A DNA stretch of 64,000 bases from Lactiplantibacillus dongliensis (GTDB lineage Bacteria > Bacillota > Bacilli > Lactobacillales > Lactobacillaceae), in the NCBI RefSeq assembly GCF_005405105.1, contig NZ_BJDK01000014.1:1-64000 (forward strand). Direction: 5' to 3'. Shown piece by piece: positions 1 through 64,000 of the stretch. Numbering within the stretch: position 1 is the stretch's first letter; each line of letters opens with the position of its first letter. The position numbers and the translations under genes were made by a program. Below the pieces are notes generated by a model. It did no database searches, was not told the origin of the DNA, and was given only the letters and a program-made list of their open reading frames with translations.

Positions 1-252
1 CAACTGAAACTGCGCTAAAGCATAACTCCATGGCTGGACTACTTTACTGAGTGTTGCACTTGATTTGACAATTTGGGCTAATTAAGAAAATCAAAGAAAG
101 TGACACTATACACGACATCCATAATCATTGAAATAACACTAATTAATATAGCATAGTAAACGATATTCATATTTCCATTTACACAACTGACATAAAATTT
201 ACAAAAACTATATAAACAGCATCTCTCATCATTTTTACTGAATTAAGTTTTT

Positions 253-900
253 CTAAACAACTTTCAACAATTGTGCATACTGCCAAGTACGCTCCTTAGT
301 TGCTGATTGCGGTTGTGCCGTTCTCGTCAGCAATGCTTCCAAAGCAAAATCAGATGCTATTAATGCATGGCGTTTCACATGTGGAGTAACTGCCGCCTGA
401 TGTAACATTCGATAAAATAATCGATGAGCCTCATCCGACACCTCACGACTATATTTCATCGGGATTCCGGCATAAGCACGTGCTTCTTTGAAGGTAATTT
501 CACCCGCTAGCCAACGTTCATTAATGGTAATCGTCTCCTGAAGTACTGAGTCATCCGAAAATCCTAAACCTGCGGCGACATGCTGACACAGCGCGATGAC
601 ATAGATCGCCATTTGTCGATGCGACAATCGTTCACTAGTTTCAATTAATCTTGCACGCAAAACCACATCATCATTTTCCGGGTTAGGTGCTCGTACATCT
701 CCCATATAACTACCGATTTTCAGCTGCCTATGACCGTTATTCAATTCATGTTGAATATGCAAAAGACGAGCTTCTTGATCTTCAAAACTTCTAGCTTTAT
801 TAAGCCACTGTTGATATCGTGTCTGACTACTCGGCGCTAGTGACGTATAAAAATCACTCAACTCCGGCTCATTCACTAATAGTTGTAACAAGGTTTCCAC
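253..900 (-). CDS. Uncharacterised protein with YdeI-like N-terminus and putative immunity-like C-terminal region
   Basis: 215 residues from a GTG start at 900, preceded by AAAGGTGG at a 6-nt spacing. The first ~60 residues (FYTSLAPSSQTRYQQWLNKA, then a short E/H-rich helix) resemble the C-terminal segment of YdeI/OmpD-associated 'bacteriocin protection' proteins. Residues ~65-195 are an all-alpha region with several His, Arg and Cys residues that recalls putative immunity proteins of the Imm-5 type. Both resemblances come from memory of the families, not from a search. There is no signal peptide or membrane segment, so it is probably cytoplasmic. It stands alone, with no toxin gene beside it, and its function is unknown. 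The upstream neighbour is a dehydrogenase on the same strand, separated by a terminator. Confidence 0.7.
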   Translation of the reverse strand: METLLQLLVNEPELSDFYTSLAPSSQTRYQQWLNKARSFEDQEARLLHIQHELNNGHRQLKIGSYMGDVRAPNPENDDVVLRARLIETSERLSHRQMAIYVIALCQHVAAGLGFSDDSVLQETITINERWLAGEITFKEARAYAGIPMKYSREVSDEAHRLFYRMLHQAAVTPHVKRHALIASDFALEALLTRTAQPQSATKERTWQYAQLLKVV

Positions 901-1013
901 ACTACGCCACCTTTCTTCAATTATTCTGAACTGAAATTATTTTCCAAGGATTAAAGCCACATAAATAGTCGGATAACTAACTGCTAGGTTTCGGGTATAA
1001 TCCGACGCTTAAA

Positions 1014-1052
1014 AAAGTAATCTTCTCGTAAACAATCACGATAAGATCACTT
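1014..1052 (-). terminator. Terminator after the SDR gene
   Basis: On the minus strand GTGATCTT (1050-1043) pairs with AAGATTAC (1024-1017), and the stem extends with TCGT/ACGA. A run of six T follows (1016-1011). It lies just past the stop of the dehydrogenase. Confidence 0.65.
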
Positions 1053-1071
1053 TCATTTTAATTTGAGCAGG

Positions 1072-1785
1072 CTACCAAGGTACGATACCATCAATATCTG
1101 AAAACGTGCCAGAATCAGTTAACGCATCAGAAGTGGCCAATTCCACAGTCCGCGCCACCCCTACTTGCACGGTCCGATTACCGCCACCACCACCAAAACT
1201 GGTGTCTACCCAACCAGGATTGACGGCGTTTACCGTGACAGGCGTTCCTTCAAGTTCAGCAGCGAGTTTAATGGTGAACATATTGACCGCTGACTTAGAA
1301 GCCTGATAGCCAGATGCTTGTAGCTTGTGAATGCTAGTACTGGTATCGCTGGCCAGCGTCAACGACCCCACTGCACTGGAGATATTGATAATCCGGCCAG
1401 CCGGTGCTGCCTTCAAAAGTGGTAAGAAGACTTGCGTGACATCGATCAAGCCGAAATAATTCACGTTAAAATCTTGCCGAATTGCGTCTAGTGACAGTTC
1501 TGACGGCTTAGCCTCATGATCAACGGCAATACCGGCATTATTGATTAGAATATCTAAACTAGTGGTAATATTCGCTTTCGCGGCAATAATCGACTCATGA
1601 TCGGTCACGTCTAACTGTACTGCCTGAGCTTGAACACCCGCAGCCTCAAGCTGGGTAACCGCGGCCTGTCCACGAGCTAAATTCCTAGAACCCACATAGA
1701 TATACTGGCCTTTCAAACCAAGTTCTAGGGCTAATTCGTAGCCCATCCCGCGATCAGCACCAGTAATTAATGTCTTGATAGTCAT
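1072..1785 (-). CDS. Short-chain dehydrogenase/reductase (SDR family)
   Basis: A classical NAD(P)-dependent oxidoreductase of ~237 residues. The nucleotide-binding TGxxxGxG motif is TGADRGMG (residues 8-15), NNAG is at 82-85, the catalytic Ser is at 137-138, and the YxxxK pair is Y160/K164. Substrate cannot be told from sequence. I start at the ATG at 1785 because AAGGAAG lies 8 nt upstream of it; an ATG at 1791 is only 2 nt from that site. The gene is divergent from a MerR-family regulator, and the gap contains a MerR-class promoter reading towards it. It is therefore probably induced by that regulator, possibly by a reactive carbonyl or similar stress (inference). Confidence 0.88.
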   Translation of the reverse strand: MTIKTLITGADRGMGYELALELGLKGQYIYVGSRNLARGQAAVTQLEAAGVQAQAVQLDVTDHESIIAAKANITTSLDILINNAGIAVDHEAKPSELSLDAIRQDFNVNYFGLIDVTQVFLPLLKAAPAGRIINISSAVGSLTLASDTSTSIHKLQASGYQASKSAVNMFTIKLAAELEGTPVTVNAVNPGWVDTSFGGGGGNRTVQVGVARTVELATSDALTDSGTFSDIDGIVPW

Positions 1786-1818
1786 ATTCATAGCTTCCTT
1801 TTCTGTTATGATGGACCT

Positions 1819-1849
1819 ACTATATCAGCCTAACGTAACGGGAGGTCAA
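1819..1849 (-). promoter_or_regulatory. MerR-class promoter for the SDR gene (19-bp spacer)
   Basis: On the minus strand TTGACC (1849-1844) and TATAGT (1824-1819) are separated by 19 nt, the over-long spacing typical of promoters twisted open by MerR-family activators. The -35 overlaps the ribosome binding site of the divergent merR gene, so binding would also affect regulator expression. Confidence 0.55.
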
Positions 1850-1855
1850 GCAAAA

Positions 1856-2236
1856 ATGGACAATAATCAATTGATGCGGATCGGTGAGTTTGCGAAAGCC
1901 GCTAATGTCACTATTCGAACAGTTAGGTATTACTTAGAGTGTGGCTTATTACCACCAGAAAAGCGCAATGAAAATAATCAACGGATCTTTAATGATGAAG
2001 ACCTACACTGGATAACTAATTTACATTATTTGCGAGAAGCTGGCATGTCGATTGTTGAATTGCAACACTACACGGCCTTAGTACGCGAAGGCGATAACAG
2101 CTTACCTCAACGAATTGAATTAATGCGCAAACAGCGCAAGCAAGTCATCGCTTCGATTGCTGATAAGCAGGAACAGCTGAAAGTGATTGATCATAAGCTT
2201 GAGCGGTACTTAGCTGGAGACAGCACGGTGATGTGA
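1856..2236 (+). CDS. MerR-family transcriptional regulator
   Basis: 126 residues. The N-terminal winged helix-turn-helix starts MRIGEFAKAANVTIRTVRYY (from about residue 6), is followed by LLPPEKRNENNQRIF, and then by a C-terminal coiled coil (~residues 80-120, IELMRKQRKQVIASIADKQE). There is no large effector domain and no metal-binding Cys pair, so it belongs with the short YyaN/AdhR/NmlR-like regulators rather than metal sensors. The frame is open upstream to 1775, but GGGAGG at 1840-1845 selects the ATG at 1856. It is divergent from the SDR gene and probably regulates it through the 19-bp-spaced promoter between them. Confidence 0.88.
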   Translation: MDNNQLMRIGEFAKAANVTIRTVRYYLECGLLPPEKRNENNQRIFNDEDLHWITNLHYLREAGMSIVELQHYTALVREGDNSLPQRIELMRKQRKQVIASIADKQEQLKVIDHKLERYLAGDSTVM

Positions 2237-2245
2237 GCAGCATAA

Positions 2246-2427
2246 ACAAGAGAGTGGGACAAAAGACGGTTTACTACCGAGCATAGCCTAGGAATACGAA
2301 TGATTGTGCATTTTCAATCGTTCGTATTTCGTAGCTAAGCGGAGGGAGCAGTCTTTTATCGCACGTTTCGAATATAAATATTCGGAGATGCAAAAAAGAG
2401 TTTGGGTTTTGTCCCAAGCTCATGTTT
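2246..2427. repeat. Foldback intergenic repeat beginning GAGTGGGACAAAA
   Basis: The left end is GAGTGGGACAAAAG (2252-2265) and the right end is TTTTGTCCCAAGCTC (about 2408-2422). Inside, ATACGAATGATTG pairs with CAATCGTTCGTAT. The right end can itself fold as GAGTTTGGG/CCCAAGCTC. The same family sits at 6681-6848 beside rlmH. Such (T)GGGACAAAA foldbacks are common between lactobacillus genes. Any reading frame through it is taken as spurious. Confidence 0.6.
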
Positions 2428-2500
2428 ACCGTATTTTTGGTACTTATGGTATGTGCTTCCGTAACTACCCACTTAGCGGTTAATCCCAAGAAAAGCCGCA

Positions 2501-2521
2501 TCACTTGTGATAAGGAGATCC
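2501..2521 (-). repeat. att-like direct repeat of the rlmH 3' end (distal copy)
   Basis: TCACTTGTGATA, one mismatch, GGAGA, one mismatch, CC: 19 of 21 bases match 6882-6902, in the same orientation. On the minus strand it reads GlySerProTyrHisLys-stop, exactly the RlmH C-terminus, but an upstream in-frame stop shows that no rlmH gene precedes it. It is interpreted as the distal junction of an element inserted at rlmH. Confidence 0.65.
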
Positions 2522-2603
2522 GTACCATGTTTAATCGCCATTTGTGAGTACAGAGACTCATACCATTAAGTAACCTTCTTCCAATGTATATTCATGACCA
2601 TAT

Positions 2604-2640
2604 AAAAGGGAACGTCTTCATTTTGACGTCCCCCTTTATT
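2604..2640. terminator. Terminator at the end of the island operon
   Basis: AAAGGGAACGTC (2605-2616) pairs with GACGTCCCCCTTT (2625-2637), with an AT-rich tail on both sides. It follows the stop of the HTH-ImmA gene on the minus strand. Confidence 0.6.
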
Positions 2641-2664
2641 TTTTTAACTGATAACCGCTAAAAA

Positions 2665-3852
2665 TCATCTTTCAAATTTATATGGTTTCATACTGAGAGA
2701 CACAACTTTCCCCTCAGTATGATCAAAATAATTATCTGGTAAAGAGGCCAAATTTGTAAGCATCTGATTAGGATACCGCACTCCATATTCACGACTAATA
2801 TTGTCAGGTATATCATTAGCGTTTACAACTTTATTATTAACTATCATTTTTGTACCCATTTCTAAAGCTGTGGGTGTCTTAAATTTAAAATCATTGTCAT
2901 ACGGTTCTTGTTTCCGATATCCACGATAGCTAATTTGCTTATAGTACTTAATATATTGATTATCATTAATCACTCCTAGTTCCCTCATACGATGTACGAT
3001 AGCAGAACCAGCTACGAACCAATATTTCTTTTTTTCGAAAATAGAATTCAATGTATCATAGGAATTAACTGTTTGGCGAAACGAATGTTCCGGTAATAAA
3101 AATGCCGCTGCAAAATTATTAGCTTGTTTTTCCATTTTACGATACTCATTATTGGTTAATTCTTGTGGATCCCAAGTATTTGCATGCAACAACCAATGTC
3201 CTAACTCATGTGCTGCCGAGAACTGTTCTCTAAAAAAAGAAGTTTCTGGAGCAAGAAGAATCGTATAATGTTTCCGATCGTCTATATCTCGATATGATCC
3301 AAACGCATCAACTTTCTCCATTCTTTTAGGGAGTATCACTACTAAAAAACCGTGTTGCTCAAGCAGATTCACCATATTACTTATTGGCTTTTCACCTAAA
3401 TTCCATTTTACTCTCAACCATCGTGCTACCTGTTCAACTTCTCCAATACTACTATCTAAATCAACATTCACCAAATCATCAGTTTTATTTAACTTCGATA
3501 ATTCTGGAAATTCAACATACTTCTCTAAATAATCTCTATAGATTGTAGATGCTTCAGCAAGCATACGAGATGGTGCTTTCTGTTTTTGAGTACTTGTCAA
3601 TAATGATCTATAAAACGTACCCCCATTCTGTATGTCAACCTTATCCCTATCTAAGAAAAAATCTTTAGGAAATTTCAAAACTTGAATCATTCTAAAAAAG
3701 ATTTCGCTACCCGGCTTTGATTTATTGTTTTCGTACTTTGAGACCATTTGCTTTGAAACCTCTAAATCTTGAGCAAGTTTTGTTATGGATTTCGAATTAT
3801 AATACCTGGCTTCTTTAAGCCTTTTTCCATTAAATGATTCTATCAAGATCAA
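2665..3852 (-). CDS. XRE helix-turn-helix / ImmA-IrrE metallopeptidase fusion protein
   Basis: 395 residues. Residues ~8-65 form a Cro/XRE helix-turn-helix (RLKEARYYNSKSITKLAQDL, then SKQMVSKYENNKSKPGSE). Residues ~130-260 form an ImmA/IrrE-type Zn peptidase with HELGH at 215-219 and a likely third ligand in MEKQANNFAAAFLLP (Glu ~241). The start is TTG at 3852, chosen for GAGG at 3862-3859, 6 nt upstream. The upstream gene ends 12 nt before it, so they form one operon. ImmA-type enzymes cleave repressors or DdrO-like regulators, and fusions to XRE domains are common in phage, ICE and stress-response loci. The target here is unknown. Island location and low GC suggest acquisition by transfer. 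Confidence 0.85.
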   Translation of the reverse strand: MILIESFNGKRLKEARYYNSKSITKLAQDLEVSKQMVSKYENNKSKPGSEIFFRMIQVLKFPKDFFLDRDKVDIQNGGTFYRSLLTSTQKQKAPSRMLAEASTIYRDYLEKYVEFPELSKLNKTDDLVNVDLDSSIGEVEQVARWLRVKWNLGEKPISNMVNLLEQHGFLVVILPKRMEKVDAFGSYRDIDDRKHYTILLAPETSFFREQFSAAHELGHWLLHANTWDPQELTNNEYRKMEKQANNFAAAFLLPEHSFRQTVNSYDTLNSIFEKKKYWFVAGSAIVHRMRELGVINDNQYIKYYKQISYRGYRKQEPYDNDFKFKTPTALEMGTKMIVNNKVVNANDIPDNISREYGVRYPNQMLTNLASLPDNYFDHTEGKVVSLSMKPYKFER

Positions 3853-3864
3853 TCAAATCCTCAT

Positions 3865-4614
3865 CTATTTATTGTCATTTTTTTCTACCTCATCACTTGG
3901 CCCAGGATTGTCATTTCTTTTTTCAGATCGCAACTTCAACGGAATATCTTTCTCGGCTACTTCTGACATATCAGGGCTATCAGAGGTATTTATTGTCAAC
4001 TGTTCAATAGACATATCTCCTTGAACAATATCGGAAGAAACTTCTACTTCACCTAAAAGTTGTTTATGGCCATCATACTTTTGTAACTCCGCATTTACAA
4101 TACCCTCTTGAACCTCATACGATAAAACATAAAATTGATGCAACTGATCGTAAAGATCACCAAAGAATTCTCTTGTCAGTTCTTCATCAGAATTACTTTC
4201 AATTTTTGCATCATTGGTTTTACCAAACAATACTGTTTGTCCCAAAAGGTTCTTACCGCTATTGATCACACCAGAGATACGCCAAATAAAATGATTATAG
4301 CGCTTTGCTTGATTCAAAGTAGCTTTTTTAATGCAAATAAAGCCACTTTGCGCTTCCGCATCAAAAACAACTCGATAATCATTTCCACCATGACTACATA
4401 CGAAGATCTGAATATCACCAATATCAATGTCTACCATGGCATTATTCAAATTTTCTTCAGTTCTAACACGGCCCCGTGAATTAAAAACAGAAGTATTTTC
4501 AAAGCCTGAAATCAACTGCTGGATAGAATTCAAATCTTCCTCATTACCAGATGCCAAAACTTCTTTAACAATTTTACTACTATTTAAAATAGTATCACTT
4601 ACTTCTAAAACCAT
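3865..4614 (-). CDS. Island protein of unknown function, partner of the HTH-ImmA gene
   Basis: 249 residues that I do not recognise. Residues ~1-55 look helical. Residues ~60-170 look mixed alpha/beta (VDIDIGDIQIFVCSHGG, YRVVFDAEAQSGFICIKK, FIWRISGVI). From about residue 215 the tail is charged, low-complexity and probably disordered (KRNDNPGPSDEVEKNDNK). There is no signal peptide or membrane segment. The start at 4614 has AAAAGGAGTGG just upstream. It is first in a two-gene operon with the ImmA-type peptidase, so it is the natural candidate substrate, sensor or effector partner (inference). Confidence 0.7.
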   Translation of the reverse strand: MVLEVSDTILNSSKIVKEVLASGNEEDLNSIQQLISGFENTSVFNSRGRVRTEENLNNAMVDIDIGDIQIFVCSHGGNDYRVVFDAEAQSGFICIKKATLNQAKRYNHFIWRISGVINSGKNLLGQTVLFGKTNDAKIESNSDEELTREFFGDLYDQLHQFYVLSYEVQEGIVNAELQKYDGHKQLLGEVEVSSDIVQGDMSIEQLTINTSDSPDMSEVAEKDIPLKLRSEKRNDNPGPSDEVEKNDNK

Positions 4615-5170
4615 ACAGCCACTCCTTTTAGAATTTCACTAAATAAAGTCAACCAGTGCCAGATAAATACTTATATGCCGCGGCGTAGTTGCTTAGTTAA
4701 TTCTACCACACTTCATTTTCATACAGTGTCTAATTGTTCATAAAAAACAGATTTTCACCGCTAATCATATACTAAAGAGTACTCCAATAAATATAATGAG
4801 CATCAACAGTATAAGTTAATTAGTTAAAATTATAACTGAGCCGCAACGAGAGTCTTTAAGGCATATATTACTCTATACTCACAGTTTTATTATTGTCAGC
4901 ATCCACCATATACAAATAATTGTATACAGAAAGAGAAGCTCTCTTAATTACACTTAAGAACTCCTCTTTGTAGTTGAATTATTCTATGGTCGATGCTAAA
5001 CTCAAACTGTATTATAGTGTTTAAGTTATAAAATCTAGGCCTGCGATTATCAACCATTTAGTTTCTGATTTTAAGACTACTCCAATAGCCCAGGTTAGAA
5101 ACTAGTACAAAAAGTTTGCTAAGAGTATCGCCTTCTTTCATGGGTAGCATTCGTCCGATGCTATCCTTTT
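4615..5170. other. Non-coding AT-rich stretch inside the island
   Basis: No convincing gene on either strand. It should contain the promoter of the two-gene operon to its left, although I cannot pick one with confidence. At its right end is a rho-independent terminator that points to the plus strand, although no plus-strand gene is present. Confidence 0.5.
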
Positions 5171-5172
5171 TT
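5142..5172 (+). terminator. Plus-strand terminator with no visible gene upstream
   Basis: GGGTAGCAT pairs with ATGCTATCC around a 7-nt loop and is followed by six T on the plus strand. On the minus strand no T-run follows the hairpin, so it does not suit the minus-strand gene that ends at 5171. Confidence 0.55.
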
Positions 5173-6091
5173 ATTCACTAATCCACTTAGCTTCCTGAAC
5201 ATGTTCCTTAAAATCTTCAAAAGATATTTTGTTAAGATGCCTAATCAGATCAAACACCTTTTTTCCATTACTATTTATCTTTCTCGCTGTCAATTGAGTC
5301 AGATCAAATATCGTTCCTACAGCTATCCCATCTGGTTCAACAGCACTTTCCGAAAATAAATCTTCATTTTCCAAAGAATTGAACCAGAAATAAGGTGTTT
5401 CACTTGGAAAGTCATCGGCAACATTACCAAGATGACCTACACCTGCAGAAAGTTCAATCGTTGCAAAGCAATATACTACAGGTACATCTTCAGCATCTTC
5501 TTTTCTATAATTTAGATTGGGTTTTAGAACGATTACTAACAAATTATAAGGATCCGAATACTTGCTATCTTTACCTTTACGCCATTGGAATAAGTGTAGT
5601 ATCCTAACAATGCTGTTATTCGTAAATTCAGCCATTTTCTTCACTTTAGCTACTAAATCCTCCACACTCGCACCTTTTGCACTCGATTGCTTTACGTCCC
5701 AAACGTAATCTGATGTCGGCTGCAGGAAAGTACTGGAGCTCTTATGTTTATTATGAGTCCTAACAATTAATCCCAAGTCTTGCAAGTCACTGTTCCACGA
5801 ATTAATACTACGTTCAGTAGTTTTTAATTTTTCAGCCATTGTTTGTATAGATGGCCAAGACTCACCCGTTTCATTTCCAGACTTGATTGCATACAACAGA
5901 TACAATCTGATAGCACCTGCAGATAAAAAAGGTAGGTAATCTTCAAAACCGCTAAACAACATAAAAAATCCTTTAACCTGTTCTTGAGAAAACTTTCGCC
6001 AGATCGCATACTGTCCACTTAAAATGTTATCTTCACTTTGCATCTTAGCAAACCCTAATCCAAATTCGTTAAGTCCATATTCTTTACTCAA
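5171..6091 (-). CDS. Winged-helix domain protein, possibly replication-initiator-like
   Basis: 306 residues. Residues ~60-115 resemble the winged helix-turn-helix of phage and plasmid replication-organiser proteins (LSAGAIRLYLLYAIKSG, SWPSIQTMAEKLKTTERSIN, LQDLGLIVR). The remainder is unfamiliar and has no visible ATPase or nuclease motif. The ATG at 6091 is preceded by an AAAGGGAAT-type ribosome binding site. It is a single gene inside the rlmH island. A replication or regulatory role for the element is plausible, but I cannot choose between them. Codon and base composition are AT-rich compared with the neighbouring chromosome. Confidence 0.7.
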   Translation of the reverse strand: MSKEYGLNEFGLGFAKMQSEDNILSGQYAIWRKFSQEQVKGFFMLFSGFEDYLPFLSAGAIRLYLLYAIKSGNETGESWPSIQTMAEKLKTTERSINSWNSDLQDLGLIVRTHNKHKSSSTFLQPTSDYVWDVKQSSAKGASVEDLVAKVKKMAEFTNNSIVRILHLFQWRKGKDSKYSDPYNLLVIVLKPNLNYRKEDAEDVPVVYCFATIELSAGVGHLGNVADDFPSETPYFWFNSLENEDLFSESAVEPDGIAVGTIFDLTQLTARKINSNGKKVFDLIRHLNKISFEDFKEHVQEAKWISE

Positions 6092-6680
6092 CTCATATCC
6101 ATTCCCTTTCCTTCACTTTATAGGTTACAATATACTATTAGAATTTCATGCTGTAAAGAAGCCGTGTCGTTTGTATTTTCCACAATATACGAAGCTGATT
6201 TCACAATAACTATATTACTAGACAGCTAACGTAAACTCACTAAACTGGCTAAACGTCAAACTAACATAACAAATGCTGGGAAGTTCAATATCACCAGCTC
6301 ACTGCAAACTTCTGCAGCCTCATGCAGCTTATTGCCTACCTGTACTTAACTATCTCATTTATTAATGGTCACCCGTTTTACCGCTAATTTCGAAATACAG
6401 TGAATTATTACAACGAAAAGACTATCCCATTGTAAAAAAAGCGCTTACCATACTAAATACCCTACTTAAAGTATTTATAGGTAGAGTGGCACGATATCGG
6501 CTTTGAACCAACAGGCGAAACAATTAGGCTAATCCTTGATAGTAGAAAAATTGTATATGCTGATCAACTTACAGAAACTAATCGCTGACTTCTTCAAGGG
6601 TAGTGATCAATACAGCCTCTTTTAACTTCATCCGACAAGAAAAAGGACCTGTGACATAACTAGCCCTCAAAAAGTGAAAT
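6092..6680. other. Decayed island sequence without intact genes
   Basis: No intact gene with a start and ribosome binding site. The only protein-like stretch is the remnant at 6481-6588. The rest is AT-rich and has frequent stops on both strands. Confidence 0.5.
6481..6588 (+). pseudogene. Possible gene remnant (35 codons, no start)
   Basis: An open stretch reads VEWHDIGFEPTGETIRLILD and continues for 15 further residues to a TGA at 6586-6588. It has a protein-like composition but no start codon, and a stop lies directly upstream. It may be the tail of a lost island gene. The family is not recognised. Confidence 0.3.
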
Positions 6681-6848
6681 GAGTCTGGGACAAAACTCCC
6701 AGTTCACATCAAAAACGGTAGTTCTGAGAAGTACCAATAAAACGGCGACCACTAATCCTTCAATGATATTCTATCATCAAAAAGGTTAGTGATCGCCGTT
6801 TTCATATTTTTGGGTGTTCGACAACACATGAATGTCTGTCCCAGACTC
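6681..6848. repeat. Foldback repeat GAGTCTGGGACA, adjacent to rlmH
   Basis: Perfect 12-bp ends GAGTCTGGGACA (6681-6692) and TGTCCCAGACTC (6837-6848) enclose a second long stem, 6739-6760 with 6781-6802 (19 of 22 identical, counting from AAAACGGCGA). It is related to the element at 2246-2427. It probably also acts as a transcription stop downstream of rlmH. Confidence 0.7.
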
Positions 6849-6881
6849 TGTCTATAATCAGAGCATGCAGTAAAAATAACG

Positions 6882-6902
6882 TCACTTGTGATACGGAGAC
6901 CC
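6882..6902 (-). repeat. att-like direct repeat at the rlmH 3' end (gene-proximal copy)
   Basis: It encodes the last residues GSPYHK and the TGA stop of rlmH and matches 2501-2521 at 19 of 21 positions. It is the gene-side junction of the presumed island. Confidence 0.65.
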
Positions 6903-7361
6903 AATATTAATCATAAACGCCCGATAAACCTGCTCCGACAACACCAACCGCATCAACTGATGGGGCAACGTAAACCGTCCAAACGAAATCTGCGTATCTG
7001 CCCGTTGTAAGACTTCTGGTGCCAACCCTAATGAGCCACCAATGACAAAGTCAATATCGCTATGCCCATAAGTCGTCAGCTTATCGATCTCGGCGGCGAA
7101 CTCTTCACTGGTTCGTTCCTTACCTTTAATCGCCAGCGCATACACATAGTCGCGATCCTTGATCTTCTCCAGAATCCGCTGGCCTTCCTTATCCATGACA
7201 TTAGCCATCTCTGCGTTACTTAATGACTCGGGGGCCTTTTCATCGGGAACCTCGACAATTTGGAATTTTGCAAATTTACTCATGCGTTTCGCATATTCTG
7301 CAATCCCCTGTTTAAAATATTTTTCCTTTAATTTTCCGACACAGATAATTTTGATGTTCAT
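6882..7361 (-). CDS. rlmH: 23S rRNA pseudouridine-1915 N3-methyltransferase RlmH
   Basis: 159 residues, the usual length of this SPOUT-fold enzyme, which methylates pseudouridine 1915 in helix 69 of 23S rRNA using SAM. It starts [16 protein letters not shown]. The knotted SAM-binding part is near the C-terminus ([39 protein letters not shown]), and the protein ends in the conserved YHK. The ATG at 7361 follows GGTGG. It is the last gene of a leftward-reading group after htrA. Its 3' end forms one junction of the adjacent island, and the reading frame is intact, as expected of an element that restores the target on insertion. Confidence 0.95.
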
Positions 7362-7857
7362 AATTAACCACCTTTACACAAGTTATTAACAAAGTTATCC
7401 ACAGGTGCATAACTCAATTTGCTACATGTTGTGTTGAACGTATGTTTGCCACAACATTTATTTTGACCGGTTTTGTCAATAGCCCGTCACTTTATCCACA
7501 GTTATTAACAGCAACATTTGTTCGTAGTTCCCGGTTACAAACCCTATTATATCAACAATCTAGTTTGATTAAAATAAATTTCTAAAATTTAATCCACAGC
7601 ATTTTTGATCGCTTGTGGATAACTTTTAAACACCCAGAATTGCCGGGCTAGCGCCTGTTCATAAATTTCCATCCGCGACCATCAAAGTTATCCCCGAAGT
7701 TGTCCACAGTTTTACCCCGCCTATCAAATCGGTAAAAAATGGTTTCCGGATGACCGACTCAGTTTGTTCGGATTCTTTCATAATTATATCGGTTTCATCG
7801 TCTAAATAGGCTTTTTTGAAAGATGAATTTTCGGTTTTTCCAATTTTGGTCGCAAAA
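7362..7857. other. DnaA-box cluster away from oriC
   Basis: The gap between rlmH and htrA holds three perfect TTATCCACA boxes: 7395-7403 and 7492-7500 on plus, 7614-7622 on minus. It also has one-mismatch boxes at 7590-7598 (TAATCCACA) and 7700-7708 (TTGTCCACA), plus weaker TTATTAACA sites at 7383-7391 and 7502-7510 and TTATCCCCG at 7688-7696. No coding potential is seen. It lies about 46 kb from dnaA, so it is either a DnaA titration/regulatory site or a DnaA-controlled promoter for rlmH. Confidence 0.7.
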
Positions 7858-7888
7858 AGCGCCGGAACGGCATTACCGCTCCGGCGCT
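7858..7888 (-). terminator. Terminator of the wal-htrA operon
   Basis: AGCGCCGGA (7858-7866) pairs with TCCGGCGCT (7880-7888), with an inner CGG/CCG. On the minus strand the stem is followed by TTTTT. It lies 20 nt past the htrA stop. Confidence 0.8.
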
Positions 7889-7907
7889 CTTATGAAAGCT
7901 TAATCAT

Positions 7908-9182
7908 TTAATTGGATTGTTTAGTTAACGCTTTGGTAGTTTCGGTTAACTTCATCGTTGTACGCTTTAGTTTCCCGTTGTGATAGTACTTCACACTAAC
8001 CGTATCGTTCACCTGATGGTCATATAAAGCCGTCCGCAACGTTGCTAGACTCGTAATCTTCTTACCACCTAATTCGGTAATAACATCATACTTCGTCAAG
8101 CCAGCTTTCTTCGCCGGTGACCCCGTATAGGTCTTCATAATAACGACCCCTTTAGTCACACTCGTTGGCAGCTTCAAGACTGATTTACGATCACTCGCTT
8201 GAATATTGGACAAGTTATACGTCGCAACCCCTAAGGCTGGCCGAACGACTTCACCGTTCTTGACTAACTCATTGATGATCTTCACAACTTCATTACTTGG
8301 AATTGCAAAGCCCATCCCTTCAACGCTCGTCCCAGAACTATCGGATGACAGCTTCATCGAATTAATCCCGACGACTTGACCTGCTAAGTTAAATAGCGGT
8401 CCGCCAGAGTTCCCAGGGTTAATCGCGGCATCAGTTTGGATAACCGTCGCATAACCGGTTTGTTGTCCGGAGGTATTGGTCGTGGCAATCGTCCGTTTCT
8501 TAGCGGAAATAATCCCTTCCGTCAAAGTCGTCGCGTAGTTAGAGCCTAACGGTGACCCGATTGCTAAGGCACTTTCACCCACTTCGATGCTATCCGAGTT
8601 CCCGAAACTGGCAATCTTAGAAACCTTGGCCGCATTAATCTTTAAAACGGCTAAGTCGGTCACAGAATCGGTCCCGACTAACTTAGCGCTGAGCTTGGTG
8701 CCATCACTCATAATGACGCGAATCGCGTTAGAGCCACTTACCACGTGATTATTCGTCACGATATACGCAGCACTACCACTCTTCTTATAGATCAAGCCAG
8801 AGCCTTCACTATATTCCTGCAACTTACTGTTACTGCTAGAAGACCCAGAATTTGAATTTGACCCATCACTATCCGATGAGCCGTCATCGCCGCCTAAGAT
8901 CCCACTCCAGCCACTAGACGTATTTTGCTTTTGCAAGTTAATCACGGAAACGACAGCGGCCTTATTATCCTTAAAGACCTTCGTTGCTTGCGAGCTCACA
9001 TTAACTTTTACATTGGTCGTTGAAGTTGAGCCCGACTTGTTAGAGCCGGTCGGTACACTGGTTGAAGACGTGGAGACATTATTATTACTCATGTAATTAA
9101 TCCCGCCATAAGCGACCCCGCCACCTAACAAACCGGCGACAAGTGCGGTCACCGCCACTTTAACTAATGAATTATTTGCCAT
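7908..9182 (-). CDS. htrA: HtrA/DegP-type membrane-anchored serine protease
   Basis: 424 residues. A hydrophobic segment at ~8-28 anchors the protein. A Ser/Gly/Asp-rich linker (~90-120) precedes a trypsin-like domain with catalytic His146 (VTNNHVV), Asp176 (DLAVLKI) and Ser259 (GNSGGPL). One PDZ domain occupies ~315-410. It degrades or refolds misfolded exported proteins at the outer face of the membrane. The start at 9182 is preceded by GGGAGGGAAC. It is the last gene of the walRKHIJ group, the usual position in lactobacilli, and probably shares its envelope-stress regulation. A 114-bp gap before it leaves room for an internal promoter. Confidence 0.94.
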   Translation of the reverse strand: MANNSLVKVAVTALVAGLLGGGVAYGGINYMSNNNVSTSSTSVPTGSNKSGSTSTTNVKVNVSSQATKVFKDNKAAVVSVINLQKQNTSSGWSGILGGDDGSSDSDGSNSNSGSSSSNSKLQEYSEGSGLIYKKSGSAAYIVTNNHVVSGSNAIRVIMSDGTKLSAKLVGTDSVTDLAVLKINAAKVSKIASFGNSDSIEVGESALAIGSPLGSNYATTLTEGIISAKKRTIATTNTSGQQTGYATVIQTDAAINPGNSGGPLFNLAGQVVGINSMKLSSDSSGTSVEGMGFAIPSNEVVKIINELVKNGEVVRPALGVATYNLSNIQASDRKSVLKLPTSVTKGVVIMKTYTGSPAKKAGLTKYDVITELGGKKITSLATLRTALYDHQVNDTVSVKYYHNGKLKRTTMKLTETTKALTKQSN

Positions 9183-9296
9183 AATTTCGCGTTAAAACGC
9201 GTTCCCTCCCTACTGATGTTCATTGCTTTAAGCTTATTCTAGCTAAAAAGTGTGATTTTTCTATGACTGAACAATTGTGGAAATATTAAATCGTGA

Positions 9297-10112
9297 TTAT
9301 AGCGTCACTAACTTCGTGGCTGCTTCCGGTTCGGTATCATAGAGTTGGAAATCATGTTCAACACCAAAATCATGTTCTTTCATCATTGAAGCGACCGTTA
9401 AATGTGCCAACGTCTTCATATTATTATCCTGACTCCGGTGACCCAGATAAATCCGCTTCGTATGCCGGCCAATCACGTCCATTAACGCATTAGCGCCATC
9501 TTCATTGGACAAATGGCCCTCATCGCCCAAGATTCGTTGTTTGAGTGGCCAAGGATAACGGCCCATCCGCAACATCTCTAAATCATGGTTGCATTCAAAT
9601 AAATAGCCGTCCGCATCGCGAATCACACCTTCCACCTGTTCAGAAACATAACCGGTATCGGTAATGATCACAAAGGACTTGCCCGCATGGTGTAGTTCAT
9701 AAAATTGCGGTTCGGCAGCATCATGAGAAACACTAAAGGACTCAATATCTAGATCGCCTAAGCCCAACGTCGTATTCGGATCAAAGACGTGACAGAGTTC
9801 GGCAGGCACTTTACCAATCTTATGGGCCATCGCATCCCACGTACCTTGGTTCGCATAGACATCCAAGCCGTATTTACGCGCTAAGATACCCGCGGAATGA
9901 CAATGATCGGTATGCTCATGCGTGACAAATAAACTGTCAACCTCATTGATATCACGGCCGATCGACGTCATTAAATTAGCAATCTTCTTGCCGCTCAAGC
10001 CAGCATCGACTAAGACTTTATGTTCCGGTGTTTCGATATACGTCACGTTGCCGGTACTACCGGACGCTAAGACGCTCACTTGCATTTGATCTGTTGCTAA
10101 TTTTAATACCAT
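9297..10112 (-). CDS. walJ: WalJ/YycJ metallo-beta-lactamase-fold hydrolase
   Basis: 271 residues. The metal-binding motif HEHTDHCH appears at about residues 65-72 within a metallo-beta-lactamase fold that starts VSVLASGSTGNVTYIE. Later metal ligands are plausible in ITDTGYVSE and YLGHRSQDNN. The family is cytoplasmic, linked to cell division and wall homeostasis, and proposed to have 5' exonuclease activity. An upstream AGGAAG supports the ATG at 10112; an internal ATG at 10085 lacks a site. It follows walI in the wal operon. Confidence 0.92.
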   Translation of the reverse strand: MVLKLATDQMQVSVLASGSTGNVTYIETPEHKVLVDAGLSGKKIANLMTSIGRDINEVDSLFVTHEHTDHCHSAGILARKYGLDVYANQGTWDAMAHKIGKVPAELCHVFDPNTTLGLGDLDIESFSVSHDAAEPQFYELHHAGKSFVIITDTGYVSEQVEGVIRDADGYLFECNHDLEMLRMGRYPWPLKQRILGDEGHLSNEDGANALMDVIGRHTKRIYLGHRSQDNNMKTLAHLTVASMMKEHDFGVEHDFQLYDTEPEAATKLVTL

Positions 10113-10294
10113 TATTTAGGTTCTTCCTATCTCTGAAAAATCAACGTTCCCCGTTACCATCGACGACCCATTTTTCCCGGCCACCGGTGCGCATTACCCC
10201 ATATATGATACACGCTTTGAACCGGCATGGAAAGTTATGGCCTTATCAAAAAAGCAATTGCCAACCATTCTAGTGGGGCAATCGCTTATTTTAA

Positions 10295-11158
10295 CTATTC
10301 AGCATTCCAAATCATCCCGGCGGCGACATCGCCAGTCGTCTCACTCGTCGCCGTGTTAGCGGTATTGGCCTTCATCGCAGCCCCGGTAAAGGCATTGATC
10401 CGATGTAAGCTGATATTGGAACTATTTTTACTACGAACCGCAAAGACCCAAGTTGGCACATACACACTACTGTCTTTTAGCTTCAGCAGGCGTGAATAGC
10501 CCAACCGACCCCACACAATCCGCGAGTCATTTGAGACTTGATTATATTGGTACAACGCCACTAAGGCTTTCTTCTCACTAATTGTGACCGCCTTTTCGCG
10601 CAACGTTTTGACGTTATTGACATAGCCTTGCGTATAACCAATCAATTGATGGTTCTTATTGATCGTCAAGTGTAACTGGCCAGTCACCGTCAGAATCTTA
10701 CCATCCGCAACTTTTTGCACATAAACGTAATCGCTATTAGAAGATAACTCCGCACTATACACGTATTCATCACCGTGAATCACATTAGTCGCTGACTTAA
10801 CATACTGATTTAACGTTTTTTCAGGATGTTCCGGATCGACCGTTACGGACGTCCGCAGCGTGCTGGTTATCTTACCGTTACTCAAGACGCGTGTCGATTG
10901 GTCAGTTAACTGATTCAAGTGCGATTTCAACCCGCTGTCGTTATTCCCCGCGATATAGTACCCATTATTTTCCTTACCACTGGGCGCGCTAAAGCTGATA
11001 TTGTCATCGCGCATTTCACGAATCACGGTCGTCGTTGTATCATTCGCCGACTTCGTACTCGTATCGCTCGAACTGGTCTGCACAAACATGTAGACCAAGA
11101 ACACATCTAGGACGACAAAGGCCACCAGGAAGATCCATTCAATTCTACGAAAATTCAT
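10295..11158 (-). CDS. walI: WalI/YycI, regulator of the WalK sensor kinase
   Basis: 287 residues. A short N-terminal cytoplasmic stretch and one transmembrane helix (~7-27, WIFLVAFVVLDVFLVYMFV) precede a large extracellular domain of the YycI type. With WalH it binds WalK in the membrane and restrains or tunes its activity. It starts 12 nt after walH ends, so the two are co-translated. The sequence is divergent, as is usual for this family, so the call rests on position and topology as much as on similarity. Confidence 0.88.
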   Translation of the reverse strand: MNFRRIEWIFLVAFVVLDVFLVYMFVQTSSSDTSTKSANDTTTTVIREMRDDNISFSAPSGKENNGYYIAGNNDSGLKSHLNQLTDQSTRVLSNGKITSTLRTSVTVDPEHPEKTLNQYVKSATNVIHGDEYVYSAELSSNSDYVYVQKVADGKILTVTGQLHLTINKNHQLIGYTQGYVNNVKTLREKAVTISEKKALVALYQYNQVSNDSRIVWGRLGYSRLLKLKDSSVYVPTWVFAVRSKNSSNISLHRINAFTGAAMKANTANTATSETTGDVAAGMIWNAE

Positions 11159-11170
11159 TATGCGTCCCCC

Positions 11171-12496
11171 TTACGAACCACTCAGCATGGATGTATATGT
11201 CCGCCAAGCGCCATTGTAATAGACGTAGTACGTCGGATTGAGATCAATCACTAATTTCGACGACGTATTCTTCGACCAGTGGTAGCCAAGTTCAATACTG
11301 CCCAACTTGTTTTCTTTATAACCAGCCGCAACTAACTTCTTTAAAACGGTGCTCGTACTTGGCAAGGTGACCGACTGTTGTTTCCCAGTCGTTGGAACGG
11401 GGACTTGCAGACTATATAGTGAGAAGTAATAGCGTTCCAAGCTGTTGGTCGTCATTTGTACCCGCACGTCACCATTTTCCGTTTGGTTGAAGATTGGGAA
11501 CCCTTCAACATAACTCCGATAAATCACGCTGTTACTTGTCGTATCGTAGCCGTAGTAACGGATATTATCCATCGGCACCCCAATGCTAACCAAGTGATTG
11601 TAGCTCTTGCGCAGCTGCGTCGTTAACGTTAACTGCCGCTGATTGCCGGCATCACTATAGTCTTCATACTTAACGGTACCTTGTTTCGTATTCACCGTCA
11701 TGCGTTTATACGAACCAGTCGTATATTCTTGTTCGTGCTTGCGATTATGGACGGTGACAGACGAGTTGCCATCCGCATCTAACAGCCGGTTAGCCAATTG
11801 ACTCGCCGCCAGTTTATTCAGCAGATAACTATATTGTTGCATCTTCACTGGCTGAGTGTAGTCCAAATACGTCGCATTATGCCGATACGTCATGACGACC
11901 GGAATCGACTTGACACTAACCGCGGCGAGGATCTTTTGCATTCTTGTCAGTGACTTTCGCTTGAGGCGGACACTATAGATCTGATGCTGACTATCATTTA
12001 AAAGATAAACATGGCTCGTATCATTGATGGGAATCACGATGCGACTGAACTTCGCCGCTCGATAGCTTTGCAAGTTCTGACTGAAGATCGTATTGAACAT
12101 GCTGACCGTCACACTATCCGGAAAGTTCAAGACATACGAATCTTGACCATTCAACAGGGCCGTATAGCTACGTGCCGATGTGACTCGGACCTTCGAGATA
12201 CTCCGGGCGTCCCATTTGCTAATTTGTTCTTTGAATTGGGTCACCAGACTGACATTTTTATTAATCAGTAAGGTTTGCTTGCCCTTAGCATCCGTATGCA
12301 CGAGTTGGGTCGGCAAATAAACATCATCAATTGTCCGCGTCGCAATCGTCGAATTGGAACTGGCCGTACTGACCTTACTTTCCCGTTCATAACGCGACGG
12401 ATTCGTCCAAATGTACATCGACAACCCAATACTGAGTAGAATCAATAGGGATAGTCCGATCGGCAGAATTAGCCGTCTAAGCCTTCGCATCATCAT
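11171..12496 (-). CDS. walH: WalH/YycH, regulator of the WalK sensor kinase
   Basis: About 441 residues from the ATG at 12496. The frame is open further up to 12604 inside walK, but GAGGAGGAT sits 9 nt before the ATG triplet cluster at 12496-12490, and the protein then starts properly with MMMRRLRRLILPIGLSLL followed by a membrane helix. The rest is an extracellular YycH-type domain. It overlaps the end of walK by 20 bp. It acts with WalI on the periplasm-like side of WalK. Confidence 0.88.
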   Translation of the reverse strand: MMMRRLRRLILPIGLSLLILLSIGLSMYIWTNPSRYERESKVSTASSNSTIATRTIDDVYLPTQLVHTDAKGKQTLLINKNVSLVTQFKEQISKWDARSISKVRVTSARSYTALLNGQDSYVLNFPDSVTVSMFNTIFSQNLQSYRAAKFSRIVIPINDTSHVYLLNDSQHQIYSVRLKRKSLTRMQKILAAVSVKSIPVVMTYRHNATYLDYTQPVKMQQYSYLLNKLAASQLANRLLDADGNSSVTVHNRKHEQEYTTGSYKRMTVNTKQGTVKYEDYSDAGNQRQLTLTTQLRKSYNHLVSIGVPMDNIRYYGYDTTSNSVIYRSYVEGFPIFNQTENGDVRVQMTTNSLERYYFSLYSLQVPVPTTGKQQSVTLPSTSTVLKKLVAAGYKENKLGSIELGYHWSKNTSSKLVIDLNPTYYVYYNGAWRTYTSMLSGS

Positions 12497-14354
12497 CCCA
12501 AAGATCCTCCTCTTCATAAGGTTCATATGGCAACGAAATATAGAACGTCGAGCCTTGGCCTTCAACACTATCGACCCAGATACGACCACCGAGCATTTGA
12601 ACAACTTCCTTAGAAATCGCTAAGCCCAGTCCAGTCCCGCCTTGTGCCCGTGAACGGGCTTTATCAACCCGGAAGAACCGATCAAAGACGTGATTCAAGT
12701 CAGCCCGTGGAATCCCTAAGCCTTGGTCATTAATACTAATGATGACTTGATTATGCGTCTCCAAAAGCCGACAAGTCACCACCCCGCCATCGGGGGAATA
12801 CTTAATCGCATTATTCATAATATTATCGAGCACTTGGGTAAACTTATCGGTATCGATTTCGACCCACAAGTCCCGTTTCGTAAATTCACGCTTAATCGTG
12901 TAGTATTTGGCTGGATTATCGTCTTTTTTCAAGATCATATCAAAGCGATTGAGGACATAGTTAAACATCTCGTTGATATTGACAAGTTCCATATCAACTC
13001 TAGTCGTGCCAGAATCCATCCGTGACAAGCTTAGCAGCTCATTAATCATCCGAATCATCCGGTCAGTCTCTTCTTGGGTCACCTTTAAAAAGCCGGGCGC
13101 CACTTCCGGATCTTTCCACGCCCCATCGCTTAACGCTTCAATATAACTACGTAAACTGGTTAAGGGTGTCCGCAATTCATGCGACACGTTAGAAACGAAC
13201 TGCTTCCGATCATTATCAATCTTTTGCTGTTCCGTGACGTCGTGCAAGACACAGACCAAGCCGCTAATAAAGCCAGATTCCCGTTGAATCAGTGAGAAAT
13301 AAGCGTTCAAAATCAAATCTCGTTCATTCGATGAGAAATCGAGCGTGAGTTCATCCTGATTTTCAATTAAATCCCGTAACGAATAGTCATCCCGAATTTG
13401 AAGCATATCTAAAATCGAGCTGCCAATTGCTTTTTCAGCGGTCACATCCATAAAATCGGACGCCGTTTCATTAATAATCGTAATATTACCGCGCCGATCC
13501 GTCGCGATAACGCCATCACTCATATGCGCCAGGACACTATCCAGCCGTCGCCGTTCCGCTTCAGTCGATTCTTGGGCCTCTTCAACCCGAATCGACAAGT
13601 TATTGATGGCACCGGCTAATTGCCCCAATTCATCATCACTATAAACGCGCACTTGTCCCGCGTAATCGCCACGCGCAATTCGTTGCGTCTGTTGTTTCAT
13701 TTCTTCAATCGGTCGGGTAATTGCCCGGGCAATGATAATAGCAATCACCAGTCCTAACGCGATCGCAATCAGTGATGCCGAAGCAAAGATCACCATAATA
13801 CTATTGATCGTATTGTAGACTGACTTCATATTTGCCCGGACATACAAGACGCCGACTAGCTGATTACTATTTCCGGTCGAATTAGAATTATATAACGGTA
13901 CAATCGAAATATAGTAACGACTATTATCTTGGGTATCATAAGTGTTCTTCGTATAAGAACGATTATTATAAATTGCATTCTTAATGTTACGATCGGTTGT
14001 CTTTTGACCAATGATTGCTTGATCATTGACGTCATTAGTCCCCCGAATCGTACCTTTACTGTCGACCACGCGGACCTCATCCACGCTAGAATTGTTAATT
14101 TCAGACAGAATTGACTTGATTTGCGCATTCGCCTTAACGGTTCCATTCGTCGACAGCTGTTCTGCCAAGGAATTATCCACATAAGTCGGAATTTGGACCT
14201 GACTCTTAAATTGCCGTAAGTTCTCCGTTTCAAGTTGCCGCACAAAGACGGCCCCAACGATTTCTAACGTAATTAATAGGAGTAACGCAAACACTAACGC
14301 AATTTTAAAATTGATCGTTTTAAAGAAGTTTCTCCGTTTAATAAATCTAAACAC
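12477..14354 (-). CDS. walK: WalK essential sensor histidine kinase
   Basis: 625 residues. Transmembrane helices at ~12-34 and ~183-207 flank an extracellular sensor domain. A HAMP domain (ARAITRPIEEMKQQTQRIA), a cytoplasmic PAS domain (~265-330), a HisKA box with the phospho-accepting His in VSHELRTPLTSLRSY (~390), and a HATPase domain with NAIKYSPDGG and GTGLGLAISKE follow in order. It senses cell-wall status and phosphorylates WalR to control autolysins and wall synthesis. It lies 13 nt after walR in the same operon. Confidence 0.96.
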   Translation of the reverse strand: MFRFIKRRNFFKTINFKIALVFALLLLITLEIVGAVFVRQLETENLRQFKSQVQIPTYVDNSLAEQLSTNGTVKANAQIKSILSEINNSSVDEVRVVDSKGTIRGTNDVNDQAIIGQKTTDRNIKNAIYNNRSYTKNTYDTQDNSRYYISIVPLYNSNSTGNSNQLVGVLYVRANMKSVYNTINSIMVIFASASLIAIALGLVIAIIIARAITRPIEEMKQQTQRIARGDYAGQVRVYSDDELGQLAGAINNLSIRVEEAQESTEAERRRLDSVLAHMSDGVIATDRRGNITIINETASDFMDVTAEKAIGSSILDMLQIRDDYSLRDLIENQDELTLDFSSNERDLILNAYFSLIQRESGFISGLVCVLHDVTEQQKIDNDRKQFVSNVSHELRTPLTSLRSYIEALSDGAWKDPEVAPGFLKVTQEETDRMIRMINELLSLSRMDSGTTRVDMELVNINEMFNYVLNRFDMILKKDDNPAKYYTIKREFTKRDLWVEIDTDKFTQVLDNIMNNAIKYSPDGGVVTCRLLETHNQVIISINDQGLGIPRADLNHVFDRFFRVDKARSRAQGGTGLGLAISKEVVQMLGGRIWVDSVEGQGSTFYISLPYEPYEEEDLWDDDAKA

Positions 14355-14367
14355 GGTTCAATGCCCT

Positions 14368-15075
14368 CTACTCATTTTCTGGATTGCGGAGATAGTAGCC
14401 AACACCCCGCCGTGTGACCAACCATTTAGGATGGCTGGGATTATCTTCAACTTTTTCACGTAACCGCCGCACCGTCACGTCAACGGTCCGCACATCACCA
14501 AAGTAATCATACCCCCACACTGTTTGTAGTAAGTGTTCACGCGTCATGACTTGGCCGATATGTTGCGCTAAGTAATGAAGCAATTCAAACTCACGGTGTG
14601 TCAGTTCGATGTTATCACCGCGCTTTGAGACCATGTAAGCATCGGGATGAATGACTAAATCACCAATTTCGATGTCAGAATTCGTCTCTTCTTCGGCCGG
14701 TTGGGCAGCTGCGGAGCCTTGCCGCCGTAAGTTAGCTTTGACCCGAGCAACCAATTCCCGGTTAGAAAATGGCTTTGTCACATAATCATCGGCCCCTAAT
14801 TCAAGCCCCAAGACCTTATCTAACTCTGAGTCCTTGGCCGTAACCATAATGATTGGCATGTCATAATTCTTGCGTACTTGACGCGCTACTTCTAGACCAT
14901 CCATCTTCGGTAACATCAGATCAAGTAGGATTAAATCTGGATGAACTTCATCAACTTTTTGAAGTGCTTCTTCACCATCAGCAGCGACATGCACTTCATA
15001 ACCTTCTTTGGTTAAATTAAACTTCATAATATCTGAGATCGGTTTTTCGTCATCAACGACTAAAATTTTCTTCAT
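14368..15075 (-). CDS. walR: WalR response regulator
   Basis: 235 residues, OmpR/PhoB family. The receiver domain (1-120) has the acidic pair VVDDEKP, the phosphorylated Asp in [13 protein letters not shown], and the Lys in [12 protein letters not shown]. The C-terminal winged helix spans ~135-232 ([26 protein letters not shown]). First gene of the walRKHIJ operon. A good ribosome binding site (AAGGAGGAA) precedes the ATG at 15075. Confidence 0.96.
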
Positions 15076-15250
15076 AACGATTCTTCCTCCTTAGGGGAAA
15101 ACAGTTGCAATTTTTAAAGATTCGAGTAGTTGCGGGTGTTAGTTGGTCAACCCGCGTCAGGTGGCCGAAAAAAGTTTCTTTTCAGCACTGGTTTTAGTAT
15201 ATCACAAATACTAAGAGCTTTCTTTGATTGCTAATCCGCGGGTTAACGGT

Positions 15251-15264
15251 ATTTCCCGGGAAAT
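15251..15264. repeat. Palindrome ATTTCCCGGGAAAT, copy 1
   Basis: A 14-bp perfect palindrome upstream of walR. The identical sequence occurs at 45476-45489 between gyrA and rpsF. It could be an operator; the regulator is unknown. Confidence 0.45.
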
Positions 15265-15389
15265 ATCGTTGCTAATTTCAGCATCATTAAGTGCCGATTT
15301 TCCACAGAAATTCACCTTTTTTGAAAAAAGTTTCGAAAAACTATTGTCAGAACCCTGAATTCATGATATTATATTTTTTGTTGAGTTAT

Positions 15390-15462
15390 GGGCAGTTAGC
15401 TCAGCTGGCAGAGCAACGGACTCTTAATCCGTGGGTCCAGGGTTCGATCCCCTGACTGCCCA
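15390..15462 (+). tRNA. tRNA-Lys (CTT)
   Basis: A complete 73-nt cloverleaf. The acceptor arms GGGCAGT and ACTGCCC pair, the D arm is GCTC...GAGC, and the anticodon arm ACGGA-CTCTTAA-TCCGT has anticodon CTT at 15423-15425. The T arm is CAGGGTTCGATCCCCTG and the discriminator base is A. No CCA is encoded. It stands alone and is followed by a terminator. Confidence 0.97.
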
Positions 15463-15475
15463 TCATATAACCACT

Positions 15476-15522
15476 AATCAGTTTTCACGCTGTGAGCATT
15501 CACCGTGAGAGCTGATTTTTTT
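15476..15522 (+). terminator. Terminator after tRNA-Lys
   Basis: AATCAG (15476-15481) pairs with CTGATT, with an inner TCACG/CGTGA and then seven T. Confidence 0.75.
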
Positions 15523-15695
15523 ATGGCCATTTTTCCAGTAACCTTGTGACCACCGATAATTTAGGCGCTTATCAGTATAATCGACCACCCTCGAATGCTT
15601 TTTGGCTTCCAAGCGTGGCAAACGTCAAATGAGCATATCAGCTGACAATTTCAACAATAATCGGCATACTTATATCCTAAAAAGAGGTGCTAACC

Positions 15696-16130
15696 ATGCA
15701 ACACACGACCCGTCAAAGCGCCGCGCAAATGATTGCGACTACTGACGTCTTCACCGTCGCCACCATTGATGCAAGCGGCTTTCCAACGACGGTCGCCCTG
15801 AGTCCCTTAGCCACTGAACGAACCTTAACCCGGTTATTCTTCTATACTAGTCGACAAACGACGACCGTTAAAAACATCCAAGCCTGTCACCGAGCCACTT
15901 TGTTTTGTTACGACCAAGCCACTTATTCCTCACTAATGCTCAAAGGTCATCTAACCGAAGTGGGTGCTTCTCAGTTTCCATCCGGTTGGCAGCAGGCCTT
16001 AACCCCCTTTCAACGGGCACTGAATTACCACGATCCCGTTATCTTACAATTTCAGACAAGTGCCATCAAGGTTCGCCAAGCCATGACTATTGACCATTTA
16101 GAGCTAGGTCCGCAACCTGATGACGAGTAA
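15696..16130 (+). CDS. Pyridoxamine 5'-phosphate oxidase-fold (FMN-binding split barrel) protein
   Basis: 144 residues from the ATG at 15696, which has AGAGGTG about 6 nt upstream; a GTG at 15687 overlaps that site and is rejected. The pattern (VFTVATIDASGFPTTVALSP, then FFYTSRQTTTVKNIQACHRATLFCYD, then LMLKGHLTEV) is that of small PNPOx-like flavin-binding split-barrel proteins such as general stress or FMN-dependent reductases. The substrate is unknown. It is a single gene with its own terminator. Confidence 0.8.
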   Translation: MQHTTRQSAAQMIATTDVFTVATIDASGFPTTVALSPLATERTLTRLFFYTSRQTTTVKNIQACHRATLFCYDQATYSSLMLKGHLTEVGASQFPSGWQQALTPFQRALNYHDPVILQFQTSAIKVRQAMTIDHLELGPQPDDE

Positions 16131-16146
16131 CCGAGTAACGATGAAT

Positions 16147-16171
16147 TTGGGGCAATCCCAAGCTCTTTTTT
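16147..16171 (+). terminator. Terminator after the PNPOx-fold gene
   Basis: TTGGG (16147-16151) pairs with CCCAA (16157-16161), followed by GCTC and a run of six T. Confidence 0.6.
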
Positions 16172-16340
16172 CGACGGCTTGTCATAAGCACTTCGTTCGC
16201 TCACTTCCCGTTCAGTCACCTTAATAATTAACCGCACTTTTCGCTAAAGTTCGTGTCAATTTCAACACCATTATTTGCAGACCATTTTAAAAGGGACTAA
16301 CCTTAAACTAGAATTAAATTTTTTATTTCTTATGTATTAT

Positions 16341-16514
16341 CTAATTTATGAGAATGGCAGTGCCGGTCATCCGGCTTGAATTCAGGGCACTTTAACCTAG
16401 TTCGAAGCATCCTGAGACTACCGGTCTGGTCCAAGCAGTAAGTTAAGCTAACCGCCATAAATTCATCAGACCAATTATCCAGCAAGCCGGCTGTCGGACA
16501 ACCTCATAAGTTAG
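16341..16514 (+). ncRNA. Candidate structured RNA with a long closing stem (6S-like architecture or GH65 leader)
   Basis: CTAATTTATGAG (16341-16352) pairs with CTCATAAGTTAG (16503-16514) over 12 bp with one G-U. Further in, TGCCGGTCA (16361-16369) pairs imperfectly with TGTCGGACA, and CCGGCTTG (16371-16378) pairs with CAAGCCGG (16483-16490). An internal bubble and an apical hairpin (GGTCTG/CAGACC) follow. A TATTAT box at 16335-16340 could start transcription. This closing stem, bubble and apical hairpin plan recalls 6S RNA, but I cannot confirm a family. It could instead be the leader of the downstream GH65 gene. Confidence 0.35.
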
Positions 16515-16553
16515 TTTTGTCGCACTAATTTTAGACAAGGGGTGGACCAATCA

Positions 16554-19277
16554 ATGCAACTGATTAGATTAAGAATTGAAAACGACGCAATGGCGATTGC
16601 TTATTACCCGGCTGAGGACCAGGCCGCCACGGCGCATTTTATGATCGCTTATAATCCCCAGCAAGGCATCGGCGAAAACCTTGAAAATATCAAAATTCGC
16701 TTAGCTGGTTTACATTTTGACGCGGCGGTCTTGGAAAACGGTCTCGATTATCCGTTTTCTGATACGATTGTCGGCGTCAACTACGAACGTATCGATGTCG
16801 GCTTAGCACTAACGAACATGCTCAACATTCCCGTCGTTAGTCAAGCCGCCGTTGAACAGGACGGCTTAACGGCCACTGTTAAAGCCAAGGCCACCTACCT
16901 CAAGTGGCATCTGGACTACTATGGTCAATACGACGGGGTTCGTAATAATGGTCAAGAAGCCATGCTAACCGTGGGCAACGGGTACTTTAGCTTACGTGGG
17001 GCCTACGTTGAAGCCCACGCTGACAAGAATAATTACCCTGGTACCTATGTGGCTGGAATTTTTGATCAAGAAACCACCCAGATTAAAGACCATGCCGTTG
17101 TTAATGAAGACTTAGTTAACCTCCCCAACGCCCAATTCATGACTTTTGGCGTTGATCACCAACCCCCATTCACCATTAATCAACACGATATTCAAGACGT
17201 TTATCGGAGTTTAGACCTCAAGACTGGGATCTTAACCATCTCGATGATCGTCCAATTAGCTTCCGGTCACCTACTGCAAGTTCAATCTCAAAAACTCGCC
17301 AACATGCGCGACTGGCACCGTTATGCCATTCGCTATACGATCACCCCGATGAATTTCTCGGGATCGTTGCAAGTCTACGCCGATATCGATGGAAGCGTTG
17401 TCAATGGCAATGTAAGTCGGTATAATGTTTTTGACCGGCATCATTTGCAAACGTTAGGACTGGAATCACAAACGAACACGGCTTATCTCTCTGGTCAGAC
17501 GAAAACGTCGCAGATCACGTATACGATTGGTGCTAAATTGACCAGTCCCGACGTTGAGACGACTAAACATGTCCAAGTCACTAATCAAGCCCAAAGTGTT
17601 CGGCAGACGTTGTCACTAAATGTGCAAGCTGGAAAAACGGTCACTTTTGATAAAAACGTCGTCCTACGCACGAGCAATGATCATGCACCCGAATCGTTAC
17701 CCGCAATCAACGATGAGTTAGCACAAGCCAACTTTGAAGACACTGTTAAGAGCAGTACCGATTACTGGCATAACTGTTGGCACGATGCCGACATCAAGAT
17801 TCGTGGCGACGTTACCAGTCAGCGACTGACCCGCGTCAATATCTTCCATAGTTTCGTGTCCGCCGCGGCCATTGAAAGCGGTCAATTAGACGCTTCCGTC
17901 GGGGCACGTGGCCTACACGGTGAAGCCTATCGTGGTCATGTCTTCTGGGATGAAATGTTTATCTTGCCATTTTACAGCTTGCACCGGCCAAAGTTAGCCA
18001 AGCAGCTATTGATGTATCGTTACCGGCGCTTGGCTGCGGCCCGGCAGAATGCTCAGGAAGCTGGCTATGCCGGGGCCATGTATCCTTGGCAATCGGCCCA
18101 AACCGGTGACGAACAAGCCCAATTCATGCATTTGAATCCGATTACCGATACTTGGGACCCTGACAACAGTCGTTTGCAGCGCCACGTCTCACTCGATATT
18201 GCGTATAACGTCTGGATGTACTATCACATCACTCAAGATAAAGCTTTTCTCGGCCAATACGGGATGGAAATGCTGTTATCAATCGCTGAATTTTGGATTA
18301 GTAAGGCGACCTATGATGACCAGACCGGCCGTTACAGTATTGCCGGCGTGATGGGTCCGGATGAATTCCATGAAAACTACCCGAATGCCAAGCAACCCGG
18401 CTTGAAGAACAACGCGTATACCAACATGATGGTCGCCTGGTTATTCGATACCATTGATCAGTTACGTGGCGACTTGGCCAATGACGTCTATCAAAAAGCT
18501 GCCAGTGCCGCTAACTTTAATGGGCAATTGCTCAATAAGATGGATGATATTAGTCACAAGCTAACACTAGAAATCAATCGCAGCGGCATCATTGCGCAAT
18601 TTGAAGGGTACTTTAAGTTACCGACCTTAGACTTCCGTGCTTATCGCCAGAAGTACGGTGATATTTCCCGGATGGACCGAATCTTAAAGGCGGAAGGTAA
18701 GACGCCAGATGCCTATCAAGTTGCCAAACAAGCCGATGCGTTAATGGCCTTTTATAACTTTGACGTGCCAACCGTTCAAAAGCTAATTGAAAAGCTGGGC
18801 TACAAGTTACCAAAAGAATATTTGACTCATAATATTCAATACTACTTGGAACGGACGACGCACGGTTCAACCTTATCGCGGATTGTCTATGCGGTCTTGA
18901 ACCAATTGGATGAGAACTATGACCAAGCCTGGACCCTCTTCTCAGAAGCGCTATTCTCAGATTACTATGATATTCAAGGCGGAACGACGGCCGAAGGGAT
19001 TCACTTAGGCGTCATGTGTGCCACGCTCCTACTGACTACGCGCAACTTCGGCGGGGTCAGCGTCTTGGGCGACCAACTGCAAGTCAACCCACAATTACCA
19101 GAACAATGGGACGGCTTAAAGTTCAAGCACACCTTCCGCGGCACCCATTACCACTTTGCGATCACTCATAGCAAAGTCTGTGTCACCGCTGATCAAGCGC
19201 AGCCGATTACGATTGCAGGTAAGCAGTATCAATTAAAAGCTAACAAGCCGCTCACGGTAGCGGACGTTACGAACTAG
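16554..19277 (+). CDS. Glycoside hydrolase family 65 disaccharide phosphorylase (maltose phosphorylase-like)
   Basis: 907 residues from the ATG at 16554; a GTG at 16542 overlaps the AAGGGGTGG site. The GH65 N-terminal domain begins near residue 130 (EAMLTVGNGYFSLRG). The (alpha/alpha)6 catalytic barrel contains the general acid Glu in VMGPDEFHENYPN, and HGSTLSRIVYA and GTTAEGIHLG provide phosphate-side motifs. The enzyme should phosphorolyse an alpha-glucobiose to beta-glucose 1-phosphate. Maltose is the likeliest substrate, but kojibiose, nigerose or trehalose cannot be excluded. Typical maltose phosphorylases are ~750 residues, so there is an extra N-terminal segment of about 120 residues. 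Beta-phosphoglucomutase follows 12 nt later, supporting the role. Confidence 0.88.
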   Translation: MQLIRLRIENDAMAIAYYPAEDQAATAHFMIAYNPQQGIGENLENIKIRLAGLHFDAAVLENGLDYPFSDTIVGVNYERIDVGLALTNMLNIPVVSQAAVEQDGLTATVKAKATYLKWHLDYYGQYDGVRNNGQEAMLTVGNGYFSLRGAYVEAHADKNNYPGTYVAGIFDQETTQIKDHAVVNEDLVNLPNAQFMTFGVDHQPPFTINQHDIQDVYRSLDLKTGILTISMIVQLASGHLLQVQSQKLANMRDWHRYAIRYTITPMNFSGSLQVYADIDGSVVNGNVSRYNVFDRHHLQTLGLESQTNTAYLSGQTKTSQITYTIGAKLTSPDVETTKHVQVTNQAQSVRQTLSLNVQAGKTVTFDKNVVLRTSNDHAPESLPAINDELAQANFEDTVKSSTDYWHNCWHDADIKIRGDVTSQRLTRVNIFHSFVSAAAIESGQLDASVGARGLHGEAYRGHVFWDEMFILPFYSLHRPKLAKQLLMYRYRRLAAARQNAQEAGYAGAMYPWQSAQTGDEQAQFMHLNPITDTWDPDNSRLQRHVSLDIAYNVWMYYHITQDKAFLGQYGMEMLLSIAEFWISKATYDDQTGRYSIAGVMGPDEFHENYPNAKQPGLKNNAYTNMMVAWLFDTIDQLRGDLANDVYQKAASAANFNGQLLNKMDDISHKLTLEINRSGIIAQFEGYFKLPTLDFRAYRQKYGDISRMDRILKAEGKTPDAYQVAKQADALMAFYNFDVPTVQKLIEKLGYKLPKEYLTHNIQYYLERTTHGSTLSRIVYAVLNQLDENYDQAWTLFSEALFSDYYDIQGGTTAEGIHLGVMCATLLLTTRNFGGVSVLGDQLQVNPQLPEQWDGLKFKHTFRGTHYHFAITHSKVCVTADQAQPITIAGKQYQLKANKPLTVADVTN

Positions 19278-19289
19278 GAGGATTTATTT

Positions 19290-19976
19290 ATGGCACAATT
19301 TAACGATATTAAAGGATTTGTATTTGATTTAGACGGGGTCATCACGGATACCTCAACGTTCCACAGTCAAGCTTGGCATCAGGTTGCCGATAAAGTCGGC
19401 GTCAAGTGGGATGATGATCTAGCTGACGCCTTAAAGGGCATCAGTCGCATGGATTCATTAAACCTAATCTTAGCGCGTGACCATAAAGAAAACGACTTTT
19501 CAGCTGACGAAAAGAACGCATTGGCCGCTGAAAAAAACGACAATTATTTGAAGCTCGTTAGCCAAATGAGTCCGGCCAACATCTTGCCCGGCATTCAAGC
19601 ACTGCTCAATGATCTAAAGGCCCAAGGTTACCTATTATCATTGGCATCAGCTTCCAAGAACTCGCCATTAGTGTTGAAACATCTCGGTTTAGGCGATTTC
19701 TTCACCAAGTCGGTTGATCCCGCTAGCTTGAAACACGGCAAGCCCGATCCTGAAATCTTCCGCCGCGGTGCCGAAATCTTAAACTTAGACCCCGCCCAAT
19801 GTATCGGGGTTGAAGATGCCGCAGCCGGCGTTCAATCCATCAACGGCGCTGGTGAAACGTCAATTGGCATTGGTGATCCGAAAGTATTAGCTGCTGCCGA
19901 TATTAACTTCACCGACACGGCCCAGTTGACCTTAGCAAATATCAAGCAAGCGATGAACGCCGCTACTTTAGCTTAA
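19290..19976 (+). CDS. pgmB: Beta-phosphoglucomutase
   Basis: 228 residues, HAD superfamily with a helical cap. The nucleophile motif is FVFDLDGVITDT (Asp ~13 and Asp ~15), the cap has the HSQAWHQVA signature of beta-PGM, motif 2 is SLASASKN, the Lys is in HGKPDPEIF, and the acidic pair is in GVEDAAAGV. It converts beta-glucose 1-phosphate to glucose 6-phosphate through a bisphosphate intermediate. It is co-transcribed with the GH65 phosphorylase (12-nt gap, AGGAGG ribosome binding site) and uses its product. Confidence 0.94.
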   Translation: MAQFNDIKGFVFDLDGVITDTSTFHSQAWHQVADKVGVKWDDDLADALKGISRMDSLNLILARDHKENDFSADEKNALAAEKNDNYLKLVSQMSPANILPGIQALLNDLKAQGYLLSLASASKNSPLVLKHLGLGDFFTKSVDPASLKHGKPDPEIFRRGAEILNLDPAQCIGVEDAAAGVQSINGAGETSIGIGDPKVLAAADINFTDTAQLTLANIKQAMNAATLA

Positions 19977-20001
19977 ATTTACGGCTCTTCACTTGAATCT
20001 A

Positions 20002-20056
20002 AAATAAGCATCGGCAAAACTTGGTTTTGAAGTACAAGTTTTGCCGATGCTTATTT
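20002..20056. terminator. Bidirectional terminator after pgmB
   Basis: A perfect 22-bp inverted repeat (20002-20023 with 20035-20056, core AAGCATCGGCAAAACTTG) with an 11-nt loop and AT-rich ends on both sides. Confidence 0.85.
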
Positions 20057-20104
20057 AATTTGGATTAACCCTATCAGATAAATACTAATTACAAGCAGTT
20101 TCAC

Positions 20105-20255
20105 TTTCAAACCGCAAAATTAACGCCGAGTGGGCTAGCATTGGCTCAGTAGTGGCGTTTATCTTAGTCGTGATTTTGCGGTTTAGATCAAGCCCGGCTG
20201 GTGAGATCACGCTTCGGCTCATGGGTCACCACGTTCCAGACCAACTGGAGCAGTA
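20105..20255 (-). repeat. Dispersed foldback repeat R1, inverted copy
   Basis: Read on the minus strand it matches the copy at 39624-39783 in blocks: (C)CAGTTGGTCTGGAACGTGGTG, CCGGGCTTGATCTAA, AAGATAAACG.CAC.ACTGAGCCAAT and the GGCGTTAA end. ACCGCAAAAT/ATTTTGCGGT (about 20111-20183) forms an internal stem. Confidence 0.6.
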
Positions 20256-20263
20256 CTTTTAAG

Positions 20264-21031
20264 CTAGATCAATCCAAAATGCTGTAACCCATGCTGAATG
20301 CCATCATGCATATTGTCATCGGTCACATAGGCTGCCAGTTTCTTCACGATGGGATTCCCATTGCCCATGGCGATTGGCGTCTGCACCATTTTGAACATCT
20401 CAATATCGTTTAATTGATCCCCAAACGCGTAAGTTGGCACCTGCGTCAGCCCCGCCTTCACTAAAATATCTCGAATCCCAGTTGCTTTAGTCACACCCCA
20501 GGCCATCGTATCTAGCGCCCGCGGATTATTCCGGACAAACGTCAATTGGCCGCGATAACGTTGCTGATACTGTTCAGCATCTCGCGGATCAAACGTTAAC
20601 ATAAAGTTGATATGATGATTACGATAATAGTTCGGCGCCACCACCGCCGTTTGCTTTAAGCTGGCAAAATTATCGACAGTCAAGGCGTCCGCATGGCTCA
20701 ACGCAAAACCGGCGTTATTATAGTAAGCCAACGCTTGACCGCGTCGATTGGCAAAGTGCGTGACATCGTGCAACAGCCCTTTATCAAGTTCATGTGCCGA
20801 TAAGAATTGCCCCTGATACTGCACGTAACTCCCATTAGCGCTCACAATCGAATCAATTCCCGTCTGCTTTAATAACGGCATCACTTCGAAGACATTCCGT
20901 CCCGTTGCGACAACCGGTAAGATCTGGTTTACTCTAAGTTGCTGAATGGCTTGAATACTACTGGCAGCGACCGTTTTATCATCTTGCATTAACGTGCCGT
21001 CTAAATCAAAAAACACCACTGCTTGATACAC
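20264..21031 (-). CDS. Cof-type HAD-IIB phosphatase
   Basis: 255 residues from the GTG at 21031, chosen because AGGGGG lies 7 nt upstream. The open frame continues to 21109 but without a ribosome binding site. HAD motifs: FFDLDGTL near the N-terminus, VVATGRN, a Lys in VTKATGI, and AFGDQLNDIEMFKM near the C-terminus. A C2B cap sits between. The family dephosphorylates sugar phosphates, pyridoxal phosphate or similar metabolites. It lies between pgmB and the glycogen operon, so a sugar-phosphate substrate is plausible but unproven. Confidence 0.85.
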   Translation of the reverse strand: MYQAVVFFDLDGTLMQDDKTVAASSIQAIQQLRVNQILPVVATGRNVFEVMPLLKQTGIDSIVSANGSYVQYQGQFLSAHELDKGLLHDVTHFANRRGQALAYYNNAGFALSHADALTVDNFASLKQTAVVAPNYYRNHHINFMLTFDPRDAEQYQQRYRGQLTFVRNNPRALDTMAWGVTKATGIRDILVKAGLTQVPTYAFGDQLNDIEMFKMVQTPIAMGNGNPIVKKLAAYVTDDNMHDGIQHGLQHFGLI

Positions 21032-21092
21032 CGAATTACCCCCTAGATTTTTCATCGTCCTTAGCTTGGCAATGACCAAGCTAGCTGTCCTA

Positions 21093-21145
21093 ATTATACC
21101 GCGGGTCACCGTGGACTATGAAAATAAGGCTTACAAGCGTTTTCA
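21093..21145 (-). promoter_or_regulatory. Promoter of the Cof-type gene with a cre-like site
   Basis: On the minus strand a perfect TATAAT (21098-21093) has a weak -35. TGAAAACGCTTGTA (21145-21132) matches the catabolite responsive element consensus TGWAANCGNTNWCA at 12 of 14 positions. A hairpin AGCTTGG/CCAAGCT (21063-21082) follows the expected start site. Confidence 0.4.
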
Positions 21146-21166
21146 TAAATGCAAGCCATAGAAAAA

Positions 21167-21200
21167 AGCCGTGACCAATCAAGGAAAGCCACGACCTCTT
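21167..21200 (-). terminator. Terminator of the glycogen operon
   Basis: On the minus strand GTCGTGGC pairs with GTCACGGC (8 bp, two G-U), directly followed by TTTTTT. Confidence 0.7.
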
Positions 21201-21218
21201 CTACGTCTCTTAAGGATC

Positions 21219-21296
21219 GACGGGGATACTTCTTAATGACATAATCGCGGGGTGCTGATTAAGAAGTACAACTATAATATACGGGTTCACCCCGTC
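21219..21296 (-). other. Nested inverted repeats in the 3' tail of the glycogen operon
   Basis: GACGGGG (21219-21225) pairs with CCCCGTC (21290-21296), and inside it TACTTCTTAAT (21227-21237) pairs with ATTAAGAAGTA (21258-21268). Together they would form a large stem between the amylase stop and the terminator, possibly protecting the transcript. Confidence 0.45.
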
Positions 21297-21321
21297 ACCA
21301 ACTATCTTATTTCTGTAAAGT

Positions 21322-23136
21322 TCATGTAAAGTTTTCAATAAGTTGGACTTGTGTCCCCGCTAGCTCTTGACCAACCAATCGTTGTTGAATCGCCGTTGCC
21401 AATGTGGTTGGCATTCCAGCCAGATGCAGATCAGCCGCTTTGAGCACTTGTCCCATCGTCGTCACATTAATCACGACCAAGACTTGTTGCTCTGCCTGCC
21501 AGAAGACATAACCAATCCCATAATCACCCAAATAAAACGGGACAAATGCCGCCGCGTTCAGCCATGGATGATTCTGTCGCCAGACAGCCCAGCGTTGCAC
21601 CACTTGCTGTTGCGTCTGATCAACACCGGCCCACGGAAAGTAGGCCCGATTATCCGGGTCCTTGCCGCCCGTCATCTTCGCTTCATCGCCGTAATACAAG
21701 CACGGGACACCCGGCAAGGTCATCAGCATCGCGACCGCGAGTTGTAACCGTTGGCGGTCGTTTTGCAACATCGTCAAGATTCGCGGCGTATCATGGCTAC
21801 CAATATTGTTGAAATTATAATTAAACGTTGAGGCGGGATAATTCTCCTTTAATGTCATCAGCTCCCGCCACCAATCCACTGGGGCCAGCGTCCCGTTTAA
21901 CACGTGGATAATCAGCCGGCGTAGCGGGTAATTCATGACTGCTTGCAGACCGCCACCTTCTAGATAATGCCGCCGTTCACCATAAGCCAGCTTATGTGAC
22001 GCATCTTCCCAGACCTCGCCAATCAAGACTTTATCTGGGTAGTGATCAAGGGCGCGGCGAATCCCGGCAATAAAGTCATCCGGCAATTCATCGGCGACAT
22101 CTAAGCGCCAGCCATCCACTCCACGTGCTGTCCAATAATCAATCACCGAACCGGGTTTCGCGAAAATAAAATCACGATAGTCTTGATTCTCCTTATCAAC
22201 AGTCGGTAAGTCGCTAATCCCCCACCAACTGTCATATTCTGTCGGGTAGTTGATGAAGGTGAACCAATTGTAATAACGACTCGTCCGGGACTGCGCGGCA
22301 CCGACCGTATCGTAATGCCCACTGCGATTAAAGTACCGGGAGTCAACACCAACGTGATTGAAGACCCCGTCTAAGATCAGCCGCATACCCGCGCGATGCA
22401 AGGCTGCGACTAGATGATCAAAGTCAGTCAGGTCACCCAAGACCGGATCAATCTTAAAGTAATCCCCCGTATCATAGCGATGATTACTCGTCGCCTGAAA
22501 GATCGGCGTCAAATAAATAATCGTGACCCCTAGCTTTTTCAGATAGGGAATCTTCGCTTCAATTCCTTTTAAATTACCGCCAAAGAAATCCCAGCGCATA
22601 ATTTCTTGATGCGGGCCGCGAATATACAACGGCCGATCACTCAACCGACCATATAGAAAACTGTTGGGTTTAGGCGCATTCACATGGCCGTCCGGGTTGC
22701 CGTTATAGAATCGATCGGCAAAGATCTGATAAGCCACGCCTTCGCGATACCACCGTGGTAGATGTTCGACACTGGCTAAGATAGTCAGCTGATACATTTG
22801 GACTTGATTACGCTGGGCATATTGCACGCCTGGTCCACCGGCGCCACCATCGACACAGCCATAGTAGATAGTATCCGTTGCCGTTTGCACTTGAAAATAG
22901 TAGAAATACAGCCCCGTTTGCGTCGGTGTAAAGGTCGTCGTGTAGCGCTCAGTTTGCGCCGTCATTGGTAGCGCTTGTTCCGCGTCCCACTGCCCATCGT
23001 GCACCATACAGAGCTTAACTGCTTGTACGGCGGCACTCGTCTGGACGCGTAAGGTAAACGTCACTGGCGTCTTAACCAGCACGGCACCAAACGGGGTCTT
23101 ACATTGCGATTGAAAAGAATCGTAATCCAGTTGCAT
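21322..23136 (-). CDS. GH13 neopullulanase/maltogenic amylase-type glycosidase
   Basis: 604 residues. An N-terminal beta-sandwich of the CBM34 type (~1-120) precedes a GH13 barrel from ~130 (YREGVAYQIFADRF). Conserved regions are DGVFNHVG, GWRLDVADE (nucleophile Asp), GEVWED (acid/base Glu) and NNIGSHDTPR (transition-state Asp). There is no signal peptide, so it is intracellular. It probably hydrolyses alpha-1,4 and alpha-1,6 bonds in limit dextrins left by GlgP. L. plantarum annotations call this position apu (amylopullulanase), but the length fits GH13_20. Last gene of the glg operon, 12 nt after glgP. Confidence 0.9.
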   Translation of the reverse strand: MQLDYDSFQSQCKTPFGAVLVKTPVTFTLRVQTSAAVQAVKLCMVHDGQWDAEQALPMTAQTERYTTTFTPTQTGLYFYYFQVQTATDTIYYGCVDGGAGGPGVQYAQRNQVQMYQLTILASVEHLPRWYREGVAYQIFADRFYNGNPDGHVNAPKPNSFLYGRLSDRPLYIRGPHQEIMRWDFFGGNLKGIEAKIPYLKKLGVTIIYLTPIFQATSNHRYDTGDYFKIDPVLGDLTDFDHLVAALHRAGMRLILDGVFNHVGVDSRYFNRSGHYDTVGAAQSRTSRYYNWFTFINYPTEYDSWWGISDLPTVDKENQDYRDFIFAKPGSVIDYWTARGVDGWRLDVADELPDDFIAGIRRALDHYPDKVLIGEVWEDASHKLAYGERRHYLEGGGLQAVMNYPLRRLIIHVLNGTLAPVDWWRELMTLKENYPASTFNYNFNNIGSHDTPRILTMLQNDRQRLQLAVAMLMTLPGVPCLYYGDEAKMTGGKDPDNRAYFPWAGVDQTQQQVVQRWAVWRQNHPWLNAAAFVPFYLGDYGIGYVFWQAEQQVLVVINVTTMGQVLKAADLHLAGMPTTLATAIQQRLVGQELAGTQVQLIENFT

Positions 23137-23148
23137 GCCTAAGCCCCC

Positions 23149-25554
23149 TTAAGCTTTAAGCGGCGTGTGCGGCATTTGCCAGATATCATCCGCATACCGT
23201 GCGACCGCTAAATCCGCTGAAAAGACGCCCGCGGCAGCAATATTTGCTAACGCTTTTTGTTGCCACTGCCGCTGATCTTGAAAATCATGACTGATCTGTC
23301 GTTGTTGCTGGATATAACTTTCATAATCAGCCAAGACAAAGAATTCATCATTGTACCGTAATAATGAGTCATAGATTTCGCGGCCTTCCGTTGAGACACC
23401 GGGAATCGTTCCATCGATCAAGGTGTCTAAGACCCGTTTTAATTCTGGATCAGCTTGATAAAAGTCGGCGGCATGATAGTCACCACGTTCGTAGTAGCCG
23501 TACACGGCTTTCGCGCTCAGGCCAAACGGATATTCATTGGCCTCACCGGCGGCCTGAATAATGTCGATATTAGCCCCATCACGCGTTGCTAACGATAACG
23601 CGCCATTAGCCATTAATTTCATATTACTCGTACCGGACGCTTCCTTAGAGGCCGTTGAAATCTGCTCGCTAACATCCGCAGCTGGAATGATCAATTCACC
23701 CAGTGAAACGCCATAATTAGGAATAAACGCGACTTTTAAGCGATCACCAATATCTGGGTCATGGTTGACCAAGTCAGCCAAAGCATTGATCAGCTTAATA
23801 ATCGACTTGGCATAGTGATAACTAGGCGCAGCTTTAGCCCCAAAGATGTGTACTCGCGGCGGTTCGACTTGTGCTGGATGTTCCTTAATCGCCAGATACT
23901 CGCGAATAATCTCAAAGACATGCAAGAGTTGCCGTTTGTAAGCATGCAGGCGCTTAATCTGCACATCAAAGATGGCATCGGTCCGCAATGTTAGCCCCAG
24001 CTCGCTCTGAATATACTTGGCCAATGCTTGCTTATTCTTGGTCTTCACAGCCGTTAACTGCTTCAAAAAGGCCGGTTCCGTCGCATAAGCCCCCAACAGC
24101 TTCAACTGACTCGGCTCGTGACGCCATTCAGTACCCAACTTTTGATCAATTAACGCCGCTAATGGCTCGTTAGCAATCTGCACCCAACGCCGCGTCGCAA
24201 TCCCGTTCGTCTTATTATTGAAGCGTTCTGGATACACGGCATACAAATCGCGTAAAACATCGGTCTTCAATAGTTCTGTATGCAATGGCGCGACTCCGTT
24301 GACACTATGGCTACCGATCACCGCCAAGTACGCCATCCGTACTTGACCATTACCTAATGGCGCGGTGCGGTTAACCAACGCTTCGCCAAAGATCGGGGTC
24401 TTATCCGCCCGATAATGCCGATCGATTTCGACCACGATTTGATATAGCCGCGGCAGTAACCCTTTAAACATGTCAATTGGCCAAGTCTCCAAGGCTTCTT
24501 GCATGATCGTATGATTGGTATAACTCATCACTTCGCGCGTCAATTCCCAGGCAACATCCCAACTACAATGGTGGTCATCCATCAATAAACGCATCAGCTC
24601 CGGAATAACTAGGGTCGGATGCGTATCATTAATATGAATGGCAATCTTTTGCCCCAGTTCGCGGACACCGTGATGCCGTAAGCTATAATGCCGCAAGATA
24701 CTCTGGACGCCGGCTGACGAGAAGAAATATTCTTGCCGCAGTCGTAGCGCTTGACCAGCCGAATTTGAATCATCGGGATACAAGACTTTGGTAATCTCAT
24801 CAATACGGTCACGCTGGGCTTGTGAATAGTACGTCTGATCTGCACTAGGCGGTAATTCCGCCGACCACAGCCGTAATGTATTGGTCACGCCATTATGATC
24901 GCCGACCATGCCGGTATCATACGGCACAGCTAGCACATCATCGGTATGCTCATACGTTGGCTTCAAACTGCCATCCGCTTGCGGGGTCATCCAGACATTC
25001 CCGCCAAACCGTACTAGACACGCTTTATTTTCCCGGCGAATCTCCCAAACATCGCCATTACGTAGCCAGTCATCCGGTAATTCAACTTGGTAGCCGTTCA
25101 TGAAGACTTGCTTGAACAAGCCGTAGCGATACCGAATGCCGTTCCCATTACCCGCTAAGCCTAGACTGGCCATCGAATCCATATAGCAAGCCGCCAAACG
25201 ACCCAAACCGCCGTTGCCTAGCCCCGGGTCAGGTTCGGCCGCGCTGATGTTTTCCAAATCTAGACCCAGTTCTTGCAACCCCTGGCGCACTGGCTGCATT
25301 AAACCTAAGTTCAGTAAGTTGGATTTTAACAACCGCCCGGGCAAGAATTCAATCGAAAAGTAATAGACTTGCTTCACATCATCTTGGCGATATCGTTCCG
25401 ACGTGCGCGTCCAATTAGGGCCATCGTAGCGCCGCAACAAATGCCCCAAGGCGACGAATTGGCCAAACGCGGAGGTATCTGATAAGTCCGTCGCATACAG
25501 CGTCTTGATTTCCGCTAAAAAATCAGTTTTAAATTGTGCCGTCGTTAATTTCAA
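23149..25554 (-). CDS. glgP: Glycogen phosphorylase
   Basis: 801 residues, GT35. The pyridoxal-phosphate lysine lies in KEASGTSNMKLMANGALSLA. Other family blocks are DPGLGNGGLGRLAACYMDS near residue 107 and IHINDTHPTL mid-protein. It releases glucose 1-phosphate from glycogen non-reducing ends in the cytoplasm. It sits between glgA and the debranching amylase, so synthesis and degradation enzymes are expressed together. Confidence 0.96.
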   Translation of the reverse strand: MKLTTAQFKTDFLAEIKTLYATDLSDTSAFGQFVALGHLLRRYDGPNWTRTSERYRQDDVKQVYYFSIEFLPGRLLKSNLLNLGLMQPVRQGLQELGLDLENISAAEPDPGLGNGGLGRLAACYMDSMASLGLAGNGNGIRYRYGLFKQVFMNGYQVELPDDWLRNGDVWEIRRENKACLVRFGGNVWMTPQADGSLKPTYEHTDDVLAVPYDTGMVGDHNGVTNTLRLWSAELPPSADQTYYSQAQRDRIDEITKVLYPDDSNSAGQALRLRQEYFFSSAGVQSILRHYSLRHHGVRELGQKIAIHINDTHPTLVIPELMRLLMDDHHCSWDVAWELTREVMSYTNHTIMQEALETWPIDMFKGLLPRLYQIVVEIDRHYRADKTPIFGEALVNRTAPLGNGQVRMAYLAVIGSHSVNGVAPLHTELLKTDVLRDLYAVYPERFNNKTNGIATRRWVQIANEPLAALIDQKLGTEWRHEPSQLKLLGAYATEPAFLKQLTAVKTKNKQALAKYIQSELGLTLRTDAIFDVQIKRLHAYKRQLLHVFEIIREYLAIKEHPAQVEPPRVHIFGAKAAPSYHYAKSIIKLINALADLVNHDPDIGDRLKVAFIPNYGVSLGELIIPAADVSEQISTASKEASGTSNMKLMANGALSLATRDGANIDIIQAAGEANEYPFGLSAKAVYGYYERGDYHAADFYQADPELKRVLDTLIDGTIPGVSTEGREIYDSLLRYNDEFFVLADYESYIQQQRQISHDFQDQRQWQQKALANIAAAGVFSADLAVARYADDIWQMPHTPLKA

Positions 25555-25573
25555 TATGGTTCCCCCTTAATTC

Positions 25574-27013
25574 CTAACTCATGATGTCTTGATACAGTTG
25601 CAAATAAGTCCCCGCTGAAGTTGTCCAACCAAAGTCTTGACGCATGGCTTGTTGTTGTAACTGCCGCCATGCTTTCGGGGTGTCATGGTAGACCTGACAG
25701 ACTTGCGTCATCATTTTTCGCAAGACCGCCGGCTGGAAGTCATCAAAGCCAAAGCCAGTCCCCGCCCCCGTGAAGCGATTATACGGGGTGACCGTATCCT
25801 TGAGACCACCGACTAAATGAACTAACGGCAAGCTGCCATATCGCATCGCCATCATTTGCGACAAACCGCAGGGCTCAAAGGCGGATGGCATCACAAAGCA
25901 ATCACTACCGGCATAGATCAACTGTGCCAGGTTCACATCAAACTTAATCTGAGCGGCTACTTGCTTGGGATAGGCGGCCTGATACGTTTTAAAGGCTTGT
26001 TCCAACGCTGGTTCACCCGTCCCTAAAACAATCAATTGGGCCTTTTGTGTCATTAAAAAGTCATTCAAGCTATCCAGCAGGACGTCCATCCCTTTTTGCT
26101 TGGTCAACCGTGAAACGACCGCAAAGACGGGGACATCCGCCACTGGTAACCCGACCTGCTTTTGTAAAGCCGCTTTATCCGTTGCCCGTCCTGCTAGCGC
26201 CTTAACACTGAAGTTCGCTGGCAAGGCAGGATCGGTTTCCGGATCATAGAGCGTCGTATCGATGCCATTTAAGATGCCCTGCAACTTGCCTTGATTTGCT
26301 CGTAAGACGCCATCTAACCGTTCGCCAAAAGCTACAGTCTGAATCTCTTGAGCATAGCTGGGTGAGACCGTGGTGACCGCATTGGCAAAGTTAATGCCGC
26401 CCTTTAAAAAGTTCACCTGGTCATAAAAAGCAATCCCGTCATCCGTAAACGTCTGCGTCCCAATTCGAAATAAACTATCGAGCACGATGGGGTTATAGAT
26501 CCCTTGGAACTGTAAATTATGAATCGTCAGGACGGTCTTAATCGCCCGATAAGCTTCAATCCAATAATATTTTTCAGCCAGCAGCACTGGAATAAACGCC
26601 GTATGCCAATCATTTAGATGTAAGACATCGGGAATAAATGCCACCCGCTCCATCATTTCGCAGATTGCCATCTGGAAGAAGGCAAACCGTTCGCCATCAT
26701 CCCAATAGCCATAAAGCCCCTCACGACCGAAATAGTCCTGATTATCGATTAGGTAATACTGTAACCCGGCTAACGTGAGCGTCTTAATCCCGCAATACTG
26801 CGCATGATCGCCAACTTGGACCCAAAAATGAGTGACGTCCGCGACTTGGTCACGATACTGTTCAGGAAAGAGCTGTTCATAATAGGGTAGTACGATCCGC
26901 ACCGTTGCCCCAGCAGCAGTTAACGCCTTTGGTAAGGCAAGACTCACATCGCCTAACCCGCCTGTCTTATAGAACGGGGCGGCTTCTGCAGCAGCAAACA
27001 AGACCTTAGTCAC
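25574..27013 (-). CDS. glgA: Glycogen synthase (ADP-glucose)
   Basis: 479 residues, GT5. The N-terminal KTGGLGDV motif binds ADP-glucose, and HLNDWHTAFIP follows. The C-terminal Rossmann half carries VVSRLTKQKGMDVLLD and MPSAFEPCGLSQMMAMRYG. It extends alpha-1,4-glucan from ADP-glucose. The start overlaps the end of glgD by 8 bp, indicating translational coupling. Confidence 0.96.
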   Translation of the reverse strand: MTKVLFAAAEAAPFYKTGGLGDVSLALPKALTAAGATVRIVLPYYEQLFPEQYRDQVADVTHFWVQVGDHAQYCGIKTLTLAGLQYYLIDNQDYFGREGLYGYWDDGERFAFFQMAICEMMERVAFIPDVLHLNDWHTAFIPVLLAEKYYWIEAYRAIKTVLTIHNLQFQGIYNPIVLDSLFRIGTQTFTDDGIAFYDQVNFLKGGINFANAVTTVSPSYAQEIQTVAFGERLDGVLRANQGKLQGILNGIDTTLYDPETDPALPANFSVKALAGRATDKAALQKQVGLPVADVPVFAVVSRLTKQKGMDVLLDSLNDFLMTQKAQLIVLGTGEPALEQAFKTYQAAYPKQVAAQIKFDVNLAQLIYAGSDCFVMPSAFEPCGLSQMMAMRYGSLPLVHLVGGLKDTVTPYNRFTGAGTGFGFDDFQPAVLRKMMTQVCQVYHDTPKAWRQLQQQAMRQDFGWTTSAGTYLQLYQDIMS

Positions 27014-28178
27014 TGGAGACCACCTCCGCTTGCTGAAAGATATGCTGGCCTTTACTGATGACTAGCGGTTGCTCTGGTCGGCCCTTTAAGACCAGATTGG
27101 GCCCAATGACCACGTTTTTATCAATGACCACATTCTCAATCTTCGTCCCAGCCCCAATCCGTGTGCCTTGCATGATCACCGCATCCTTGATCTGGCTGCC
27201 ACGATTGATCAAAACGTTACGGAAGATGACTGAATGGTCAACTTGGCCTTCAATGTAGCCGCCGGTTCCGCAGAGACTCGCCCGGAACTGTGATCCCTGT
27301 GCGAAAAAGGTGGGAATCTCATTCTTAACTTTGGTATAAATCCGCCGTGAACTGTAAAATAACGCCCGGAAGTTGTCCTCGTTTAAGATCGCCATATTTG
27401 CCATATAATAACTGGCTAAGTCATGAATATTGGCATAAAAGCCCGTGTATTCAAAAGCATTGGCATTATGCTGAATGACCGCTTGCTTCATCAATTCTTC
27501 TAAACTAATCAAATCCCCGCGCCGATTAGCTTCTTGTAAGCTGTCAATTAAGTCAACGGTACTCATCAAGTAAATATCCATATTTTTGGCAGCTTTTTTC
27601 GTTGTGGCTTTCAGCTTGGCTTTACCCGCGGGCACGACCGCGGTGGCCATCCCTTTATCTGTCAGTTGTAAAATCGTATTGGCTGGCGTCAAAGTCTGCG
27701 GATCGACACTCTTATAGACCGTCGTTACTGGGTTATCACGCTCCTCGTGATACCGAATTAACGCCTTTAGATCGATATTCCCGACATTTCGAGTGCTCAT
27801 CACTACGGAATATTCACTGTGACTACGCTTTAAAAAGAGGATTGTGTTGTCATAGTAATGATGAATCAGGGTCGCTTTCTTCTCTGGTGAGACTAACTTC
27901 AAATCATTATAAGGATACGTAAAAAGGCCCCCACGAATCGTATCCAAATTCCAATCACGGCCACTCCGCAAATGGTCCGCCACTGACCGCCCGGAACGTG
28001 GCGTGGTGACCATCACATTTTGAATCCCGGCATTGATCACACTGGACAATGGAAAGTCTAGCAGCCGGTACCGGCCGCCAAATGGCAACGTCCCAACTGG
28101 GCGACTAGTGGTCAACGGCTCTAACGCTTCCCACGGTTCGACTAAATTAATAATTGCACTAACACTGCCTCGTTTCAT
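27006..28178 (-). CDS. glgD: GlgD, regulatory subunit of glucose-1-phosphate adenylyltransferase
   Basis: 390 residues. A nucleotidyltransferase fold with a C-terminal left-handed beta-helix ([32 protein letters not shown], shown in part). The N-terminus lacks the GGxGTRL pyrophosphorylase signature present in GlgC, so it is the non- or weakly catalytic partner that activates GlgC in a mixed tetramer. It overlaps glgC by 4 bp and glgA by 8 bp. Confidence 0.94.
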
Positions 28179-29314
28179 GGCTGTTGCACCCCCACTACTT
28201 CGTTATAGCCAACAACGGCAATTTCCGTTGGCGTCCCTTGCACGATCGCATCGTCGCCAATTACCGCTTCTTCACCAATTAACGCATGATCCACAACCAC
28301 ATTTTTACCGATCGTAGCACCGGGCATGACCATACTATCCACGACCCGGCTACCCATGCCGACGGACACCCGTTGTGACAAGATCGAATGGTCAACTTCA
28401 CCGGCCACATAACAACTGTCGACGATCATCGAATTATTGACCTGACTTGTATCCGTCAAAAACATCGGCGGCAAGACTTGCGCCTTGGAGTAAATCCGCC
28501 AATTACGATCACCGATGTTCAAGCGATTGTGCGGTGACAAGAATTCCATATTGGCCTGCCAGAGACTCTGAATCGTCCCAACATCGCGCCAGTAACCCTT
28601 AAATGCGTAGGCGTAGACAGATTCGTTATGGGCCAAATAGGACGGAATGACATTCTTCCCGAAGTCTTCTAATGACTTGTCCGTGGCATAGCTCTTCACC
28701 AGATAATCCCGTAACGTTGGCCAGTTAAAGATATAGATCCCCATTGATGCCTTATCACTCTTAGGGTGTTCCGGCTTTTCTTCAAACTCAATAATCCGAT
28801 CAGTCTCGTCAGTATTCATCATGCCAAAACGCCGCGCCTCTTGCTTCGTAACCGGGATAACGCCCACAGTCAGCGATGCCTTCTTGGCTTTGTGATAGGC
28901 CAGCATCGCATCATAGTCCATCTTATAGATGTGATCCCCGGATAAGACTAACAAGTACTTTGGATTCTGCTGATCAATATATTCAATATTTTGATAAATC
29001 GCGTGGGCCGTTCCTTCAAAGAACTTTTCACCCTCCGTTGAAGAATAGGGCTGTAAGACCGTAACACCACCATTCAAGTCATCTAAGCCCCAGCTAGCAC
29101 CGTTACCGATGTGCGCATTGAGCTCCAACGGTTGATACTGCGTAATGACCCCCACCGTATTCACGCCGGAATTCGCGCAATTACTAAGTGTAAAATCAAT
29201 GATCCGATAGCGTCCGCCAAATGGCACCGCCGGCTTAGCTGTATCTTTTGTCAGCTTACCTAGACGCGTGCCTTGACCCCCAGCTAAAATAATCCCGAGC
29301 ATTTCATTATTCAT
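28175..29314 (-). CDS. glgC: Glucose-1-phosphate adenylyltransferase catalytic subunit
   Basis: 379 residues. It has the intact catalytic signature [14 protein letters not shown], then [19 protein letters not shown], the substrate motif MGIYIFNW, and a C-terminal beta-helix with [14 protein letters not shown]. It makes ADP-glucose from ATP and glucose 1-phosphate, the committed step of glycogen synthesis. It overlaps glgB by 8 bp upstream and glgD by 4 bp downstream. Confidence 0.96.
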
Positions 29315-31208
29315 GTCTCCGACTCCCCTTTTTAACGTTGCGCGGCCGAATCAATAACGCGCCCATCGCCGGTAAAGTTACCTCAAAACTGGCCGGCTGA
29401 CCATGATACGGCGTTTCAGTCGCAGTAAACGTGGTTTCTAATTGTGTCCAAGTCCCACCAAATGCTTTGGCTTCTGTATTTAATAACAACTCATAGATCC
29501 CGGGATACGGCACCCCAATCCGATAACGCCGCCGCTCAACGGGTACAAAGTTAAAGGCCGCGATGACAAAGCTGAACTTGCGTTTTGCCTGGCGAATAAA
29601 TGCCATCGTTGAACTTTCCGGATCATCCGTGTAGGTGTAGACCATCCCAGCTTGATCGTGATCTAATTCCCATAACGGGCGGTTATCGCGATAAACGCGA
29701 TTGAGGGCCGCTGTAAACTGTTGCATCTGTTGATTCAAAGGATCAGCTAAATCAACCCACTCTAATTGACTCCAATCCCGCCATTCTAAGAATTGACCCC
29801 ATTCCGCGCCCATAAAGTTCAATTGTTTGCCCGGAAAGGCGGCCAGATAGACCAACATCGTCCGCAAATTCGCGAATTGATTATAGCGGTCTCCCGGCAT
29901 CTTATGCATCAACGACTTCTTACCATGCACAACTTCATCGTGCGAAAATGGCAAAATAAACTGTTCATCATACATGTAGACGAAGCCAAACGTTAGCAAG
30001 TTAAAGTGATCGTGCCGAAATAACGGATCCATCATAAAGAAATCCAATGTATCGTGCATCCAGCCCATATTCCACTTGTAGTTAAATCCCAAGCCGCCGT
30101 GATCCACGCGCCCAGTTACTTGCGGATAGGCGGAGGATTCTTCCGCAATCATCAAGACGTCCGGGTGCTGCCGAAAGACTGTCGTATTTAACTCCTGCAA
30201 AAAGGCAATTCCTTCCAGATTCCGGTTATCGCCATACTGATTCGTCTGCCCTTCACGTCCCGCGTCATAGTCGAGATACAGCATGTTGGAGACGGCATCG
30301 ACCCGTAAGCCATCCAGATGGCAATCCGTCAGCCAAAAAAGCGCACTGGAAATCAAAAAGCTTTGGACCTGAGTCTTGCCAAGGTCGAAGTTCCAGGCCC
30401 CCCAGCGATGATTATCAGCCCGCTGCGGGTCCGCATATTCAAAGGTTGCTGTGCCGTCGTAATGATACAGCGCATCATAATTGCGAATAAAATGCCCCGG
30501 CACCCAATCAACTAACACACCGAGGTTGGCTTGATGACACTGATCAACAAAAGCTAAAAAGTCATCCCGTGAGCCGAACCGACTGGTTGGCGCGAAGTAG
30601 CCCAACTGCTGATAGCCCCAAGACGCATCGAGCAGGTGTTCCATCACCGGCATCAGTTCAATATGCGTATAACCCAGCTTTTTAACATAGGGAATCAGCT
30701 CCGCGGCCAATTCTTGATACGTATAGTAGCGGTCTCCTTCCTGGCGACGCCATGAACCCAGATGCACTTCATAGATGTTGATAGGGCGGTGCGCTGGTTG
30801 CATCTTTTTACGCCGCGCCATCCAGAGGCTATCATGCCAATCATGCGCAATTGGTGCCGTAATAATGGCTGCATCCCCAGGTTTCTTCTCAAATTGTTGG
30901 GCAAATGGGTCAATCTTCAGTTGCGTTGCCCCATCAGCTCCGGTGACCTGAAACTTATATAAATCACCCACTTGAACGGCTTTCAGCCGGCCCGTCCAAA
31001 TCCCGGTAGTCGCATTTAAGTGCAGCTGTTCTGGCTGCCAGTCGTTAAAACTACCAACAACCGCAACTGCTTGGGCTTGTGGTGCCCATACCCGAAAAAT
31101 AGTGTCAATTGCTGTCCAATGACTGCCTAAATAATCCTGACTACGAAATCCCTTACCAGTGTTAAATAAATAAGCTAATGTGTCCGTTACTGCTTGTGAC
31201 GTTGTCAA
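29307..31208 (-). CDS. glgB: 1,4-alpha-glucan branching enzyme
   Basis: About 633 residues from a TTG at 31208 that follows GGGGGTG by 10 nt. The frame is open to an ATG at 31292, but that codon directly abuts its only AAGG. The CBM48 domain (~15-100) is followed by a GH13 barrel with [19 protein letters not shown] (nucleophile Asp), IAEESSAYP (acid Glu) and [14 protein letters not shown]. It introduces alpha-1,6 branches. First gene of the glgBCDAP-amylase operon. Confidence 0.94.
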
Positions 31209-31520
31209 AAGATCGACACCCCCAATATTGTGATGACTTGAACAAAAGTTTACCTTAGCTTCATTATACGAACGTTTATTGCGCTTGCCCATCCTTGGTT
31301 AATTGACCGATAAAATTAAACTTATCACTAGTAAAAGCCTAGCTACTCCCATTTAGCCCGATTAATTGGAAAAGTCCTGGAAACTGTTCAACCATCACTA
31401 TCCACAGAAACCGCGTCAGGCCGTCTTTTTGGTTGTGTTCACCCAATCCTTAAGTTTTTCTTAAGAAGCTAGTTTAACCAGTGAACGTTAAGTCACTCAA
31501 TTACCAAACCAATAAAAAAA
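31209..31520. other. Upstream region of the glycogen operon
   Basis: No gene seen. It must hold the glgB promoter on the minus strand, but I cannot pick a convincing -35/-10 pair or a catabolite element. A short CTTAAG-TTTTT-CTTAAG inverted repeat lies at 31449-31465. Confidence 0.45.
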
Positions 31521-31564
31521 AGCTAATTCCTTGATTACTATCACTAGCAATCAAGGAATTAGCT
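31521..31564 (-). terminator. Terminator of proBA
   Basis: A 16-bp perfect stem (AGCTAATTCCTTGATT at 31521-31536 with its complement at 31549-31564), followed on the minus strand by seven T. Confidence 0.88.
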
Positions 31565-31581
31565 TAAACCTACAGTTAACG

Positions 31582-32832
31582 TTAGTCCCGGATCTGGCCG
31601 TTACCATCGATAACATACTTGTAAGACGTTAATTCATTTAAACCCATCGGTCCGCGGGCATGTAATTTTTGAGTTGAAATGCCGATTTCAGCACCGAAGC
31701 CGAATTCAAACCCATCCGTAAACCGGGTGGAAGCATTGATATAAACACAAGCCGCATTAACCCGTTGCTGGAATAATTTACCAGCTTGGTAATTATCAGT
31801 AACAATCGCTTCGGAGTGTTGTGTATTATACCGATTGATATGCGTAATCGCGGCCGCCTCTGAATCAACAACCTTAATGGCAATAATCAAATCATTATAT
31901 TCGGTTCCCCAGTCAGCCGGAGTTGCTGGGACAACATCCGGAACAATCGCTTGGGTCGCTTCATCACCACGCACTTCTACCCCTTGGTCACGCAGGGCTT
32001 GCACGATCGTTGGTAAGAACTTAGCTGCGACGGCTTGATGAATCAACACTTTTTCGGTTGCATTGCAGACAGATGGTCGTTGGACTTTGCCGTTGACAAT
32101 AATCCGCGTCGCCATTGGGAGCTGGGCAGCTTGGTCAACATACACGTGGCAATTTCCCGCTCCCGTTTCGATCACCGGCACGGTCGCTTGGGATAGTACG
32201 GCTTGAATTAAGCGAGCACTCCCGCGCGGAATCAAGACATCGACATAATCAGTAAGTTGCATGAATTTCGCAGCGGTGGCATGTGAGGTATCTTGAATGA
32301 GCTGAATCGCGTGCGCATCCACGTCCGCCGCCGTTAAAGCCGCTTGCAGTACCTGCACCAAAGCTTGATTAGAATGTAACGCTTCCTTACCACCACGTAA
32401 GATGACGGCGTTTCCTGCCTTAAAACAAAGCGCTGACGCATCGACCGTCACATTTGGCCGGGCTTCAAAAATCATCCCAATAACGCCGAGCGGTACCCGT
32501 TCTTTCGCAATCATTAATCCCGCGGCATTTCGCCAGGCATGATCGACATTGCCGATTGGATCAGGCAACGCTGCGACCTGCTGCAAACCGGTCGCCATCG
32601 CTTGAATCCGATCACTTGTTAAGGTCAGCCGATCCACAAACTTGGCGGGCACTTGTGGATTTTCTAAATCTTGCGCATTTGCGGCCAAGATATCATCCTG
32701 ATGGGCTAATAATGCAGCTGCCATCGCCATTAATACTTCATTTTTCTGAGTGCTCGTTAACAAGCCGAGTGCGTAGCTGGCCTGTTGTGCATTTTCACCT
32801 AATTGTTGTAGTGTCTCATTCGTTGATTCCAT
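31582..32832 (-). CDS. proA: Glutamate-5-semialdehyde dehydrogenase (gamma-glutamyl phosphate reductase)
   Basis: 416 residues, aldehyde-dehydrogenase fold. Markers include IFEARPNVTVDASALCFKAGN, VIETGAGNCHVYVD and the catalytic Cys in RPSVCNATEKVLIH. It reduces gamma-glutamyl phosphate to glutamate semialdehyde with NADPH, the second step of proline synthesis. It lies 23 nt after proB and is followed by a strong terminator, so the pair is a complete operon. Confidence 0.96.
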   Translation of the reverse strand: MESTNETLQQLGENAQQASYALGLLTSTQKNEVLMAMAAALLAHQDDILAANAQDLENPQVPAKFVDRLTLTSDRIQAMATGLQQVAALPDPIGNVDHAWRNAAGLMIAKERVPLGVIGMIFEARPNVTVDASALCFKAGNAVILRGGKEALHSNQALVQVLQAALTAADVDAHAIQLIQDTSHATAAKFMQLTDYVDVLIPRGSARLIQAVLSQATVPVIETGAGNCHVYVDQAAQLPMATRIIVNGKVQRPSVCNATEKVLIHQAVAAKFLPTIVQALRDQGVEVRGDEATQAIVPDVVPATPADWGTEYNDLIIAIKVVDSEAAAITHINRYNTQHSEAIVTDNYQAGKLFQQRVNAACVYINASTRFTDGFEFGFGAEIGISTQKLHARGPMGLNELTSYKYVIDGNGQIRD

Positions 32833-32855
32833 ATTGCCTATCCTCCTTCAATCGA

Positions 32856-33644
32856 CTACCCAAATAAGGTACCGACTGGTTCACCCGCTAGAATCTGGAA
32901 AATAACGGCCGGATCAGCACCGTTAGCCAAGATCATCTGACCATCAGCCTTCAGCATCCGTTCAGCGGCCTTTAACTTCGTGACCATCCCACCCGTACCA
33001 AAGCGGCTGCCACTACCACCAGCAAGTGCATAGGTCTGGGCATCGACCGTCGCAATGTGCGGTAATAACTTAGCTTTCGCATCGGTATGCGGATTACCAT
33101 CATAAAAGCCATCAATATCTGACAGCATAATCAATAAATCCGCATCAATATTCGTAGCAACAATCGCCGACAATTGGTCATTATCACCAAACTTGGTTTC
33201 ATGATCCAATTCATCGACCGCTACCGTATCATTTTCGTTAACAATCGGCACCACATCTTGTGCTAGCAACGCTTCAAACGTATTTAAGACGTTTTGATGA
33301 CTCTTCGGATAAACGAAGATATCACGCGTTAATAACAACTGCCCAATCTTTTGTTCATAGATTGCAAACCGTTCCTTATAGATTGAGAGCAACTCGGCCT
33401 GACCAATCGCGGCAATCGCTTGCTGATCGGGAATGGCTTTGGGGCGTTGCTTTAGTCCCATATAGTTTAGGCCGACCCCAATCGCCCCCGACGAAACCAG
33501 CACGACTTCGCGATGATGATGCCGCATGGAACTAATCACGAAAGCCAACTGATCGATGGCGCGGAGATTGATTGCCCCATCGGGATAGACTAACGTACTA
33601 GTACCGACCTTAATCACAACCCGTTTTGCTCGTAATTTGCGCAT
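32856..33644 (-). CDS. proB: Glutamate 5-kinase (short form without PUA domain)
   Basis: 262 residues from the ATG at 33644 (MRKLRAKRVVIKVGTSTLV). The amino-acid kinase fold shows VVLVSSGAIGVG, NENDTVAV, FGDNDQLSAIVA, LSDIDGFYDGNP and GTGGMVTKLKAA. The C-terminal PUA domain of longer ProB proteins is absent, as in many lactobacilli. The open frame extends to an ATG at 33695, but those 17 codons translate a parS site, so I reject that start. It phosphorylates glutamate, the feedback-controlled first step of proline synthesis. Confidence 0.93.
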   Translation of the reverse strand: MRKLRAKRVVIKVGTSTLVYPDGAINLRAIDQLAFVISSMRHHHREVVLVSSGAIGVGLNYMGLKQRPKAIPDQQAIAAIGQAELLSIYKERFAIYEQKIGQLLLTRDIFVYPKSHQNVLNTFEALLAQDVVPIVNENDTVAVDELDHETKFGDNDQLSAIVATNIDADLLIMLSDIDGFYDGNPHTDAKAKLLPHIATVDAQTYALAGGSGSRFGTGGMVTKLKAAERMLKADGQMILANGADPAVIFQILAGEPVGTLFG

Positions 33645-33678
33645 CTCTTCCACTATTGCACCAACTTTTAAATTTTTT

Positions 33679-33694
33679 TGTTTCACGTGAAACA
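33679..33694. promoter_or_regulatory. parS: parS centromere site
   Basis: A 16-bp perfect palindrome TGTTTCACGTGAAACA, identical to the conserved ParB/Spo0J loading site. It lies about 20 kb from oriC, directly upstream of the proB start. Confidence 0.9.
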
Positions 33695-33712
33695 TTTTGA
33701 ATTATTACCTGC

Positions 33713-33793
33713 CACTCTGGTTGGTCCAGAATTGGCTGGAACGTGATGGTCACTGAGCCAATTTTGGCCTGCCCGACGTTAATTAACCGGGAT
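33713..33793 (+). repeat. Dispersed foldback repeat R1, short copy
   Basis: It starts CACTCTGGTTGGTCCAGAAT and ends near GACGTTAATTAACCGGGA. The arms CCAGAATTGGCT and AGCCAATTTTGG form a hairpin. It matches both ends of the copy at 39624-39783 but lacks its ~80-bp middle. Confidence 0.7.
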
Positions 33794-33847
33794 CTGTAAC
33801 CCAAGTGTTTGTTTATTTTCATCCCATAATTTTAGTCAAAACAATTA

Positions 33848-35053
33848 TTATTTATGTTTAATTTCAGTTTTCATATAATTTGTCGCTGCCGGCCGATTAA
33901 CGTGCACGACACCCACATTAACCGCCAAGACCACTAGCAAGATACCAAAAGCTAACAAGAACAAGCTACGATATGACCAATTATCAATGATCAAGCCGCC
34001 AAAAAGCGGTCCCAAAGAACGGCCAAACGCACAAAAAGCTTGAACTAAGCCTTGGTATCGCCCCTTCGCGCTGACCGGTGACAACTGACTAACTAAGGTC
34101 GGCATCGCCGGTGACCAAGTTGCCTCACCAATCGTCAACAAGACCATCGCAAAGATAAAATGCGGATAGTCATGCGCAATGACTAGCGATAGAAAGGACA
34201 AGCCGACAAACAACATGCCGAAAAAGAATTGGTGATACAGACTCTTGATTCGATCACCCAGCAAACTTAAGATACTCTGGATTACCACTAACAGCCCCGC
34301 ATTAACCGTCCATAAGAAGCTATAATTGCGTAATGGCATGCCTAGATTAGTCATGTAGACGGATAAATTGCTGACCCACTGTTCGTATAACAACCAAATG
34401 ATAAACAGACTCACAAAGAAGGTCCAGACCATCCGCGCATTAGCAGTCGGTAGCTGGACATCCCGAGCCTGACGAGGGTCAACACCAGTCACATCCGCCG
34501 TATCCACATTATACTCTAACAAAGCGATGACTAAGAAGATGAGATACAGTCCGGTCGTCATTGAGAATAACGGCGCCATGCCCATCGCGTACACCAGCCC
34601 CACAAACATCGTCCCAAAGACCACCCCTAAGTTGGCTGCCAGGTACATCAATGTAAATGTTCGCCGCACTTTTTGTCGTGGCACACTGGCGGCCAGGGCA
34701 TTGAACATCGTATTCAACCACCCACTGGCAAATCCAGTCACCACTAATAAGATTGGATACCACGGCCAGCTATGCCAAAAGATCAGCAAAAAGTTCGCCA
34801 TCCCATTGATTAAAATTCCCATTAATAACAAGTAATACGGGTTACTGCGGTCAAAGATCCGACCACCCACCGTACTAGCACAAACATTGGCAATCGAATT
34901 CAACATCAACACGACCCCGGTCTCGGTCAATGATTTACCTAAAACATTATGCATGTAGATCGTCGTTAATGGCCAGATAAAGCTCATACCAATATTATTC
35001 ATGAATTGACCGGTAATTAACCATGGAATCCCAATCGTTTGTTTTTTCGTCAT
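33848..35053 (-). CDS. MFS transporter (drug or metabolite efflux type)
   Basis: 401 residues with about 12 hydrophobic segments, for example ILINGMANFLLIFWHSWPW and LFLLAFGILLVVLAVNVGVV. An MFS loop 2-3 motif is visible as GGRIFDRSNPYY. It is an inner-membrane proton-coupled carrier whose substrate cannot be assigned. The ATG at 35053 follows AAGGGCGGTGG. It is monocistronic, transcribed divergently from the lipoprotein gene to its right, and separated from proB by a repeat and parS. Confidence 0.88.
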   Translation of the reverse strand: MTKKQTIGIPWLITGQFMNNIGMSFIWPLTTIYMHNVLGKSLTETGVVLMLNSIANVCASTVGGRIFDRSNPYYLLLMGILINGMANFLLIFWHSWPWYPILLVVTGFASGWLNTMFNALAASVPRQKVRRTFTLMYLAANLGVVFGTMFVGLVYAMGMAPLFSMTTGLYLIFLVIALLEYNVDTADVTGVDPRQARDVQLPTANARMVWTFFVSLFIIWLLYEQWVSNLSVYMTNLGMPLRNYSFLWTVNAGLLVVIQSILSLLGDRIKSLYHQFFFGMLFVGLSFLSLVIAHDYPHFIFAMVLLTIGEATWSPAMPTLVSQLSPVSAKGRYQGLVQAFCAFGRSLGPLFGGLIIDNWSYRSLFLLAFGILLVVLAVNVGVVHVNRPAATNYMKTEIKHK

Positions 35054-35248
35054 CGCACCACCGCCCTTGAAAAAATACTGCTAATTTTATCATAACAAAA
35101 TTTATCTTAAAAAGCTTAATCAATTTATAATGTAACCAATCACGATTGCGGCAGCTAGGCGATCACTTCACCATTAACACTTATTGACAGTATCATTGTA
35201 GACTAATCTTAATCACAGTGATTATTTAGAAAAAAATCCCCAAAACGC

Positions 35249-35278
35249 TTTACCTATCACTTTCCGACCCTGTATAAT
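35249..35278 (+). promoter_or_regulatory. Promoter for the lipoprotein-nuclease operon
   Basis: TTTACC (35249-35254), an 18-nt spacer, then a consensus TATAAT (35273-35278). The ATG at 35309 follows GGAGGGG. Confidence 0.65.
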
Positions 35279-35308
35279 TTACTTATTACTTACTTGGAGG
35301 GGACCCAA

Positions 35309-35914
35309 ATGTCTTTGAAAAAAACCGTTGGATTAGCAATCATCAGCCTAACCTTATTGAGCGGTTGTAGTACGACCACGACTCGCGCACCTAAAACGAT
35401 TATCAAGCATCAGACCAGTATCGTTGATCATCGCACAACTGCTGATCAAGATGCCTGGTCTGCAGCCCGGGCAGTTAGCCGGGCTAATGCCGCTTCAGCG
35501 AAGAAGTTGTCCCAGCAAAACGCGGTGCTAGCAAAAGCGTCCACTGAAGCTAATTCACAATCAAGTGATTTGGCTGATCAACGTGAATCTGTTAAAGCCG
35601 CTTCACAGGCTGCCGCAGATTCTGCATCCGAAACAGTTGCCTCACAAGCTAAGCAAGCTAGTAAAAATGCTAAAGCTGCGTCGGAATCAACTGCTAAAAC
35701 GCAAACTAGCTCAGCCAACCAAACTACCGAACACGCAAATCGTTTTTCAGGTAATACCGATACCGCTCAACAAGGCGTCATTATTGGCAATAAACGGTCT
35801 AAAATCTATCACGTTTATAGTCAGCATAATTATCGAATGGCTGGCAAAAATGTTGAAACGTTTAATACCGAAGCCGAAGCGCAAGCATCCGGTTATCGAA
35901 AATCACTACGCTAA
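35309..35914 (+). CDS. Lipoprotein with coiled-coil region and C-terminal nuclease-associated domain
   Basis: 201 residues from the ATG at 35309 (GGAGGGG upstream); an in-frame TTG at 35294 overlaps that site. The signal peptide ends in the lipobox LLSGC with Cys20 as lipid anchor. Residues ~40-145 are Ala/Ser/Gln/Lys-rich and probably coiled-coil. The last ~45 residues (IIGNKRSKIYHVYSQHNYRM, then TEAEAQASGYRKSL) resemble the small Ada-like domain often fused to or encoded beside secreted nucleases. It lies 21 nt before a membrane nuclease, which suggests a joint surface complex handling extracellular DNA (inference). Confidence 0.8.
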   Translation: MSLKKTVGLAIISLTLLSGCSTTTTRAPKTIIKHQTSIVDHRTTADQDAWSAARAVSRANAASAKKLSQQNAVLAKASTEANSQSSDLADQRESVKAASQAAADSASETVASQAKQASKNAKAASESTAKTQTSSANQTTEHANRFSGNTDTAQQGVIIGNKRSKIYHVYSQHNYRMAGKNVETFNTEAEAQASGYRKSLR

Positions 35915-35935
35915 TTTATTCGGAGGACTCTAATC

Positions 35936-37075
35936 ATGCACATTTTTGTTGGTTTAATCATCTTAATTGCGACCCTCTACTGGGGTTGGACTTTGAAAAA
36001 ACGTAAACACTATCAAGGCAAACAATGGCGCCATCACGCTTGGCCCGCAATTTTTCCTTTATTAATTAGTTTGGGCTTACTTGGCACAACGCTTTGTGGT
36101 TGGCTAATGCTGGGACTGCTGATTTATTGGAGCTGGCACCTCATCGCTCGACAGCATTACCGCGGTAAACAATTAGTTAAACGGGGATGGCCGATCCTAT
36201 TGCTAGTTTGGGTCAGCCTAGGTCTGATTGGCAGCGTAACAACAACTGAAGTCCCTCAAACTAAGGTTAAAATTGAAACTGTCAAAAAGACACATAACAT
36301 TACGGTAAAAAATGATACTGAATTACAAAAACTGCAAACCGCTAACAGTAGTTCAGCCAGTAGTTTAAAAGCTCAGGCAACGAGTTTAGCGAAACAGAAA
36401 GCACAGATTGATAAACGCAAAGATAAAAATAAGGCTGATGGCGCCACTAAAACTACGGCTGCTACTACCATTAAAACTGGCACTAATCCTAGTCCTGCCA
36501 GTCTAGCCGCCCAATCTTACACTGGTCAACAGACAATAACCGTCAATGACAATCAGCCTGCTTTCTCAGCAGCTGACTTAACAACGCGTCAAGGTGCATG
36601 GCAGCGTTATAGTAACCTTGACCAGCTCAATCGTGTCACCGCCGCGAATGCGCTACTAAATCAATCACTCATGCCCAAATCTCAGCGGGCACCCTTGACC
36701 GTCACACCAACTGGCTGGCGAAACAAGAGAATCGCTAGCGGTTGGCTATATAATCGTAGCCATTTAATCGGTTACCAGCTCACTGGTCAAAATAACAATC
36801 CGAAAAACTTAATGACCGGGACACGTTCCCTAAACGCACCTGAGATGGTTACCTATGAAGATCAAGTTGCCGATTACCTAAAAGCTGACACCAGTCACTA
36901 CGTTCGCTACCAAGTAACACCTATCTTCAAGGGAAATGAATTGTTAGCTCGTGGTGTCCAGATGCGCGGCCAATCAATTGGCAGTGAGGCAGTTAGTTTC
37001 AATATTTATATTTTCAACGTTCAAACTGGCATGACTCTGAACTACAATGACGGGACTAGCCGTACCACTAAGTAA
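35936..37075 (+). CDS. Membrane-anchored DNA/RNA non-specific endonuclease (EndA/NucA-like)
   Basis: 379 residues. Hydrophobic segments at ~2-18, ~33-57 and ~75-95 are separated by two similar basic stretches (KKRKHYQGKQWRHHAWP and ARQHYRGKQLVKRGWP). A Lys/Ser/Thr-rich linker (~110-190) leads to a nuclease domain whose active-site motif is NRSHLIGYQLTG (Asn273-His276), with NNPKNLMTGTRSLN downstream. It matches the DNA-entry nuclease EndA family, in which DRGH is the classic motif; here Asn-Arg-Ser-His replaces it, as in many lactobacilli. Roles may be DNA uptake or nutrient scavenging. Confidence 0.85.
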   Translation: MHIFVGLIILIATLYWGWTLKKRKHYQGKQWRHHAWPAIFPLLISLGLLGTTLCGWLMLGLLIYWSWHLIARQHYRGKQLVKRGWPILLLVWVSLGLIGSVTTTEVPQTKVKIETVKKTHNITVKNDTELQKLQTANSSSASSLKAQATSLAKQKAQIDKRKDKNKADGATKTTAATTIKTGTNPSPASLAAQSYTGQQTITVNDNQPAFSAADLTTRQGAWQRYSNLDQLNRVTAANALLNQSLMPKSQRAPLTVTPTGWRNKRIASGWLYNRSHLIGYQLTGQNNNPKNLMTGTRSLNAPEMVTYEDQVADYLKADTSHYVRYQVTPIFKGNELLARGVQMRGQSIGSEAVSFNIYIFNVQTGMTLNYNDGTSRTTK

Positions 37076-37100
37076 CCCAGCAATTATCATCACATCATTA

Positions 37101-37146
37101 AAAAGGCTGCTAGTCACAGAATACAATCTGTAACTAGCAGCCTTTT
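37101..37146. terminator. Bidirectional terminator between convergent genes
   Basis: AAAAGGCTGCTAGT (37101-37114) pairs perfectly with ACTAGCAGCCTTTT (37133-37146), with an inner CACAGA/TCTGT stem. It serves both the nuclease and the UvrA paralogue. Confidence 0.88.
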
Positions 37147-37166
37147 AATGGCGATTACCGCCTTTT

Positions 37167-39437
37167 TCACTTGGCAGCAATCCACGTCTTTAATGCCACG
37201 CCGGTACGTGATTTAGCCACGTTGATCGACTCCCGCGGCGTGCCACTATACTGAATCTGACCGCCGTAGCGACCGGCATCAGGGCCAACATCAATCAGCC
37301 AGTCCGCCTGACCAATGACATCCAAATTATGTTCAATGATAATTAGCGAATTACCAGCCGTCACTAACGCGTTAAATAACGTCAACAAACGGGCAGTATC
37401 TTGCATATGCAAGCCAGCAGTCGGTTCATCTAATAAATAGATTGTGCCCTTTTTACCAAGTTCAACCGCTAATTTAAGCCGTTGTAACTCACCGCCAGAC
37501 AACGTGGTTAAAGGTTGCGCTAAGGTTAAATACCCTAAACCCACGCGATCTAAATTCCCCAATTGTGCCGCTAATTTAGGCGTGGCTTGAAAGAAGTTCA
37601 CCGCAGCACTCACTGATAGCTGTAGGACTTCGGCGATGTTTTTCCCTTGGTACGTGTATTGCAACGCTTCGTCACTATATCGTTTTCCATGACACAGCTC
37701 ACAAATTTGAACGACCGGATCCATAAAGGCCATATTCGTAATCGTGACTCCCTTGCCTTTACAGCGCGGACAAGCGCCTTTGCCATTATAGCTAAACAAA
37801 CTAGTTCCAACCCGCTCATTCGCTAAACTAAACAACTTGCGAATCTCATCTAACAAACCCAAATAAGTCGCAGGCGTCGACCGACTGTTGAGGCCGACCG
37901 GTGCTTGTGCTAAGTCGATATAGGGGCCTTTTAACTGGTTCTTCAAGGCTGTTACTAACGACGACTTCCCTGAGCCAGCCACCCCAGAGATAACCGTCAT
38001 CACGCCTAGTGGCACATCAACATCAACCTGTTTTAAATTATTTTGGGTAACTTGCCGCAACGCTAATTGTCCCGTCGGCTGCCGCTCGGTTCCCCAATGA
38101 TGGGCCTGCCGTAGCCATTTACCGGTTAACGAATCTGAGGCCAGTAACTCGGGATACGTGCCTGTAAACGTCACGTTACCGCCACCCTGACCAGCTTGTG
38201 GTCCCATCTCAACTACATAGTCCGCAAAGTTAATCATCGCCGGATTATGCTCAACAATCAAAATCGTATTGCCTTTATCCATTAACCGCGTCAACGCTCG
38301 TTTGACTAGCTGGATATCATGTGGATGCAAACCCACACTCGGTTCATCCAAAATATATACCATATCGACCAAAGCACTGGTAAGATACTTGGCAATCTTG
38401 ATCCGCTGCGCTTCCCCACCAGACAATGAGCTCGTACCTCGATCTAGTGTCAAGTAGCCCAATCCAATGTCAACCAATGACTGAATCTTAGTCCGCAGTT
38501 CACGGACGACATCCGTAGCTAACGGGGCAGTAATTTGTTGTAAAAAGCTGAGTACGTGTCGTAAATCCATGGCCGTCACCTCAGCAATGTTTTGTCCATT
38601 GATTTGATTGGTTAAGACGACCGGTTTTAGCCGCGTTCCTTGACAAGCGGGGCACGGTTTCCGTGTCACGATTTTGGCAATCGCCTCTCGATGATGTTCC
38701 GCTTCTTTTTTACCGATCACCGAGCGCCGAATCCGGGGAACAACGCCTTCATATAAGGCCGTCCTTGGAAAACCCTCACCCGGATGTTTGAGTTTTTGCT
38801 GCGGCGCATGCATCAACAACTCGTACTCAGCGTCAGAATAGTCTTTAATGGGCTTATCATTGTCGAATAAGCCGCTCGTTGCATAGCGCCGCCAACGCCA
38901 AGTATCCGGGCCAAAGCTAACAAACGTGATGGCGCCTTGATTCAACGATTTATTTGGATCAATTAATTGCTGTTCATCAATATCATCAACATAGCCTAAC
39001 CCCTGACAAGTTGGACACATGCCTTGTGGTAAATTGAATGAGAAGCTATCAGAATAGCCAATAAACGGCTGACCAATCCGTGAAAATAGCAAGCGCATCA
39101 ACGAGTAGATCCCCGTATAAGTCGCTAGCGTTGAGCGGGCATTCTTGCCCAACCGTTGCTGCTCAATCACAATTGCTACTGGTAAATGCTCAATCTCACT
39201 GACATGTGGCTGGCCGTACTTTGGTAGATACTGTTGCGTAAAGCTCGGAAACGTTTCATTCAGTTCCCGTCGCGATGCCGCTGCAATCGTATCGAAAACT
39301 AACGACGATTTACCAGAACCAGACAGGCCGACGAACACCGTTGTTTCATACTTCGGCACGCGTAACGACACATGCTGCAGATTATTTTGCGTCGCATCGT
39401 CAATCTCAATAAAACCACGTTTAAAAACTGGTTGCAT
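37167..39437 (-). CDS. UvrA-like ABC ATPase (short UvrA paralogue)
   Basis: 756 residues against ~940-950 for true UvrA. It has two ABC units: Walker A GLSGSGKSSLVFDT and GVAGSGKSSLV, signatures LSGGEAQRIKIA and LSGGELQRLKLA. The zinc-finger pairs CPTCQGLGYV/CPACQGTRL and CPRCKGKG/CELCHGKRY remain. The missing length fits loss of the UvrB-binding and insertion regions, as in the UvrA2/DrrC group linked to resistance to DNA-intercalating compounds. A cytoplasmic DNA-binding role is likely. It is a single gene. A true uvrA should exist elsewhere. Confidence 0.88.
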   Translation of the reverse strand: MQPVFKRGFIEIDDATQNNLQHVSLRVPKYETTVFVGLSGSGKSSLVFDTIAAASRRELNETFPSFTQQYLPKYGQPHVSEIEHLPVAIVIEQQRLGKNARSTLATYTGIYSLMRLLFSRIGQPFIGYSDSFSFNLPQGMCPTCQGLGYVDDIDEQQLIDPNKSLNQGAITFVSFGPDTWRWRRYATSGLFDNDKPIKDYSDAEYELLMHAPQQKLKHPGEGFPRTALYEGVVPRIRRSVIGKKEAEHHREAIAKIVTRKPCPACQGTRLKPVVLTNQINGQNIAEVTAMDLRHVLSFLQQITAPLATDVVRELRTKIQSLVDIGLGYLTLDRGTSSLSGGEAQRIKIAKYLTSALVDMVYILDEPSVGLHPHDIQLVKRALTRLMDKGNTILIVEHNPAMINFADYVVEMGPQAGQGGGNVTFTGTYPELLASDSLTGKWLRQAHHWGTERQPTGQLALRQVTQNNLKQVDVDVPLGVMTVISGVAGSGKSSLVTALKNQLKGPYIDLAQAPVGLNSRSTPATYLGLLDEIRKLFSLANERVGTSLFSYNGKGACPRCKGKGVTITNMAFMDPVVQICELCHGKRYSDEALQYTYQGKNIAEVLQLSVSAAVNFFQATPKLAAQLGNLDRVGLGYLTLAQPLTTLSGGELQRLKLAVELGKKGTIYLLDEPTAGLHMQDTARLLTLFNALVTAGNSLIIIEHNLDVIGQADWLIDVGPDAGRYGGQIQYSGTPRESINVAKSRTGVALKTWIAAK

Positions 39438-39553
39438 TCAATTTACCCCTCTCACTTAACCGTTCGGAACACCTACTCATCCACCATACCACACTCTAAA
39501 ATTTTTTCGGTCATTAAAAACTGGTCACCGGAGACAATCGATCTGAAAACAAA

Positions 39554-39583
39554 AAAGCCCAGCTAACTGGCTAGTTGGGCTTT
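39554..39583 (-). terminator. Terminator downstream of dnaB
   Basis: AAAGCCCAGCTA pairs with TAGTTGGGCTTT (one G-U). On the minus strand it is followed by TTTTTTGTTTTC. Confidence 0.75.
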
Positions 39584-39623
39584 ACATATTAACTTACGCT
39601 TAGTGTTAGTTGGATTAAAATGT

Positions 39624-39783
39624 CACTCTGGTTGGCCCAGAATCGGCTGGAGCGTGGTGGCCGCGTTTGGAAGCCAAGGGGCGGCCTTCCAAGCCGGGCT
39701 TTATCTAAGTCGGAAAATCACCGACCAAGATAAACGACACCACTGAGCCAATTCTGGTCCGCCCGCCGTTAACTAACGGGACT
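39624..39783 (+). repeat. Dispersed foldback repeat R1, long copy
   Basis: It starts CACTCTGGTTGGCCCAGAAT and ends near GCCGTTAACTAACGGGA. The outer arms CCAGAATCGGCT and AGCCAATTCTGG enclose further stems (GGAAGCC..GGCCTTCC, GTCGG/CCGAC, TTATCT/AGATAA). It is related to 20105-20255 (inverted) and 33713-33793 (short). Confidence 0.7.
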
Positions 39784-39837
39784 TAAAAAATTAACAATTG
39801 ATTATTTTAAGTTCAGTTATTTAGCCGAGAGGTTGGC

Positions 39838-39905
39838 TTCAAAATAGCCCATGGTATTCCAGCATTTTAGAATCCAACCGGCAGGCGGCAATTTCAACCA
39901 GCACC
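39838..39905 (+). repeat. Dispersed repeat R2, copy 1
   Basis: It shares AAAATRGYCCATSGT, TTYCAGCATTTTAGAA, CAACC and GGCARYNATTTYAACC with 51937-52001 in the same orientation. Confidence 0.5.
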
Positions 39906-39912
39906 AAGCGCA

Positions 39913-41352
39913 TTAACTTGGATTTTGCGGGTCTTGCGCATAGGATACGGATGAGAATTTATTGAACGGTTTCACGAACAATAACTTCACGGTTCCCCGC
40001 GCCCCAGCCCGGTTCTTTTCAATAATCACTTCGACTTCACCGACATCTTCAGAGGCATCTTGGTCACGGGGGTCGCCGCCATTAAAGTCACCGCCACCGT
40101 TACCACCAAAATTACCGCCGCCACTATCGTCGTCGCCATCTTCATCCCGGTAATAATCTTCCCGGTATAAGAACGCAACGATATCGGCATCTTGTTCAAT
40201 TGATCCGGATTCACGGATATCAGATAAGACTGGTCGTTTATCTTGTCGTTGTTCAACCCCACGTGATAACTGGGATAGCGCAATAACCGGAATGCCTAAT
40301 TCCTTGGCTAACTTTTTCATTTGCCGCGAAATTTCCGACACTTCTTGTTGCCGACTTTCGGTATTACCACCTTCGATCAGCTGCAAATAATCGACCACAA
40401 TCAAACCGAGATTACCTTGTTCTTTTGACAATCGCCGGCTCTTAGCCCGAATCTCAGACATCTTAATTCCGGGGGTATCATCGATGAAGATACTGGCTTT
40501 GGACAAACTCCCCATTGCCACAACTAAGTGTTCCCACTCTTCTTCATCAAGTTGCCCAGTCCGCAAATGGCCGGCATCGATACTGCCTTCCGCACACAAC
40601 ATCCGATTTACTAACGATTCAGCACCCATTTCAAGACTAAAAATGGCAACCGTCGTATCCGTCTTAGTCGCGACATTTTGCGCAATATTTAACGCAAACG
40701 CCGTCTTCCCAACGGCTGGACGAGCTGCGAGGATAATCAAGTTATCCGGCTGCAATCCGGCTGTCATCTTATCAAGTTCGGTAAACCCAGTCGGCAACCC
40801 GGTAATATCATCATCATTTTGATACAACCGATCAATTTCTTCAATTGACGAATTTAAGACATCCGAAATCGACTTAAACCCACTTTGGTTCCGCTGCTCC
40901 GACACATTCATAATGTCCCGTTCAGCATCATCTAGTAAGGTCGTGACATCATCATTCTCTGTATAAGCCTTTGTCGTAATTTCGGTCGTCGTCTTAATCA
41001 AACGCCGGACCGTCGCTTTTTGAGCTACGATTTTAGCATAATACCCGGCATTGGCCGCCGTTGGAACGGAACCGGCCAATTCAGCGATATAACTCATACC
41101 GCCGACATCATCTAATTGATTTTGCGCCGTTAATAGATCACTAACCGTCACCGCATCAATCGCTTCATCACGGTCATTTAACGTGACCATACTGGCAAAA
41201 ATAAGTTGGTGCGCACGCCGATAAAAATCTTGTGCTTCCACGAATTCCATCGCTTCAACCAGTGCGTCACCATTTAAGAAAATTGCCCCTAAAACGGCTT
41301 TTTCAGCCTCGATATTTTGGGGTGGTGTTTGATCCAGCACCTCATTGTTCAT
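39913..41352 (-). CDS. dnaB: Replicative DNA helicase DnaB (DnaC in Bacillus naming)
   Basis: 479 residues. The N-terminal scaffold domain (1-~150; EKAVLGAIFLNGDALVEA) precedes a RecA-type motor with Walker A AARPAVGKTAFALN, Walker B GLIVVDYLQLIEG and SQLSRGVEQRQDKRPVLSDI. Near the C-terminus a Gly/Asp/Asn-rich insert of ~30-35 residues (DEDGDDDSGGGNFGGNGGGD) separates REDYYR from EVEVIIEKNRAG. It unwinds DNA at the replication fork. It lies 15 nt after rplI, in the common rplI-dnaB arrangement. Confidence 0.96.
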   Translation of the reverse strand: MNNEVLDQTPPQNIEAEKAVLGAIFLNGDALVEAMEFVEAQDFYRRAHQLIFASMVTLNDRDEAIDAVTVSDLLTAQNQLDDVGGMSYIAELAGSVPTAANAGYYAKIVAQKATVRRLIKTTTEITTKAYTENDDVTTLLDDAERDIMNVSEQRNQSGFKSISDVLNSSIEEIDRLYQNDDDITGLPTGFTELDKMTAGLQPDNLIILAARPAVGKTAFALNIAQNVATKTDTTVAIFSLEMGAESLVNRMLCAEGSIDAGHLRTGQLDEEEWEHLVVAMGSLSKASIFIDDTPGIKMSEIRAKSRRLSKEQGNLGLIVVDYLQLIEGGNTESRQQEVSEISRQMKKLAKELGIPVIALSQLSRGVEQRQDKRPVLSDIRESGSIEQDADIVAFLYREDYYRDEDGDDDSGGGNFGGNGGGDFNGGDPRDQDASEDVGEVEVIIEKNRAGARGTVKLLFVKPFNKFSSVSYAQDPQNPS

Positions 41353-41367
41353 TCGCGGTCCGTCCTT

Positions 41368-41820
41368 TTACTTTTCGACAACGTGCACACGAATCTTCGC
41401 CGTTACTTCTGGATGAAGCTTAACGGGCACGTTTGTGTAACCTAACACCCGAATTGGGTCTGGTAATTCAATCTTACGTTTATCTAATTTAACTTGGTAT
41501 TGATCAGCCAGAGCCGTCGCAATCTGCTTGCTAGGAATCGAGCCAAATAACCGGCCATCCGTCCCGGCTTTAGCTTTTAATTCAACGACAGTTTCGTCAG
41601 CTTCCAAAGCTGTTTTCGTCGTTTTGGCATTGGCTAATTCCTCAGCTTCACGGGCCGCTTCTGATTTTTGTTCCGCCTTTAAGGTGTTAACAGCGGCTTT
41701 CGTGGCAGCTTTTGCCAACCCTTTCTTGATTAAAAAGTTTTGGGCATACCCATCTGGTACATTTTTAATTTGACCACGTTGACCTTTACCACGTACATCG
41801 CTCAAAAAAATAACTTTCAT
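41368..41820 (-). CDS. rplI: 50S ribosomal protein bL9
   Basis: 150 residues from the ATG at 41820 ([20 protein letters not shown]), the canonical bL9 start, with TAGGAGTGAG upstream. The open frame above it only reads through the end of gdpP. The N-terminal rRNA-binding domain, long connecting helix ([20 protein letters not shown]) and C-terminal domain are complete. Confidence 0.96.
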
Positions 41821-41833
41821 AATTGACTCACTC

Positions 41834-43846
41834 CTAATTAGATTCTGGATTTTCATCATCAGTTGCCGTTAATAAGTCCGTTAACGCTTGTTTAACCTCA
41901 TCGACCGATTGGCCTTCAATCTGGGTCGCCGCATTCGATAAATGGCCACCCCCGCCCAAGCGTTCCATATACACTTGGACGTTGATCTCACCTAATGACC
42001 GCGCCGAAATGCCGACACGACCATCCTCACGCCGAGTAATGACAAACGACGCGTCAACCCCCGACATGGATAATAGGGAATCCGCAGCCTGCGCCGCCGT
42101 GACCGGATCATAGACCTGATCATTCTCCCCGACGCACAGTGCCATGTCTTGATTAACAAATTCAACGGATTCAATTAGATGATTACGTTGTAAATAACTA
42201 TCGACATTTTCCTTCATGAACTGTTGGACCAACAAGCTATCCGCACCCGCTGATCGTAAGTAACTCGCCGCATCAAACGTCCGTGATCCTGACCGCAATG
42301 AGAAGGACTTCGTATCGATCACAATCCCGGTCAGCATAGCGGTCGCTTCGATCTTATTGATTGGTTCCGCATCATGTGATTGATACTCAAACATTTCCGT
42401 AATCAGCTCACAAGTTGATGACGCGTATGGTTCAATATAAACCAAAACGGGATTTTCGGGAAATTCTTCGCCCCGACGATGATGATCGATAATCATCACG
42501 TGGTTTTCCAACCGTTGATAAAGGGCTTGTGACATGGAAATACTTGGCTTAGAATGATCCGCCATGACCAATAAGCTTTGATCGGTAGCTTTCTCTAAGG
42601 CCTCAGCCGGTGAAATAATCGATGATTCAATGTCATCATCGTGCTTCAATTGATCCAATAAACGTTGAATATCCGAATGCAGATTCTGTTCATCTAAGAC
42701 AATCCAACATTGTTTCCCATTCATTTCCGCAATCCGACGAATCCCTAAGCAAGCGCCGACCGCATCCATATCTGGTTGATGATGGCCTTGGACAAAGACT
42801 TGATCTGATTGATTCATTAATTCAATCAACGTTTGACTAATCATCCGCGCCCGAACCCGGGTCCGCTTTTCCATTGGATTGGTCTTGCCACCATAGAAAC
42901 GCGCCGGTTCATCCTCAGCTTTGACGACGACTTGATCCCCGCCACGGCCTAACGCCAAATCCATATTGCTCTGCGCTAAGTCGGCTAAGTTATTCATGTT
43001 ACGCTCACCATAAGCAATCCCAATACTCAATGTTAAGGGGAAGTTTTGCTTCGAAGTCGATTCACGAATGCGATCGAGAATGCGGAACTTGTTTTCTTCC
43101 ACCCGGCGCAAACTGCTGGCATAACCTAAAACAAAGAAATGATCATCATCTAACCGTTTTAAGTACATCCCAAACGTTTGCGTCCATTGTGACAGTTCAT
43201 TCGTTACATAATTATTTAAATTAGAAATATCTGTATCCGCCATCGATTGGGTAATTTCATCATAGTTATCCAAAAAGACTTGGCCAATGACTAACTTTTC
43301 ATCTTCAAACTGATCAGCCAGCTCGGCATACTTAGTCACATCCATCAGATAGACCGTATTGGTACTCTGCTGCACGCGCAGATCAAACTGGTAATCTTGC
43401 CAACGAATCGTCGCCGGCTGGTCCTGATGTGCTTTAATGGCCGCTGCTAGCTCTTGGTCAATATCGGCTAACTTATAGCCCAGCACATCTTGGTTACCAA
43501 AATAACGCTGCAAGTACGGATTAACCCATTCGATTGTCTGGTCCGCATTAAAGAGCATGACGCCAATCGGCATTTGAATTAACGCCTCTTGTTCACCCCG
43601 CTTAATACGGTATGACAAATCTGATATATATTCCGTGGCACTTGAACTTAATTCAATCAGGGTATTGTAGGACATCACCCCGCCCATGATGATTAAGACC
43701 AGCACAATTGTCCCAAAAATCCAGTTCATTAAAAACCCAGTCACTAGGGTAATCAGTGACAGGCCTAAAATCACTAGCGACAATAGCCGTAATGGTTGAT
43801 TTTGTAAGAAAAATGGAATGTTTTCGCGCGAAAAAAGTTTTTTCAT
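41834..43846 (-). CDS. gdpP: GdpP cyclic-di-AMP phosphodiesterase
   Basis: 670 residues. Two transmembrane helices (~18-60), a PAS-like domain (~80-155), a degenerate GGDEF domain (~170-300), and a DHH-DHHA1 phosphodiesterase with [30 protein letters not shown] and [12 protein letters not shown]. It hydrolyses c-di-AMP and so tunes potassium and osmolyte balance and wall stress. It lies 13 nt upstream of rplI. An upstream terminator separates it from rpsR. Confidence 0.95.
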
Positions 43847-44003
43847 TTGAAATTCCCTCGAGAGTTCTCAGTAATAGTTATATTTTATCACAAACCATGT
43901 CAGCATTCAGTCTCGGTCACATGAAACCAAGTTGACAGACTTGACCTAACACGCTGTTAGTTGGCTTTTTAATTGTAAATCAGCTAACTTTTAGGCCAAA
44001 ATA

Positions 44004-44033
44004 AAAAACCACGGAAATAATCCCGTGGTTTTT
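44004..44033 (-). terminator. Terminator of rpsF-ssb-rpsR
   Basis: AAAAACCACGG (44004-44014) pairs perfectly with CCGTGGTTTTT (44023-44033) just past the rpsR stop. Confidence 0.85.
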
Positions 44034-44044
44034 AACAGACTTAA

Positions 44045-44281
44045 TTATTCTTCGGAAACGAATGGCAATAAGCCCATGATCCGTGCCCGCTTGATAGCGA
44101 TCGTTAAAGAACGTTGGTTCTTAGCGCTCGTACCAGTTACTCGACGTGGCAAAATCTTCCCACGTTCGGAAACGAAGCGACGTAATAAGTCAGTATCTTT
44201 ATAATCGATGTATTCGATATGGTTTGCGGCGATGAAGTCGACTTTACGACGACGACGGCCACCTCTTCTTTGTTGTGCCAT
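44045..44281 (-). CDS. rpsR: 30S ribosomal protein bS18
   Basis: 78 residues, full length. [20 protein letters not shown], then [20 protein letters not shown] and [13 protein letters not shown] are characteristic. No Cys zinc ligands are present. It forms a heterodimer with bS6 on the platform of the small subunit. Third gene of the operon. Confidence 0.97.
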
Positions 44282-44316
44282 AGATATTTCCCTCCTCTAA
44301 TTAGCAGTTAACCTGC

Positions 44317-44928
44317 TTAGAATGGCAAATCATCATCTGAAATATCAATCTGGTCCCCATTGTTAGCAAATGGATCAGCTTGGTTGTTCGCACTACTTGC
44401 AGGCGCGCTATTATTAGCGCTACCGCTCGTGCTGGCACCGGCCGCATTCCCATTGCCAAAGGGATTATTGTTATTTGATGAAGCTTGCTGAGGAGCTGCA
44501 TTTTGGCCGTTTTGACTGTAACCACTATTGTTATTCTGGTTGTAGCCACCACCGTTATTAGTCGGTGCGTTACCGCCGCCATTATTGGCACGATAACGTT
44601 CGGATTCAGCCCGTGATTCCAATAGTGAAAAGTTTTCAACGACCACTTCTGTTACATAGACCCGCTGGCCCTGTTGGTTTTCATAATTCCGGGTTTGAAT
44701 CCGGCCATCAATCCCAACTAGTGACCCTTTATGGGTGAAGTTCGCAAAGTTTTCAGCAGCTTTACGCCAAATGACGCAGTTGATGAAATCAGCTTCACGT
44801 TCCCCATTTTGATTGGTGAAATTACGGTTAACGGCTAACGAAAATGTTGCCACTGCCGCACCACCAGACGTGTATCGTAACTCAGGATCTCTTGTTAGTC
44901 GGCCAACAAGAACTGAACGGTTTATCAT
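44317..44928 (-). CDS. ssb: Single-stranded DNA-binding protein
   Basis: 203 residues from the ATG at 44928 ([20 protein letters not shown]). An OB fold (1-~105), a long Asn/Gly/Gln/Ser-rich disordered linker (~110-190), and the acidic tip DISDDDLPF, which recruits replication and repair partners. The open frame extends 8 codons further upstream, but the family start is clear. It is between rpsF and rpsR, as in most Firmicutes. Confidence 0.97.
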
Positions 44929-44972
44929 AAACAGAAGTGCTCCTCTCGTCATTTATTTCGTTTTAATTTGAA

Positions 44973-45272
44973 TTAATCTTCGCGACGAACGATCATGTGA
45001 CGTAAAATGTCATCATTGATCTTTGAAAGCCGATCAAATTCGTTCAAAGCGGCATCATCAGTCATTGTAGCGTTAACGATATGATAAGTACCTTCGTTGA
45101 ACCCGCCGATTTCGTATGCGAAACGACGCTTCGACCAGTCTTTTGAATCAATTACTTCCGCACCGTTATCAGTTAAGATTTTGTCAAAACGGTCAACTAA
45201 AGCTGTTTTAGCAGCGTCGTCGATGTCTGGGCGTACGATGTAAGTAATTTCATATTTCTTTGATTCACTCAT
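44973..45272 (-). CDS. rpsF: 30S ribosomal protein bS6
   Basis: 99 residues. [39 protein letters not shown] and [10 protein letters not shown] are typical. The ATG at 45272 follows AAGGAGGTG. First gene of the operon, with its own promoter. Confidence 0.97.
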
Positions 45273-45399
45273 GAAATTTGCACCTCCTTATGGACTTCAG
45301 GCCCTTTCCTTTTGAAAGAGCAAGGAAAGTAATCTAAGTTTTGCTTAGATACTCACGAATAAATAGTATAGCATCTAAGTCAATTTGTTGCAAGGTTTG
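45273..45399 (-). promoter_or_regulatory. rpsF promoter and leader
   Basis: On the minus strand TTGCAA (45393-45388), a 17-nt spacer and TATACT (45370-45365). The leader folds CTTTCC with GGAAAG ahead of GGGCCTGAAGTCC and the ribosome binding site. Many bacteria regulate this operon through an S6:S18-binding leader. I do not see its usual CCG bulge clearly, so autoregulation is only a suggestion. Confidence 0.6.
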
Positions 45400-45475
45400 A
45401 AACAGCCGACAAAACAAAAAGCTTCCTAAGCTCGATACGTTAATAAACTACGTAAGGCTTTGAAAATTTCCGTTT

Positions 45476-45489
45476 ATTTCCCGGGAAAT
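45476..45489. repeat. Palindrome ATTTCCCGGGAAAT, copy 2
   Basis: Identical to 15251-15264. It lies in the gap between the gyrA terminator and the rpsF promoter. Confidence 0.45.
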
Positions 45490-45551
45490 TATTTTAAGGC
45501 TTAGATAGAACTAGCTGACCAAGCTACAATAACTGACAACTTAAGCTAAAC

Positions 45552-45590
45552 AAAACGGATGATTGCCATCGACTGACAATCATCCGTTTT
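45552..45590 (-). terminator. Terminator of the gyrBA group
   Basis: A perfect 14-bp stem, AAAACGGATGATTG (45552-45565) with CAATCATCCGTTTT (45577-45590), 12 nt beyond the gyrA stop. Confidence 0.85.
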
Positions 45591-45601
45591 AACTTTAATC
45601 G

Positions 45602-48187
45602 TTATTGTTGATCAGTTGGCTTGGCTTCAGTCGACGCTGAGTCATCATCAACCGCGCTGGTTGACGTCGCTTCAGTAGTCGCACTATCAGCTGCTTCCGT
45701 ACCATCACTGGTTGCTTCAGCATCATCATCTGGTTTGTCCACTTCTGGATCAACCTTAGCCATCGTCGCAACCTTGCCACCGTCGTCCAAACGAATCAGG
45801 CGAACCCCAAGTGTTGCCCGTCCAGTCTGTGAGACAGTCGCAATATTGAAGCGAATCATGACCCCATGATCAGTCATGACCATGATGTCTTCTTCACCGG
45901 CAACGGTGGTCAAGCCCGCTAACGGCCCATTCTTTTCGGTCACGTTAGCGGTCTTAATCCCTTTACCACCACGACCTTTGATTGGGTATTCGCCAGCTGG
46001 CGTCTGCTTACCATAACCCTTTTCAGTAATGATAAAGACTTTGCTGTCTGGCTTTAGAATATCGAAGCCCACGACGTAATCAGCATCGCGTAATCGAATC
46101 CCGCGGACCCCGGCAGCCGTCCGTCCCATGGAACGAACCGTTGTTTCATCGAAGCTAACGGCATAACCGGCATGCGTCCCAATGATCATGTTTTGATGAC
46201 CATCTGTAATCGTCACACCAATTAATTCATCATCATCTTTCAACGTAATGGCTTTGAGCCCATTACTCCGGATGTTAGCAAATTCTGAAACTGGTGTCCG
46301 TTTAACAACCCCTTTCAAGGTCGTAAAGAACAGATAATCAGCACTATCATCGGCCGCATTGTGCACGTTGACGACCGCTTGGATCTTTTCACCGGAGTTC
46401 ACACCTAGTAGGTTAATCACCGGAATCCCTTTGGCCGTCCGACCATATTCAGGGATTTCATAGGCTTTCATCCGATAAACTTTCCCAGCATTCGTGAAGA
46501 ATAGCAACACGTCATGAGTGGAAGTCGTTAGTAGGTGTTCAATGAAATCATCATCATGGACGTCCATTCCTTGAATCCCGCGACCACCACGATGTTGTGA
46601 TTTGAATTCGGTCGTTGGTAAGCGTTTGATGTAACCGTTATGCGTTAACGTTACGGCCACTTCTTCTTCTTCAATCAAGTCTTCATCTTCAAGACTCAAA
46701 ACTTCACCAATCATCAATTCAGTCCGCCGTGCATCGCCAAATTTACGTTGAATTTCAAGCAATTCTTCGTAAATAATTTGGTTGATCCGGTCTTTGCTGG
46801 CTAAAATGGCTTTGTAATCCGTGATTGATTTCAAAAGTTCTTGATATTCACTTTCAATCTTCTCACGTTCCAAACCAGTTAACCGAACCAGCCGCATATC
46901 CAAGATAGCTTGGGCTTGCTTATCGGACAAGCCATAGTTATCCATCAATTGGTTCTTGGCAATTTCACTCGTTTCCGATTGACGAATAATCCGAATGATT
47001 TCATCAATATGATCTAGCGCAATCCGCAAGCCTTCCAAAATATGGGCCCGCGCTTGGGCTTTCTTCAAATCAAATTGAGTCCGTCGCCGAATAACGTCTT
47101 CTTGATGTTCCAAATAATAGATTAAGATTTGCTTTAAGCTTAAGACTTTTGGTGCACCTTTAACGATGGCTAACATATTAAAGCCGAAGTTCGTTTGCAT
47201 TAAGGTCATCTTATATAAATTGTTCAGAATAACTGACGCACTGGCATCGCGCCGCACATCAATCACGACCCGCATCCCTTCACGGTCACTTTCATCGTTG
47301 ATATCAGTGATACCTTCGATTTCTTTATCCCGCGCTAATGACGCGATCCGTTCAATTAATTTGGCTTTATTGACCATGTAAGGCAATTCGGTCACGATAA
47401 TCCGTTGTTTGCCATTCTTTTGTTCTTGAATGTCCACCTTGGCCCGAATAATGATATTTCCGCGACCCGTTTCATAAGCTTTACGAATCCCGGATTTACC
47501 CATGACAATCCCACCAGTTGGGAAGTCGGGGCCTGGAACAGCTTCCATCAAGTCGGCCGTCGTGACATCTGGATTATCCATCAACATATGAATCGCCGAA
47601 ATGACTTCTGACAAGTTATGCGGTGGAATATTGGTCGTCATCCCGACCGCAATCCCGGTCGCCCCATTAACTAACAAGTTCGGGAAACGTGCCGGCAGAA
47701 CTTCTGGTTCCCGTTCCGTATCATCATAGTTAGGTTGCCAATTAACGGTGTCTTTATTAATATCGCGCAGCATTTCAACCGCAATCTTACTCATCCGCGC
47801 TTCGGTATACCGCATTGCGGCCGCACCATCACCATCGACAGACCCAAAGTTCCCATGACCATCCACTAACATGTAGCGGTAACTAAAGTCTTGGGCCATC
47901 CGTACCATTGATTCATAAATCGCGGAATCCCCATGTGGATGATACTTCCCCATGACATCCCCAACGATTCTGGCTGATTTCTTATACGGCTTTTCGGGGG
48001 TCACCCCAAGTTCGCTCATACCGTATAGAATCCGCCGGTGAACTGGTTTTAACCCGTCACGAACATCAGGTAAGGCCCGCGCCACAATAACACTCATGGC
48101 GTAGCTTAGAAATGACGTTCGCATGGTCTTCGACAAGTTCACATCGGTTATTCGATTTGGTAACTCTGATTCAGCCAAGTCTTGCAT
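45602..48187 (-). CDS. gyrA: DNA gyrase subunit A
   Basis: 861 residues. The winged-helix breakage-reunion domain has catalytic Tyr127 ([13 protein letters not shown]) and the quinolone region [12 protein letters not shown] with Ser88 and Glu92, the unmutated-looking state. The C-terminal beta-pinwheel carries the GyrA box [11 protein letters not shown]. The last ~50 residues form an acidic Asp/Glu/Ser/Thr-rich tail ([20 protein letters not shown]), which is disordered. With GyrB it introduces negative supercoils. It lies 70 nt after gyrB. Confidence 0.97.
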
Positions 48188-48257
48188 CCTCCTTTATCGC
48201 TGTTGATTAAGTCTCTTCGTCAAACTAAATTGACTCTATTTATTTTTTTCTGATCGA

Positions 48258-50207
48258 TTAAACATCGAGATCCTTAACGAACACCGCGTTATCTTCAATA
48301 AATTCACGCCGTGGTTTAACTTGATCGCCCATCAACATGGAGAAGACGTCATCTGCATCAGCGGCATCTTCATCACGAACCCGCAGCAACCGCCGCTTAT
48401 CTGGATCCATGGTCGTTTCCCATAATTGTTCGGCGTCCATTTCACCTAACCCTTTATACCGTTGGACAACTGGTTTAGGTGATGGCGCTAATTGGCCTAA
48501 GACTTCACTTAATTCGTCATCAGAATCGATATACCGGACAAATTTTCCTTGGCGAACTTGATACAGTGGTGGCTGGGCAATATACACGAACCCGGCATCG
48601 ACTAATGGCCGCATGTAGCGGTAGAACAACGTCAATAGCAAGGTCCGGATATGGGCCCCATCGACATCGGCATCGGTCATGATGATCAACTTATGGTAAT
48701 TGGCCTTGCTCAAGTCAAAGTCACCACCAAAGCCAGTTCCCATCGCCGTAAAGAGTGAGCGAATTTCTTCGTTAGCCAGAATCTTATCGATACTAGCCTT
48801 TTCGACGTTTAAGATCTTCCCCCGAATTGGCAAGATTGCTTGCGTCAATCGTGACCGCCCTTGCTTGGCAGAACCACCGGCGGAATCCCCTTCGACAATG
48901 AATAATTCACTGATTTCAGGGTCTTTACTCGTATTATCGGCTAATTTACCAGGTAAATTGCTGATTTCCAAGCCGCTCTTTTTCCGCGTAACTTCCCGAG
49001 CCCGTTTAGCGGCGACCCGGGCTTTAGACGCCAGTGCCCCTTTATCGACAACTTTACGACCGATACTTGGATTTTCGAGCAAATACTTGTTGAAGTGTTC
49101 CGAGAACAACCGATCAACGGCTGCCCGAGCATCGGAGTTCCCCAACTTAGTCTTAGTTTGCCCTTCAAATTGTGGGTCTGGGTGCTTGACACTGACGACC
49201 GCAGTCATCCCTTCACGCACATCTTCACCGGATAGATTAGGTTCATTATCCTTTAACAAGTTATTCTTGCGGGCATAATCGTTAATGACCCGAGTCAACG
49301 CTCGTTTGAACCCTTCTTCATGGGTCCCACCTTCATACGTATGGATATTGTTCGTAAAGGTCATCAGATTACTGTGGTAATCATCGGTATATTGCAAAGC
49401 AACTTCGACCGTAATCCCGTTTTGTTCACCTTCAACATAGATTGGCTCTGGGAACAGGACGGTTTTATTCTTATCCAAGAATTCAACGTAGTGCCGAATT
49501 CCGCCTTCATACAAGAAGTCTTGTTCAGTAGGTTCCGCTGGTCGATTATCACGAATCGTAATCTGCAACCCTTTATTCAAGAACGCTAATTCACGAATCC
49601 GCGTCGTTAAGATATTAATATCGTAAGTCGTTGTTTCACGGAAGATATCTGGATCCGGTAAGAAATGAACGATCGTCCCATGACCATCAGCCGGGGCGTG
49701 GTCATCAATGACCTTCATCGGCGTCTTAACTTTTCCACGCGCAAAGTCCATGTAATAGATCTTGCCATCATGAATAACTTTGACATCTAATTCTGATGAC
49801 AACGCGTTGACAACGGACGCACCGACCCCGTGCAGCCCACCAGAAACTTTATAACCGCCGCCGCCGAACTTACCACCGGCATGCAGAATCGTAAAGACCG
49901 TTTCCAAAGCGGGTTTACCAGTCTTCTTTTGCGTACCAACCGGGATACCCCGGCCGTTATCAGTTACCGTAATGCTATTATCTTTTTCAACGGTGACATG
50001 AATTTCGTTAGCAAAACCAGCTAGCGCTTCATCAATCCCGTTATCGACAATTTCCCAAACCAGATGGTGTAACCCTTGGCTACTGGTTGTCCCGATATAC
50101 ATCCCGGGACGTTTACGAACAGCTTCAAGGCCTTCCAAAACTTGGATCTGGCTGGCGTCATATTCATGCGCCCGCTCACGTTTGGTTTCTTTTTCATCTT
50201 CGGTCAA
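48258..50207 (-). CDS. gyrB: DNA gyrase subunit B
   Basis: 649 residues from a TTG start at 50207, fixed by AGGAGG 7 nt upstream and a 4-bp TTGA overlap with the recF stop. The GHKL ATPase shows [10 protein letters not shown] and [15 protein letters not shown]. The TOPRIM domain shows [11 protein letters not shown] and [14 protein letters not shown]. The C-terminus is QLWETTMDP. It supplies ATP hydrolysis and the strand-passage gate for gyrase. Confidence 0.97.
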
Positions 50208-51328
50208 TGCGGTTCCTCCTCATGTAAAATGCCATGGCTAACTTCAAACACCTTTGGCGCATTTATTAATTTACGAGCCACCCCATCCAAACTCGGGGTG
50301 GTCAAAAACGTTTGGACTTTATCTTGAATTGCCGTCAGTAAATGAGTCTGACGGGCAGTGTCTAATTCTGACAAGACGTCATCCAGTAATAACACCGGAT
50401 ATTCCCCCGTTTCAGCTTTCATCAGGTCAATCTCAGCTAACTTAACGGACAATGCCGTGGTCCGCTGTTGCCCCTGAGAGCCATACGTTTGGACGTTCTT
50501 CCCATTAACACTGAATTGCAAATCATCACGATGCGGCCCGAGTAAAGTCGTGCCTTGAAAGATTTCCTTAGCCTGTTGTTGCGCATATAACGCCTGCAAG
50601 GCCGGATATAGTTGCGCCGCGGTCGGATTCTCGGCCACGTCAACTTGGGTGACATAGTGAAAAGTCAGTTGCTCTTGATCTTGCGTAATTTCCGCATGGA
50701 CCGCTTGCGCCCATTTCTCAAGCTGCTGCAATAATTCTAAGCGTTTTGCGATAATTTCGGCGCCAAATGCCGCCAGCTGATCAGATAGGACCCCTAAATA
50801 GACCTTATCTTTCGCTTGCTGACGGTTCAATTGCCGCAAGTATTGATTGCGTTGTTTTAAAATCGTGCGGTACTGACTCAGGTTATAAAGGTACTTGGGA
50901 CTCATCTGCCCAAATTCCATATCCATAAATCGGCGGCGAATCGCGGGAGCCCCTTTGACGATCGAGAGATCTTCCGGTGCAAAGACAATGACATTCAAGT
51001 TACCGATATACTGTGATAACTTAGCCTGCTCCAGGTGATTGACCCGCGCCCGTTTCCCGCGACGGCCCAATTCCAATTCTAACGGCACGCTACCAGTCGC
51101 TTTATGTAAGCGTCCCTTTAACGTGGCCGTCGTCGTCTGCCACCGAATCAATTCTTTATCATTAGCGGTACGATGACTGCGCGTTAACGCCAGCACATAG
51201 ATGGCTTCTAACAAGTTCGTCTTTCCCTGCGCATTTTCGCCGAGTAAGACGTTGACCCCAGGTTTAAAGGTCACTTGTAAGTCCGCGTAATTACGAAAAT
51301 CATGAAGCACTAAATTTTCTAGATACAT
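50204..51328 (-). CDS. recF: DNA recombination/repair ATPase RecF
   Basis: 374 residues. SMC-like ATPase with Walker [16 protein letters not shown], signature [18 protein letters not shown] and Walker [14 protein letters not shown]. It helps RecA load at gapped DNA and stalled forks. It starts directly after yaaA stops and overlaps gyrB by 4 bp. Confidence 0.97.
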
Positions 51329-51565
51329 TTAATCAGTCGTTTCTGTTGATTGGGACTGAATCACAAATTCCCCGTTATCAGCGATCACGATTGTATCGCC
51401 GGGATAAAGTTTGCGACCACGCCGATCATCGAGTTCTTCATTGACCAAGACGTCGTATTCTTGTAAGAACCACTTGGCCTGACCACCGGAACTGATGATG
51501 GCTTCTTCTTTTAGTAACTGCCCGAGGGTAATAAAGGGCGTATTAATTTGGACTGGCTTTTTCAA
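51329..51565 (-). CDS. yaaA: S4-domain RNA-binding protein YaaA
   Basis: 78 residues. A single S4-like domain (ITLGQLLKEEAIISSGGQAK, then VLVNEELDDRRGRKLYPGDTI). It is nearly always encoded between dnaN and recF, and a ribosome-assembly role has been suggested for the Bacillus homologue. It abuts recF without a gap. Confidence 0.93.
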   Translation of the reverse strand: MKKPVQINTPFITLGQLLKEEAIISSGGQAKWFLQEYDVLVNEELDDRRGRKLYPGDTIVIADNGEFVIQSQSTETTD

Positions 51566-52281
51566 AATGTCACCTGCCTAACCTTTCAAGACTACTGTAA
51601 ACCGACTTATAACAAGTTACATTATACCGTTTTTTTAATGAAAATTCAATTTATAACCGCATTTAGAGCCAGTTTAAGCCGATTTAAACAAAACTAATGT
51701 CGGGGTACCAACCTGGGGGTAAATCCGCTAAAATTCGAAAAATTTGCCGATTTTAACAAATTTGCTGTTTTTTCAGGCCTAAAATCGACTGAAAATCACC
51801 TTTCAATAATTAGTAACTGGCTGTTGGTTGCATATTCACGGTAAGAATCGCACGTCTGACCTTGATTTAAGCCTATTTTGAGCTTAGTCGTTGACTTAAA
51901 TTGCCACGCTAGTGTGTGTTTCTCGCGCTTCGCTTTAAAATGGTCCATCGTGTTTCAGCATTTTAGAAGCAACCAGTTAGTTGGCAGCCATTTTAACCTT
52001 GTGCTTTTCTAATTTTATTAAGCCCCGTTCTGAAATTCCCTTTTGCGACTTCACCTAGTATTTTTATTAGGCCTACAGCTTAAAACCAGCCTCGACAACC
52101 AGCACGCTGTAAGCCTGATTGGCCGGATAACATAGTGTTAGTTACTTGAATGCTTGCTTTTATCAAATACTTTTTTTGAAGTAGCACCTGTCGACAATGT
52201 ATATTGCGTAAAAGTAGTGTAACTGTAAAAGTTACGATGGTTTGAATAGCCTGTCCTCATTCCGCTACCAGTCATTTTAAA
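51566..52281. other. Long non-coding gap between dnaN and yaaA
   Basis: No gene on either strand. It must hold the yaaA-recF-gyrBA promoter on the minus strand. It contains an R2 repeat copy (51937-52001) and a small CCTA-N10-TAGG inverted repeat near 52057. Confidence 0.5.
51937..52001 (+). repeat. Dispersed repeat R2, copy 2
   Basis: TTTCAGCATTTTAGAA and flanks match 39838-39905. A reverse-oriented partial match (TTCTAAAATGCTG) lies near 61734. Confidence 0.5.
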
Positions 52282-52332
52282 GCCACAAAAAAGCCGACCA
52301 ATCAGCATTTGATTGGTCGGCTTTTTTGTGGC
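52282..52332. terminator. Terminator of dnaA-dnaN
   Basis: A perfect 23-bp inverted repeat (52282-52304 with 52310-52332) with a 5-nt loop, containing AAAAAAGCCGACCAATCA and its complement. Active in both directions in principle. Confidence 0.9.
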
Positions 52333-52353
52333 TTTGTATATTTATTCAGCTAA

Positions 52354-53493
52354 TTAAAAGGTTCGTACTGGTGTGATCAACTGAATAAAGTTCTCGCCTT
52401 CTTCAGTTGGGACCAAGGTAAATGGACGTAACGCCATTGTGAATGAAATCTTGATCATGGCTTGGCCAAATGACCGTAACGCTTCTTTCATGTAATCTGG
52501 GTTGAACGAAATTTCAAGTTCATCACCGTTGAGTTCAGCGGGTTGTAGTTGTTCCGTTACTTCCCCAACATCTGGTGAATTCCCAAAAATCGTGATGGTT
52601 TTGTCCGTTGGATTAACCGAGAAACGCACCACGTTATTACGACTTTCATGTGAAAGCAGTGACGCCCGTTCGATTGCTGCTGATAAAGCTGGCGCTTCGA
52701 TTTCGACCGTTGTGTTTGATTCTTTTGGAATTAACCGGGATGTATCAGGATAATTACCCTCCAGCAAACGAGAATAAAACGAGGTCTTACCGAGCACAAA
52801 CAACACTTGGTTTTCAGATAAGCGCATTTGAACATCAGGATTGTCATCACCGATCATCCGGGATAATTCCGTTAAACTCTTCCCTGGAATAATGACGTCG
52901 TAGTCAGCATTATTAGCTTCTGGCAACTTGATCTTACGTTGACTTAACCGATGTGAGTCAGTCGCAACTGCTAAAAATTCGCCATCTTTCAAGATAAAAT
53001 GCACCCCAGTTAAGATGGGCCGACTTTCTTGATTTGAAACGGCAATAACGGTTTGGCCGATGAGTTCTTTGAAAACATCGCCGGCTAACGTAATGGTATT
53101 AGTCGTATCAATTTCAGGTAAATGTGGATAGTTTTCTGGGTCTAACCCATTGATGGTAAAGGAAGCAGCGCCAGAAGTGATCTGGGTTTGGAACCCATCA
53201 ACTAAGGCAACCGTCATGGTATCTTCTGGTAACTTTTTAACGATTTCACTGAAGAAACGGGCTGTTAGAACTACTGAACCGGGTTCTTCGACGACTAACG
53301 TATTGTTTTCATCATCAGCGGGAATGGTCGTTTCAATGGAAATATCAGCATCGCTACCTGTTAAGGTTAGGCCATCGGTGGCAACATCGATTTTGAGTCC
53401 GGTTAATATTGGAATCGTGGTTTTAGATGAAATTGCGCGTTGCACATTATTTAATTCTTTAATAAAAGCTGATCGATTGATCGTGAACTTCAT
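52354..53493 (-). CDS. dnaN: DNA polymerase III beta sliding clamp
   Basis: 379 residues, three clamp domains. MKFTINRSAFIKELNNVQRA at the N-terminus and FIQLITPVRTF at the C-terminus are typical; NYPHLPEID and GVHFILKDGEFLAVATDSHRL lie in the middle. It encircles DNA and tethers polymerase. It follows dnaA after 173 nt and ends at a strong terminator. Confidence 0.97.
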   Translation of the reverse strand: MKFTINRSAFIKELNNVQRAISSKTTIPILTGLKIDVATDGLTLTGSDADISIETTIPADDENNTLVVEEPGSVVLTARFFSEIVKKLPEDTMTVALVDGFQTQITSGAASFTINGLDPENYPHLPEIDTTNTITLAGDVFKELIGQTVIAVSNQESRPILTGVHFILKDGEFLAVATDSHRLSQRKIKLPEANNADYDVIIPGKSLTELSRMIGDDNPDVQMRLSENQVLFVLGKTSFYSRLLEGNYPDTSRLIPKESNTTVEIEAPALSAAIERASLLSHESRNNVVRFSVNPTDKTITIFGNSPDVGEVTEQLQPAELNGDELEISFNPDYMKEALRSFGQAMIKISFTMALRPFTLVPTEEGENFIQLITPVRTF

Positions 53494-53666
53494 AAGGTAT
53501 CCTCTCTTCTTGGTGACACGGGTTTATATAGATTAATAAATAAAAGATCGTAGTAATAGTAGGGCAGTGGGTACTGTGGAAAAGTTTTGTAACCCTACTA
53601 ACCATCGAGTTTTCCACATGTGTATAAGTTGTGGAAAACTTTTAGAGTTATTAGAATTTATCCACA
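53494..53666 (-). other. oriC: Origin part 2: dnaA-dnaN gap with basal unwinding module
   Basis: DnaA boxes: TTATCCACA 53658-53666 (perfect, ends at the dnaA stop), TTTTCCACA 53610-53618, and minus-strand TGTGGAAAA 53575-53583 and 53630-53638. Next to the box at 53575 comes a GC-rich spacer (53563-53574), then the DnaA-trio TAGTAATAGTAG (53551-53562), then an AT-rich stretch (53523-53549). This box/GC/trio/AT order is the Bacillus-type unwinding system. Confidence 0.8.
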
Positions 53667-55028
53667 CTACGCTTTAAGCTGACTTTTCAGGTCCCCGATA
53701 GCTTGTTGTAATTCGGTATCGGTTTTGAGCGCTGCCGAAATCTTGTCACAAGCATGGATGACTGTCGTGTGATCTTTACCGCCAAATTCGTTACCAATGC
53801 GTGGTAGTGAACTGTCCGTTAACTCGCGCGCTAGATACATGGCGATTTGGCGTGGATTGACGATCTGTTTATTCCGTTTCTTCCCTTTAATGTCAGCCAT
53901 TGTAATATGGTAATACTTGGCGACTTTTTCCTGAATAACGGGGATCGACACTTCTGATAGCTTACTATTAAGGTTCAAACTCTTCAATGCATCAGCTACT
54001 AAACTAGTGGTGATAGGAGATTTGTTTAGTTGTGAGTAAGCTTGAACGCGGGCTAAAGCGCCCTCAAGTTCGCGGACATTAGAATCGATCTGTCCCGCAA
54101 TGTAACTTAGTGTATCATCCGGGATCGCAATCCCTTCAAGGTCCGCTTTGTTACGCAAAATGGCAATCCGGGTTTCAAGATCAGGTGGGGTGATATCAAC
54201 GGATAACCCCCACTTAAACCTGGAAACTAATCGATCTTGCAGTTTCGGGATTTCATTTGGTAAACGGTCAGAGGTGAGGACGATTTGTTTATCATCTTCA
54301 TATAACGCATTAAATGTATGGAAGAACTCTTCTTGAGTGGCTTCCTTATTAGCAAAAAATTGAATATCATCAACTAATAATAGGTCAACGTTACGGTATT
54401 CTTCACGAAACGACTCTTGTGTCCCCGTTTGGATAGCGTTAATCAAATCATTGGTGAACGCTTCACTGGTGACGTACTTAACCTTGCCGTTAGGATTCGA
54501 ATCGAGAAGTTTGTTACCAATTGCATGCATCAAATGGGTCTTGCCCAGTCCGACGCCCCCGTAGAAAAACAATGGATTATACATCGTACCGGGTTCTTCC
54601 GACACGACCAACGCCGCGGCATGGGCCATTTGGTTCCCCTTGCCAATGACGAAGCTCTCAAAGGTATATTTCGGATTGAGTTTCGTTTCCCGCATAAATG
54701 TGGGGGTAGTTGCGGTCGCCGATTTTTCGGTTGCAACGTTACCGGTAGATGCTTGCGATTTTTCCGTAAGCTGCTGACGTTCTTCCTCCGTGATCATTAC
54801 TGGTTCAATCTGTTCGTTGGTCGCTTGGAAAGCGTAGTCGCTGAACTTGTCGGCGAGGTTCTTTTCCCAATAGTCACGATGAAGTTTAGTTGGAACTTCG
54901 ATCGTCATTTGCGATTTGTTCAACTGAAGCGGATTAGCCGGCTCGACGAATGTTTGAAAAGTCATCGGCGAGAGATCAGTTTTTAGGGAGAACTTAATGA
55001 TGTTCCATAAGTCATTACGATCCAGCAC
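53667..55028 (-). CDS. dnaA: Chromosomal replication initiator DnaA
   Basis: 453 residues. Domain I (1-~80), a short linker (~85-115), an AAA+ domain with Walker [12 protein letters not shown] and Walker [12 protein letters not shown], and a C-terminal DNA-binding domain with the signature [19 protein letters not shown]. It binds boxes on both sides of its own gene, so autoregulation is expected. It is flanked by the two origin segments. Confidence 0.98.
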
Positions 55029-55380
55029 ATGGATACCCCTTTTCTTAAAAAACGTAAGTCTATTTTAGCATGAACGTTAAAAGTTTTCCACAGGCGGGTG
55101 ATAAGAATGTTAATTGAAATCACAAGCTGTTTTTAAAGTTATACACAGGGTGTCAAAAACTGGAGGATTTTGGAGAAAACCAGAGTTGTCCACAAAATCT
55201 TGGTTAAAAGTGGCCCTAATAACACAACGTTTCCAAAGGTTATGCACACAAAATAAAGACGCTGTGGATAACTAAATCACACCCCGTTATTTTGTCGATA
55301 AGGTTGTGTGTAACTTGGGGACAGTCAAAAGACGATTCACAATCATCCACAGGCCTAACCACAAATTACGCGCCAAATGG
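55029..55380. other. oriC: Origin part 1: DnaA-box cluster upstream of dnaA
   Basis: DnaA boxes: TTTTCCACA 55084-55092, TTATACACA 55139-55147, TTGTCCACA 55186-55194, TTATGCACA 55240-55248, minus-strand perfect TGTGGATAA 55263-55271, a weaker TGTGTGTAA 55305-55313, and TCATCCACA 55343-55351. With the dnaA-dnaN gap it forms a bipartite origin. The dnaA promoter must also lie here. Confidence 0.85.
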
Positions 55381-55415
55381 GCTGGGAATAGTTTACGGGA
55401 TTATTAATTTCGAGG

Positions 55416-55444
55416 TTTTCAAATTAGTAAATCTATGATATAGT
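55416..55444 (+). promoter_or_regulatory. rpmH promoter
   Basis: TTTTCA (55416-55421), 17-nt spacer, extended -10 TGATATAGT (TATAGT at 55439-55444), reading away from dnaA. Confidence 0.65.
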
Positions 55445-55535
55445 ATCTAGGAAATGCGTTTTAGAATAGACTGCGTTTTGAAAATAACGACTTAATCGAA
55501 TTGATTCATGTCATTATAGAGAAGGAGGTGTCATG

Positions 55536-55670
55536 ATGAAGAGAACTTACCAACCAAAGAAGCGGCATCGTTCACGTGTCCATGGTTTCCGCAAACGGAT
55601 GAGCACCAGCACAGGCCGTAAAGTGTTAGCCCGTCGACGCCAACGAGGCAGAAAAGTATTGTCTGCATAG
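55536..55670 (+). CDS. rpmH: 50S ribosomal protein bL34
   Basis: 44 residues ([20 protein letters not shown], then [20 protein letters not shown]). AAGGAGGTG lies just upstream. An ATG at 55533 is one codon earlier, but the family begins at MKRTYQP. It is too short for routine ORF calling. First gene of the rpmH-rnpA-yidC-jag group reading away from oriC. Confidence 0.98.
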
Positions 55671-55735
55671 GCCACTGATAATCAGTGGCTTTTTCTTTAC
55701 AGTCCTGAGTGACTTCGGTCGTTCAGGACTGTAAA
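55671..55735 (+). terminator. Tandem hairpins between rpmH and rnpA
   Basis: CCACTG/CAGTGG followed by CTTTTTCTTT looks like a terminator or attenuator. A second 13-bp stem follows, TTTACAGTCCTGA (55696-55708) with TCAGGACTGTAAA (55723-55735). They would reduce rnpA relative to rpmH or mark processing sites. Confidence 0.65.
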
Positions 55736-55787
55736 GTTGTGCAGCGATTTGCTCAGGTGAGCTTGAGCGCACACATGGAGATGGATT

Positions 55788-56132
55788 ATGCGAAAATCAT
55801 ATCGGGTCAAAAAAGAAGCTGACTTTCAGCAGGTTTTTGAAACCCGCAACTCGTATGCCAATCGTCAATTTGTCATTTACGTTTTGGACAAGCCTGCACA
55901 ACCACATTTTCGCGTCGGTATCTCAGTTGGTAAAAAGATTGGGAATGCTGTTGCTCGGAATTGGGTCAAGCGGCGGATTCGACAGTCAATTACCGAGTTA
56001 AAGCCGCAGTTGCCTGCAACGGTCGACTTTCTCGTGATTGCGCGGCCGAGCGTTGCTGGTAAGTCGCAAGCTGAAATCAAAGCTTATCTTAGCCATGCGC
56101 TAAAGCTAGCGCACCTGCTGGACAATGATTAA
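55788..56132 (+). CDS. rnpA: Ribonuclease P protein component
   Basis: 114 residues. [20 protein letters not shown] at the start and the RNR motif [16 protein letters not shown]. It is the protein cofactor of RNase P, which matures tRNA 5' ends. It is 15 nt from yidC. Confidence 0.97.
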
Positions 56133-56146
56133 GTGAGGATATTCGT

Positions 56147-56980
56147 TTGAAAAAGTACAGAAAAATACTGGCAATGCTTTCCGTGCTGGCGATTGCGCTA
56201 GTACTGACTGGGTGTAGTAATACCCCAATTACGGAGCAGAGTACCGGGTTTTGGGATGGCGGAGTCATCCTGAACTTCTCACGGGCGATTATTTGGTTAT
56301 CGCACTTGTTCGGTCACAGCTACGGCTTAGGGATTATCGCCTTTACGTTGATCATCCGGATCATCATCTTACCGTTAATGATCTTCCAAACTCGCAGTAT
56401 GCTTGCGATGCAAGAAATCCAACCTCAGATGAAGGCTTTACAAAAGCAATATTCATCTAAGGATATGGAAACGCAACAAAAGCTACAAGCCGAGATGAAG
56501 AAGCTTTACAGTAAGTATGGCGTGCACCCAATGGCCAGCATGTTACCATTGTTAGTTCAAATGCCGATTCTGATTGCGTTGTATCAAGCAATTTGGCGCA
56601 CTAAAGTCTTGAAGACTGGGACTTTCTTATGGTTGCAACTTGGTGATAAAGATCCATACTACGTTTTGCCAATCCTAGCGGCGTTGTTCACGTTTGCTAG
56701 TTCCTGGTTAGCGATGAAGTCGCAGCCAGAACAAAACGGGATGACGCAATGGATGACGTACTTGATGCCGTTAGTCATTTTGATTACCGCCATCAACGTG
56801 CCATCCGCGTTGTCACTATACTGGGTTATTTCTAACGCGTTCCAAGTTGGTCAAACAATGTTGTTGCAAAACCCATTCAAGATCAACCGCGAACGAGAAG
56901 CCAAGAAACAAAAAGAAAAAGACCGTCAACGTACGATTGAACGTGCCAAAAAGCGTGCGATTAGAAATCATAAACGTTAA
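56147..56980 (+). CDS. yidC: YidC/Oxa1-type membrane protein insertase (lipoprotein form)
   Basis: 277 residues from a TTG start at 56147 with GTGAGGAT upstream. The signal peptide ends in LVLTGCS, giving a lipidated Cys. Five transmembrane helices follow. RIIILPLMIFQTRSM contains the conserved Arg of the insertion groove. A basic C-terminal tail (KKQKEKDRQRTIERAKKRA) binds ribosomes. SpoIIIJ-type homologue. It inserts membrane proteins alone or with Sec. Confidence 0.95.
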   Translation: MKKYRKILAMLSVLAIALVLTGCSNTPITEQSTGFWDGGVILNFSRAIIWLSHLFGHSYGLGIIAFTLIIRIIILPLMIFQTRSMLAMQEIQPQMKALQKQYSSKDMETQQKLQAEMKKLYSKYGVHPMASMLPLLVQMPILIALYQAIWRTKVLKTGTFLWLQLGDKDPYYVLPILAALFTFASSWLAMKSQPEQNGMTQWMTYLMPLVILITAINVPSALSLYWVISNAFQVGQTMLLQNPFKINREREAKKQKEKDRQRTIERAKKRAIRNHKR

Positions 56981-56991
56981 TACGATTGAGT

Positions 56992-57019
56992 AGACCTGCC
57001 ATGTGGTGGGTCTTTTTTT
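56992..57019 (+). terminator. Terminator after yidC
   Basis: AGACC (56992-56996) pairs with GGTCT (57009-57013), with an inner CCA/TGG and then seven or more T. Confidence 0.75.
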
Positions 57020-57159
57020 TAGCGTCTTTGGGCTGACAGTTAGGGAAGTTAAACACTGCTATTTTACCAACCAGTCAAAAATGAAAATAGACCAATAAAT
57101 TTCCAAGCCAACTCACAACGTCCCGTCCTAACCCGCAATTCCCATGCCTCCCAGTTCAA

Positions 57160-57168
57160 TGCTATAAT
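57160..57168 (+). promoter_or_regulatory. Extended -10 promoter for jag
   Basis: TGCTATAAT, a perfect extended -10, 36 nt before the jag start, with no good -35. It shows that jag is expressed separately from yidC despite the usual linkage. Confidence 0.6.
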
Positions 57169-57203
57169 AAACACAGGTATTTTTACGAGGAGGAAACATC
57201 AAT

Positions 57204-58100
57204 ATGGCAGTATTTGAAGGACCTACCGTCGCTGAAGCAATTGCGACGGGCCTTAAGCAAATGCAAACGACCCGTGACAACGTTAAAATTGACGTGCTTG
57301 AAAATCCCAAGAAAGGGTTCCTAGGGCTGGGTAAGCGACCAGCTAAGGTTGAGTTGACCGCTAAGCCAGCGCCAAAATCGGTCGCAGCTAAAACGCCGAC
57401 GCCCGCTAAAGCGGCAGCTGGGACTAAACCAGCTCGAGCAACGGCACCAACCCAACCGGTGACGCCGAAACGGCCAGTAACAGCAAAACCAGTTAAAAAG
57501 GCTGGTCACCAAGCGAAACCCAAATCAGTAGCGAAACCAGTTAAATCGAAGCAAACCAGTCAAGTGGCTAAGCCCAAACCAGCCAAAGCGACAGATAATG
57601 AAGTGCCGACGCGGACACCCGCTGAAATTGCGGCGCGACAAGCGGCCAATGAACAAGCCGTGCGAGATTTGAGCGCCTACTTGTTAGAAGTCGTGAAGCA
57701 ACTTGGGATTACTGCTGAGTTGGAGGTTGATTTTGGTAATCGATATGCCAGCTTGAACTTTGATACACCCAAGCAAGGGTTATTGATCGGCAAGCATGGG
57801 CGGACCATCAATGCGCTGCAAGATTTGGCGCAAGTCTATATGAACCATCACGGCGCTTCCCATGTCAATGTTGTGTTAGACGTTGATGACTATCGAGAAC
57901 GCCGGGAAGACACCTTGAAGCGGTTGGCTGAAAGTACGGCGCGCGAAGCCATTGCGACCGGTAAACAAGTATTCTTGGATCCGATGCCCTCGTTTGAACG
58001 TAAATTAATTCATGCCGAGCTGGCTGACAATCATCATGTCACCACTTTTTCGGAAGGCCGTGATCCGCATCGGGCCGTCGTTGTGGCGATCCGTAAATAG
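57204..58100 (+). CDS. jag: Jag/KhpB RNA-binding protein
   Basis: 298 residues. Jag-N domain (1-~50, VFEGPTVAEAIATGLKQMQT), then a ~100-residue linker rich in Pro, Ala and Lys (PVTAKPVKKAGHQAKPKSVA), a KH domain (~150-225, GKHGRTINALQDL) and an R3H domain (~230-298, FERKLIHAELADNHHVTTFS). The family forms a KhpA-KhpB complex that binds RNAs and influences cell elongation and division. The linker is long for the family. GAGGAGG precedes the ATG. Confidence 0.94.
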   Translation: MAVFEGPTVAEAIATGLKQMQTTRDNVKIDVLENPKKGFLGLGKRPAKVELTAKPAPKSVAAKTPTPAKAAAGTKPARATAPTQPVTPKRPVTAKPVKKAGHQAKPKSVAKPVKSKQTSQVAKPKPAKATDNEVPTRTPAEIAARQAANEQAVRDLSAYLLEVVKQLGITAELEVDFGNRYASLNFDTPKQGLLIGKHGRTINALQDLAQVYMNHHGASHVNVVLDVDDYRERREDTLKRLAESTAREAIATGKQVFLDPMPSFERKLIHAELADNHHVTTFSEGRDPHRAVVVAIRK

Positions 58101-58127
58101 CTCATTTTAGTGAACACAAACAGGCGT

Positions 58128-58156
58128 TTGACAAACGACAAATGAGCTATTATAGT
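58128..58156 (+). promoter_or_regulatory. Strong sigma-A promoter between jag and mnmE
   Basis: TTGACA (58128-58133), exactly 17 nt, TATAGT (58151-58156). Transcription from it would meet a terminator about 35-80 nt later. Confidence 0.75.
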
Positions 58157-58162
58157 AAGTGG

Positions 58163-58243
58163 TAATCATTCTTATCTTTTAGATAAAGTAGTCAAAGTGC
58201 TTTATCCACGCTTTAAGGTGGCGTGGACTAGGCGCTTTTTTTC
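58163..58243 (+). ncRNA. Candidate small RNA between jag and mnmE
   Basis: It would start about 7 nt after the promoter and end at a strong rho-independent terminator: AAGTGC (58195-58200) with GCGCTT (58232-58237), and inside it CCACGC with GCGTGG, then seven T. Its length is about 80 nt. No reading frame with a ribosome binding site is visible. I do not recognise an Rfam family. Confidence 0.5.
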
Positions 58244-58342
58244 TGCATTTTAGGACATATTGTTAACTAATTGTAAGTAAAACTTGGTATAGTATTAGGC
58301 GGTAAAGCGCTGCTTAAACAGCAAATGAAAGGAAATGATGAC

Positions 58343-59734
58343 ATGCCGACGACCACGGAATTTGATACGATTGCGGCAATTTCGACACCACCTGGTGAAG
58401 GTGGAATTTCGATTATCCGGATTAGTGGTGAGCAGACGTTTAACGTTGTGGCTCGCATTTTTAAAGGGAAAGATTTAAGCAAGGTTAACTCCCATACGAT
58501 TAATTACGGGCATATTATTGACCCTGATACGAAGCAAGAAGTCGATGAAGTCATGGCTTCGGTGATGCGGGCACCTAAGACGTACACCCGTGAAGATGTG
58601 ATTGAGATTAACTGTCATGGCGGCCTCGTGGCGACTAACGAGATTTTACAGTTGATTTTGAGCCATGGCGCACGGATGGCTGAGCCGGGTGAGTTTACCA
58701 AGCGGGCCTTCTTAAATGGCCGTTTGGACCTTTCTCAAGCTGAAGCCGTAATGGACTTGATTCGAGCTAAGACAGATAAGTCGATGAAAGTGGCTTTAAA
58801 TCAATTAGATGGTGATCTATCGACCTTAATTCGGCATTTACGGCAAGATATCTTGGATGTGTTGGCGCAAGTTGAAGTTAATATCGATTATCCGGAATAT
58901 GATGCGGTTGAAGCCATGACCACGAAGATGCTGACCGAAAAGGCGACTGAAGTGGGTCAAAGTATCGATCAGTTGTTGGCGACGGCCAAGCAAGGTAAAG
59001 TCTTGCGAGAAGGGCTGGCAACGGCGATTATTGGTCGGCCGAATGTTGGTAAGTCGAGTTTACTAAATCATTTGTTGCATGAAGATAAAGCCATTGTGAC
59101 GGATGTCGCCGGCACCACGCGAGATGTCATTGAAGAATACGTCAATGTCCGTGGTGTGCCGTTGAAATTAGTAGATACGGCTGGAATTCGCGATACCGAA
59201 GATAAGGTCGAAAAGATTGGGGTTGAACGGAGCCGTAAAGCCATTGGTGCCGCTGACTTGGTCTTGTTAGTCTTAGATAACAGCCAACCTTTAACTGCTG
59301 AAGATCTGGAATTGCTCGCTGAAACGAATGATTCGAAACGGATCGTAATCTTAAACAAGACCGATCTACCCGCTAAGCTTGATCAAGCGAAACTCGCTGA
59401 TAACGTTGATATGGCCGATGTCATGAGTATGTCGGTCTTACAGCAAGCCGGGGTTGAACAGTTGGAACAACGGATTGCGAAGATGTTCTTTAATGAAGGC
59501 ATCGAAAGTAGTCAAAATAATGTGATGGTCACTAACGCCCGTCATATCGGGTTATTGCACCAAGCCAAGCAAGCCTTGCAGGATGTGCAGACGGGGATTG
59601 CGGCTGGGATGCCGGTTGACTTGGTTCAGATCGATATGACCCGTTGTTGGGAATTCCTGGGACAAATTACTGGGGATAGCTATGAAGATGAATTAATTGA
59701 TCAACTATTTAGCCAATTTTGTCTGGGTAAGTAG
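58343..59734 (+). CDS. mnmE: tRNA modification GTPase MnmE (TrmE)
   Basis: 463 residues from the ATG at 58343, with AAAGGA at 58328-58333; an ATG at 58325 precedes that site. The N-terminal folate-binding domain ([20 protein letters not shown]), helical domain, G domain with [25 protein letters not shown] and NKTD, and the C-terminal CLGK catalytic Cys. With MnmG it makes 5-carboxymethylaminomethyl- or taurine-type modifications on wobble U34. Confidence 0.96.
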
Positions 59735-59758
59735 CGTCGTACGGAGGAAAAGTTAATC

Positions 59759-61672
59759 ATGACAGAAGTAAAGCAATACGCTGGCCGCGACTATGACGTT
59801 ATCGTCGTAGGTGCTGGTCATGCCGGTTCGGAAGCCGCCCTAGCAGCGGCCCGAATGGGTAACCGCACGTTACTGATGACCATCAACTTAGATATGGTGG
59901 CCTTCATGCCTTGTAATCCATCCGTCGGGGGACCGGCGAAAGGCATTGTGGTCCGCGAAATTGACGCCTTAGGGGGCGAAATGGGCCGCAATATTGATAA
60001 GACTTACGTTCAAATGCGGATGTTAAATACCGGTAAGGGCCCTGCTGTGCGGGCGCTCCGGGCCCAGGCGGATAAGCATGCTTATCACGCCGAAATGAAG
60101 CATACAATTGAGCGCGAACCTAACTTGACGCTACGTCAAGGCATCGTGGATGGTTTGATCGTTGAAGATGGCGTCTGCAAAGGGGTTATCACGAACACTG
60201 GGGCCCGTTATAGTGCCAAGAGTGTTGTCTTAACGACGGGGACCGCCGCACGAGGAAAGATTATTATTGGCGAATTAATGTATTCGTCAGGTCCTAATAA
60301 TTCGCAACCAGCGATGAAGTTATCTGGTGATTTGGAAAAGCTGGGCTTTGACCTTGAACGCTTTAAGACTGGGACGCCGCCACGGGTTGACGGGAACACG
60401 ATTGATTATAGTGTGACGGAAGAACAACCAGGCGATCCCGAACCTCATCACTTTAGTTTCGAAACCGAGGATGAGGACTATATTGACTTAAAACATCAAT
60501 TATCTTGCTGGTTAACGTACACTAACGAAACCACGCATAAGATTATTCGAGACAACCTCGACCGGGCGCCGATGTTTACTGGCGTGATCGAAGGGGTTGG
60601 CCCACGGTACTGCCCATCAATTGAAGATAAGATTGTCCGGTTTGCTGACAAGAAGCGTCATCAATTGTTCTTGGAACCAGAAGGCCGTAATACGGATGAA
60701 TGGTACGTTCAAGGACTGTCGACCTCGATGCCAGAAGAAGTGCAACAAGATATCTTACATTCAATTAAGGGGCTAGAAGACGCCGAAATGATGCGGCCGG
60801 GCTATGCGATTGAATATGATGTGGTAGCGCCGTATCAGTTACGGGCAACGCTAGAAACTAAGCTAGTTAAGAACTTGTATACCGCTGGTCAAACTAATGG
60901 GACTTCTGGTTATGAAGAAGCTGCTGGTCAAGGCTTGATTGCGGGGATTAATGCGGGTTTACGGGCATTAGACCGTGGCCAATTAACCTTAAAGCGTAGT
61001 GATGCCTATATTGGGGTCATGATCGATGATTTGGTGACTAAGGGGACCAATGAACCTTATCGTTTGTTAACCAGCCGGGCTGAATACCGGTTGATTCTAC
61101 GGCATGATAATGCGGACTTGCGTTTAACCGATAAGGGGCATGAATTAGGCTTGATTGACGATGACCGTTATGCGGCTTTCGAAGCCAAACGGCAAGCAAT
61201 TAAAGACGAACTTGACCGTTTAGACAACATCCGAATCAAACCTAATGATGACGTTAACGAATTCTTGCGCGAACATCATTCTGGTGAACTTAAAGATGGT
61301 GTCTTGGCTGCCGATTTCTTGAAGCGGCCAGAGGTCAGTTATGCTGATCTGATGCGGTTCATTCCCGCAGCACCAGAACCATTGGAACGGCATATTATTG
61401 AACAAGTTGAAATTCAAATCAAGTATGCCGGCTATATCAAAAAAGCTGAAGAACGCGTCGCCCACTTGAAGAAGTTGGAAGCTAAGAAAATTCCTGATCG
61501 GATTGATTACGATGCAATTGACGGCTTAGCAACTGAAGCCCATCAAAAGCTGAAGAAGATTCAACCAGCGACGATTGCACAAGCGTCCCGGATTAGTGGG
61601 GTCAATCCCGCTGATATCGCTATTTTGAGTGTTTACATTCAACAAGGACGGATTGCTAAAGTTCAAGATTAA
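59759..61672 (+). CDS. mnmG: tRNA uridine-34 modification enzyme MnmG (GidA)
   Basis: 637 residues. The FAD-binding motif [19 protein letters not shown] is at the N-terminus, with [13 protein letters not shown] following, [19 protein letters not shown] near residue 380, and the helical C-terminus that contacts MnmE and tRNA. It lies 24 nt after mnmE with its own GGAGG, so the two subunits are made together. Confidence 0.97.
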
Positions 61673-61680
61673 GATTAACT

Positions 61681-61719
61681 AAAAACGGTGACTAGTGTGA
61701 AGACTAGTTGCCGTTTTTT
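61681..61719 (+). terminator. Terminator after mnmG
   Basis: AAAAACGGTGACTAGT (61681-61696) pairs with ACTAGTTGCCGTTTTT (61703-61718) with two G-U pairs, then further T. Confidence 0.85.
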
Positions 61720-61884
61720 TAGCTGGTCGGGTTCTAAAATGCTGTCCCAATCGGAGTGGCAAGTTAAGCCAACTAGCCCCAAATCACTAAATTTCACTAA
61801 AGGCCCCGGCATTAACAGACAACGACTATTAATTGGATTATAATAATTGAGAATCTGTATGTCGGTAAAGGGAGACTTTGGTTG

Positions 61885-62472
61885 ATGAAGATGTTTAAGG
61901 AGATTATGAGCTGGGTGATACCAATCGTCGTGGGGTTATTGGTTGCGTTACTCATTCGGCGGTTTGTATTTACAATGGTCCGGGTCGATGGTCCATCAAT
62001 GGAAGCTAATCTGGAGAATGATGAACGGGTAGCTGTGGTGAAGACGGTTGCCATCAAGCATTTGAGCGTGATTGTCTTCAATGCGTATCGCGTGGATCCG
62101 GATGCTACTTCGAAGAACGTGAAGTATGTGAAGCGCGTCATTGGCATGCCTGGAGATACGGTTAGTTCGCGCGATGGCCAGCTCTATGTCAATGGTAAAC
62201 GGGTCAATCAAAGCTTTATTAGTCAGTTTGAGCGGACCCAAGGAACGGGTGACTGGAACCTGCAAGGCTTGTCCAATAAAAATGAATGGTCGATTCAGAC
62301 AACGAAAGTTCCTAAGCACAGCTACTTTGTCTTAGGAGATCATCGTTCAGTCTCAAATGACAGTCGGTACTGGGGCTTTGTGCCGGCTAAAAAGGTCTTG
62401 GGCGTTGTGAAAGTGCCGTTTTGGGATACGAGTGCCACGAAACGCCATAATGTTAATACAATTGGCTATTAA
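61885..62472 (+). CDS. lepB: Signal peptidase I
   Basis: 195 residues from the ATG at 61885 (a TTG at 61882 is in frame; GGGAG lies upstream of both). One N-terminal transmembrane helix (IMSWVIPIVVGLLVALLIRR), the catalytic Ser in VDGPSMEANL and the Lys in VKRVIGMPGDTV, and a C-terminal GDHRSVSNDSRYWGFV box. It cleaves signal peptides at the outer membrane face. It is a single gene with its own terminator. Confidence 0.93.
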   Translation: MKMFKEIMSWVIPIVVGLLVALLIRRFVFTMVRVDGPSMEANLENDERVAVVKTVAIKHLSVIVFNAYRVDPDATSKNVKYVKRVIGMPGDTVSSRDGQLYVNGKRVNQSFISQFERTQGTGDWNLQGLSNKNEWSIQTTKVPKHSYFVLGDHRSVSNDSRYWGFVPAKKVLGVVKVPFWDTSATKRHNVNTIGY

Positions 62473-62478
62473 AATAAT

Positions 62479-62527
62479 AATCGTTGCGCAACGAACCATT
62501 TTGGTTAGTTTGCGGAACGATTTTTGT
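62479..62527 (+). terminator. Terminator after lepB
   Basis: AATCGTT (62479-62485) pairs with AACGATT (62516-62522), with further inner pairing (ACC/GGT), followed by a T-rich tail. Confidence 0.8.
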
Positions 62528-62665
62528 TTAGATAGATAAACAAATCTGTGGTCCGTGATTGAAATCGCTTTAAAACAAGGCTAAACTGAAGGCAAGTTAG
62601 TTAACAAACTTGCACTACAGAGCAATTATGAGTAGTGCTAAAAACTTAAAATGGAGGTCCTTAGA

Positions 62666-63982
62666 ATGGCAATCGCATTAACGCAATCCGCTTTGGCTGC
62701 CATGCGTGCGAAACAAGCTGCTGATCCGGTGGGTCCAGTACTAACGCGGACAGTTACCAAGAATGGTTTGAAAGCAGCTAGTTATGATCAGACTGCAGCC
62801 AGTCGTTTAGACCGGACATTTTCAGTGGAAGTGCCGACTGGCAAGGTCAGCAATCAGAAGCATAGTGGTCGTTGCTGGGAGTTCTCGTTATTGAACACAT
62901 TACGGCATAAATTTGCCGCTAAATATCATGTTAAGGATTTTGAATTATCAGAGAGTTATTTATTCTTCTGGGATAAGATCGAACGGGCCAACAGTTTTTA
63001 TCGCAATGTTGAACAGACGGCGCGGCAACCTATCAATGACCGACTAGTTCAGTTCTTATTCGATAATCCTGGTGAAGATGGTGGTCAATGGGCGATGGCC
63101 GCGGGACTTGTGCAAAAATATGGCGTCGTTCCCGCTAGTGTCATGCCTGAAACGTATAATAGCAATAACACCAGTGATTTTCAGGCCGTCCTGTCACGGA
63201 AATTACGCAAAGATGGCTTGAAGTTACGGCAGTTAGTCATGAATGGTGCGGACGAAGCTGAGTTACAGTCACTAGAAAAGTCGATGTTGCAAGAAGTTTA
63301 TCGGCTAGCGGTTTATGCTTTTGGGGAACCACCGACCAAGTTTGATTTGGAATATCGAGATGATGATAAAAATTATCATCGAGTGCCGGATGTCACGCCA
63401 CAAGCGTTCTTTAAAGACTACTTTGCAACGGATCTGGATGATTACGTGGTCGTCACGAATTCGCCGGATAAGCCGTTGAATCAATTGTATAGTTTGCCGG
63501 ACGAAGATAATATTATCGGTGGTAAGCAGATTACGTTCTTGAACGTTGATATGGGTGTGCTGACCGATGTAGCGGTCCAACAATTACAAGCGGGCGAGAC
63601 TATCTGGTTTGGTAATGATGTCTTGCGGCAGCTAGATCGTAAAGCTGGGTACTTGGATGCACACTTGTATGAAACGGCTAAGTTAATTGGTGTTAACGAT
63701 CATTTAACGAAGGCCCAACGCTTACAAACGGGTGAGGGTGAAGTCAGCCATGCCATGACCTTAACGGGCGTTGACTTGGTAGATGATACGCCGACAAAAT
63801 GGAAAGTTGAAAATAGTTGGGGAACCGCTAATGGTGATCAAGGCTACTTTGTGATGAGTCAGGATTGGTTTAATGACTATGTCTATGAAGTGGTCGTGCA
63901 CAAACGGTTCTTAGCGCCTGAATTTCAAGCATTATTGACGGAACCGGCTAAACGGTTACCAGCTTGGGATCCGTTACACTAA
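62666..63982 (+). CDS. pepC: Aminopeptidase C (bleomycin hydrolase family cysteine peptidase)
   Basis: 438 residues from the ATG at 62666, after GGAGGT at 62653-62658; an ATG at 62651 overlaps that site. The C1B papain-like triad is Cys in KHSGRCWEFSLLN, His in GEVSHAMTLTGVDL and Asn in KVENSWGT. Cytoplasmic, typically hexameric, it trims N-terminal residues from casein-derived or other peptides. The C-terminus is complete. GGAGG and an ATG at 63997 follow, probably the start of the next gene, cut by the window edge. Confidence 0.95.
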   Translation: MAIALTQSALAAMRAKQAADPVGPVLTRTVTKNGLKAASYDQTAASRLDRTFSVEVPTGKVSNQKHSGRCWEFSLLNTLRHKFAAKYHVKDFELSESYLFFWDKIERANSFYRNVEQTARQPINDRLVQFLFDNPGEDGGQWAMAAGLVQKYGVVPASVMPETYNSNNTSDFQAVLSRKLRKDGLKLRQLVMNGADEAELQSLEKSMLQEVYRLAVYAFGEPPTKFDLEYRDDDKNYHRVPDVTPQAFFKDYFATDLDDYVVVTNSPDKPLNQLYSLPDEDNIIGGKQITFLNVDMGVLTDVAVQQLQAGETIWFGNDVLRQLDRKAGYLDAHLYETAKLIGVNDHLTKAQRLQTGEGEVSHAMTLTGVDLVDDTPTKWKVENSWGTANGDQGYFVMSQDWFNDYVYEVVVHKRFLAPEFQALLTEPAKRLPAWDPLH

Positions 63983-63996
63983 GTTATTAGGAGGAT

Positions 63997-64000
63997 ATGG
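63997..64000 (+). CDS. Possible start of the next gene, cut by the window end
   Basis: An ATG at 63997-63999 lies 2 nt after GGAGG. This is unusually tight spacing, so the real start may be further on. Nothing else can be said. Confidence 0.25.

Follow-up and report, generated by a model that had tools for sequence, protein, structure and literature searches.

Background

The closest described counterparts of the locus studied here are the clusters of DnaA boxes that Bacillus subtilis carries outside its origin of replication. A genome-wide in vitro study counts the region upstream of yydA, which spans yyzF, among eight regions prominently bound by DnaA, of which oriC accounts for two; the yydA region has seven putative sites within 300 bp and binds ATP-DnaA with an apparent Kd of 0.16 µM (PMC4447404). 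Removal of six clusters outside oriC is reported to cause early initiation (PMC5295017, PMC13220808), and by subtraction (eight regions less the two in oriC) we infer that yydA is among these six. The role of such clusters in Gram-positive bacteria is nonetheless unsettled, a strong effect being described only upon removal of the six (PMC5295017). A roughly 10-fold excess of DnaA is likewise stated to produce no over-initiation (PMC13220808), which counts against reading the clusters as a sink. According to a review, yyzF-yydABCD is directly regulated by DnaA (PMC8203912). In Escherichia coli, the datA locus restrains initiation, needs IHF, and promotes hydrolysis of DnaA-bound ATP (PMC5295017); B. 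subtilis is described as having no IHF (PMC13220808).

Here, we analysed a stretch of 64,000 nucleotides from Lactiplantibacillus dongliensis (the window), in which a dense group of DnaA boxes lies between htrA and rlmH. We take yydA to be the same gene as rlmH, an assumption supported by the locus of B. mojavensis (L233), where a YyzF protein (PF14116, E 2.7e-19) directly precedes RlmH (PF02590) and perfect boxes are found at -354, -320, and -140 of rlmH. The window resembles the B. subtilis yydA region in having rlmH as a neighbour with several TTATNCACA boxes upstream, but differs from it in that there is no recognised YyzF frame, the upstream neighbour is htrA, and binding of DnaA is a prediction from sequence; by tblastn, yyzF was found at 119 of 265 loci. 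Like datA, it is a non-coding cluster of DnaA boxes, whereas IHF dependence and ATP hydrolysis are features of datA. The trmE/jag DnaA-binding region of B. subtilis also lies near oriC and is a further cluster of the same box; unlike that region, the window has no perfect box upstream of mnmE (trmE) and one mismatched box at 58202. Among 30 genomes, 11 carried at least two perfect boxes upstream of mnmE (one of nine in the window's order), a comparison biased toward rlmH because all 30 had been picked as rlmH-positive (30/30 versus 11/30). Finally, the cluster shares box sequence and density with the bipartite oriC of Bacilli but has neither a DnaA-trio nor a skew switch. A narrow search of open-licence literature returned no report of the cluster outside B. 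subtilis; its kind and place are already known, and it is the breadth across the class and the persistence after separation from rlmH that we did not find in the literature searched.

A dense cluster of DnaA boxes between htrA and rlmH

The first-pass annotation of the window had claimed a cluster of boxes in both orientations in the gap between htrA and rlmH, about 46 kb from oriC and with a density rivalling that of the origin, and all of these points were borne out. Region 7383-7708 contains three perfect TTATNCACA and six one-mismatch boxes, nine in total (Table 1), and none of 2000 dinucleotide shuffles of this stretch attained either three perfect or nine total boxes (means 0.05 and 0.71). 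Ranking 326-bp stretches across the window placed this region first (three perfect, nine total), followed by those upstream of dnaA (three, eight) and between dnaA and dnaN (two, five)—that is, no stretch is denser, oriC included—and in 200 shuffles of the whole window no stretch ever held more than two perfect boxes. Given the position of dnaA, the cluster therefore lies 46-48 kb from oriC. One-mismatch boxes across the entire window were at chance level (71 versus 68 expected), so the signal resides in the clustering and in the perfect boxes. In the whole genome (3.1 Mb, 71 contigs), TTATCCACA occurs 41 times, compared with 13 occurrences of the reversed pattern. A search of 6800-8000 against Rfam gave no match up to E 1.

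Table 1. Positions of the DnaA boxes and neighbouring features in the window; offsets are relative to rlmH
Feature	Position	Strand	Evidence or remark
rlmH	6882..7361	-	SPOUT_MTase, PF02590, E 3.3e-58
DnaA-box cluster	7383..7708		Between htrA and rlmH (both minus strand); box density versus shuffles
Weaker box TTATTAACA	7383..7391	+	-30; perfect TTATNCACA in three relatives; 12-bp step to 7395
DnaA box TTATCCACA, perfect	7395..7403	+	-42; perfect at the same place in 19/19 same-genus genomes
Weaker box TTATGCACC	7404..7412	-	-51; one mismatch
Conserved dyad among boxes (TGTTGTG, 16 bp, CACAACA)	7427..7456	-	At most one mismatch per arm in 19/19 same-genus genomes
DnaA box TTATCCACA, perfect	7492..7500	+	-139; perfect at the same place in 19/19 same-genus genomes
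Weaker box TTATTAACA	7502..7510	+	-149; one mismatch
Near-perfect box TAATCCACA	7590..7598	+	-237; one mismatch
DnaA box TTATCCACA, perfect	7614..7622	-	-261; perfect TTATNCACA in 19/19 same-genus genomes, one at -260
Weaker box TTATGAACA	7656..7664	-	-303; one mismatch
Near-perfect box TTGTCCACA	7700..7708	+	-347; perfect TTATNCACA in several relatives
Terminator-like hairpin 3' of htrA	7860..7872	-	Two terminator-like sites in 6700-8000 versus 0.9 expected
htrA-type protease gene	7908..9182	-	Trypsin_2, PDZ_2
oriC part between dnaA and dnaN	53551..53666		DnaA-trio TAGTAATAGTAG at 53551, boxes 53575-53666
dnaA	53667..55028	-	Named from sequence and place
oriC part upstream of dnaA, boxes	55084..55351		Box counts

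Conservation within the genus and across Bacilli

The three perfect boxes are fixed in the genus, recurring at -42, -139, and -261 of rlmH in all 19 genomes (at -260 in one), and the other boxes vary. Across an alignment of these genomes, 73% of columns in boxes were invariant, versus 35% elsewhere in the same 360 bp; in the same alignment we also picked by eye an extended -10-like TGATATAAT near -190.

At the level of the class, rlmH was present in 388 of 398 genomes of Bacilli, and we surveyed 185 rlmH loci from part of these 388—100 picked by hand for genus spread and the remainder in three batches of 30, 25, and 30, the last drawn from a set of 80 genomes of which 70 were fetched. At least two perfect boxes within 600 bp upstream of rlmH, our criterion for a positive locus, were found at 114 of the 185 loci, in 66 of 130 genera and 31 of 58 families. 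Corresponding counts were 3/185 in the control stretch 900-1500 bp upstream (in which L117 could not be counted, its sequence being too short) and 0/185 for the reversed pattern. Absence was mostly family-wise, with no positive genus among six in f14, seven in f36, six in f29, and four each in f12, f15, and f46.

A set of named loci, drawn partly from the same genomes, gave a similar picture (62/80 positive). Conservation across lactobacilli, which had been proposed as a check on the initial claim, held both in the 19 same-genus genomes and among named Lactobacillaceae (L191-L213), where 21 of 23 loci had at least two perfect boxes. Further positives included Leuconostoc, five of six Enterococcus, Listeria farberi, Exiguobacterium, Lysinibacillus, and B. 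mojavensis. Perfect boxes upstream of rlmH were absent from nine of nine Paenibacillus, both Lacticaseibacillus (L211, L212), Enterococcus gallinarum, Trichococcus, Paraliobacillus, and Sedimentibacter, and a single one was present in Holzapfeliella, one Streptococcus, and one Bacillaceae. The cluster is thus dispensable, because 64 of the 130 surveyed genera had no positive locus, and among named loci all nine Paenibacillus were without one.

In the 66 positive genera, perfect boxes are biased toward one orientation (179 versus 51), and the median distance from rlmH to the start of the nearest one is 49 bp; in 60 of the 66, this nearest box has the same orientation. In L104 and L179, the boxes are located further upstream. 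Steps between same-strand neighbours were most often 13 bp (36), 8 bp (25), 12 bp (19), and 21 bp (15), and since these peak at 8 and 21 bp besides 13 and 12 bp, we claim no single phasing.

Persistence of the cluster apart from rlmH and htrA

Rearrangements in family f7 (27 genomes) separate the boxes from their usual neighbours. Ten of these genomes show htrA, boxes, and rlmH in succession, nothing having been found between them; in one more the boxes are present but htrA gave no match, and in another (L317) a span of 1500 bp contains no perfect box. In three genomes (L303-L305), marR lies between the cluster and rlmH, and in 12 of the 27, osmC and marR do so together (Pfam families assigned in L026 only). 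In these twelve, htrA shares the strand of rlmH and osmC has the opposite one, so that the two genes converge on the boxes, which are 1.0-1.4 kb from rlmH; invariant columns number 51 of 98 within the boxes and 14 of 249 outside them. G022, a genome from family f5, shows a similar arrangement: its htrA converges with a TrkA-type gene, and the gap where they meet holds four perfect boxes, at a distance of 2.3-2.5 kb from rlmH and of 400 kb from dnaA, such that the detached clusters comprise one family plus this one genome. Conversely, 12 of the 114 positive loci had no htrA match in 1500 bp (families f11, f16, f17, f21, and f33), and the boxes are therefore independent of htrA. Taken together, these loci and the detached clusters mean that boxes occur beside rlmH without htrA, and beside htrA without rlmH.

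These arrangements bear on the idea that the main purpose of the boxes is to give DnaA control over rlmH or yyzF-rlmH and so link rRNA methylation, or the operon, to replication status; the first-pass annotation, too, had suggested that rlmH may be under DnaA control. Such control would fit the proximity and shared orientation of the nearest box, the direct DnaA regulation that the review ascribes to yyzF-yydABCD in B. subtilis (PMC8203912), and the lack of dependence on htrA. It would also fit two local cases in which the boxes lie as for an operon promoter—just upstream of a same-strand 327-codon frame preceding rlmH in L074, and upstream of marR-rlmH in L303-L305. However, not every cluster lies at the promoter of rlmH or of its operon: in the twelve f7 genomes and G022, opposed genes cut it off from rlmH and convergent gene ends flank the boxes, and the detached boxes of the twelve are still constrained. 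Promoter prediction in the window region, weak as such predictions are, gave nothing above shuffles and none on the rlmH strand. Because the boxes stay constrained when cut off from the rlmH promoter, control of rlmH is not the sole reason for their conservation, and we consider it unlikely to be the chief one. As an extra role where boxes do sit at the rlmH promoter, as appears to be the case in L074 and L303-L305, it is plausible.

Upstream of rlmH, we also followed and set aside a candidate regulatory motif, obtained with an iterative matrix trained on its own matches, which was found in 60 of 210 representatives (52 at 81-120 bp upstream of rlmH). In B. mojavensis, this motif overlaps the end of yyzF, and coding constraint may thus explain its left half. 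To the eye, the conserved dyad of the window resembles a sequence that other families carry about 100 bp upstream of rlmH; its arms are one base closer together, and since the 60 matrix matches do not include it, the likeness is by eye only.

Distance from oriC and alternatives involving the origin

In 71 of 80 genomes, dnaA and rlmH were on one contig, allowing their distance to be determined (in the nine others, left out here, the genes were on different contigs or the length of the contig was not available). The two genes were 20-80 kb apart in 57 of the 71 and 2.4-2.5 kb apart in four f4 genomes. This general proximity would be expected if DnaA at the cluster were not a sink but bridged to oriC or shaped the origin-proximal domain. 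Yet where rlmH lies 82-517 kb from dnaA, seven of nine genomes with a fetched locus keep at least two perfect boxes, versus 34 of 56 positive at 20-80 kb; of the two others, G101 has one perfect and five near boxes and G173 has none. We accordingly view bridging as improbable. The retention of the cluster at 200-517 kb from dnaA also counts against a role for early duplication, because early duplication would matter less there.

A second origin-related proposal, that the cluster is a cryptic or ancestral origin, could appeal to a box density equal to that of oriC and to a 40-bp stretch of 88% A+T at 7554. We searched for the DnaA-trio motif (as the pattern TA[GA] three times or more) and found none in 7362-7907, whereas the oriC of the same window has one. 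Nor did we find a switch in GC skew at 7.4 kb, where skew is negative on both sides; the switch is near 52-53 kb. With neither trio nor skew switch, an origin at this place is very unlikely, and as far as sequence can tell we reject it.

Chance or base composition, which the shortness of the box and the chance-level frequency of one-mismatch boxes might suggest, is a negligible explanation in view of the shuffles (0/2000), the fixed positions within the genus, and the survey controls (3 and 0 of 185), and the survey refutes it.

Other features of the window and the genome

Two further regions rich in exact boxes were noted in the same genome. The first (L031, G000:C57:589-5086) has seven exact TTATCCACA in 4.5 kb, mostly within genes, and matching regions with their flanks in 13 relatives have 8, 4, 3, 2, 1, 0, 6, 5, 0, 5, 4, 0, and 0 exact boxes, partly at other positions. 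The second (L032, G000:C50:14505-15994) has four exact TTATCCACA in 1.5 kb, with three or four each in the region and flanks of seven relatives. Some of the copies in both regions form an overlapping inverted pair, TTATCCACAGTGGATAA.

Interspersed repeats were also seen. One of about 240 bp, at window 39587-39872 and at about 2787-3030 of L032, is present in tens of copies both in this genome and in G017, and the six other genomes searched gave few matches. A second repeat, of about 130 bp (about 3099-3230 of L031), has many copies in several of 14 genomes, among the matches listed. At window 33679-33694 lies TGTTTCACGTGAAACA (0.02 expected with one mismatch allowed), which perfectly matches a parS pattern.

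On the other side of rlmH, its 3' end is directly repeated across window 2501-6902 (21 bp, two mismatches; 0.00 expected), bracketing a low-GC segment, 2522-6881, that contains an RmrA-like gene (PADLOC, E 2.5e-116) and encodes an HTH_36 protein and an unknown protein. Staphylococcal SCC elements insert at the 3' end of rlmH, and this segment is perhaps an island inserted there. No recombinase was found among the three proteins examined from it, and a blastn search with the segment gave no match in up to 1.5 kb downstream of rlmH in 18 same-genus genomes (shorter in L005 and L010).

A probable non-origin DnaA-box cluster of the B. subtilis type

The cluster is dense, broadly distributed, constrained at its boxes, and, in one family, independent of the rlmH promoter. 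We favour, with a probability of roughly 60%, the reading that it is an old non-origin DnaA-box cluster at the place of B. subtilis yydA, which would bind DnaA and temper initiation, control of rlmH being secondary in some species. Its boxes are clustered outside oriC beyond chance and occupy the same genomic place as the yydA cluster, upstream of rlmH; location, conservation, and box constraint thus all support assignment to the B. subtilis type. Of the DnaA-titrating cluster originally suggested, it is this assignment that stands, while titration itself would follow by analogy.

By analogy with B. subtilis, several DnaA molecules would bind the cluster, with one orientation predominating. 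At about 46 kb from oriC, the cluster would be copied soon after initiation, and its strong DnaA sites would then double just as free DnaA must fall; sequestration by the doubled sites could help to prevent early re-initiation. Where the boxes are at the promoter of rlmH or yyzF-rlmH, DnaA may also adjust the operon as a secondary effect.

More tentatively, and as something we would entertain rather than expect, the htrA-rlmH cluster might be an autonomous replication-control locus, old in Bacilli and kept for a DnaA nucleoprotein rather than for its adjacent genes. It would then be a functional Gram-positive counterpart of datA, and one of a wider set—with the C57 and C50 box regions, in the same genus—that jointly set the initiation threshold.

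Because the boxes are found across named lactobacilli, Enterococcus, Listeria, Exiguobacterium, and Bacillus-type genomes, and remain constrained after separation from rlmH, selection appears to keep the boxes themselves. In lactobacilli, deletion strains may be simpler than in B. subtilis, and lineages that lack the cluster, such as the nine of nine named Paenibacillus, are natural knock-outs for comparison. Recurring near rlmH in many relatives, even in lineages where other genes now separate the two, the cluster is probably a long-standing component of the system by which chromosome replication is timed.
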